From contig NC_136010.1 in NCBI RefSeq assembly GCF_048128805.1, positions 19,906,980-19,970,979 of the forward strand: 64,000 nucleotides of DNA, read 5' to 3'. The translations under genes and the position numbers were made by a program. Under the pieces are notes generated by a model, which saw nothing but the letters and a program-made list of their open reading frames with translations, did no database searches and was not told the DNA's origin. The DNA is from Centroberyx gerrardi (lineage: Eukaryota; Chordata; Actinopteri; Beryciformes; Berycidae). Below are positions 1-64,000 of the stretch, one piece after another. How positions within the stretch are numbered: the first letter of the stretch is position 1; each line of letters starts with the position of its first letter.

Positions 1-157
1 CAGACAGGCTGACCACTGTGTCCTGATACTGAAATTACAGATGACAGATACATTCAGACAGATGCCTCATGTTTCTCTTGGTAGGTAATCAGATTGTTCT
101 CATTTAAACTCTACCTACAGCAAACCTAAAGAGAGTAGGGGTTTTATTTTCTCCCAC

Positions 158-1543
<1,386 letters not shown>

Positions 1544-2315
1544 TTCTACATGGGGAGAATTAGATGTAACAGACAATGTTAGATATTAAAAATGGTAAAA
1601 GTTTGGCTTTCTTTCATATTTTGGGTAAATCATCAGAAGTGCAAAATTAGCGTCCTTCATTTTCTGAGAAAAACTGGACAGCTCTCTTCTTAATAGAATT
1701 AGCAGTCTTGGATGCATCTTATACTATACAGTATATACAGTATATACAGTATGTATATATAGTCTACTACACATGCCTAGAAAGATTGAGGCATTGGATT
1801 TCAGAGAGGGGCAGTATGCCAACATGAGGGGCACACAGGGCAGGTAACCTCCATGGCAGAAGTGTAGGTTGCTTTTTGAGAGCTTCACACCTAGTTGTAC
1901 AATTTATATTCATCTTAGCATAGACTTACATGGAGATGGCAAAACTATATCCCTGCAAAGTAGCCTTAACTTTGATTCTAACTTTTCTATTGCAAACAGA
2001 TTTTTGTCTTGTGTATCTATTGAACAGTGAATTCTTATTGAACAGAGGATATTTCCAGTAGTAGACCAATACAGAGCACCTGTAAATGAGCACAACTTCA
2101 TACAGCGCTGCTTTTTCCTCAAATGTATGGTCACTTTCTAACTGATCGAAACTCTTTTCATGCCCCGAGATTCTAATATGAATGTATGCCTCTAAACTGT
2201 GATAGAAATAACAACGACGAAAGAATAAATCTGCATTATCTTCATACATGTCTACTGTGTTAAAATAAAAAAAACAATAAATAATAAATAACGTTTATCC
2301 ATAGATTTTGCTTAC

Positions 2316-2408
2316 CTGCTTCGCCCTTTTACAAAGATTTTAGACAGTCTATAATCCACAAACAATAGCTACTCATCTCCAGTGTTTTTCGGCTGAGGTG
2401 CAGTCCCT
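2316..2408 (-). other. nr4a1: nr4a1 non-coding first exon (5' UTR), predicted
   Basis: A strong donor (GCAG|GTAAGC, boundary at 2316) faces the acceptor of coding exon 2 at 1546-1547. A TATA-like element (CTATAAAT) lies at about 2430-2437, so a start near 2405-2410 would give an exon of about 90 nt. NR4A genes typically have an untranslated first exon. The exact start is inferred, not seen. The intron between (1546-2315) holds only a short TATACAG tandem repeat near 1720-1760. Confidence 0.65.
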
Positions 2409-2429
2409 CTGCTCTGATCGCGACAAGAC

Positions 2430-2590
2430 ATTTATAGTATTAGTTTTATTGTACCCATGACGTTAGACAGGTTTCCATACAAGGCAGCGCGGAGGGGCGG
2501 GGAGATTTCCAGCCTCTGGCCAATCACAGCGCGTGTTCGAGAGAATAGTCGTTGGATGACGCACTCTGGGATTCCGTTGACGCGCATACA
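2430..2590 (-). promoter_or_regulatory. nr4a1: nr4a1 proximal promoter with TATA, CArG-like, GC, CCAAT and CRE/AP-1-like elements
   Basis: Going upstream on the minus strand from the predicted start there are: TATA-like CTATAAAT (about 2430-2437); a CRE half-like TAACGTCA (about 2458-2465); a CArG-like CCTTGTATGG (2475-2484); a GC box CCCCGCCCC (2494-2502); an inverted CCAAT (2520-2524); TGCGTCA (2557-2563); and CGCGTCA (2578-2584). CArG-like plus TGCGTCA AP-1/CRE-like sites are the architecture reported for mammalian Nur77 immediate-early promoters. The order and spacing support a serum- and cAMP-inducible promoter. Function is inferred from motifs only. Confidence 0.7.
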
Positions 2591-2617
2591 GCAAAGAACC
2601 GCAGCATTGTCTTCCCG

Positions 2618-2666
2618 ACACACACACACGCACACAGACACACACAGAGAGACACACGCACACACC
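2618..2666. repeat. (CA)n-rich microsatellite upstream of nr4a1
   Basis: Imperfect CA repeat interrupted by G (cacacacacg, cacagaga). It lies just upstream of the nr4a1 promoter elements and generates several spurious CVCV-type reading frames on the minus strand. Confidence 0.9.
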
Positions 2667-3021
2667 CCCATACGTCGAGACGAGCTGAATAACTGGATAT
2701 TGAATAGGGAGAGGCAGACCAGATTAACCGTAGCCTAATAAAAGATATGCTTATACAGCAAAACATGAGGAAAGCGAGCACCTGAAAACATTTGAAAACA
2801 TTTGCTATCTTTCCTGTTTTGTTCCTAACTGTTACTGTAGCCTATATATAGCCTATAAGCCTATATATATATATGCTGTTTAAGTGCTAGAATAATCATA
2901 TACAAATGAGAACTTTTACTGTATATAGGCTGTACATGCTCCTAAAATGCTAGTATATAATTAATTAATGGCCTAAAGCAACAGGCTGCCACAGAGTATT
3001 TTGCATTAATTCTAAAATAGC

Positions 3022-3068
3022 TGGGGGTGGGGGGGGTGGGGGGGGGGTTGGGGTGGGGTGGGGGGGTG
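3022..3068 (+). repeat. G-rich tract with quadruplex potential
   Basis: Nearly pure G broken by single T residues, with at least six runs of four or more G on the plus strand. It lies about 0.6 kb upstream of the predicted nr4a1 start. The pattern fits a G-quadruplex on the plus strand and an i-motif on the other. Confidence 0.85.
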
Positions 3069-4267
3069 AACTCCCTTTAATGTCTGCTGACTTATTTTAA
3101 ATGATAAGAAAGTGATTATAAGCTGTTTGAAACTACAACATTTTTCTGTCCTAATAATTTTAAACACCTCAGTAGGCTCTGGTTTCTGAGGTCCAGTGAA
3201 AAACTGTATAGAAACAAAGTAAGAAACTGTGAGTGCTGTTACTCAGGGACCTAATTTTCTTTGCCGCTGTTTGCAGGCCTCCTGTCAGGTCACACATCCC
3301 GGGCTATCACTGCAGGTTTCGACAGGTGTCCCTCCTCTCCCCACCTGGACTGTGCTTAGGTCCCAAAGTGTGGTCGAGCTGCCAGTAAAGCTCACTAACG
3401 ATGTGCCTGGTGCCCCCGAATGGCATTCACAACACCATGACCCCACAGGAGGAAGGGCTGTTCACAAGCTGGTGCAAAGGAGGAAGCAGGCCACACTGGT
3501 CTAAGTTTGCATACTCATTAGGAGTCACAGCAGCAGGTCGTTCAGTTTGACAGGCTGGAGACCGAGCACAACGAGCTGAAATGGCAAAAGCTACACTGAC
3601 ACAACCCAACCGCTTGTGGATGTGTGAACCTTGTAATTGCTGTTTGCTCAAGGTCACTCTCTCCTTATGTGAGGAGATAGGGTTACACGGTTGCCATGAG
3701 CTTCAAGAAGAAATTCTTGAACCACGTTTTGGCTCTTGAGCCGCCCATTGCCGTCTGTGGTCGAAAATAATCACCCTGCCATTGAGGGTTTTCCTGTGAA
3801 TGACTGGGCACCTGTGATGTCATGCCAGCACCAGCGGGTGCTCTGGCTCTGTGTTCCTGCTGCTGATCACAGTCGCTGCACAGAAACCAATTTCGCCGGT
3901 TATCTGATCAGGGGCAACGGACGCAGTCTTCTTCATGGCAGAAATGTTAGTCATTTTTTGACAACAACATCCTGTATATTGATCCTTTTCAGTGTGGACT
4001 CCAGAGAAAGAGAAGGTACTTCAAGTAAAGTGGTGCAAGGATAAAGTTGTTGTTAGGAAAATAGGAATTTGGGCACATTTCCAGCTATCAGTTATTGATC
4101 TATTGAAATGGTTTATTATAATGTATTGTAAATGATATAACATTGTACAATATGTATGCATGAATATGAATATTCATGTGAGAGTATGTACATTGTAGCA
4201 TGTACTGTGATGTGCAGACAGGCAGGCTTCAATGTCTTCTCATTCAACTATTAGAACCTCTCTGTCT

Positions 4268-4294
4268 CACACACACACACACACACACACACAC
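4268..4294. repeat. (CA)n microsatellite
   Basis: About 13 uninterrupted CA units in intergenic DNA. Confidence 0.95.
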
Positions 4295-5309
4295 GGACAC
4301 GCAGGCACGTATACATATTATGTATTGTCACATGTGTACATGGCCAGAGCTCCGCCCACCACCTGTTGTTCTTCCACAGTGCTATATTTGTGTTGAGCAG
4401 CTGTTTGTCCTTGTAGAGAAATCCGGTGGTTCTTCGCTCCAAACCTTTCATACCCTGAAACACATTTCTGTTCCGTTCTGGTACGATCTCCCCAGCTGAA
4501 GATCTAATGTCAGATTTACAAGCTAACAGAAGAAATATGGAGGAACCACGAGGGAACTTAAAGACCGATAACAGAACTGTGAACTGCACACAAGTTTCCA
4601 TCAGATAAACAGACTTAATCTCAAATTGTCATGGCAGAATAAAACTGTTATGTATTCTGTATGTATCTTGGATGATGTTGTAAGGTCTGACATTTACTCA
4701 CATAGCCAATTGCAGGTTAAATTAGAAAGATACATTTTATTTAATGTTTATAACACAGAAAGCTTTTGGTACATCAATATAAACCTATTCTACCTAGTCA
4801 ATCCTGGTCATCCGCATCATTTTATTCCCCCATCACATATTTTGTGTTAAAACTAAATAAAAAAATAAAAACATAATTTCAACTGTGTTTCTGTCATGAA
4901 GGAGGCATGTGAAAATTTGCAGAAAATGTCAGTGTGATATTTTTTTTGTTTTTCATCCCTCCATGTGGGAATATCAACACAGAGACGTCAACACAGCGCA
5001 GCACATACTTTGCTCCCCCCCCCCCAAAAAAAAAAAAATGTTAAGCCATGAAATTCACGTAATTGGAGAGGCTGCCGTACTCAAGCCAAAACGTGACTAT
5101 TGTGCCTCGTTTTCTTCCCCTTGACAGGAGACACGAGTTGGTGCTAGAGAGCTGTCACTTTCTATCACTCCCACATTCCCCCAGGAGGCTTCAGTCACCA
5201 CTGTCCTTATCAGGTTCCACTTTCCATGCTCAAATGAAAAGAGGAATCACAAGGAAAAGCAGGCAACATTTTAAATATAGATCATATAAATTATGAACCC
5301 TATGACCCT

Positions 5310-5312
<3 letters not shown>

Positions 5313-5348
<36 letters not shown>

Positions 5349-5354
5349 CTCTCT
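5313..5354. repeat. (CT)n microsatellite
   Basis: About 16 CT units followed by an interrupted CT/T tail, intergenic. Confidence 0.95.
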
Positions 5355-8300
5355 TGCCACATAATGTTCTTTTCTATTTATAGGTCATTTTGTTTAAGTC
5401 ATTGTTGAATATAAAAGTCCCCTTGATATCCGTGACCATGGCAACTTGTAGGACAATTTATGATGGACTTCAGTAAGAGGAACAAGTGACATCTGCCCCT
5501 TCACATCTATGGAAATCATTTCAAGGTTCTCAACTTTTGCTGAGGTTTGCACTAGTGGGAGGAGGTAATACATACTGTGAATGCTCCATCTGGTGGTGCA
5601 ATATGGGAGTGGGACATGCAGTATGTACAGATCTCAGCAGTTTAATATAGTTGATCTCTTTTGTTCTAAATGAAGCCTTGGCAGAAATCACTCCTCACAC
5701 CAGTACAGAGCCACCAGAGCCCTTCACTGCCGACACTGCGGAGGGCCTTGTTAAGTATTTATTTATTTTCACTATGCCTCATATATATACAGGCACACAT
5801 ATATGACATAATTAGATCACAAACACATCACATACACATGCACACACGCATATATTTCTATGTATATGCTATATTTTTTATAGTATCTTTGTAAATTATT
5901 ACAAATCACAATATATCAAAGTACAACAGTAAAATCATCACCAAGGAAACACATTCAAGAGTGCGGCAGCAAAATTTAAAAGACAACGCAACAATAGCGG
6001 TTGGTGCTTTCATGACTGACAGCCATTCAATTTACTGAAGAACTCTTTCTGTTTCCTGAGGCTGTAATCCTGAAGTTGTGCTGTGTTTTGACACTTTGGT
6101 CAGCAGGTTGGTTGTATCCATTCAGCAGATTCAGCTTTCTGACCAATGGCATCACTCCCTCTTTTCCCAAATTTTTCTGTCCATATTTTCCTCTCCTGTG
6201 CAATTAATGTCATTTTCATCTAATGTCAAGCTCAAGTATGCTTCTGTACATGTTAGTTTCCTTTATTGACCGTTAGTGCTACGAGGAGCTGACCTTAAGC
6301 TGAATCAAACATAAATCAAACATTTATTCCTGATAGCGGACAGCTAGACTCCACATATTAGCTGCTGTTAATACTCTGATGGTATGCCCATTAACACTGG
6401 CATGCCTCGTGTTGAATTTCAGGCTGAGGTTGAAATTCATCTGGAAGGAACATGAAGGCAATTAGTACAAGACCTGTTAATCACTGGTGCTAATACTGGC
6501 CATGGATCTCCTGTGACAGTTCACAAGTTTATAGTCGTTTAGGTTGAACTGGGGATGGATCTCTGTGTCAGGCAGTTGCCAAAAAAATCTGCACATCAAA
6601 GCTTTGAGCTATTTTCTGCCTATAGAATTTGAACATCTATTAACAAATTAAAGCTATTAACAAATTTGGCACTTAATGGGAAATTCTGATATATTTCATT
6701 CCTATAAAAATGAATCAATATGAATATGAATATGAAAAGGTTGGCTTGTCTCTTCACAACCTGAGTGAACACTTCCACATTGCACTCCCTAATACCCTGG
6801 AGGCCCGTTCATACATGCATTACAACTCACAAGTTTGTGAGCCGATGTAACACTAGAGGGCAGCATCACAACATGACTGAGTAATCTCATGCTATGCCTG
6901 TAAACTCCACACTGACTGGGGTGACAGAGGAGTGAGAGACAAGGAGGAGGTGGGGAAGATTAGCCATTCAAAACAGAAAACCTAATGTGTTTCAGGTGAA
7001 ATACAACAGAGTTTCGTCATCTCAGCTTGCGTGGGTTAATTACATTTACAGCAGTGGTACATCAATAACACCGATATGACGTACTGGAATGATGTGCTAT
7101 AAAACCAAATACATATTACCCACAACAAACTCAAGATTAACTCTGTATTTGGATGTTTTGGAACAATAACTTTTCATCCACAGAGGTCACATTGATGAAA
7201 ATGACACAAGGCTCAGCTGCATGTCCAGCACAGCCATTTCATCACAGCACATTTTAAATAATGTCTTCTGTCTTCGAGCTTGCCTTTTGTCACCCGAGGA
7301 CACAAACTCTCTTTCTGTTGTTGGTTTGTAGGTCACAAGAATGTCCCCTTTGAGCCGGCCCACTCACACATTCCTCCCTCATCGGCTGCCCACATACACT
7401 GGCCACACACTGGGCCGATGTAGCAGCACATGTGAAGACCCAGAAGTGGTTTCTTAGGGACTCGATTTGTTGATGTCATTGGGGTACAATAGAGGGTTGT
7501 GGGTCTGAATCGAGGATAGTTACAGTTCATCACATGAGAAAACAATTACAATTACACTCTCAAGAAAACAAAGAGGTCATAATCCCTAACAGAGAGCAAT
7601 ATCTTCAAATGATGATATCTGAAATTGAAGTGTGCTTGCCTAGCATGCACAGTGTTTATACTTTTGGAAACCACCCATGCCATAATGCTTCACAGTCTAA
7701 ACCAAGGACAGAAATTTGGCGTGCAACTTTACAGGGATTCAAGAGCGCTTCCCTCGTGCGATTTCTCAGTTTAGAGAGGCCATGACAGTTATAAAACGTA
7801 TAACAGCAGCTGCATTCCACACACTCACACCTCAGCTTCCGGTTTAACCATGAAGACATTCACACCTCAGCTTCATAACTCTTTCTTAGTGGTTTTTTTC
7901 AGTCCGTTGTAGTTGTGGTCTTCCTCGCTGCTGTCTCGAGGCAGAGGTGTGGACCAGGGTGGGGAAATCTTACTGGCAACTTTCCCGAGGTCCCACAGGA
8001 AAAAGAGTCAGGAAGCGTTATGAGAGGCCCAAACACTCGGTCAAGCCAGGAAAAGGGGAGGCAGCTGAACACCTCCAGCACCCACTAACCAGCATCCCCT
8101 GACAGGCCCGTGGAGCTGCCATGGTGGGCTGGTGCTGCGCTTTTGTTTTGATTCCATTCCAGGTCTGGGACAATCGCCATCAGTGACTCACTCATGTTGG
8201 CTCTTGGCTGACTTTGGCCCCTTTTCATCTGCTAGTTTTTTTTTGTTTTTTTTCTTCAATGAATTTCCCCTTGTTTTTCCAGATACAGCTCATGGATGAA

Positions 8301-8386
8301 ATAGCAGTGTTATTGTCTCAAAGTTTCCTGGACCTGTTCAAGGTCAGGAGCCGATGTTTAAGAGTAAGTGGGGAACTTTATAAAGA

Positions 8387-8398
8387 GTGTGTGTGTGC

Positions 8399-8429
<31 letters not shown>

Positions 8430-8431
8430 CC
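8387..8431. repeat. (GT)n-(GC)n alternating purine-pyrimidine tract
   Basis: GT units run directly into GC units (gtgtgt then gcgcgcgcgc). The tract alternates purine and pyrimidine throughout, which is the kind of sequence able to adopt Z-DNA. Confidence 0.95.
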
Positions 8432-10320
8432 GGAGTTGATTGTACTGATTCAGGCGAAATCCCCAAACAATACAAAGCCTTACTTGTCAGTATTAGACAG
8501 GGGATGAAGAACTCTCAGAGAGTGGAAGAGAAATGTCAGCCATAACAACCACAGATGCCATTCAGCTGGAAATGGATAACAGCTTTGCCCCAGTGTGCTT
8601 ACGCTTGGTCTCTGTTCAAATCACAATAAATTCCCCAGTCTCATCAGCATGCAGAGTACAGTCACCATCTGTTTTGGTGCTACATTCAGCGCAATAAACA
8701 GGGAAAGGTATGGTGAATCTTATCAGAGAATCTTATGATAATTACAGGTATATAGATGTCGGAGAAGTGAAACCGCAACTGGAAAGACTTCTTCAACTGA
8801 AATGACCTTAAAATCAGACGCAGAATGATCGGACTTGCTGAGATAAACTTGCTGAGATGAATTCAATCATGGGATCTGAAACCGAATGGAAAATAATAAA
8901 AAAAAAAAAGCACAGTGACAGCAGCCCTGAAACCACGGCACGACGAGACAGACACGCAAACTTCCTCCTTTCCCAAGTCTCTGTGTTTCTTCACTTTATT
9001 TCAGCAATGTGAGAAACTGCCACAACATGAGCGTCTCCTTTCGTTGTCGTCACGAGCGCGTCACCTTTCCCCCGACAAGCCATTTAGAGACTTTCATCAT
9101 GAAGTGTGTAATGTCATCATCACCGTGGATGACTCAGTTACACCTTCTCTGAAAGAAAGTGAGGGACTCTTGGGTATATGGTGTGGGTGGGTGAGTGTGT
9201 CCTCAACCGTTTCAGATAAAAATACCAGGCTGTACACCATATATACACACATATTGTATAAAAATGATATTCACAGGAGTATATTATTGATCTCTATGCA
9301 TACTCTGTGCCAATTCAGGCCACTGTCAACCTCATATCAGTCTCAGTCTTCCATGACAAAGTGCCAATAACATGGAAGAGAGTTTTCTGCGTCACTATCA
9401 AACAATGTACAGCACAATGTCGTCTTCCCAGGAACGCCAGCACCGAGAAGTTCAGTTAATCGCAACGCTTTCTGGGAACACAGTGGAGTATCTCTGGGCT
9501 CCATCCTCTCTGCTTTCCGGGAGCTGGCTCTCGAAAAACCCTGAGTGAGTCAACATCCTCTCTGTACTTGGACAAACACTGCAGCTTACAGCATTCCTGA
9601 AGCCCAGACGCTCCCGTTCCCCGGGCCTGCCCCGCGTCTGAGCCTGCGAGACGGGCCAGGCGGATTTCATTTGCTCCGAAATGGTGGGGAGATTAGGACA
9701 ATGTGTGTGTGTACTCTTGTTGTCCTGCGCCGTTTCTGCACCGCAACTGTTTGTATTTGTTCAAAAGCCCCTGGAAAAAAACACACACAGTCTGACGTCC
9801 CAGAACAGCCTGATCCCCACCACTTCCTTTATTTGGAGACAGGAAGAAGTTACTGTCGCCACTCTTTTTCTTCTGCTTCAACCAAAGTATAGATGTCAGC
9901 TTAGATCCCGATCTGCACATTGCTCTTGACACTGCTGGTTACACAGTATTATATATATTTTTTTATGTAGGGATGAGTGAAATCCCCCCTCCCTTCTTGC
10001 GAAGTTCTAGTTGCTGTAATATCTGGGAAAACTTTCCAACTGCGTCCAGAGTGTGTTCAAAGATATAACCCCCTGTCACTTCCGGCTATTGTATTTGAGG
10101 ACTTTCTCCTTCTCTGCGCAGACACACTGCCCTCGGACTCTCAACTGTCGGGTGGGTATTATATAACACACCCTCAGTCCCAAATTTCAACAGCAGCTGA
10201 TAGCAAATCTGGACGCTGACCTCTAAAGCCTAATAGTTAGGCAAAATATTTCCCTTAACCTTTTCAACAGATGCAAGTAAGTGGGTGAAATAATATGAGT
10301 TTTTTTCTGATCCAAGTGAG

Positions 10321-10321
<1 letters not shown>

Positions 10322-10364
<43 letters not shown>

Positions 10365-10400
10365 GAGTGTGGGTGGGTGGGAGGGTGAGAGAGAGAGAGA
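10322..10400. repeat. (GT)n then (GGTG)n/(GA)n compound microsatellite
   Basis: About 20 GT units pass into gtgtgggtgggtgg and then a GA run. Intergenic, between nr4a1 and tamalin. Confidence 0.95.
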
Positions 10401-11022
10401 ACATTGGCAGGTGGTTCCCTATCTAACATTTGTGTGCTCAAACATCATAAAGCCATTTTGAAAAAGAGGAACCCATTTAATAACTGAAAATTTGACCTGA
10501 CGCCCATCATAAACCAGCTGTACATACACTACGCACAATGAGCCTCACATCCAGATGAAAAGCATCTCAGATGCTCGAAATCAGGAAATAACCTGCAAAT
10601 CAGAGGGTCAACTCCAAATTCATATTTATTTTTTTTTAAGGAAAAATACTGCAGTCTTTGATACTTTTTCAGATAAAGCGGATAAAAGCAGGAGAGAGGA
10701 CAGAGAGATGCAACAGTGCAGTTTCAGCCAAAATTCAAAGAATACAGTGTGTTGTATTCTTATGCTAAGCAGACTGAGCCACTATAGCACACTAACTTCA
10801 GGATGCTTTTACTACATTTTAATATGTGGAAGAAATATCAAAGAACAAATGATTCCATTCATTCGCCCCCAAAATTCTATTGAGATTTGCCACATGCAGC
10901 TGCTGTGTTTGCTCTGTTGATGATAAGCTAAACGGTCATGCCTGGTTGACATAGGAGCAGCATGGGGAAATAAAAGCATATTCACCAACATTCACACCTG
11001 TCACTCCGTAGAGCGGGAAATG

Positions 11023-11024
<2 letters not shown>

Positions 11025-11056
<32 letters not shown>
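11025..11056. repeat. (GT)n microsatellite
   Basis: About 15 GT units followed by a short G-rich stretch (gaggggggtc-like), intergenic. Confidence 0.95.
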
Positions 11057-11057
<1 letters not shown>

Positions 11058-13346
11058 AGGGTGGGAGGGGGGTCAGCGTCTAGTCATCTAAGGTCTTTCT
11101 TTGCAACTTGAGTTAGCCATACGAGGCAACTGTGAATAGGAAGTGTCGCTGCAGTTACTGAACAAGGCGTTCATGTTTCAGCAGTCAGACTTCTCAGGGG
11201 AATTAGTCTGTTATCTTGGCAAACAGCTTCACCTTCAGTTACCGGTTCCGCTGTGGAAAAACATACGCCACGCACCGATCCTCCACAAAATACTGAGAAA
11301 GTTGCAATATACTGTACATCAAGCCACTGGTGTTTACGGTGCTTGGGTATATCTTTGTTAATAAAACACAACCTCATCCAATTAAGTAGAAATTATGACC
11401 AGCAGGTCCAGGAAAGACTGAAGCCACAACTCATAATGTTCCTTACAAGGTATCAATGCACTCTCTATCTGTAGGCCGACTGCTGGGAAACCAAATTCAG
11501 CATCGTTATCTTAGATACCACATAATGAACACCATATGAACACAGTACATCACTTTGCATTCATTTAAGCTTTAAGATAACTGTTATGGATGATGGCTGT
11601 GAGTTCTCCACTAACAAAACTAACTAATCTGCATTGTATTGGCCACCTTTGCTTCCTCTTGTTGGTCATGTACTAAATTAGTACACAGTATTTTGACATT
11701 ACCACACAAAAGAACTAAGTTAGATATCAGAAGCAAGAGCTCGACCATTTCAGAACTAAGTAAGTAAAGGACTCAGTTTCCATTTGCACCTTTTGACCGC
11801 AATCTCTCCCCACTCCTCCTCTTTTCTTCACACCTGTCAGCCCCTGAGACAGGTGTCCATTCTAGTGCTACTCGCCCTCTTTTATTCCATCTGCTACATG
11901 TAGCCTATTCTCTCTTAGTTAAACACACTCACACACACACACTCACAGACTAACACAGACAAACACACAGACACGTACATACAATGCTGGCTTTTTTTAA
12001 GCTTGCTGTCAGTTGTATTCTCTTATCTTTATGGTGGATTTCCGGCACATTTGTCGCCCACATCCTGCACCTTGGCGGCCCACACAAGCTGCTATCCCTC
12101 GAGCTACAGACAGACACAACCAAGAAAGTTCCAAAATGCGATGCCAGCCACCCACGCTTAGCTACACCAAAACTTTCCCTTTTGAAAACAGGAATAGGTT
12201 TATTTGCTTGTTTGTTTATTGTGTGACAGTATGAGGTGTGTTCGATATAAACTGCTGTTGACTGGTGTCTTTTCTGTGCGCAGTGAACTTGTACAAATAT
12301 GTAACTGTGCAAGAACATTGCTGGTGTTAAGCAGACCGCCCCACCGCTTCCCTCATGTTCAGCCGAGAAACATCTGCACAGATCCATCTATTTGACCAGA
12401 GGCTCACAGCCCCGTCACACAGCGTGACACGCATAACTCTGATCATGCTTGAGAAATTGCAGTTTGGTCTGAGCTGTCGCACCACAGTGGCTCAACTGTG
12501 TCCTGCAGGCCCTCCACTTCCTCCTCTCAAAGTTCATTTCTCATAATCGACAGGCTGCGAAAGGACAGCAGCCACAAATCTTCCTGTCTGCTGGGTCCAT
12601 TATAGACCTCAATACTCAGAAGTAATTTCATGCATTCTGGTAACAATGTGGAGATAGTGGTGGAGAATTAAAATACCTAACAAATACTTTTCGACGCATG
12701 CATCCTACAATGGGGGAAAAGCAACACTAGAAGCCGAAACTGACCTCTACCTACAGTTCATACTCTGGCCTCTAACCTATTGGTGAACAGACAAAGCAAA
12801 TTCACCACTTAGGCTTTGAATCAACACTGGTGTTTTAACAGTAGGGCGATGCCCAAACATTTGCAGTGCGGTTCCTGACTAGCCACCCTCTATTCTAACC
12901 TCCCACTGTGTTAATTGCCGAGCGCCAACTGCATGCTCTTTGTTTCGGCCCTCCGTTAAATGGCCCTTTCACGCATTGTTTTTGGGTCACCGTCATCTTG
13001 CCTAATAACCCCCTCGTTATGCATTCAGACTAAAAAGCCCATTCGCTCTAAACCCCATGTTTCAAGCACCGGCAAACTTGCATAATAATCCCTTACGTCA
13101 GCTTCCACTCCAACCCCCTCCCTCTCGCTCTGCTTCTCCTTCTCCTAATCTGCTCACGACAACAGCGGTGAGTATGAAGGGGGCCTGGCTGCAACACATG
13201 GCCACATACCATCGCTCACCATCATCGACACTCTTGACGCAACTGTGAATGAGCGGCAGAGGACAAAAGGGATCGCAACGGAGAGAGTGACCACCATGAC
13301 CTCACGGGGTCAGCTGGGACCCTGGAATGAAAAGACACAAATGCAA

Positions 13347-13425
13347 CCCCCCCCCCCCCCCCCCCGCATCCCACCACTCCCACCCCCATCCCACCACTCC
13401 ACCCCCCATCCCAGCAACCCCTTGG
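13347..13425. repeat. C-homopolymer and CCCACCACTCC-type minisatellite
   Basis: A run of about 19 C is followed by repeated catcccaccactcc / caccccc units. The minus strand is correspondingly G-rich with quadruplex potential. It lies about 0.6 kb beyond the predicted tamalin poly(A) site and creates proline-rich spurious frames. Confidence 0.9.
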
Positions 13426-14050
13426 CCAACTGAACCCGCCATGGGAATGTGGGAGCGTGGAAGAGGAAGGATCAGCATTCGCCTGCAAGAGCTGAAAGAA
13501 GGCGGTTGTGTTTGGAATTCTGGGTCATGCCTTTCTCCGCACATTCCTCGGTATTCTCCCAACAATAAACTGTGTCAGGCCCAATACAACAGCCTCCTTT
13601 CTGCATGCCTCAGACTATAAAAGCCTTAAAACATCCACAACGACCCACTATCCTCCGATACCGGGGTGATAACATTTTCTGAAGGCACAAAGAGCTATGG
13701 AAGCACATAAAGGCCGCTATATTTAAAGGAATCACATGGAGCGGGATACCTCTCCACTGTGGAAATTACAAACAGATTGTGTATACACTCGGATTCTGAG
13801 TGCTAATTTCAGTTTGGCGGCTACAATTCCCACAAACAGCTGTGGTTTGCGGAACAAAACAGCCATTCTTGCAGGTTCTGCACAAAATAATGAGCAAATC
13901 ATCTCAAAATGCCACATATTTATTTTTAGGTACTGTAACTTTGGCAAGACAAAACAGGATCAATCTGAATCATCAGTAGAAACGTAACAAACGTAACAAA
14001 TCTGTCTCTTACAAAATGGTGCCTTGCACAATCGCTATCATAACGGGTCA

Positions 14051-14056
14051 TTTATT
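14051..14056 (-). terminator. tamalin: Candidate poly(A) signal of tamalin
   Basis: AATAAA on the minus strand, about 355 nt past the tamalin stop codon, followed by TGACCCG. It gives a 3' UTR of roughly 380 nt (about 14030-14409) with several ATTTA-like pentamers. The cleavage site itself cannot be seen. Confidence 0.55.
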
Positions 14057-14409
14057 CAGGTCAAAGGTCAAAATAAAAGTTGGTACATGCAGTAAAAACT
14101 GAGATTTCCTTCATTCTGTACATAAATCAGAAATGTTAAAATAAATAAATAACTTAAAGAACAAAACAAATGGAAAGTTATGTACAGGTGTTAAACACTG
14201 CAGGCTACAGTATGTAGCCAAAGGTTCATGTCTAGCCATTTAAACATGGAGAGGTGCAACTGTAGAGCTTTTACATTTTGGTCTCATTCTCTTCACTCTT
14301 TGGTGCTGCTTGTACTGCATTCTTTGGGAGTTATTTGACAGTCATTGGTAATTTAAGTCTTTGGGTCTGTGTTGACTTGATGCTGAGGTGTGACAGCTCT
14401 GTTCTCTTC

Positions 14410-23495
<9,086 letters not shown>

Positions 23496-23710
23496 GCTTG
23501 TTTCATATGCGGAAGCGCTTCGGAGTTATGACAGATGAAAACAAAATGACTTATTCTCCTCCAACAAAGTGTACAACCAGCCGGGACAGATGCGGATCAA
23601 GTTGTGTGCTGCAGCGTGGAGCCAACTACAATTTCTCCTCAGTGTGTTTCTTCTGAATAAGCTGGGGGCGGGGACTGGGATGTGAAGGACACAACTCAGT
23701 GCCAATAGCA
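23496..23710 (-). promoter_or_regulatory. tamalin: tamalin 5' UTR and GC-box promoter region, predicted
   Basis: Upstream of the tamalin ATG the minus strand carries a GC box (CCCCGCCCCC, 23664-23673) and, further up, an ATTGG inverted CCAAT (about 23702-23706). No clear TATA box is present. The start would then lie around 23600-23650, with about 100-150 nt of 5' UTR contiguous with exon 1. Motif-based inference only. Confidence 0.45.
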
Positions 23711-23739
23711 ATGTTGACGTGCATCCCTTTTGCTGCATT

Positions 23740-24590
23740 CAGGTGCTGCTCGTAGGTTTCTGCTCCTAAGTTCAGAAGTTGACTTGTCGCGCTTTAAGTG
23801 TTTTTTGGTCGGTAATGATAATACAATGGACTCTGTAGCTCCATTAAGTTTTGATGACTGTTGTTTTATGGTAGAAATCTAGCGGCACAGCGCTGCTTTG
23901 TGCTACAGCGGCAGAATGAAGAGGAGAAAATGCCCATCTGGCATGTAAATCAATGTTTAATTAACTTATAAGTTAACAGCTGTTGTATAATACATCACTT
24001 TTACCATCAGTTGTTAACACGGATCCATGCCCTAAACATCACGTCTCGGTAACTTGGGTATCACAGACAATTCCCACTTCTCCGGGCGTATTTTTTCCAC
24101 TTGTTGGTTGGTTCATTTGCGGTCAAGTCGTAATTTTCCGACAGCATTTGAAGGTAGCATTTGTTTCTGGTGGACCGTGCATCCACTCGCTCACGTAGTC
24201 AAAACTTTGCACTCAAATGTTATTTATTACTCAGAAACATGCCATACATCTAGAAAGTTATGCATGTGAAAAAGGCAAGAGGAGAAATTTGCTAGAGGAA
24301 AACAGTGTCACTAATTAAGTTAACTGAAAATAAGTCTGACCTTTGCTAACAAAGAGCGTTTAGCTGGGTTACAAGATGACAAGCCAAGTCTAATAAAGAC
24401 TTGGCGCAAAAGAATAGGAAGAATAGGGATGCATTTTAGTCAGTGGGCCAGATCATATTGCAGCCATCTGTGGTCATAACTAAACAAGTGGATGACGCCC
24501 CCTTGTGATGGAAAACACAATCTACTTCACATAGGAGAGAAATAACTTGTGTTGGTGGATTTGACAGTATGTAGAAATAAATATGCCAAA
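23740..24590. other. tamalin-dgka intergenic spacer
   Basis: About 0.85 kb of AT-rich DNA between the tamalin promoter and the predicted end of dgka. I see no coding exon, RNA gene or recognisable repeat. Confidence 0.55.
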
Positions 24591-24607
24591 CAATCAAGTC
24601 ATGATGG

Positions 24608-24669
24608 TTTATTAAAATCTTTACACAATGTGTTATTTTACGCATGGCCATAATATTCTCCAGATTTAT
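24608..24669 (-). terminator. dgka: Candidate poly(A) signals of dgka
   Basis: Two AATAAA hexamers on the minus strand, at 24664-24669 and 24608-24613, lie 1.04-1.10 kb past the dgka stop. The implied 3' UTR (about 24590-25712) contains a (CA)n tract at 24843-24884 and no coding exon. Which signal is used cannot be told from sequence. Confidence 0.5.
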
Positions 24670-24842
24670 TGAAATGATATGGCTGATAAAGCATTTAAGT
24701 AAGGACTACAAATATTTCAACTACTTTAAACCAACTATTTCAAATCCAAATGATCACAATTCATAAGTAATATGAACATACCTCAGTTCTCCAAATAAAA
24801 CAAATACAAAACAAACCCAGTACAGCAACGGCTTTCTGCACG

Positions 24843-24884
24843 CGCACACACACACATGCACACACACACACACACACACACACA
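24843..24884. repeat. (CA)n microsatellite in the dgka 3' UTR
   Basis: Interrupted CA repeat (cacacatgcacaca) in the predicted dgka 3' UTR; it reads as (TG)n in the mRNA. Confidence 0.9.
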
Positions 24885-25712
24885 AGCACAGCAGTATAGG
24901 CCTACTATGCTTACAGTGTGTATTCTCTGGCAGGCTGCAGTGAAACGCCACACAGCCTTTTGGCAATAATTGTCTTATTCCTGTTCCCCAACACCTTTTC
25001 AAGTATCTTCTGAAATATATGAAAACAAAGTAGAAATGTTACTTTAACTACAACCTGTGTGTAGAGTTCTTATCTAAAGAACAGGATTGAAACTCAGTCT
25101 ATCTTTCGCTCTTGGTTCCAAATTGACACAAACATACAGCAGGCCTTTCAGATTTTACAGCATTTCTAAAGCTTTATAGCCACATCAAAACAGCAATACT
25201 ACAGGGTCAACCTCCAACGCTCCGTAGTCCTCTGCCTGACTGAGTCATAACAATAGAGAACAGATTATAAAGGCACATGAAGCTCACTAAAGGTTCTCCT
25301 TTCAGCATGATATTCACTTTAGGTTCCTACAGAGCAGCAGTTGGCAAAGTTTTTAGAAATTGTTAAACATTGAAATAGAACAAGCAAGAGAGTGTTGAGT
25401 ATTGATAAAAACACTGAACAAATTTGGTCAAAATCATTTTGCCACAATGCAAACATAAGTATATCTTCTAAAGGCTTTGACTTTACCATATAGTTCATAT
25501 TCATAAATAGAATGGCATGCTTCAACGGTTTGTTACGTAGATGCAGAACTCTTCAAGCACTTATGCATACTTTGGATATATTGCGATGCACGTTTCTCTA
25601 CAACATACACATTCAAACAGAAGTTTACGAAAGGAAAATGTTTCAGTCCTTGATTGAATATACGACAAGTAAGTGCATACTAGTCACCAATGCTGCTACT
25701 GAGCAGTCAGCT

Positions 25713-28700
25713 TTATTTGTAGGTGAAAAAGCCGCATGACTTGGACTGAGGAGCCATCAGCATACTGGCTTGATTCTTGTGTGTGATGTGAATCTGAAAA
25801 GGAAACATAACAAGAGAAATGTCCATTACAACAAGATGTTGCCATAAATGTTATTGCTGAAGATCTGTACTGTGGTTTAGGAAAACTAATTTCAACATTG
25901 CATTTGGTCTGTGCTAATGTGTGTTCCTGTGCTGGCGGAGCATTTACCGTGCAGGGAGGCTGCATCCAGGGTTCTCCATCTATCTGCATCGGTAATGCTT
26001 TTTTCGTCCTGAGAGCGTTGGTGGAAGGAGAAAACAGAATGGAAGGATAAAAAAAATAGAGTGCATGAACTATCAACGAAGCCAATGAGCCTCATGTGCA
26101 ATTAAAATGCTAAAAGGAAAAGCAACATGTCATACATAATGATTATTGTTATGTTAAGAAACAAATGGATCATCATTAGCAGGTGCTCAAAGTCAACTGC
26201 AAGCCATTGTCAGGATGGAGCGCCTGGGGCATTAGCACATTGACAAGTCTGAACATGTTCATGGGGGCATTCCTCACCTGATGGTGAGCTGGGATGTTTT
26301 GGCTAGCCTCACAGCGCTCTTCAGGCCTGTGTATATCTGCCCCATCTCCATGGCTCCTTCAAGGCCAACCACCTCTAACCGACAGTCACTGAGATCTGAT
26401 GAGAAACCATGGAGACAAACATGATGAACATCTGGTACACAAATACTGAAAAATATGTCTGGTCATTCATCATATTCAGCATCAGGACTCAGGAGGGTCA
26501 TCAATGGAAATAGCTGAACTGTATTGAGGAAAACTGGATACATTACGGCATTTTACAAAGCTAATACTGTATACTGCATTATGGTAATAATAACCACTAT
26601 ATTTTAAATAAGTAAACATGTCATCGCCCACAAATGATGCAGGCACTCCTTGAGCCAATCAGTAACAAGATGCATCCTCCCTCCAAGTTTAATCAAAATC
26701 ACACAAAATGGAGGGTGTAGCAGTTATAACCTTTCAATAACCTTTTGAAATTTTGACCTTTAATTATAGCGCCCCCATCAGGCCAATAAGTGTATTGTTT
26801 TAAACGCCAGGTTACTGTGCCAAAATGCATCATCCCAAGTTTCATCAGTGGTGCCTGAGATGTGAAGTGACTTCAATAATCAATAATCTCACGTGCACCC
26901 TCTTCTGACTTCACCATCCAATACAGTTGAGGTCTAAATAAAATACCTTGAGAGGTAACTTTCAGAATTTCTGGGTCCACGATCACGTCGGGCTCTTCTT
27001 GACTCATCGAGCCCCTAGCGTCCCCTTTCTTGGTCTCGCCCCACAGGTTGGAGCCACCGTGCATGCTGGGAATGTTCAGGACAGCGACCCCCTCCAGAGA
27101 CAGGCCGCTCAGATCCAGTGCAGTGCCGCTGCACTGAGGGCACAGCCACAGGTCAGACAGAGAGGGGAAAGCAGCACAATGTTGTCTGTGAAAATAGCTC
27201 TTCCACCACAGAAAAAACAGCACAGAAACATAAAGTACATGCTTGTAATGCTGAGTGATGTCACAGCTATGTTCTCACCTCAATTGTTAGCCACTCATTC
27301 AGTTTCTTGCAGGAAGCAGAGATGGTTTCTGAAGTGGCAAATTCAAAATACCACAGCTTGTTCTTCATTCTGGAGCCATAAAAAAAGTGTCTTTCAGGTT
27401 TAAGCAATATTTCACTTTCATAGAGCATTTTGTCTTTTTAGCCCACACAGCTCTATAGGAGGTGGAGTCAAGCTTAACATTACATTAGAAGCATAACATT
27501 AGCAGATGCTCATGACAGTAGCTGCCATGGGCATCTGCTGTCACCACCTGCATGCAGGGTGTTTTTTCAGCTCATTGCAAATAGGAAAAATACATCTTAT
27601 CAAGTATAACCGTGGGCACAAAATGAAATAGTATTACCTGGTTCTACTTTGCTGTGATTGTATATCTGTTAGAAGTATGATTTTTAAAATAATGTTTTGT
27701 TTTATTTAAAGTAAGTTGTGGTGATTACAAGTCTCCAAAGCAGATATTCTTGGCAGTTGACTGTTCATGAACTCCTATAAAGGAAGACTATGTGTCCTAA
27801 AGAGTGAAAATGCATTTCCAAAGTGAAATGTCGCTTTAAGGGTTGCATTTTCACAAGACCACAGAAGATAACAGAGCCGTTTCTTTGTTCCAGACCCTAG
27901 AATCAAGAGGCTTACCTGCTATTGAACTTCTGGGGATGTTTCTCCCTCATGGTGTGAAACCGGTGGGCAATGGAGGCATCCTGTCAACACGCAGCGATTA
28001 AACCAACAGTCCAGGTGAGACAAAACTGATGCTTTGAAAAAAGAATTTGATGTATATTTCAGACAAACTCACCACTCCAATAGAGAAGTAGTTGTTGATG
28101 ATTTCATATGGCACCGGGTCGCCCTTCTCATGGTCCTCGTCTGTGATAACCTGCACGCTCCAGCGGTCCATGAGCACCTGGGAGCTCCCCTCTAAATCTT
28201 TAAGGATACGGCTCAGATCCACACCATCGTATCCTACAAGACGGCAAAATGAAAGAAGACCAGCATGACTTAAAGTGACCAGAACAGCGGTGTCCCATTT
28301 CTGTATGTTTTCCTGCAGCACAGACTAGCTCAGCCGTACATTTTGTCCCATAAGTGCCTACAACAAACAGACACAGGATCAGAGCATGATGCAGCAACCT
28401 GTTCCAGTATTTCTCATAGCATCACAGAGACAAAGGACACACTCCAGCTCTCACTCTGTTCTCACCTCCTCCCCATCGGAGACATCGCGCAAGGTCATTT
28501 CCTGTCCCTAGAGGAAGTACAGCTACAGGCGGCCGCACCAGAAGATTGGCTTTGTCTGATTGTAAGAAAAAAGGAAGGAGCAAAGGAACGAGGAAGTGCG
28601 TCAGAATGATTTCCTGGAGAAGCTCACGTTGCGGAGGGTAAAGTGTCATTTTTAATTCACCGATCTCACCTATTGCGTCAAGAATCCAGCCCACTGTGCC

Positions 28701-31700
28701 GTCTCCCCCGCACACCAAGATCCTGTAGTCCTGGAGGTTTCTGAAGAAACTCAGTCTGAAAGAAAGGTGTTGGGCGTTGAAATCAGAACTATAACAGCAT
28801 ACTGTATGTAGAGTCTGATAGGGAGTCAGAAGAAGTGTTATAGGACAAAGTGGTCCAAAAGTAGTCGAATACTCTGCTCACTGAATTTCAAAATAAGAGT
28901 CTACAGATCTAAATTGTATTTACATTTTGTTCCGGTTGTGGTAACTGTGCAACATAACCTGCTGTACTGATTACTTACCCTGGTCCAGGTCCACCGTTCA
29001 AAAGGTTGTATACCTGCCGTGGATTCAGTAAATACTGAAATTTACGCAGGACTCTGAAATACATAAAATCAGGCTAAAAAATCTGCATATATTTTACATC
29101 TATTTTTCCATTAATGCGTTCTTGTTTTGACTCACCTCTCTCCCTGCTTGCCGCCACTTTTAGGGTTTACAAATACCAGAAGAGGATGGGTGTTTGGCAC
29201 AGGGCTAATCTGTTGAACAATAACCAATTATTATATCACACACAAACAAATCAAATATCAAAAACAAGCCCACATACTGTACATTTACATTCTTCTCATT
29301 CAAGCGATCTGTCCCAGTTTAGCCTACTCTAAATGTTAAGTTATAATTGGTCAGAACTGGACTGTATTGGACGGGACAGTACCTGAAGCACCTGCCCATC
29401 AGGAGTGGTATTGAGCTCGCTGTCCTCCGTTGAGGCTGTGCAGCCGTTCTTTATGTTGTTTGCTCTCTCCTTTAGGGAGGAAAAACACAAAAAACACAAA
29501 GTGAATAAACCTGAGAAAACTCACTAGAGCCTTCCTTTCCTTTTGAGGACAAATAAAAATATGTACGCCTGTCAAAATGCCGTGCAAGCGAGAAGGCAAA
29601 ATGTGAGTGCTTTCCACCTACAAGAAACAGCCTTGGGGTGATGTTATGTTGTGGGATGGCAAGACAGAGACTGGTTGTGCATGTGCTTCAGATGTCTAGC
29701 GGGAGAGCCTGGGGGTGAATCTCTACCTTTATAACTGGGTATATTGCCCATGGAGGCAGGATATGGTCTCTGAGAGGCCCGCAGGTACACTCTGTTGGCT
29801 CCTGGGCTGCACACTCATCATGACGCTGCAAAACAGTCACAGTGACTTATTACATACACAAAAACTCACAACGCACTCTCACGGCAGTGTTGACAACTAA
29901 TGGAATGCAAAATTCAAAGATCTGCTTTTTTTGCATTTCTGTTTTATTGGCTGGCTTACAGTGGAGAGAGAGAGGGGGAAGATGGGAGAGAGGGAGGGGG
30001 ATGACACATGACAAAGGTCCCAGGCCGGATTCCAACCCAGGATGTCACAGGTACATGGCATACGCCTTAGCCACCTGAGCCACCAGGATGCCAAAATGCA
30101 AATTACTTCACACGTCAGTACAGAAACTAGTTATTCCCAAAGTAGTGTGTCTGCCACACACTAAGATGCTCCTTACCATGATGTGACACCACACGCAGTG
30201 CTTGCCCGTTTTTATCTTTTTATTTTATTGTTTATTTTTACAGGGACAATGCACAATTTAAAAGAAATTGCACCAGAGTTAGCTTCCAGATAATTTGCAT
30301 CTGTTGTCCCTGGCCAGGAAATGCAAACAACACACACAATCACAGGACATGCTATACAACACAGTAAAAAAAAAAAAACAGTACAATGTACATAAAAAAC
30401 CCAATGTGTAGTATTGAATATACCAGATAAAAGCCATACAAGGCACTCATTAGTGGTGACATAATTGGGTTGACTTAAGCCAGAGCTTTAGGTTTGATTT
30501 AAAAGCTACACTGCTTTCAGAGTCTCTGATATCGGAAGGTATGGAATTCAATTTTCCAACTACTTTAACAGAAAAAGCTGATTGGCTGACTTTCTGAACT
30601 GTGGTAGTCCCCCTAGCATTGCTGTTAGGGCCGGTCAGGTTCCTTACCATGGTGTGACACCACACGCAGTGCTTGCCCGTTAAGCCCTTGTAGCTCTTAA
30701 TCTTCTTCTGGCATTTATCACACTTCCAAGAGTCGCAGTTCCCGCTCACCCAGTCGTGCGCTGCAACCTGAAATATGGGATAAATGTTTTACATCACCAA
30801 GTCTGCATAACAGCAGGCACACTGAGAACGAACCCTTAAGTGGACTGTAAATGTCACTGTAAATGTTGTCATGGCGACACTGTCATACCCCTGTATCTTT
30901 CCTTGACTTCACATAAGTCCTGGTGCAGGGGGCAGGGTTCCTGTTCGCACAGCGTCCGTGGACTGTGTATTTGCAGCCTACATAACAGGACACATAGCTC
31001 AGCTGTCATATTAAATTATTATTGTATTATTATAGTACTAAATTGCCCTGTCAAATTTGAAGCTGGCATGACTATACAGCTATAGTTTAGACAATAAAAT
31101 GCAGTTTCCAGTTTCACTAATAAATGGCACTGTGGTGTCGCCCTCTCCTGGTGAGGTGAGGTACTCACAGGTGCAGCACAGCCCTTGTTTCCTCAGGCCC
31201 AGCAGCATGCTCTGGCACACATTGCAGTAAACAGGCTTGTTGAAATGCTTCATCCTCCAAAGGTGCTGCCCATCCTTCTGGGTCATCTGATTGGCGAAGG
31301 AGGAATAATTCATTATTGTACTGAAGATGGAAACGGTACAGTGCATCATGGTTTAGGATCTTTGTGATTGTGCACCACTTGTTTGCAGTTTGAAAGCAGA
31401 GGGTTGTTAAATATATTTGAAGGTAATTTATGCAACAACAGCGTCACCCCATCCAAAGATAGTGACTGTAGTGGATCTACTTTTGTCATTTCAGTAAGGC
31501 CTCACATCTCTTTATCATCATAGATCTTAACACTTGCATCACATTTCACAAACCCTTTCATGCATATACTGTGGCCATGGCCTGCATTTCACAGTTGCTT
31601 TTCACACCCACTCACTACTGCCCCTGGCTTAACGATATTCCTGAGGATATGTAGCTCTACACATCAAAACATACTGTATATCACCATGCAATCATATTCA

Positions 31701-34700
31701 AGTCAACCCTGACTAATCTCAAGTTCTCAACACAAGATTATAAGGTTGCTTTCCATCTGATCATAGACCAGCCAATGCTCTTATGCAGATTACAGACAGA
31801 AATGCTTTTTTCCAACACCGATTTAAACCATCATGCATCAGTCACTGCATAAGGCACAGCGTGTAGCCCCCAAATCAGCACATAGCAACTGTGAGGGGGC
31901 CGAATACGTGAACCTCAGGTCTCGGATGTTCATTGGTGGCTGGAAATAGCCTGAGGGGAAGTCCCTGGCATTGTTGTAGAGGCGAGACACACTCGCAGAG
32001 CCCAGTTCACAGTTTTAGACCCTCACAGTCCGCTGGCAGACACACAGTCTATCAGCAAGTGGCTTTTATAGCCCTGGAAGCAAATGAAACAGTAGCGAGA
32101 ACACAAAACGGATACATTTCGAAATCCCACCCTTCATATACTAGATATGAGGCAGGACAGCCTTTTAACACCACTTTACACTGTAGAGTGCACCCACCAT
32201 TACGGATCATTCCTTCCTCTATAAAAAAAATGAGTGCATCGGCCTGAGGATCGCTATCTGGTGCCGGGGAGAGACGATGCTAAATGTGAGCGCAGATTAT
32301 GCAGAGTTAATGGAAAACAGTGAAGCACTCTGATGGTGCAGAGCTAGCATGAAAGGAGATGACATTACCACACCCTGTAACACTGAGTCTGCAGAAAGGC
32401 TGTATAGAGAGGGAGGAGGCAAAGGACAGAGGGAGGGAGAGCCAGGATTTCACAAGGGCAGTCAAAGTAGTCAAAGTTTCACCACTCCCTAAGACACCTA
32501 CTGGAAAAGGAAAACATCTGAGCTAACCAACAATACATGAAAAAAAAAGAAAACACTACTTTAGCGCACCTTCAGTCCCAGTAGGACCAGCAAGGGCACG
32601 TTGTTCATGCCGCCCTCCACCCACTCGTCCAGAGACACCGTGCCGCTGCTGTCAGCATCAATTGCTGTCATCATGTCCTTCAATACCTAATGAAACAAGA
32701 TTTGGTTGTTATCACCCAATCAGCAACATCTAGTTATATCTCTTAAAAGGATTATATATGTTCTGAAACTAGTCATGCTCGGGAATTTGTGTATTTCAGT
32801 GGCGTGGAGAAGCTTATCACTATCACTAGCAAATGAGTAACAAGTCTTTAGATTTGTACAGAGGACACAGACACAGACTGTACAACACAAGGCCATGCGC
32901 CTGTAAGTAATCTCATAAAGTGCAATCTTGCGCAATGCAACGTGTCAAACAGAGGGAGTTATGTCTGAGGCAGGCCGATCTAAAGGTACATTTAATATCG
33001 CTTCACGGTTGAAAACACAGCAGGTGCAGCCTTTCATGTGTTTTGAGGAAGTTTCTATTTGAGAGCAGAGCGTCGCGGGACTTACCGGCCTGAGCTCTGA
33101 CACATCCCAGCCAAGGTAATCTGCTGCATGCATCATTTGAGCTATAATCCTGTCCACCTCCTATAAGAACAGAAAGTCAACAAAGACTCGCTTTAGTGTT
33201 ATGGTTGGTATGATGCATGACCTGCTTGTAGCTTGTGAAAATGAATGGCTATCACGCTGGAATTTGACCTTGGATGAATCATTAGAATAGGCGTCTATGG
33301 CAGAATTTGTCATTTGATGTTGACGGCGGCACAAAGAAGAATCTCTCAGTGACTTACAGAGCTGTCAAGGACCCCGTTGCCATCTCTGTCGTAGAGCTTG
33401 AAAGCAACTGAAGAGAGGGGGAAACGAGAGTGAAAGTGTCGGTCAAAGTCATCACTCAAATTACTTTGGGGGGGGGAAAGAAAAAAAAACGAAAGAAAAA
33501 CACAACTCACACTCCAGCTTGTCCCGGGGTTGGCCATCCTCCAACAGAGAGAAGTAACATGACACGTCCTTCAGAAAGACCTCTTCTGCAAGGGAGATGG
33601 AGGAGGGGTCTGTGAATGCTCTGGTTACCACACCTGCACACACAGCACTGCACACGCATGTATTGATAAAGGAATACAGGCCAAACAGCCCATGTTGTAA
33701 GCTGATACAGGGCCTGCTGCCGAGTTGTGTTTATACATGGTGCGTAATCTCACTGGCGCTGTCTTCTCGGGCGGGTTCAGAGTTTTGGAAGGAGCGGAAG
33801 AGTCTCTGGCAGAGATCCACAGGGAAGTCCTCCACTTCTAAATACGTCTTCAGGAACAGACGAAAGCCCTCCTCGTTGATGCACTGGAACAAAAATGAAT
33901 GAGACATGTTGTTGTTATTGATAGCGCTACTCAACTGTAAGATTTAGAGTTTAGGCGTGGGTGTATGTGTGTGTGCATGTGAGAGGGGCTTTTGTCGTGT
34001 CATTTCAACTACTACAGCTTTCAAATTCGACTGTTCTAAAAATTAGGGAAGATGACTAACACATTGTCGCTATCGGGTGAAAACCCTTGTATCTCCGAAA
34101 TGTCAGCTTCTGAGGAACCAAGAAGCCGAGCTTTGTTTTTAGCTTGACGGCCGTGTGTTTGTATGAGTTTATCCAATGGGGTGTGAAAGGCTTTCTAAAG
34201 CCCAAGGGTCGTAGCATTTTCTCAACCCGTAGGGGAAATGTGTAATCCATCATTTCAAGTTAAAACATGAAAATTGCCAAAATCGGAGTTGCCAGGATTT
34301 TCACACAACAACAGCGATGTGCAACAAAAAGCGAGCCCCTGACTAGAGACTTCAGTCCATCTGTGTGGCCTGGTATTTCCAGTTCTCACATGATAATGTG
34401 CTCAAGGGCTAACAAGCATTACTCCCTTGATAATGGTGAACCACAAACCCATTTCTTGTTGACATTATTCCATTTCCCTGCTCGACACCCTACAAAACTG
34501 CCCCAGTAATAAATAATGTCACCGCAAGGCAGTCGGATCACAAAGCCAAAAACAGACCGGAGACGAGGAAAAACAGAGCGAGAACAAGGATACTGTGGCA
34601 TTAGTCTGCACACAGCAACATTTACTATAAATAACTGCATGAGCCTGTATATTTTACAAACTATTAACTGGTACCTTTGTCAGTTTTCTCCCATAATAAA

Positions 34701-35740
34701 TATTTCATATATATTAATATATTTCCTTCTATCTTTTCCATCTATCACATTAAGATTTATATCCAAGTTACTTTATCCATCAGAAAGTACTGTGATTGGT
34801 TCTTGCACAAATTAATTGGCAATGTCAGACGCTGATCTACAGTATTGGAAACACTATCTTCTTCAATCACATTTGAGCTTACTCTGCACGAGGGCGGCCA
34901 GCATACTATTCAGGAAGGCTTTGCTGCGTGGGCAAAACTAAGGAGGCAATTTACATTTGCAACCTCAGTTGGATGCACTGAGGATATTTCTCTTAGACAG
35001 CTTAGTCTAAGTGATTAATGTATTTGAATCTAATCAGTCACTTAAGGAGAATTAATGACTGCCTGAGATATATACATCACATCCTCATTTCTCGCTAAAC
35101 GATCCCATTGAGAGCTATGATTCAGTTCAGTTATTATGGGCCTTTTAGCGGACATATTGTGAGCGAGTTAGGGGAGAGTGGAGTTGATGGTGGAAACAGC
35201 AGGACAGAAAGTCCCCTCACCTCTCCGTGTCTGTGTTGGGCCAGACTGCCATCTGCATCAAATTCCCTCAGCACATCTTTAACCTTCAAGCTGCAGTCTG
35301 GGAGCAAACACACACAGGTCACACAGGGATACACATGGATTTATACACATGAAGCTACAACACAACTTTTTACATATTTATCTATATAATCCATGGATAG
35401 TTTAATTATTATTATCTTTTCAATCCAAGAACATGCAATATAATTTACAAATGATTACACAATGGATATAGATTTTCTGGAGAAAATACAGTGTGGGCAT
35501 GCTATGTTTGCAAAATACGAAATGTGAGAGACTGCTACCTCTCCTAGATATGAGAAACCATGAGCGAGTGTAAATGAGTGTGTGTGTGGGTGGAAGTGGA
35601 AGTGGAGGGGGGCGTTAAGTGTTGAGAAAGCTGCCTGCCTGCCTGCCTGCCTGCCTGTACTCACATTCAATGTACTGCTGTAGCTGGATAAAGTCGACAG
35701 GGTTCAGTTCCTTCACCTCTGGGTTTGTGGGGGTGGACAT
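25713..35740 (-). CDS. dgka: Diacylglycerol kinase alpha (type I DGK), 733 aa, 23 coding exons
   Basis: Exons: 35740-35665, 35297-35221, 33883-33754, 33585-33511, 33407-33358, 33160-33086, 32686-32570, 31286-31169, 30977-30889, 30767-30648, 29825-29727, 29469-29383, 29209-29136, 29053-28979, 28755-28670, 28555-28466, 28233-28073, 27980-27916, 27369-27279, 27133-26947, 26395-26278, 26008-25948, 25793-25713. They total 2202 nt with all phases closing; human DGKA is about 735 aa. Domains: N-terminal recoverin-homology region (about 1-110); EF-hand loops 126-137 and 171-182 with intact Ca ligands; C1A (H208, C221, C224, C238, C241, H246, C249, C257); C1B (H273 to C314); catalytic domain with GGDGTVGW at 437-444 and the [11 protein letters not shown] motif; C-terminal accessory domain ending near [16 protein letters not shown]. 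It phosphorylates diacylglycerol to phosphatidate in a Ca-dependent way at membranes. The exon 7 donor is the less common GTGCGC. The alpha assignment over beta or gamma rests on length and C-terminus. Confidence 0.97.
26630..26860. repeat. Probable dispersed fish repeat in a dgka intron
   Basis: Phrases such as 'tagcgcccccatcaggccaa' and 'ccaagtttcatcag/ccaagtttaatcaaaatc' recur within about 200 bp and resemble a non-coding repeat widespread in teleost genomes. There are no clear terminal repeats, so it is unclassified. It lies in the intron before exon 21. Confidence 0.4.
29930..30093 (-). mobile_element. tRNA-derived SINE in a dgka intron
   Basis: On the minus strand a tRNA-like head starts GGCATCCTGGTGGCTCAGG. 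The A box TGGCTCAGGTGG (30082-30071) and B box GGTTGGAATCC (30037-30027) are 34 nt apart, the pol III internal promoter layout. A pyrimidine-rich body and an AATAAAACAGAAATGC tail follow toward 29930. It lies in the same orientation as dgka, in the intron between exons 10 and 11. Confidence 0.75.
30170..30210 (-). repeat. Left copy of the 41-bp duplication flanking the LINE in dgka
   Basis: Matches 30641-30681 at 40 of 41 positions (single difference, a versus g, at 30181/30652). It is a second copy of the last 34 nt of dgka exon 10 plus its GTAAGG donor. It follows the A-rich LINE tail directly, as a target-site duplication would. Confidence 0.9.
30211..30640 (-). mobile_element. 5'-truncated non-LTR retrotransposon (LINE) inserted at a dgka splice donor
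   Basis: The minus strand encodes a degenerate reverse-transcriptase C-terminus: [15 protein letters not shown] followed by FKSNLKLWL, the common LINE ORF2 ending of the form WN-LP-IR...FK-LK. The frame stops at 30450. A 3' UTR follows and ends in an A-rich simple tail (GTCCCTGTAAAAATAAA...). It is flanked by a 41-bp direct duplication, as expected from target-primed reverse transcription of a 5'-truncated copy. The clade is not assigned. The ORF remnant is in frame with dgka exon 10. Confidence 0.85.
30641..30681 (-). repeat. Right copy of the 41-bp duplication (functional dgka exon 10 end and donor)
   Basis: Contains the C1B-domain residues [10 protein letters not shown] and donor GTAAGG (30647-30642). 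Splicing here gives the intact 733-aa frame. The left copy at 30170-30210 carries an equally good GTAAGG. Confidence 0.9.
35631..35657. repeat. (CTGC)n microsatellite beside the first coding exon of dgka
   Basis: Six to seven CTGC units starting seven nt past the exon donor (GTGAGT, 35659-35664). A shorter ctgcctgcct lies on the other side of the exon at about 35760-35770. Confidence 0.9.
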
Positions 35741-38700
35741 GGTGCCTGCTTCTGCACTAACTGCCTGCCTGTGCATAGGCGGGAGAAAGAGTGAGATATA
35801 GATGGAGAGAAAGAGAGCAGGTGGGGGCAGATTAGTCTGCTGCTATATAAAACACAAAAGCATGGCTGCAGGCAAGAGAAGATAGCATCTTGCATCTCAC
35901 ACCTTACTACTTACATGCATGATGTAACTGGGGAGAGAGAATCACATCCTATCTTCAGGTAAAACAGAAACAGCAAGTCTGCACTTGTAAAATCTATAGC
36001 GTGCAAAATATACATATACAAGTACATTACTCCTAATATGAATGTAGTGGTTATAGTAGGCTCTTTATGCTAACCAAGAATATATTTCACTATAGTCCAT
36101 GTTCACAATCCCACAGTCTTTACCCAAATAGCAACAGTGTGTGGATAAATAATGCTTTAAATGGAGCCTGCCCTGTCTCATGCTGGGAAATGCAGATTAA
36201 CTGCAAAACTTCATGTGCCAATTCACACTTTTCAGCATTAGTAACACGTCACTGGCCACTCAAAACTGGGCCTGACGCAGAGTCTGTTACAAATCATGTC
36301 AGGCTAAAGATACCCAAGATACTTTGACTCCAGGGATTCTTTGCACCCGAAATCTTTTTCCGTATACTTTGTCTTTGTATTGGCCCAAATTTGTTTTATA
36401 AAAAGGCCAGATTTATGGAGTGGTTGTATCAAGTGAAATGTTATTGTTACCAAGGGAAATTACTAAGGGGAAGAGTTTAAAAAAGATACAGCTTTGTAAA
36501 GAGCTATTTAGACATAAATATACAACATATACTGTATATGTGATATCATGCTTTATGTAGAATATCATTATGTAATCCATACAAATACAAGCAGAAAGTA
36601 TAGTCCGAACTGTTTGGTGTGTTTCAGTCCAATCTGATTAATTATAACTTCCACGGTTGTTGTCCACAGGTATTATTACACATTACAGGTCAACCAGTAC
36701 AGGCTGTAGCGACAGTATATCACAACAGCCAGGACCGAACAGAAAACCAGAATACCTGAAGGTTAAGTACTGAGAAAAAGACATGAAGTAATCTCAAACA
36801 ACATCCACTCTTTCATGTGATGTGGATCCATTTGCTCTCTTTGGGCTCTGAAAGGGTCATGCTGTCCTCACTTAATTCCCACAAAAGGCAGCGTTGCCTA
36901 GCAGTTTTGTTTATGCAGCCAATCGGATGGAAGACGTCAGAATTGACAGAGAAGTGACACTTGTGACGGAAAGGCACAAGGCTGATTTGTCCAGCTGATC
37001 ATGCCATTGCCTTCAAAAAGGAATCTGCTACTGATTCATCATTATTGTATAAACTTGTTTGCTCTAAAAATATGTTCTTGAGTCCATCTTCAAACATTGT
37101 GTACTATAAATAAACACAAAATAGGCTACTAAGGCTTATTTGCACATGAAACACATTGAAAATCTATTTTAAGAAGCTGGTGGGTATTGTTTTTCCTTTC
37201 TGTTTTTATGCCGTTCAAAGCCGCGTGCTGACACGAGCGGCATGTCTATTTTCTCTCATTACCGACCGAGTGGCATCATTATTGTCTGGAGTAATCTGAT
37301 TCTTTGCTTCCTGATTAGATAATTATTTGCATGCACGATGTTCACATGCAGAGTGGAAATCACTACAGTCAGAACAATGAGTGCAGCGAGAGGCATTTAC
37401 TGCAGTTAGAAGTGAACAGAAGGATGTCTGCCGAGCCGGATGTCTCTGCTGTCTCTACTCTCAAACATGGGATGTAGCTGCGGAGAGAAAATGGCACGGG
37501 CCAAACAGCTAATTGAGGCAACCGTAAAATGTTTCAGGAGGTTTTTAATCTGACTCAGGAATGTCTGCGGCTTGTTAAGCCTTAATGCAGGGCATGTGAC
37601 CACCTGCTTCTGGCCATGTTTGCAATAAGGTTATATTATTGAGCTGAACTGAGGTATATGGTCGTTAAGTGGTTCGGTGTCTTCTCCTCTCACGCTCCAG
37701 GAAACAAACAGGTGTAAAAGACAAAGATGTTCCTTTCCTCATAAGTAGGGGAACTGTTTACGGTGCTTTATAGAAACATCTTAATGTGGTGCGGCGCTTT
37801 AAGGCAACATCTCAGAGCCATTTTGTCTTGTTATTGAAACATTGCTATGATATTTAAGTGGTATAGTACAGACTCAATAGTGTACACACTAACAGGAATC
37901 ACTTGCATCATGGGGGCAAACCCTTAGACCTCTGTATCATCATTTAGTATAATTTATTTTGACGCTCTGTCTTTAAAAAAACTCTGAGAAACTGTTGGAA
38001 ATACATATATATTTATTACTGAACAAAAATGCCTCTATAAGTCATCATTACAGAGCCATGAAGTAGCACATGTTCTGTACAGAACAGCATGTGCCACAGA
38101 ACCACTGAAGAACCTCTTGTCTCTATATGGAACCACTAGGAGTTCTTCAAATAACAGTGAAGAACGATGCAGACGTTGAAGTGGTTCTTCATATAGCAAC
38201 GGCTCTAGAAAGCAACATCTACAAAGTCCTAATGACTACTGCATCAAATCTAAAGCAGTGGATGATTTAATGACGATATACGGCAGATAGTTCAACTGTC
38301 ATTTTCTTTCACTTTCCGTGAAACCTACAAGCAGCATAGTTTCCTCTAAACATCATAATCAACAACTGACAACAACAACCATAAAACGCTTTTTCTCTAC
38401 AAGATTAGTCTCAGGGTATACTTGGGGATGACCTTTTTCCACGTAGGCTAATGTTTGTGCAAGCTGTCATAACGCCCACGCCTTGTGTCAAGGAAATCTG
38501 CTGTTTTGTAACACTTACAGGGTGAGCGCCATTGACTCCGTCACATTGTGGCTGGAAAATATGGCCCAGGCTCTTTGAACAGTGAGTCTAGTCTGTGTGT
38601 AATGTCGGGGGGGGGGTTTGTTTTCCGATCAAAACCACAACAATTATCTGCGCTGAATTCTGTACAGATTGCATCAGATTTGCAGAGGAGAGAGGAAGGA

Positions 38701-41600
38701 CATGCTTGGTTGCTATGGAAAGTGTTTCCCTCCATCAGCTGCTCTCCGTCAGCGCTGTGCCACGGCTGACTAACAGGTAGGAGGAGGGAGGCGGGCGGCT
38801 CGGGGGAAGGGGGAGCCCAGCCAGCGCCGCCAGTCTTCCCTGCACCTCCACCCCCTCCCACGCCATGAGCCTGGTTTGGCCTTTCAAACCAGAGGCCACG
38901 CTCCAAATTGCATTCTACATGCAGATGCTACTGTGACTCATCGCATGAACAAGGGAATACTCCCTTACTATAAATGGACTGCTTGCTCTAGGGGTCACTT
39001 CTCGGGCCAAGCTGCAAGTTAAAAACCAGCAGTAATCTTCCACTTAGAGGAAATATCAGAGAAAACAAAGTGCAACTTCTTCATGTTTCTGTATCCCCAG
39101 AGCGACGGCCTTTAGCCATTACTGCCCCCCTACTGTTTTACATTTTTACTGTAGGGCACTATTGGGTAATACATGAAGACATAACTGCGTGAGTAGTATG
39201 CAAGGCACAGAAGGCTTCAGTCTCTCCAGAACCGCTCTGAGAGATTGAAAACAATAACTGTGAATTGTAAGTCATAATTCAAATGAGCGAATTAGACACA
39301 TTCACCACAGAATGAATCACAGATTTCTGGGAAAATGTAGGCGAGGCTTTGCTTGCTTCCTGGCTTCAAAGCGAGTACTGCCCATCACTTGAAGTTCAGA
39401 CTTGAATGTGACTTATGTAATAGTTTTTGTGTGGAGGCAGCCTTGTAGAACACCATGCTGCGCGCAACACAAAACCTCAAACCCGCCTAGACTTGTGAGG
39501 GAGCGCACTCTCGCTCGGCAACCGCACTGCTTTTAGGGTATGAGTGTTCACACATGTACAGGGACTCGTGTTTACTTCACCCACGATCCAGTCCACAACT
39601 GAAAACGAAACAGTACAAGGCACCGTTTTGAATGATCGATTTTAAAATACAACCACACTAGTTTACAGGGTATTCCCTAGTGTGTACTGACATTATTGCC
39701 AATTATTGTCAACTTGGACATTGGGTATGAATGGACGAAAAGATGTCCAATTATCTTTGTTCATGTGATTTTCCAAATGTGAATAGATGTGACTGTGAAT
39801 AGTATGTGTGATATTTTATGGCAACATCTGAAGTTTCAAGGCAAATTCTCATCACCTCTGTTGACTTGAATCTTGAATCAACTTACATGTAACCTAAAAC
39901 CTTTTATCTAAGACAAAAGGAAAACACAGAGGTTAACAACATAGTCATTACTGCAGGATTAACGGCATGCCCAGGGATATGATGTCATGAAGGAGCTGGA
40001 GGCTAATTATAAGATACAGTTATTTGAAAAAGGAAAAAGCTCTCATAGCATCACTCTGGTCACACCGGCTACGCCGTACCGCAGCGACTACCTTTAAATT
40101 CTACGCATTACTTGAACCACAGGCGGGTAAATGGGCTCAGTTCTAGTTCATTTACAGCCTCTAGCCTCTGATGTAAACATTAACAATGGACCAACTGACC
40201 TCACTACAGTATTGATCCTCTGCGCCTAAAAACTCTCTTGCAGCTAGAGACAGAGAGATAATACCACTGAGACTTCCCGGCTTTGACCTGCCTCCAAGCA
40301 GAGACACTGCTTGTTATTAACCCTCCGCTTGATGAGGAATGTGTCACCGCCCGTTCACCTGGGAACACAGCGCCTCTGATAGTGCGAGATCACAGAAAAG
40401 GGATAAAAATAGACGTGATTAACCGTCAAGGCTTCCCTCTACTTTATTTTAAACAGTTGTCATGGGGGCTGAAAGTCATCCCAGATGGACGATTGTGGTC
40501 GAATGACAATGAGGGGAGAGCTCGGAGTAAACAATGACCACGCAGTAGTGACAGTGCCCACCAACGCCCACCATCATCTACTTCACACACCAGGGAGGTT
40601 TCTGCTATCCCAGAACTGTGAAAATCCCCTTTGTCCGCAGTATTTTCCAGCTGTAATGAATCCCTCAAACCATGGGATCCTTAGAGATCCCCAGGAAAAA
40701 GAGGAATAGTTTATTTTCACTGTTATTTCACTCATCTGAGGTTAGGACAGTGCGAGAATGATAAACAATGTCTATTTTGATTGAGGTTTCACTGTCCCCA
40801 CTGATATCTCCACACCTACAGTATAAACAGTTCTGTACCAAATCATATCCAGCAACAAACATCTTCATTCCATAAGACAAAATCTTATCATTTGTGGCCT
40901 AATGTGTATCTATTTGGAGGAGCTTGACATTAAAATGTTGGGGAAATTCTGCCTCAGAACAGGGATATCTTTCACAATAAACCTGTTTGTTTTATGCACT
41001 GGTGATATATGAGTACATCTGCTGGTAAAAATAAACTGGACAATATAAAAATAAAAGTGGAGTAGGCTCGGAGTCCCCAAATACTGCATATACCCTTTAA
41101 TGCTAAGCAGTCTATACTTTGACAGGTGAAATGCTGAATTCTGTAAATAGCCCAGACTGAGTGAAGGGATCCCCTATATGTAACTGAAGCAGCCTGGCAT
41201 AAATCACATGACACACTGCAAAGGGAACTGACATGGTGCACGGTGTATGATAAAAGCACAACATGAGCCGTCAGAGGACAGCTGCATGAAATGAAAGAGG
41301 TGTTCCCTCTCTGGGTTGATCAGCTGGGTGAATTACTCTGTTATTATTAAGGCACGGGGGGTATATCAGCGGCACTGCTTGCCGTTTAAAATCTCACAAC
41401 TAACCAGCTCGCGCAGTCTGGGGCTGAAAGCAGCGAGTTGCCAAATGTCACCTCATCTGATTTCACATGCAAAACTTGACAGAACAGGCAAAAAAAGAAA
41501 CACACCCCGAGCATTTTCTCTGTCGATTATCTGCTGCTGAAGACGCTGAAACTTCAATCAGTACGAGACCGGACTCTTAATGTTTTTGAGTGTCATTTAC
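35741..41600 (-). other. dgka: dgka 5' UTR piece and long first intron
   Basis: A likely acceptor (GTTAGTGCAG) sits about 14 nt upstream of the ATG, so the coding exon begins in 5' UTR and the intron runs to the donor at 41600. About 5.85 kb, AT-rich. It contains an inverted-repeat element near 38070-38230 and a GC-rich patch at 38740-38900. I find no coding exon. The 121-aa minus frame at 38541-38906 is a by-product of the GC-rich patch. Confidence 0.55.
38070..38230. repeat. Possible MITE-like element with repeated aagaacc/ggttctt motifs
   Basis: A perfect 16-bp palindrome (tgttctgtacagaaca, 38071-38086) is followed by repeated agaacc and gttctt motifs in both orientations, including gtggttcttcatatag. 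This resembles short non-autonomous DNA transposons common in fish. No target-site duplication was identified. Confidence 0.35.
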
Positions 41601-41930
41601 CTTTCTGTCGCCGCTCCGCTGTCCGTCATCGAAGTCGCCGCGGTGCAGCCGAGCAAACCCGACACGTTCCCGTTTCCCGTTAAGTTTTAAGTGAAGGCTG
41701 CGGGTCGACGGAGTGTGCGGACTGGCAGGCAGGGCGAAGTGAACTAGTGCAGAGGAAAGATTGACTGACTCTCCCACGCCCGACTCCGCCAGCAGCAGCT
41801 CCCTCCCGTCAAGCACCGCCTCAAACAGCACTTTGCACCCCGCGTGAACCCAACGCGCACCATTTCCAACCAGAAAGGGTGCGTTTTCTTTGCAAAAGTC
41901 GCAACACATTTTCTTGAGGGTGTTCATGCA
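41601..41930 (-). promoter_or_regulatory. dgka: dgka non-coding first exon and CpG-rich promoter, predicted
   Basis: A CpG-rich block ends in a clean donor (GACAGAAAG|GTAAAT, boundary 41601). No gene other than dgka lies downstream on this strand. It is the best candidate for the dgka 5' UTR exon and TATA-less promoter. A 116-aa frame through it (41577-41927) runs across the donor and has no recognisable domain, so I do not call it coding. The start site is not visible. Confidence 0.55.
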
Positions 41931-43300
41931 TGTTAAACCTGTAATACAGAGCTGTGATAGAGGCGTAATTATGTAGCAGCCCTAACGAAAAATCACTAAA
42001 ATATTGTTATAATATGCTACTTATATAGGGGCCTCATAGGGGTCTGTGGTGCTCAATAGTGAAGTGACCTAGGCTACTTTATGGTATTATATCCTATGAT
42101 ATTACCAGAAAATGCCTATAATATTCCTATAAGAACTTAAAGTGCTGTGGTACTCAATAGTAAGTTCATTGATCGTATCGTACATGTTCTTTATATGGTT
42201 CTCACTACATGTACTTTATATGTTTGTATGTCATATGGTATTACTATATGATTTTCTGCATGATAAAAAGTTTTTGAAACCTTTGCTGAGATGTTTGTAC
42301 AGTTTCCTTTTAACATTTCTATAGGATTACTATAGAGATGAGGTTTGCCACTTAAACTAATTCATAATAAATGCAGACCAGAAAACAACAAACAACTGTG
42401 TGCCATATCATTAAAGAGGAACTCCCTTGAGAGCCCGTGATACTGCAGAAAAAAAAAAAAAACATTTGACATGTACAGTCAGGAAGAGGTTTGTAAATAC
42501 AGTACCTATGCTATACAACACAACAAACAAAAAAATGTATTTGTAGATGAAGATGACGCATTTGAAATATTTATATTATATTTTTATATTTTGAATGGCC
42601 AAAATGTATTTGGGATATGCTTTTATTATTCTTAGTCATATGTTGTCAACAGCCAGCAGAAAGGAAGAATGTATTTCTAGTGTGCAAAATACATGTACAA
42701 ATACATTTTGGGCCATTTTTTGTGTATATATATTGAAACACAGGATAGCTAAACATATTCTGAAATATTTGTGAAATGTATTATTTTTCAGTATGGGGGA
42801 CTACTGTGTACTATATTGTAGTAAACACATCACATAATGATGTCTGTGGACAATAACAGAGACATTTGGCTCAGCCATGATTTCACATTCCAATGACCAC
42901 AATGGCGAGGATTTAGGCTTCACAATGGGGCTGAGCTGGCAAGAGAGGATAACAGACATTTAAAACATGCGGGTGTCTGGGTTACAGAGAGAAAAGAGGG
43001 AGAGAGAGAGGGGTGGGGTTGGTCAAACTGGTCTGGCCTGAGTCAAAGTAGGATTGTTCACCTGGATCAGCATTTCAGGACCCATATCCTAATTTTCAGT
43101 CTTCACTGACCTGGTTTCTTCAAAAAGAGGCAAATCTTTCCTCTTGGCTTCTGAAGATGTATTTAGCTGATCTGCCCCTGAGAAACGAAGCTCCCTGCAG
43201 ATCACTGATGACATGATGTGGTAAAATAAGGAACTACATATTTTCCTAATTAAGATGCTAAATTTAAAATCTTGTTAATCCCACCAAGAAAATACATCCG
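41931..43300. other. dgka-rnf41 intergenic spacer with a low-complexity repeat
   Basis: About 1.4 kb. From roughly 42020 to 42330 there is AT-rich sequence with an internal direct repeat: ctgtggtgctcaatagtgaag near 42042 and ctgtggtactcaatagtaag near 42143. The remainder has no gene I can support. Confidence 0.5.
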
Positions 43301-43320
43301 CTCAAGATCAAGTTTGAGTT

Positions 43321-43326
43321 TTTATT
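43321..43326 (-). terminator. rnf41: Candidate poly(A) signal of rnf41
   Basis: AATAAA on the minus strand about 1.23 kb past the rnf41 stop, implying a 3' UTR of roughly 43300-44556. That stretch is AT-rich and contains no coding exon. Confidence 0.5.
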
Positions 43327-44556
43327 ACTTTCTTGTCTGTAGAACACAGTACATAACAGACACAAAAACAAACAAAAACATTAACAGGGGAAAGAAATAA
43401 AGGACACAATCCAAACTTATCTGTTTACTGTCCTTGGGGACTTCCAAACTGGGATTCTTCAGTCCCGTTTGTCTTGCTACTGTTATGTGTGTGACTAATG
43501 GTGCAACACTTTTTATCCTTAAAAAGCCATTAGAGTGACTTTACAAATATCATTACACGCTCCAAGTTGTGGGTTTTTAAAGACACGTCAGTGAGCAGAT
43601 GTTTACCAACTGTGAAGATTGAAATATAGACATTAATTTCCCAATGATCATAAAACAACATAGGGATCACCTAACATATAAATGTGAACCATTATGATTT
43701 GTGATATAAAATGCATTACACATGGTTAAATCCCAAATGTTAAACTTCAGTTTTAACACTTCATGTGGACCCAACATACTGACTATATACAACTGAGGCA
43801 ACAGAGAAAACACAAAGTCTAGTTTTTTTTCCTGCAATGAACTTCAAATGCACTGAAAAGGCAAATTTACATATAACAAATGATAACATTTTCAAGCATG
43901 TTCATGTAAAAGGCAACACAATAAATAAAACAAATGGCACACAAGTTTGGACAATCTAAACTGAGAAGCACGATGTCTTGTGAAATATTCACAGGAAAAC
44001 TAAATACTGAAGCAAGCAAGCAAAAAACGCTCCGAGTCAACGTCCCTGGAGACAGTAACACAAGCTGACCAGAAAGAAGAAAGAAAAATAAAATCACAGT
44101 CTAATTACAGTAAGAGGAATAAGAGGATAATGTTTGTAATTCAATATAATATTTCTATTTACAAGCATTTATACAATTGAGGACATTAAATGGGGGGGGT
44201 TCAGAGAAGCTTATTACTATATTCGGACGTGAAGCAGAACAATCAGATCATATAATGCACTACATGTCAAGTTATAAACCTTGTAAACATTTCATCTTAC
44301 TGCTTATCTTAGATATCAGTCAGATTAAGTTTCCATTTGCCAGGTTCATAATGTATTTGTCCTTACTTTAAGGCATAGGTATCAAGCTCGTGAGTGAACC
44401 TCTCATAAGACCATTGTCATTAAAAAAAAATAAAAAAAAAGAAAGCCAGATTTCTTTGAAGCGGTTTCATTCTGAAGAGGAGAAACCACTCACCACAACA
44501 AACCCCCGAGCAAAACGTCCCCACTTGTCTCTGGGTCGGCCAATCTAGCCGCACGG

Positions 44557-47500
44557 TTATAAGATCTCCTCCACTCCGTGAGCGAAGATCATGACCAAGC
44601 CGGGCTCCAAGATCATATCCTCTCCCATGTGCTGGTTCTCGCAGGCCATCACCACCACCGCCTGCTTGCCGGGGATGCGCTTGGCAACGTAGTTCTCATA
44701 GTAGCGCCTGTTCATCTGCCTGGTCTCGAGCGTGGCCAGGCCCTGCGGCCAGTTGCGCTCGTGGGCGTTCTCGATCAGGTCGTTGACGATGGAGAGGGGG
44801 CAGCCGCTGTCGATGAGGGAGCGCTTGATGACCGCCTGGAGCACGGCGTCCGGGGTGGAGATCATGCCGCCCCAGCGCGTCACTCTGGCGGGCTGCATGG
44901 AGTTGACCCACCTGTTGATGGGGTGAGGGGAAAGAAAACCACAGTGAGACAGACGGGACAGGTGAGATGTCGTCAAGCCTGAGTGTTAACCCACCCAAAA
45001 ACTGCAGCATCCAAAAAAATAAAAACAAATTAGGAGGAAGGGATTGATCTATATCTGGCCTTAGTCTAGGAAATGGGAGAGAAGAAGAACAAAAGGTGAC
45101 TTACTCCAGGATCTCGTTGTACTCGATGCTCTCCTCGAGGTTCTGCAGGTTGGGGTTAGCACTGCGGATCGCTCTCATGTAGGCTTTTAGCAGCTGAATG
45201 TCCCGCTTCTGGGGGAGTAGGAGCACCATTATCAGGAGCTGTATTCACAAAGCACTTAGTCCTAACTAACCATTTGAGAAGTCTGGAGGTCTGAGGAGTA
45301 TGGAGGTCACAGTGAAAAACTGCACTTACATGAGGATGGATCATATTTCCTTTAATTGCTTTGGATCCAGTATTGCACTCAGTTTGGATTGGATTTTTTT
45401 TTACATAAATAATGAATCAAAACGAATCAGCCTGCACATCAATCATCTCATGCAGCTGAGGCTGATTTAGAATTTGTCATAAGAGTATTTGTAGTAGTAG
45501 TACTTTATTAATCCCACTCTGGGAAATGTCTTTATCACAGAGACATCACAAGCAATGCAAGACGGTACAAAACACAAACAGGGCACACACAAACCAAACA
45601 GCACATACATATGCAAAACCATCCATGCCTATACTAAGACATATCAACCTCAAATTACTTCTAGCCCTGTAAAATACAGTATAAAAAAATAAAATAAAAA
45701 AAAAGCAGTGGAATAGGCAAAAATCCATCATGATCATTCACAATTTCATCACACTGGGAACAAATGACCGTTTGATGCTCTCTGCACCCATGACTGAATC
45801 AGCACATTGTGAAGCAGGTGATCTGTGTTGTCGAGGATAATTTAGACATGGCTCTCCTATTGTACATCATCATTGTAAACCACTTTGGAAATGTTGCAAT
45901 TATTCTTTTTGTAACCAAATTACTTACTTACGAACTAGCAACAAGCACTACAGTGTGAACATTATAGTGACTAGTATGTAGAGATGTCAGTCACTGTGCT
46001 AAAAAGTGTTTGTTGTGGCAGAGAGACCTTTTTTTTTTTTTACATAATATTTTGCAGGTCCATCAAATCAAAGTCGATATGTTTTTGTGCAGGCAAGTGT
46101 TCTTACTTGTTCCCCCAATTGGTGTTTATGCTCAGCTACATTTTTCTCCAGTTCTGAAATCTTGGTTTGCTGCTGCTGCACCACACTCCGCAAGTGCTTG
46201 ATGCAGTTGTGGTTGGGCATCTCATCTTTTGGCATCTCTAGCCTGCCAGAGGGGAAGAGAAAGAATGAGAGGAGGAAGAGAAGAAAAAGAGGAATCCTTT
46301 TTATTGACAAATTGCAATTTTAAAACTAGGAAAATTACTTTTTTTTAAGGTCACAGCAGAGGGTAACACATTGCAATGTGATGAATCCAGAGTAAAATAT
46401 AATTGAAACGATGATTTCTTTTCCAATTTAATTCCACTGCAGGAGTACAGGTCGGACAGAGTTTTTGCAAATCAAATATATAGTGCTTTTTCCAGTGCCA
46501 ATATTTGACAGTGACAGAATGTTCCCGTGGTTTTTGGAGGTCCTGAGCTGTGTTGCACATAGTGGCAACAAAGCTATTAACCTTTTGCTGTTGACAATTA
46601 TGATATAAGAAGACTATAACTTTTTACACGTACATTGTATTCCTCCTTGGTACAGTAACATACCTTTAATTTGTGCTTGCACATCCTCTTTTTTCTTTCT
46701 CTCTCTCTTATCACTGATCAGTAGTGTCATTTTGACATCTTGCTGTTGATTGTGAATTGCTTCATGATGATTGACAGTTTGACGGGCCCTTTGATTGGCT
46801 GACTGGTCTGCTCCATCAGATCAAGTGAAAAGGCGCCACTCTGCTCACTATGTAAACGCATTTACTTGTTCAAGACGATTAAATTCTGATGAAGGCCTTC
46901 AATGGAATGATTTTAATTGTCTAGAACAGTAGTTCTCAATCCTGGTCCTCGTGTACCACGGCCCTGCTGGTTTTCTATCCTACCAGCTAGTTAACTGCAT
47001 TCACCTGGTGTAATCAGGGGATGAAGTAAATATATTTATATTGTGAGTAAGAGTGGCACCTCTTAACTAGATCTATTCAACTTTGACTCACACAGTGTGA
47101 CCGCTGCCTTCAGTCTGTTTAAATTAAATCAAGCCCTATCAAGTCTATTTCTTCTGGACGCTCTTTTTTCACATGAAGATACTCTGTTCATCCAACTTCG
47201 ATTCACAATTTGTAAAACTGATTTTTCTGACTGGTGGGGGCTCCCAAAGGGAGGCGGGGCCCTAGACGCAGCGCCTGATCTGTCTATAGGACAGGTCAGC
47301 TATGGACAGTGATAATGATGATGATGATGAATATTGTTATACATCTCAAGTATCTATTGTGTTTTGATTAGCTACAACTATCACTTGGGACTTGTGAAGT
47401 CATGACTGTAGGAACCCTGATTATAACTGATCAGGGAAATTCAATGTCAACACGCCCAACAGCAACAACACAAACTATACAGTTGCTGCCAACTTTCCAC

Positions 47501-48012
47501 TGTGAAATTCTGGAAGCCACTCACCCACAACCCTCCTCACAGTTGACGGGCCTTTTGGGGTTGTGCTCACAGTCCTTCAGGTGCGACTGTAGCTGGTCCA
47601 GCCGCAGTGTGGCTGTACAGCCAAAACCTGCGTTGTCACAGCTGATCTGGAGCTTGGACAGCATGTTGCGCATGATGCGGGGCACGGGCCTGAGGTGGGC
47701 TAACGTCACTACTGTGCGGTCAACAGGACAAATCTGCTGCTGGGCAAACCACTGTGTAATGCAGGCATTGCAGAAAGCATGCTCACAGTGTGGGGCCTGC
47801 GGGAGAAATGAAAATGAGAACACAGAGGCAGAAAAAAAATTAAAACTTTCAAGAACCTTTTGGCTTCATCAGTGAAATGTTGATGCATAAAATGATGTAT
47901 GGTCTCTCAGAGAGGGACTCACCTGCACTGGTTCTTCTAGCACCCCACTACATATGGGGCACAGCAGGTCTTCATCCACCTCCCCTTGGAACCTGGTGAC
48001 GTCGTACCCCAT
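44557..48012 (-). CDS. rnf41: RNF41/NRDP1 RING-type E3 ubiquitin ligase, 318 aa, 5 coding exons
   Basis: Exons: 48012-47923, 47796-47525, 46242-46107, 45208-45105, 44911-44557; 957 nt and all phases close. The start MGYDVTRFQG matches the family. RING C3HC3D ligands are C18, C21, C34, H36, C39, C42, C53, D56. A TRAF-type zinc-finger region (CEHNPKRPVNCEEGCG) follows, then a coiled coil (QQQQTKISELEKNVAEHK), then the USP8-interacting C-terminal domain with ARVTRWGGMISTPDAVLQAV and LVMIFAHGVEEI. NRDP1 ubiquitinates ErbB3 and other receptors and is stabilised by USP8. The product is one residue longer than human (317) because it ends EEIL. A 5' UTR exon boundary lies at 48038. This is one of the clearest genes in the window. 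Confidence 0.98.
45487..45770 (-). mobile_element. Non-LTR retrotransposon 3' tail in an rnf41 intron
   Basis: The minus strand ends ATTTCCCAGAGTGGGATTAATAAAGTACTACTACTAC. This is the widespread teleost LINE tail (GGGATCAATAAAGT followed by a short tandem repeat). The upstream boundary near 45770 is approximate and no intact ORF remains. Confidence 0.6.
46922..47030. repeat. Dispersed teleost repeat in an rnf41 intron
   Basis: The text 'cagtagttctcaatcctggtcctcg ... ctgctggttttctatcctaccag ... tgcattcacctggtgtaatcag' matches a very common non-coding fish repeat in wording and order (a degenerate DNA-transposon-type element). Family assignment is from memory of the motif only. Confidence 0.5.
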
Positions 48013-49305
48013 GGTACATTACTGGGACCCACAACCTCCTGAGGAATACATATGGCTAAGTGAGTTCGATTTTCAGACAATTCAACTGCATCGAGACACG
48101 ATTGTAGACGTTTTACACAAGCTTCTTTATGATAGAATTTTTTTGAGGCTACCTCACTCACGAATGGCCGTCAATGCTTCCATTCAGTTCTTGACTTATT
48201 GCTGACAGGTCACATGTGGCACAGACAACATCTGTTTGGTGAGACAGATGCAGAGAATCCATGTCAAAAATGATCAGAAATTAATTATTATTCACACTGA
48301 TTATTTAGCTTTCAAAACTTGGGTAGTTGCATAATTTTTACAGCCACGAAAAACTACAAATGAACTGTCATGCAAAATGAAATTGACAATACAGATTTGG
48401 TCTGCATTAGGCTAATTAATCTAGGGAATCAGGGATGTATTGTGCGTCATTTCCAGTCATATGTAAATCTGAGAGTTACATCAGTGATTCAGAATAGCCC
48501 TCATCATAACCAGGAACAAACTACTGTCCGTTTCTAGGATGGCTCACTAAAGACAGAAAATTTGTATCTTATCTGATGAATTATTTTCCTTTCTTGCTTA
48601 TTAAATCAATCACTGCTAATCCATTCAAAGAAACAGTGACTCAAGAACACCACGCAAATGGTCTGATATATGTCATCTCAACACATCAAAAGCGATGTTC
48701 TTGCTCAATCAGTTGATATCGAAGTCTACCCTCGACAATAGAGACGTGTGAAAATGTGTTGTGATGTGCTGCAGCCTAGCTCCCACATCTGAGTAGAGGA
48801 TCTCGTTGTCCCAGCTGACTGGTGGGTGACCTATTTTCAGTGGAAGCAGCACACACCAGTCTGGAGGCGATTAAAAGATCCCCTTTTCTCCCATCGCACT
48901 CAGCATGGCTTGCAAGCAAAAAGCTAAACTAACGTTACACGCTACATATGTGATATAATATTACGGCATTGTCTTAACATTATAATGTAGCATGAGGAAT
49001 TTAGTTTTGGTAATGAGCCAACTAAGGAGTCGTTTTAAATAAATACCTACTTGCTGAAACTCTGAGATATCTATGTAGCTAGCTCGCCATGTAATGAATG
49101 TGGCTAACGATTGCTAACATTAGTTAACTAGCTAGCGTTAGTAGCTAACATCGTTAGCCAACACCAGCGTCTACAGATGGTTTCCTCTGGATATTAGCCA
49201 TCAAGCTAACCAGACAGAGCTCAGTCTAGACAACCTACACAGACAAACGGCTATTTACAATCAGTCAGATTTTAACGAAATGTCTTAACTGACTACCAGA
49301 CTTAC

Positions 49306-49460
49306 GTGAATATGCAGCAAACTAGTTCCTAGTCACGATTTTATATATTTTCAGACGTCCTACTGTAACTAGCTTGCTAGCCACGTCCTGAGCTACATCC
49401 TACGCTTCTCCGTTTCGTCTTTACGCAGGCAGGTGGGGACGTCACGACGTAAATCAACAG
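49306..49460 (-). promoter_or_regulatory. rnf41: rnf41 non-coding first exon and promoter, predicted
   Basis: A donor TTCAC|GTAAGT (boundary 49306) faces the 5' UTR acceptor at 48039-48040 (CCTCAG). Upstream is a CpG-containing block with a near-CRE TGACGTCC (minus strand, 49438-49445) and GAAACGGAGAAGCG. The likely start is near 49400-49430. The intron between (48039-49305) contains a cluster of GCTAGC/GTTAGC motifs at about 49075-49165 and no coding exon. Confidence 0.5.
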
Positions 49461-51104
49461 CTTTTGATTGGTCATAAAGAAGCCACTGCTTCCACGCATC
49501 CTTCGTACTTTCCTAGGTGACATACTTATTTAGAGGCATTGTTGAAGACATATGCTGTGAAATAAAGGATATTATTACTCTGAAAATACACGTCCCGTTA
49601 AATCGACTGGAACAAGCAATGACATGTCGGTCTGTTAATTGTAATGATAAATGTAATTGTTAAGGGTATTGAAATAAAATATTAAAAATCAATTATAAAT
49701 CAAAGTTGTGCAGTAGAGTAGACTAGAAGATCTATCTCTGGGCAATGATGTTGTATTTATAGTAGGTCTAGCTTATATTTATCAGCAAAGGAATACTAGC
49801 ACAATGCTCACACAAAATGAATGGTCCTGGACTCATTTCCAAGAGCTGTCTCACTTCCAGCTCTGCCATGGTGTTTACTGGCTGGCTTTGTTGCTGCTGA
49901 GCCACATCCAGTTTACCTCTCTTGCCCCCTCCCTGCTTTTGCATGCTTCTCTGCACCATGGCAGCCATGGCAGCGAGGATGCTGTTGAGACATCCTGCTG
50001 CATCCCCTACTCCAGTAACTGCCTGCAGAGAGTGATTTAGATTTACTGTTCAGTTATCTGTAAGTATCTGTCAATTGTGTCAGTCCAAGCTTGATGGCGC
50101 ATGTTCACAGCTCCACCTCCAATAAATCAGCCGATGATCTTCAAGACAGGAGATAGAGAGATAGAAGAGAGGGAATATTCTAGAATTTAGTTCAGGATGT
50201 TATTAGGAAAAAATAACCCATGCATAATAACCCATGCACAATAAACACTGTTTTGTTGTGTGATATGTTTGTTTGAAGGGGATGACTTTGAGTACTCCAT
50301 CCAGAAGGGCCTCTAAGTATGAAGGGACCTCATTTTCACTGTGGAGGGCTTTCTGAATAGCCATTATAAGGTCAGCAGCTTTGGTGGTACAGATAATGTA
50401 ATGTTTCATCTCTCTTTTTCTGATACATGACACACAATTGACCGACAGGCAAACAGGGTGGAAAGAAATAGCCGCCAAGATCCAGAGAGAAAGTGCGCTG
50501 CGCTGCAGAGTGGGAATATAGCCAAACAGAAGGAGGAACACATTGAAAACAACATGAGTCATCACTCACCACCAGTGCGACTGCAACTTCCAACATTGTC
50601 AGAGAAATAATGTCATCACAGCGCATGGAAATTCATTGTAACACACCAGAATAAGAGGATGTGTGAGTCAGAACTAAAAACCAATGTATTGGGGGAGAAG
50701 TGAACCCATGCAGTAATAACATGTTTCCTATCTTTCCTGTGTTGTTGAGGCTAAAAACGTCCCAAAGACAATCCCTCAAACAGAATAGCATTTCCATTGT
50801 GGGCATTCTCACAGCTCGCCTGAGCAAAAACAGGCAGGAATGGCGAAGCTTGAGGTGGATGGTGGTCATGGACTGGCCTTTTCTGGTGTTGCTATGCACA
50901 CACACACACACAAACACAATTACAATTATAATTTCAAACTCTGGTTCCCATGCATGTCCTTTTCCTCTCCATCTTCTCTACATTCTCCCATCCTTATGAC
51001 AATCCAAGTTATCTCAGTAAACATGAGCAATCTCTGATGTATTTTATATACTCATCTGTCGGTCTATGTGAAATACAAGGTGACAATAAATGACTCCAGA
51101 CCCA
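49461..51104. other. rnf41-ankrd52 spacer with unrecognised short open frames
   Basis: Two short minus-strand candidate exons could exist. One is 50626-50570 (19 codons ending at a GTG|GTGAGT donor). The other starts at 50502 after a CTCTGCAG acceptor and stays open for about 100 codons to 50203 (KAADLIMAIQKALHSENEVP...). A further frame at 49968-49768 (MVQRSMQKQGGGKRGK) begins near a TCTCTGCAG acceptor. None matches a family I know, and no downstream donor of the second exon is convincing. In human, NABP2 and SLC39A5 lie in this interval; I see neither here. Confidence 0.25.
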
Positions 51105-51125
51105 GTAAATATTTAGCAATAGCAC

Positions 51126-51131
51126 TTTATT
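51126..51131 (-). terminator. ankrd52: Strong candidate distal poly(A) signal of ankrd52
   Basis: TTCAATAAAGTGCT on the minus strand, followed about 30-40 nt later by a GT-rich stretch (TGGGTCTGGAGTC). This is the best cleavage context in the region. Confidence 0.5.
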
Positions 51132-52903
51132 GAACACAAACAACCCTAAGCCACAATACTGAATGACAAGACCAATTGGCTGCAGCAAACATTTTATAAA
51201 ATAGATTCAGGTTTAATGTCACTAAATTCTCCTTTTTTTCTTTTAACGTCAGAAAGACAGATGCAGGTTTTTCCAAAACAGTGAATGATCTTATACATAT
51301 TTAACATTTTTGTAACAAATTATCATTCACATGTTCACACAAAGGAATAACAAGGCAAAGTGCTTTCAGGATTGCATTGTCGAAAAAAAAGAAAGAAAAC
51401 AAAAACCAAAGAAATGAATGGCTTGAGGTTTAGGTGAGATAGTGGGGTGAAGGGGAAGTGGGCTGGTCCTGTCCTAGAGTAGGCATGGGGGGCCCTGGTC
51501 AGAAAAACCTCAAACCTTTCACCTTTTCCTGTACCCCTTTGTAGTCAAATCAGATGTCAAGTGATGGGGCAGTGTGGAGACAGACACCTATGTAGCAGAA
51601 TTTGGTTTGGAGTGGACAGATGAATTCGAAGGCATACGGCTCGAGGGGCTCAAACTCGCCCTCGTACAGAATAACAAATCCACCTCACATCTTCCTCATG
51701 ACAACCTGTAGTATCAAGTCCAGCTGCAGAGCAATGGCTGACCCAGAACACATGAAGCTGTAAACGTTGAAATATACTGTAGTAGGGCTAGACAGGGACA
51801 TATATGCACAAGAGGAAACTAAATAGATGGTAATAAAAAAAAAAGAAAAGAAAAAGCCAATGTATGGTTATTCATTTCCTCTGGCCATGCATCACTGAAT
51901 GTTAAAGGGGATAGACGATCATCATAATCTGCATCATAACATTGTCTGGCTTCACATTCCAGTGGTATTTTGTTGTATAAATGCTTCTCATAAATATTTT
52001 TTTTTTCCACGTCAAATAGACATATACACATACAGCACAACCAAGCACACTTCATTATGTATAACTACCATTGCTTATGATAAATCTGTATTCCCGTACT
52101 GTGAATAGACAACGTTTTATGTTAAAAACAGGTGGAGAGACAAACAATACTCAAGGCTGCAAAACAAGGAGGTAGGAGAAATGCTACTGAAAACAGCAAG
52201 TGATGCTAACATGATCGTTCACTTAAATTATTTCAATATACATCAGGCTTCGGCTGGACTCCTTGAGCCGTGCGAGGACCACAGCTGCTGTCCCAGCCGC
52301 CCGTTCAGGAGCAGCGTGACTCTGACAAGGATATGAGAGCAACTGTGGCACTGGACTTTCACCCTGCTCTTCTAAAATTGTGTGAAATATCGATTCGACC
52401 AGATTTAGCCAAATGAAGCCATTCCACAAAATTGTTATAAGTTAAGGGTGAAAATCCAGCGGCAAGAATTTTCTATGAAGCTTTTTCGAATGATCCTGAT
52501 GCTGAAAACTTGACTGAGACAGCAACTGTGGTGCTTCACCGGCTGAAGAAACCTTGTACGGCCCATCTGGCCTTACAGAATTTGAATCGTGTCTTTGCCC
52601 TATATTCTTAGACTGGTCATATTTTAAATTGGCTAATTTCAACAGAGTAAGATCATTGGTCCTGTTGTCATCACAGGTCTAGAGACCATGCTGCTGGTGA
52701 TGGCATTGACTCCTTTACACACAGTAGAATAGTATATTTGCAGATTTGTAAATGAGGTAATCAGCGTTAGGCTAAATAGGGAACCCTGTCATTGACACAC
52801 ACATGCCCACTCCATTCACCAGCAAAGCAAAAGAGATTTCTTTAATCAATGGGCCAGGATTGTGAAAAAAACTTTGGAATGTTGGGTGGACAAGCCAACT
52901 ATA

Positions 52904-52928
52904 TTTTTTTTTTTTTTTTTTTTTTTTT
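52904..52928. repeat. T25 homopolymer
   Basis: An uninterrupted run of about 25 T on the plus strand (A-run in the predicted ankrd52 3' UTR). Confidence 0.95.
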
Positions 52929-55900
52929 GTGAAGGTGCACTGTGAAACTGTTTGATTGTAACTCATCACTTGCCCTGATCCAGAGTCCTTCCACTCATGA
53001 TAAGGGCTCCTTGGTATTTCCCCAGATAAGCCACTAAAGTAAAACAGGCAACCCTTTATCTATCAACTATTATTATTTTTTTTTTTTAATCTGCAATGAA
53101 GTAAGGCTGCCTCAGTGGCAGATCAATGCCTGCTTCAGTCCAGTTGTAAGAGGATTGTTAATAGCTAGTGAGTTGCAATAAGGGGGCAACATCTACAGTG
53201 AAGCTGAGTAAACGTAAAAACATGAAGGGGACTAACACTAATAAAATGTCACAGAACATGCAGTATACATCCTTTCCTACGGTAGGCTATTCCTAATAGC
53301 ACATTCAAGGGGGCTCCTAATGGGCAATTTCTCTGATATGGCTCTGCTTTAGAGTAATCAAGCTTAGTGTGAGACTACTTCCACTGTGGGCTCACAGAAA
53401 GAGCAAGTCGATAAGGTGCTCCATCAGAAGATCGCTGCCTTAGTTCACCTGCACAAAGACCTTGTGTCATTCAGTTCAATGGGTTTACCAATATACATTG
53501 GAAAGTGTTTTGAACATTGTTTTTTTTTCCTTCTTGCAAATACATTTTTTCCCAGACATCCTCTGCTGGTGAAAACAAACGGCACTTTCAAGGGGAATGT
53601 TACTCTAAAACCACAATCACAGGACCTCCAAGTAACAAATTCTGAGAACACATAGGCTATACAGTAGATATAAATCTCATGAGTTTCTTAACTGTACAAG
53701 CTTTAGGCTACACGCTGAAAAGGGAGGGACACATAGGAACCCTTAATGCTTAACATTGAAAACAAATATATTATAAGGCATTTCATAATTCCTTTTATCC
53801 GCATACTTCACTGACAGCAGGTCTAAATATTTTTGAGAAAACATTTCATTCAAGGAGGAAGAGGATGCATATACATCTACACATGCAAATGAACATGTCT
53901 ATCAGCTATAAACCAGAATTCAAGGAATTAGGTCTAAAGTCCAAAGTACAATACCATCAAAGCCCATCCATAAGAAAAAAAAATGCACCTACTCAAATCT
54001 ATCAGTCAGCTTGTGCACGGTCCTTTCTGAGCAGGCAGCTTTTAAAGTTGAATATTGATCACAGTTTTAAGAATGGAATATCACACACTCCACTATCAAA
54101 CGCCACTTCTCTGAATACAAATAAGAGGACCCTTTAAATCCTTCATTTGCTCCAGAAGAGTGACTTTTGGTGTTAACAAAAAGGGCATATTAAATAATAT
54201 TTTTCAACTGAGGAAGCAATGATAAACAAAAGGTTATTGCACTTTTATCTTTTGTCTATTTCAAACGAGGTCAGCTTGAGAGAAGATGATTCATGCCTTA
54301 ATGCTGTAATAAGACAACAAATGTTACATCACTTCTATAGTATGATCACACTGTTATTAACACTGCACACAGCTACTACTGCAACCCTACTTTTAATCAG
54401 TCTACCCTAATAACACAAAACAATCTCCACAATCAATTTGCAACACAGTCACAACAAACAGTTTGCCTAAACGTAATCACTTTATCTTGTATGCATGTAC
54501 CATATGATTTCACAACTTGGACTGCATCGTGAAATTACGAATCGTGTATGAATACCAAAGAGCTGAGTAGAACAATCAGAATTAATAAGCTCTGAAATTC
54601 GAGACAATTGTCTTTCTACAGTTAATGTGTTACTGACAATCAAACCTCATGTTTCCTGCACTCAGAGGAGTCGGATGTTTTTCCTCACATGTATGCCTAA
54701 ATCTTTACTAGGCTCCTCAACGCAGCGGTGTTGGGAGCGCCATCTTAGCCCCGAGGTGCCATCTTTGGATTTGTGCTTTCATACTCTATTGTTCCCCACC
54801 CATCCAATGTTTGGTGTGCCCAGAATCGCATCAGTGTAATGTGCAGTTTATTTCGCCACCCGAAGGGAGCACTCGGTCACTGGAAACGCATCGTAAATGC
54901 AGACTATAACAGGAGGAATTATTTAGGCTTTTCTATCTCATATCACATGGGGTTGAGAATATGCTCAGAGGGAATGTGAGCCTATCTACTGTAGTCTTGT
55001 ACGTTCGTTAGAATTTCTTTTTCCCATTATAAGGCTTCTGGGAAATACAAATGGAAGACCGTACCTTTCGGTAGTAACAAATAAAAGGCACCATGCCACC
55101 ACTGTGCTGGATATTACACAGGTCCTATTGGTGGGGGGAAATAAATAACCAAGTGTTCAGGTGGGGAAGGCGGTCAAACTAGCATTAGTCATACAGTAAA
55201 AATGTATTGATTTAACTCGTAGAGGTAAAGTTATATAGCTACCTTCATCTCCCACTTTAAACTGGACTGTACCCATACCCTTATATGATTTGCACCGGAT
55301 AATAGACTCATCTGCTGTGTATAACAAAGAGAAACACGTTGACATAGGATTACTATGCTTTTCTGTACTAAACGAGGGACTTGTGCATGTATAGGATCAA
55401 CATGCATATATTGAAAACCACTCACACACACACTACAAGAGAGAAATCTACACTACTGGCATCAGGAAAAACAAGAACAAATCACAGAGGATCAATGTCA
55501 GCGTCATCACACAAAAGATCACTGATGAGGTAAAACCGCAGGTCCAATAAAAGTACAAGGTGCAGTTTACTGCCCCTTTGTAAGGTAGGAAACATCAGAC
55601 ATCTGCCGACACTAATCTAACACTTCCGCGTAGATACATTTCTGATTTAGGCTGGTTTAAGCAGAGTTACACTACCCATGACAAGATGGATCAGAAGATT
55701 TTAACTCTTTGTTAGCATAACCGTACAAATTTTCTCGCAAGAATTTCCTTTCTCTCGGGTCATTTTTTGAGGTACACCACTTTTATCCCCCAGTGTTACT
55801 TGGCTCTGGATAATGGACAAGCCAAAGTTGATTGTTTATCAGTGAATTCTGAACAATTCATTCACAGTGGCAAATATGGCAATATCCTAACCTCTCACAA

Positions 55901-56668
55901 CAATCTCTGCACCATGGCAACCTTGAGCTATGTGCTACCTCAATTGATTTGTGTGCTTCCCGACACCCGCGGATGTCTGTAAGATCAAAATTAGCCAAAA
56001 TTTTAGCAATCCAACCAAGCAGCATAACTCCACAGGTGATGCAACTTTATCAGGTACTGCCAGATATCATTTTCCTTTTCAGCTTTTAAGGCAAAAGGCT
56101 CAACAGTGGATCAGAGAGTTAAATTGAAATTTGCCATATTATCAGCGTTACTTCAAGTAAGAACCGAGACATCCATTGAGGCAAATCAATTCCGTACTGT
56201 ATATACCATGCTTTTGCGGACATCAAAAACTATTTTTTTTCCTGGTAACACACACATTATAAACCACCTTGTTATACAAACACACAACCTAGGGATTGCT
56301 TTGCCAATACCTAAAGGACTGACTATATTCTTCAAAGTGTCCAATTAGAAAATAGATTTGTACCAACACCAAATCTTAACAGAATACTCGTATTTAATGA
56401 CTACTATTCCATGCAAATGTTTTCTACATAATTTTACTTTTTTTTTTTGCTTTTTTCTTGACTAATGTAATTGGCGAAAAGACATGCAGCTCCAAACACA
56501 AAACCGTAATAATCCTGACTAATTCTGAATAAGTTACTGACCAAGTAAATATGATTTGTGTCTAAAGGCAAATAAAGGTTTCTATGGCACTAAATGGGTG
56601 TAGCTTAGGTGCATTTTTGTCAAATATAGGCTATTAACGATTACGTGTGATCATATCTACTGTAGTCC

Positions 56669-56674
56669 TTTATT
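56669..56674 (-). terminator. ankrd52: Possible proximal poly(A) signal of ankrd52
   Basis: AATAAA on the minus strand, about 4.07 kb past the stop. Use would give a shorter 3' UTR isoform. Confidence 0.3.
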
Positions 56675-59600
56675 GTCTTTCTTGTTTTACTGTACTGTAA
56701 GGCAATCTCAATGGAATGGATGAACATGAACGTTAAATTCATCTGACCGCTTGTCCTCAGTTTACCTTGTAGGCTACGCTCCACACAAACACAGAGAAAT
56801 AAAGGAAAAAAAAAAAAAAAAAGGAGCGATATTACACAATAGTAGGCCTATACTCCGATACTCCGAAATGCCAAAAACCTACCCAGACCCTCATCGCAGG
56901 AAGACTAATACACAAATAATATGTAGAGAATTAGGATATTTCATGCTACCTGTATAATTGTATCTATGCAAGACAAATGAAGAGCAATAGTTTAAAGTCA
57001 GGAGAAAGCAAATTGTCCTGCTCTAAATTGACCCTACATTCATTTCAGTCAGTAAATTCATGGCTCAGTTTTGAAGGTCAGACTGTAAACTGTTTGAACA
57101 TATGCATAAATCCATTGCTGCTTTACTAAGAGGTTTTCCCCTTAACAAATTTTGGCAAATAGGCCTCATTTGTGACCAAAGATTCACACATCTAACCCGC
57201 ATTTAAATCTTCCATTGGCATTTATGCTATGATTTACTGAATTGGCCTAAATGAATGGCAGTGCAATATTTGTGCTGCACACTATTACACACACTCTCTA
57301 TTGCTACAATTGGACCTTTCATTGCTTTCCATTTCTGACTCCAGATATACTGTATATGCTCCACTTGTTTGATCCATTTTACATCAAAATTGTGATCTAG
57401 CTCCATGCACAAGCACTCATTTACCATTGGTACACACAAATAAAAAAGCATGTATAAGAATACTGTGATACAACAAAAGGATTCAGTTACAACTTGTATA
57501 TTAGCAGAGGGGAATGGCTCCATTTACTGGTCAAATAAGGACATCACAAGAGAAAAATCCCTGCCCAAACTGACCTGTCCGACAGCACCTACAGATGGCA
57601 GAGGGAATATGTAGGCTATTTGGAGGAGCCTGAGGTTTTGGTTAAATCACTGGGCTGACTGAAAGTGATTTTACCACCGACTTAGGTCAGAACCTGCATT
57701 GTTAACAGTAGGTCAGGTAATGTAATCTCATCACTTTGTTGGACCAGTCCCCGGAAATAGATAACACAAAAAGTCAGTGGGCAGTAGACACTGTCCCCAA
57801 GTGCGTTTTTTTTTTGTCAATTATGCATTGTTAGAATACAATTTTGTTGCAGCCTTTGCTTGTCTTTTGCAACCCCTACCTTCCTGTATTCGGCAGCAAA
57901 ACACATGCATGTAAACATAAGTACATACATTACATCTGCTCAATTTTACACACTTAGAACCTGAATGTACTAAAGTGCGAGCTTGACTATCTAATTAAGT
58001 GCTGAGGGGTGAGGGTTAAAAAGGAACTCTATATTGTGGACCATCCCATCAAAAAATGCCTAGATCATTTTCCTCTTGAGATCTCCGATTTGATTAATAA
58101 GTTTTGCCTGCTGCTTCAACACAGATCCTGAGACTACAAAAATGTACCTACCCCTAAAACAGATCAGAAAAAAAAAATCACACTACAAATCCCTTTGTTC
58201 CACAAACCAATTTGACCAGGAGAACAAAGGCTGGGGGTCACCTATTAGTTACATTTCAATTCAGTCAGTTATGGAGGTCAATTGAAATGCCAACTACAAA
58301 GCAAGACTTCTAAAACACTAACTCAGTGAATTCACTGCTCTGAAATGGAGTTAATGTCAATCTTAAGAATATCCAATAAAATACTATCACATGAAAGCCT
58401 GTTCGCAGGGGTATTTAATGACATACCTAGTCTAGGTCCTCATCTCTCATCCAGTCAAACTTCAACTAATGCGTGCAATTGTGCCATTTCATTACGAGTC
58501 GATATGAAATTATCATGCCAATGAAAATGATCTGAATCAGTGTAATTCAACCATCAGCAGATGGTAAAAAGACAGAATGGCATAGTAATAACATCTAGAT
58601 TTAAGTCACAAAAAGCTCTAGTGGTCCAATACAATCATCTTTAGTATGCTTAGTACCAGACATGGGATGAAGAGACAACAAAAGGAACACCAAAAGCACA
58701 ATTATTTGGATTTTTGCTATTCCTGAAATCTAAACAACAGGTATTGGCCTAAGCAAAGTTCCCTCTCCATTTCCTCTTAGCCCTATATGCTTCTACAAGG
58801 GTTATAAACTCTCCCTGGTCATTCGCGACGCCGGGACACATAAGGTATTATATGCCCGTCAAACATTTGTTTTTCACTAGATACTCTGGTGCAACTGTGG
58901 TTCAATGTTGTTGCTAAGTTATCAAATGGGTGGAAAGATAATCAGTCTCAGGGCTTGTCACACTCTGCCATTAAGCATTCCAACTGAAATGATGTGTTAC
59001 GGAAGGCATGGGTCAAAAGGCATTTCATGAGATGCCATAAAGGCAATCCAGTGCATTTGTGTTGACACTGACAGTAAAATGCCCGGCACACACAGAGCCA
59101 TTCGTTGAGTCTTTAGATAATTTTTCATGAACTAATAAAAAGAAAGGAAAAAAAAAAAAAATCAAAAACATTCCAGGGAAACAAAAGCCCTTGTGACAGT
59201 GATTGTCTATTCAATAACGTTCAAAAAAAGGCCAAAAAAAGAAAATATTGCTTGAAAACTACCTAATAAAAATAGCAGAGAATATCTTTTCAAACTGATC
59301 AGAGTTGACCACCAGAAAGTTGAGACACGAGCTATTAGATGTTTAAGACTAGTTCACCAGCTCCAACAAATACTCAGTTAGTAAGAGCTTGTTAAAACCA
59401 CAACGCTGATGGCCGGTTCAACTTCGGAAACACAAAGAACAGAACGACATGAGCGCCTAAAAACCAAAACCGACCGCTCTCCTTCGATAATTAGGCCTTT
59501 CTAATTGTGAAATCTTTTGCAAAAACACTGTTAAGTAAAGAGATGGGAAATAAATTGAAATGGCTTGTTCATTTATGTGCTCAGATATACGATGCTGTGA

Positions 59601-60195
59601 TGAGGTGTTGTTGGCAGATATTACTAGTAAAGCCTTCATCTAGAAATAAACAAGGCCTCAGTCAGTCACTATCCTACAATAGTTCTCTAGTCCTACAGAG
59701 AGAGAACGTTAGGCCTACGGACCCTGGGTGAAGATGAAGCAGCTGCTAAACGAGTTGACGAGGTATATCAAGATCTATTGTCTTTCTCTATACAGTACAG
59801 TTCATCTCAAATAAATAATTTATAGCCATAGTAGTGTTGATCAACTTTGGTCATAACTTATATGCTTAGAAACATTCTAGCTTAACAAACACTTATTTAG
59901 CATCTTTAAAACATTAGGTCGGCATTGAGAACAAATCGATGTTAAAATGCCAACCCAAACATGGCCGTCCTTTGTAAGGAGACGTGCTTACATATTCAGC
60001 AGCATTACCAAATTATCTTGTGTTAAAATGCCAAACAATTCTAGGCCGTACATTTAAAGTACACTATGGAAATAACATCTTTGTGACCCTTTTCCAAATT
60101 TCAGATTGTACTGTAGTACACTAGCATTGCACTCTTAAGCAAAATTTAGATTTTCCCTTGTATGGTTCCTTCATAAAAATCTAGGCTAACGGACT

Positions 60196-60218
60196 AAAAA
60201 AAAAAAAAAAAAAAAAAA
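60196..60218. repeat. A23 homopolymer
   Basis: An uninterrupted run of about 23 A on the plus strand (U-run in the ankrd52 3' UTR), followed by caaacaaacaaac. Confidence 0.95.
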
Positions 60219-60739
60219 CATCAAACAAACAAACAAAAAAACTCTTTGATCATTCTTTTGGGAGGGCTGTGCGTTCCTCTACAAGGTCACCACAACTGAT
60301 CAAAGATGATATGATTTTAAATACTGAATGATATGGAGAGAAAGAGAGACAGAGATACAGAGGTTTCCATGCTATTAGCTGTCAGTTATATAATTATGCC
60401 GACATGATTTTAAAGGGTTCAATGATTTGGGAATGGCCAGATTGCGAGCGTCCGTTTTGGACGCCATACTTCATTTGAGTGACCTTGTAGAGCAATCAGC
60501 CTCTAAGTATTGAGCACTACTAGGAGATGGAGGAATGGGATCTAATTGCATATTAGGTTTGACTGCACCTCAAGAGAAGACCAAACACACTCACGCACAC
60601 ACACAGACGCACAAACACATACATACATAGAGAACAGACATGTGGGTGGGTGCTCTCCTGGTCCTCTGGGCCGTGTTAAAGGGAGTCGCCCCCTGGTGGT
60701 GATGATGGTGATAGCAGCTGACTGAGGGGGCAGACGACC

Positions 60740-63700
60740 TCACTCAGACAGACACCCGTCCAGGCCGACCGGCGCGCCGTGGCGGTCTTTGACGTAGCCG
60801 TTGTGGAGGCCGCCGCTGGGCAGGGGGGCGCAGGCAGCAGTGATGCCGCAGTGCTTCAGCAAGTTGAGACCTGGGGAGGGGGAGACGGTGGGAGAGGAGC
60901 AGGAGCAGGAGGAAGGGTCCCGCTGGGGGAAAGGCTTCATGGTAGAGAGGATCAGAGCCAGGCAGTCAGCCACGTCCTTGTTGGGAGCACAGGCCAGGGC
61001 TGGGGTGTGGCCTGAGGGACGGACAGCACACATTCACATCAACCGACAAAAAACAGGTTTCCGGGATTCAACTTCATGTGCAAATTAGAAAAAGGTCATA
61101 AACCTTTTGAGGATTCTACACTGTATCACTGCAGTACATACTTTAACTCAGTACTTCATCTGTAACCACAGTGGATAGGCTGAAGTGGCTAACAGAACTT
61201 GGCCACGCCTCACCTTCCTCGTCCACAGCCAGCACGGTGGCTCCTCTACTCAGCAGGGCCTGCACCACCGTAGCCAGGCCGTTACGAGCTGCAAGATGGA
61301 GGGGCCTGCAGGACACCAAGGGAACGTTTGAGAGACAGTTGACAGAATCACTGTTCACAAACAAATCTGAATTTCTAACATTTATTTATCATACCGTAAA
61401 ACTTCCAATAATGACCGGGTCTCAAATAGTCAGGGAGTGTTGTTGTGTGTATGCATAAATAAAGGTTTGTCCCAAATAAAAAGTATGGCAGGATTACCAG
61501 AGGATTCTAAATTCATGTAATATTTAGTCAAAAATATTATTAAAATGACTAAAATATCACAAAATATATCTCCAAAAAGAGACGTTGCATATGGTAGAAC
61601 ATTGATTAGGCAAACATAACTCTGCTGCTTGGATTGCTATACAGTATTGTTCCTGTTTGTTAGTTAATACATGAGAGAGGATTTGCTTGTGGCTTTGGCT
61701 TAGTTTTTTCGTTTCATTCCATTTTGATGAATTGATGCTTTGTTTACAACTCTGATGTCCGGTATGTTCTGTATGGGTAGCCTACTGGCATCTTACCAAT
61801 AATACATCACGTTTTTTGATAAAGTAGTTAATTGTTTTGTGTGATTATTTCAGCCACATATTTGTTATCATTGAACCAGCAGTAGTAGTATCTGACATCA
61901 GTTGTCTATACCAGTAATATATAAAGGCTATAGGCCTAAAAAGGCAATTGTATAAATTTGAGCAGCATGATTCTTTACAGAATACCAGTAAGTTCTATCA
62001 CTTTTTGGCATACTGGGGACTCTGGACAAATAATGGCCTGTCTCTAATAATGGCCCATCTCTAATAAAGGCCTCTTTTGTTGAGGTAGATAAAGGCCCCA
62101 GCCATCATTGGAAGTTTGACAGTATTCTACGAATAACATTCTTTGTCCCATTTTTTATTGTTTGTTCAAAAACATGTTCTACGTTCTCACATTTGCAGTG
62201 CACTGTTGGTGGCGTTTATCAGAGTGGGATTGTGGATCTCCCCCAGAATCAGCAGGGCGCACATCTCATGAGCCTGAGGGAGAAATAAAGAAGACGGTAA
62301 CAAGATGCATGTGTGTTTGTCAGAGATGCTACACACTCAAAGCAAGAGCTAGTTTTTACCATTTTATACACCAGTGGTAGTTTTTAAATGAAAATAAATC
62401 CTAGCTTCTTAATGACAAATTATGGCTGCTGAAGTATTGTTTTTCCTAGTTTCCAAGTTACATGGTGGCAGTGTGCGGCACACTACAGTGAATCTGTGAC
62501 TTTAGGATCATTGTGAGTAATATAAGTGTTTACCTTGCTGCAGGCCAGGTGCAGGGCAGTGTTCCTGTTGTCATCCAGCAGTGTCAGGTCAGCCTTGGCT
62601 CGGTGAAGAAGAATGGCTGCACAACACAAACACATAAAGATAATTACCTTCTGCAACTCTATCTGGAAGGCAAGACTCACCACTACAACAACAACTTCAG
62701 TGCAATGAATGCACACTAAATGCTAGGTTTGGTGTAGTATTGTTTTGTATAACTTGTGTCTTCAAGTCTGTTAAATGCATTGACTGCGTCTGATTTTCTA
62801 AGCCTGTTTGTCATAAGTGGCCATTTACAAAACTGCATGCTCCCTCTGGGCAGACTTACCCACGGTGCCGCTCTGTCCCTTGTCGGCGGCAACCATCAAA
62901 GCAGAGCGTCCAGTTTTGTCCACTGCATTGATCTCTGTCCCATGGCGAAGCACCAGCTGAAGCCCCGCCACATCCTCAGCAAACGCAGCAGCATGGAGCG
63001 GGGTCCTACAGGCAGAGACAGAGACAGTCCAGCGACTTATGAGCTCAGGGTTACAGCTTCAGAGGCTTTGCTTAGTCTGTTAAGCTTTAAGTACAAAGCA
63101 CTACGCAGTCATCGTTAAACATTTGCATAGACTGAAGAAGATAGAACAGATGCAAGCAATGAGCAAAAGAAAATGCTATCTTGTCTATATCTATCCAATT
63201 ATTACGGATCTTTAGGTTAACAAGGGTTGTTTCTGAAGGTCGTTCCTGAATACTCAAAGCGTCCTTATGTTCTGTAGCCTCACCTTCCTTTGGCATCTCT
63301 GGTGTTAATCATGTGGACCCCAGCACATTCCAGCAGCCTCTCTGCAGCACCGCTGTGGCCGTTCATCCTGCAAGCAACACGATTGAGTTTGTTAATGACA
63401 AAAGCACAACACTTTCAGCTAATCCTAGAAAATGTGTGGTGTGTTTTTTTCTGCGGAAAAGTACTTTTGACACATTGAGGCACGAGATGAGAGCCTATGC
63501 TGAGTTAGTAGTACTCACAGAGCACAGTGCAGTGGGGTGAAAGGGTTTCCCTCTTCGTGGGTAAATGTTTTATGTTCAAGTAAAACCTCCAAACAGTCTT
63601 CATGCCCTGAGAACAGATGGACACATATTCAGCATAACAGACAACAGATTATTAGATTTATCAATTACAACATACAGGATTGGGGATTGGCCATTTCTGC

Positions 63701-63939
63701 CCGATCAAACTGAACAAACCTTTGTAAGCGGCCCAGTGTAATGGGGTGTATTGTTTGTTGTCCAGCAGTTTATCTTGGGGGTCACTGGCTACAGCGGCCT
63801 GCACCACACTGGCCAGGATCTCGGTGTGGCCTCTGGATGCGGCGTAGTGCAGCGGTGTGCTACCCTGGGCGTCCCGACACAGTGCAGAAGCTTTGTGCTC
63901 CAGCAGGGCCGTCACACAGTCATCACGGCCCAACACCGC
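60740..63939 (-). CDS. ankrd52: ANKRD52 (PP6 regulatory ankyrin repeat subunit C), C-terminal 355 residues; 5' part off the right edge
   Basis: Exons seen: 63939-63720, 63606-63519, 63367-63284, 63005-62860, 62616-62534, 62273-62191, 61305-61214, 61011-60740; 1068 nt including stop, and all phases close. Each exon carries ankyrin-repeat text: [95 protein letters not shown]. The C-terminus [22 protein letters not shown] followed by a Ser/Pro/Cys-rich tail and GLDGC.SE is diagnostic of ANKRD52 over ANKRD28 and ANKRD44. These proteins are scaffolding subunits of protein phosphatase 6. Human ANKRD52 is about 1076 aa, so roughly two thirds lies outside the window. The donor after the first exon here is the unusual GTTTGT. 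The 885-bp intron 61306-62190 shows nothing notable. Confidence 0.96.
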
Positions 63940-64000
63940 CTGGACGACAAAACAAAACGGGGTGATGAGGCTATACAGACACAGCTGCAAATAACGAATT

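Follow-up and report, generated by a model that had tools for sequence, protein, structure and literature searches.

The window analysed here is a single stretch of 64,000 nucleotides, taken at its full length, and it holds dgka on the minus strand. The splice model of this gene comprises 23 coding exons that run from 35740 to 25713 and encode 733 residues with a terminal stop only; GT-AG ends bound all 21 introns between exons 2 and 23, and the first intron likewise. Without its first 26 residues, the dgka product matches the EF-hand structure of DGK alpha (6iie, E 3.8e-35), and Pfam reports the domains DAG_kinase_N, EF-hand, C1_1, DAGK_cat and DAGK_acc in it, where C1_1 was called in two stretches of the protein and a position was given for just one of them. 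Based on domain order and on its cysteine/histidine pattern, exon 10 is assigned to the second C1 domain (C1B). Elsewhere in the window, a long open frame on the minus strand (725-1585) has an end that looks like the beginning of a nuclear-receptor zinc finger, and this frame resembles NR4A. The two dgka exons that border the region of interest are as follows.

30648..30767, minus strand: dgka coding exon 10, 120 nt, residues 270-309 (splice model)
29727..29825, minus strand: dgka coding exon 11, acceptor partner for both of the donors described below (splice model)

The end of exon 10 is covered by one member of a direct repeat, whose two copies (30170-30210 and 30641-30681) are each 41 nt long, agree at 40 of 41 positions and lie 471 nt apart from start to start.

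30641..30681, minus strand: upstream copy of the putative target-site duplication (TSD), comprising the final 34 nt of coding exon 10 and 7 intron nt; carries donor 1, exon end 30648
30170..30210, minus strand: downstream copy of the putative TSD; carries donor 2, equivalent exon end 30177

The sole mismatch between the copies is a C in the upstream copy and a T in the downstream copy, at offset 29 counted from 0 in the sense of the gene. The repeat cannot be lengthened beyond 41 nt, as the outer neighbouring bases are unlike at both edges, but its true extent as a duplication may be slightly smaller: the LINE tail that adjoins it (see below) ends in A, so the first one or two A residues of the repeat may derive from the tail, and the true duplication would then measure 39-41 nt. 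One difference in 41 positions corresponds to a divergence of 2.4% with a 95% interval of 0.06-12.9%, which is too wide for the single mismatch to date the insertion. A preliminary description of this DNA had placed 41-bp copies with 40 of 41 matches on either side of 30211-30640, had read the repeated segment as 34 nt from the end of exon 10 plus the donor GTAAGG, and had given the end of exon 10, the start of exon 11 at 29825 and a protein of 733 residues. Its coordinates for the copies proved exact, each copy indeed comprises 34 exon and 7 intron nt, and the splice model agrees with the gene structure at every one of these points.

When the 64-kb window was searched against itself by BLAST with the low-complexity filter switched on, for same-strand pairs no more than 10 kb apart, ≥20 nt long and ≥85% identical at E ≤1e-3, this pair and no other was reported, with an E value of 4e-12; the E limit itself removes the shortest repeat pairs. 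In an unfiltered control, exact direct repeats reached at most 29 nt in the 1.7 kb that surrounds the site, and among 74 overlapping 1.7-kb windows across the whole stretch the eight highest values were 31-49 nt and the median was 13. The longer exact repeats are taken to be simple repeats of the window. A chance origin of the 41-bp repeat was rejected on the filtered self-BLAST, despite the longer exact repeats that the unfiltered control finds elsewhere.

The sequence between the two copies fills the gap exactly, with no leftover bases at either end, and has the following parts.

30211..30640, minus strand: 5'-truncated LINE, probably L2-like, 430 bp, in dgka sense (our label, assigned by inference)
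30447..30640, minus strand: end of the LINE open frame, closing with TAA TGA (translation)
30237..30316, minus strand: predicted branched stem-loop in the LINE 3' UTR, in which GGGACAA pairs with UUGUCCC
30211..30240, minus strand: A-rich 3' LINE tail, in which the hexamer AATAAA occurs three times (start positions 30236, 30229 and 30224)

The layout is that of a 5'-truncated LINE, because the end of an open frame with tandem stops, a 3' UTR predicted to fold and an A-rich tail placed at the downstream copy all occur in it. The tail is built of ATAAA-like units and adjoins the downstream copy at 30210, and the open frame is in phase with dgka exon 10. When the trimmed 80 nt of the stem-loop were folded, the energy was -24.0 kcal/mol (z -2.58, with 3 of 200 shuffles equally good), a value to be read with the fact that this stretch was picked after the result of a 120-nt fold was known; over that longer 120-nt stretch the z score was -1.53, and 17 of 200 shuffles were equally good. 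The last residues of the 61-aa remnant encoded by the open frame appear to resemble the C-termini of LINE reverse transcriptases.

Searches of sequence libraries were made with both the remnant and the insert. For the 61-aa remnant, Pfam returned no family at E ≤1, the PDB returned only two matches, both at chance level (best E 0.32), and in IMG/VR nine stretches fitted a pattern, none of which was confirmed as a relative. Rfam includes a UnaL2 family; no Rfam family reached its gathering score in the insert, where the only match was a sub-threshold one to WLE3 at 30291-30329. The insert is read as a 5'-truncated LINE from its anatomy and its C-terminal motif. The element probably belongs to an L2-like family; fish LINEs of the L2 clade are described as having a 3' stem-loop that is followed by short repeats (PMC4176376, PMC2653535).

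Elsewhere in the window, an unfiltered comparison gives only short matches to the insert, the best being 28 nt at 89%, and a filtered one (E ≤0.01) does not bring up the LINE 3' end a second time. On the minus strand at 42446-42535 there are two short matches to the LINE 3' UTR, the first 28 nt long at 89% and the second 32 nt long at 84%. One of them includes GTTGTATAGCAT, and they perhaps represent a decayed relative of the LINE, or a chance resemblance of T-rich sequence. Intron 10 also holds a second retroelement-like stretch downstream of the insert (29930-30095, minus strand), which carries tRNA-like A-box and B-box motifs. These motifs fit the A-box/B-box consensus, and the stretch resembles a fish tRNA-derived SINE. 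No second copy of it was found in the window (filter on, E ≤0.01), and a search of the window with ARAGORN under the bacterial code did not call any tRNA gene.

We consider it highly probable that a 5'-truncated LINE, probably L2-like, inserted into exon 10 by target-primed reverse transcription (TPRT), that the insertion duplicated the end of the exon together with its splice donor, and that the upstream donor is the one in use. In the TPRT model, as set out in a study of zebrafish ZfL2-2, the second strand is cut downstream of the first nick, which gives rise to a TSD (PMC2666801). At dgka, the first nick would have been made inside coding exon 10, about 34 nt before the exon end, on the antisense strand at the sequence GTT/AA, and the second cut would have followed within the intron, 7 nt past the exon end and 41 nt downstream of the first. 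Repair that fills both ends would then leave the exon end and the whole splice donor doubled, with the 5'-truncated insert of 430 bp between the copies. During splicing, the 120-nt exon would end at the upstream donor in its original frame, and the LINE and the second copy would leave as intron. The empty site was represented by joining both flanks in silico. The mechanism is a known one, at an unusual position. The preliminary description had likewise attributed the repeat to the target-site duplication of a LINE, and that attribution is borne out by the presence of the repeat at both ends of the insert, by the A-rich tail and by the implied nick at GTT/AA. The evidence supports a TSD made by insertion of a 5'-truncated LINE as by far the simplest account of the repeat and the insert. 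Among the titles, abstract openings and passages considered from an open-licence library, we found no description of a duplication that copies a splice donor, and a precedent may well exist in print.

Two other origins of the arrangement were weighed. The 41-bp segment could have been doubled in tandem by another process, with the LINE landing between the copies at a later time, and the length of the repeat, which exceeds that of a usual LINE duplication, speaks for this order of events. It would, however, require the LINE to hit the exact junction of the tandem copies without making a duplication of its own, and there are no spare bases at the ends of the insert. We regard this origin as very improbable, and tandem duplication followed by LINE insertion was rejected because the repeats adjoin both ends of the insert. 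An assembly artefact or a mixture of haplotypes is conceivable in that the sequence of the window is a consensus only, but neither the coherent LINE-like ends nor the one-base difference between the copies is expected of a simple misjoin, and we give such an error the smallest probability of all the readings discussed here. A LINE insertion that made its own TSD stands as the preferred origin.

The insertion would have left exon 10 with two donors in series. Both read ATG|GTAAGG and their 9-mers are identical; with a matrix built from 20 other dgka donors, each scores 7.30, which ranks 11th of the 21 donors scored in the gene, and a donor score of at least 7.30 is reached by 2.1% of the GT sites on the same strand. 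Use of the upstream donor gives an exon of 120 nt, whereas use of the downstream donor gives one of 591 nt that contains stops. The preliminary description had counted two competing donors 471 bp apart and had held that the upstream copy keeps the frame, so that the duplication itself may have spared the gene; the donors found at that spacing, which may compete, are indeed identical over 9 nt, and the 733-aa model with its terminal stop only is what the upstream donor yields. From these features, we expect nearly all transcripts to be spliced at the upstream donor, so that the LINE and the second donor are spliced out as intron. Given its intact frame, dgka was probably spared and most likely still works.

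Alternatively, the second donor might be used in some transcripts, or the intron might be kept, which would produce a dgka-LINE fusion of 374 residues or lead to nonsense-mediated decay and leave the gene partly damaged. The identity of the two donor 9-mers is in keeping with such leakage, as is the continuation of the frame for 65 codons into the LINE. Translated past the end of exon 10, these 65 in-frame codons, of which the first two and a third come from duplicated intron bases, run to a TAA at 30452-30450, so that the predicted product of 374 residues stops before the catalytic domain; a match in phase between the LINE frame and dgka has a 1-in-3 chance of arising. Vertebrate splicing prefers short exons. 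The leaky product would demand an exon of 591 nt as opposed to 120 nt, and the intact upstream donor lies nearer to the acceptor of its own exon, both of which make appreciable use of the second donor unlikely. The three AATAAA hexamers of the LINE tail (30219-30236, minus strand) have their starts 48-60 nt before the duplicated donor. It is speculative, but U1 bound to the second donor could mute premature polyadenylation at these hexamers.

The duplicated donor could also take part in splicing in another manner, if an acceptor within the LINE were joined to it to make a new exon in intron 10, spanning either 30351-30177 (175 nt) or 30525-30177 (349 nt). Upstream of 30351 there is a T-rich tract and TATAG, with pyrimidines at 16 of 20 positions as compared to 12 of 20 at the acceptors of exons 10 and 11, yet the AG at 30351 is missing from the acceptors that score above 6 when the matrix is derived from 22 dgka acceptors. 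The AG before 30525 scores 7.10 and belongs to the highest-scoring 3.5% of AG sites on that strand, a rank that favours the longer candidate exon but that is common in 64 kb. The early stop in the 175-nt candidate would make it a poison exon. We judge the creation of a new exon to be decidedly improbable, and give still less credence to the idea that a regulated poison exon thereby arose in dgka in a single step, which would be a mirror image of the birth of introns from introners. Splicing from the upstream donor to exon 11 remains our preferred reading.

With the first nick inside the exon and the upstream donor in use, the length of the duplication would be critical. Counted from a nick at the edge of the repeat, a TSD of at least 40 nt (34 + 6) is needed for the upstream copy to hold donor positions +1 to +6, and here it is 41 nt. 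Since the first nick would have fallen inside the exon, a TSD shorter than 40 bp would deprive the upstream copy of a complete donor. The margin does not depend on the exact edge of the repeat: if one or two A residues come from the LINE tail, the required and the actual length shrink together, and the margin stays at 1 nt. The long TSD seen in an intact gene may reflect survival, as shorter TSDs at the same nick would break the exon. In a cell assay of ZfL2-2, a TSD accompanied 20 of 25 wild-type insertions, and the changes at the target were at most 20 bp in 24 of the 25, the lone long TSD being 1228 bp (PMC2666801). The 41-bp duplication at dgka is unusual, yet it is within the range reported for ZfL2-2.

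If this account is true, dgka shows clearly how TSD length decides whether an insertion into an exon does harm. It would also provide a natural test of splice choice, in which two identical donors stand in series and their context alone differs. Like cases could be sought genome-wide with a search filter for direct repeats that span an exon-intron border and flank a retroelement.

The dgka insertion shares features with several known systems. It is comparable to ZfL2-2 of zebrafish, a member of the L2 clade that inserts by TPRT, is often 5'-truncated and is flanked by a TSD, one that exceeded 20 bp once in 25 insertions (PMC2666801). Unlike most ZfL2-2 insertions, the dgka element has a TSD of 41 bp that is longer than the target changes of 24 of the 25 wild-type insertions and that covers the end of an exon and its donor (PMC2666801). 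There is also a likeness to introners that obtain an adjacent splice site from the duplication arising at their insertion, which allows them to be spliced out as introns (PMC9860276); their authors think that introners spread mostly as DNA transposons, and duplications of 3-9 bp accompany some families (PMC9860276). However, introners create a new intron, whereas the dgka LINE lengthens an existing one by doubling its donor (PMC9860276). In the gene model, the insert is part of the intron between exons 10 and 11 and does not form a new intron inside an exon, and this intron must predate the insertion, because the duplicated target contains its donor.

Insertion of a LINE into a coding exon has a parallel in somatic L1 insertions in MET, where a 5'-truncated LINE lies inside a coding exon and three of nine cases fall 31 bp into exon 14 (PMC12934576, preprint). 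Those three cases show a 2-bp TSD, an 11-bp TSD and a 1-bp deletion, respectively, and exon 14 is skipped (PMC12934576, preprint). In contrast, the duplication in dgka is long and covers the donor, and the reading frame survives. Finally, direct repeats near intron borders have been described in which repeats beside splice sites are read as traces of insertion, as we read the repeat in dgka (PMC11782384). Those repeats measure 4-30 bp (mean 11.4) and pair both borders of an intron, whereas in dgka a repeat of 41 bp duplicates a single border around a retroelement (PMC11782384).
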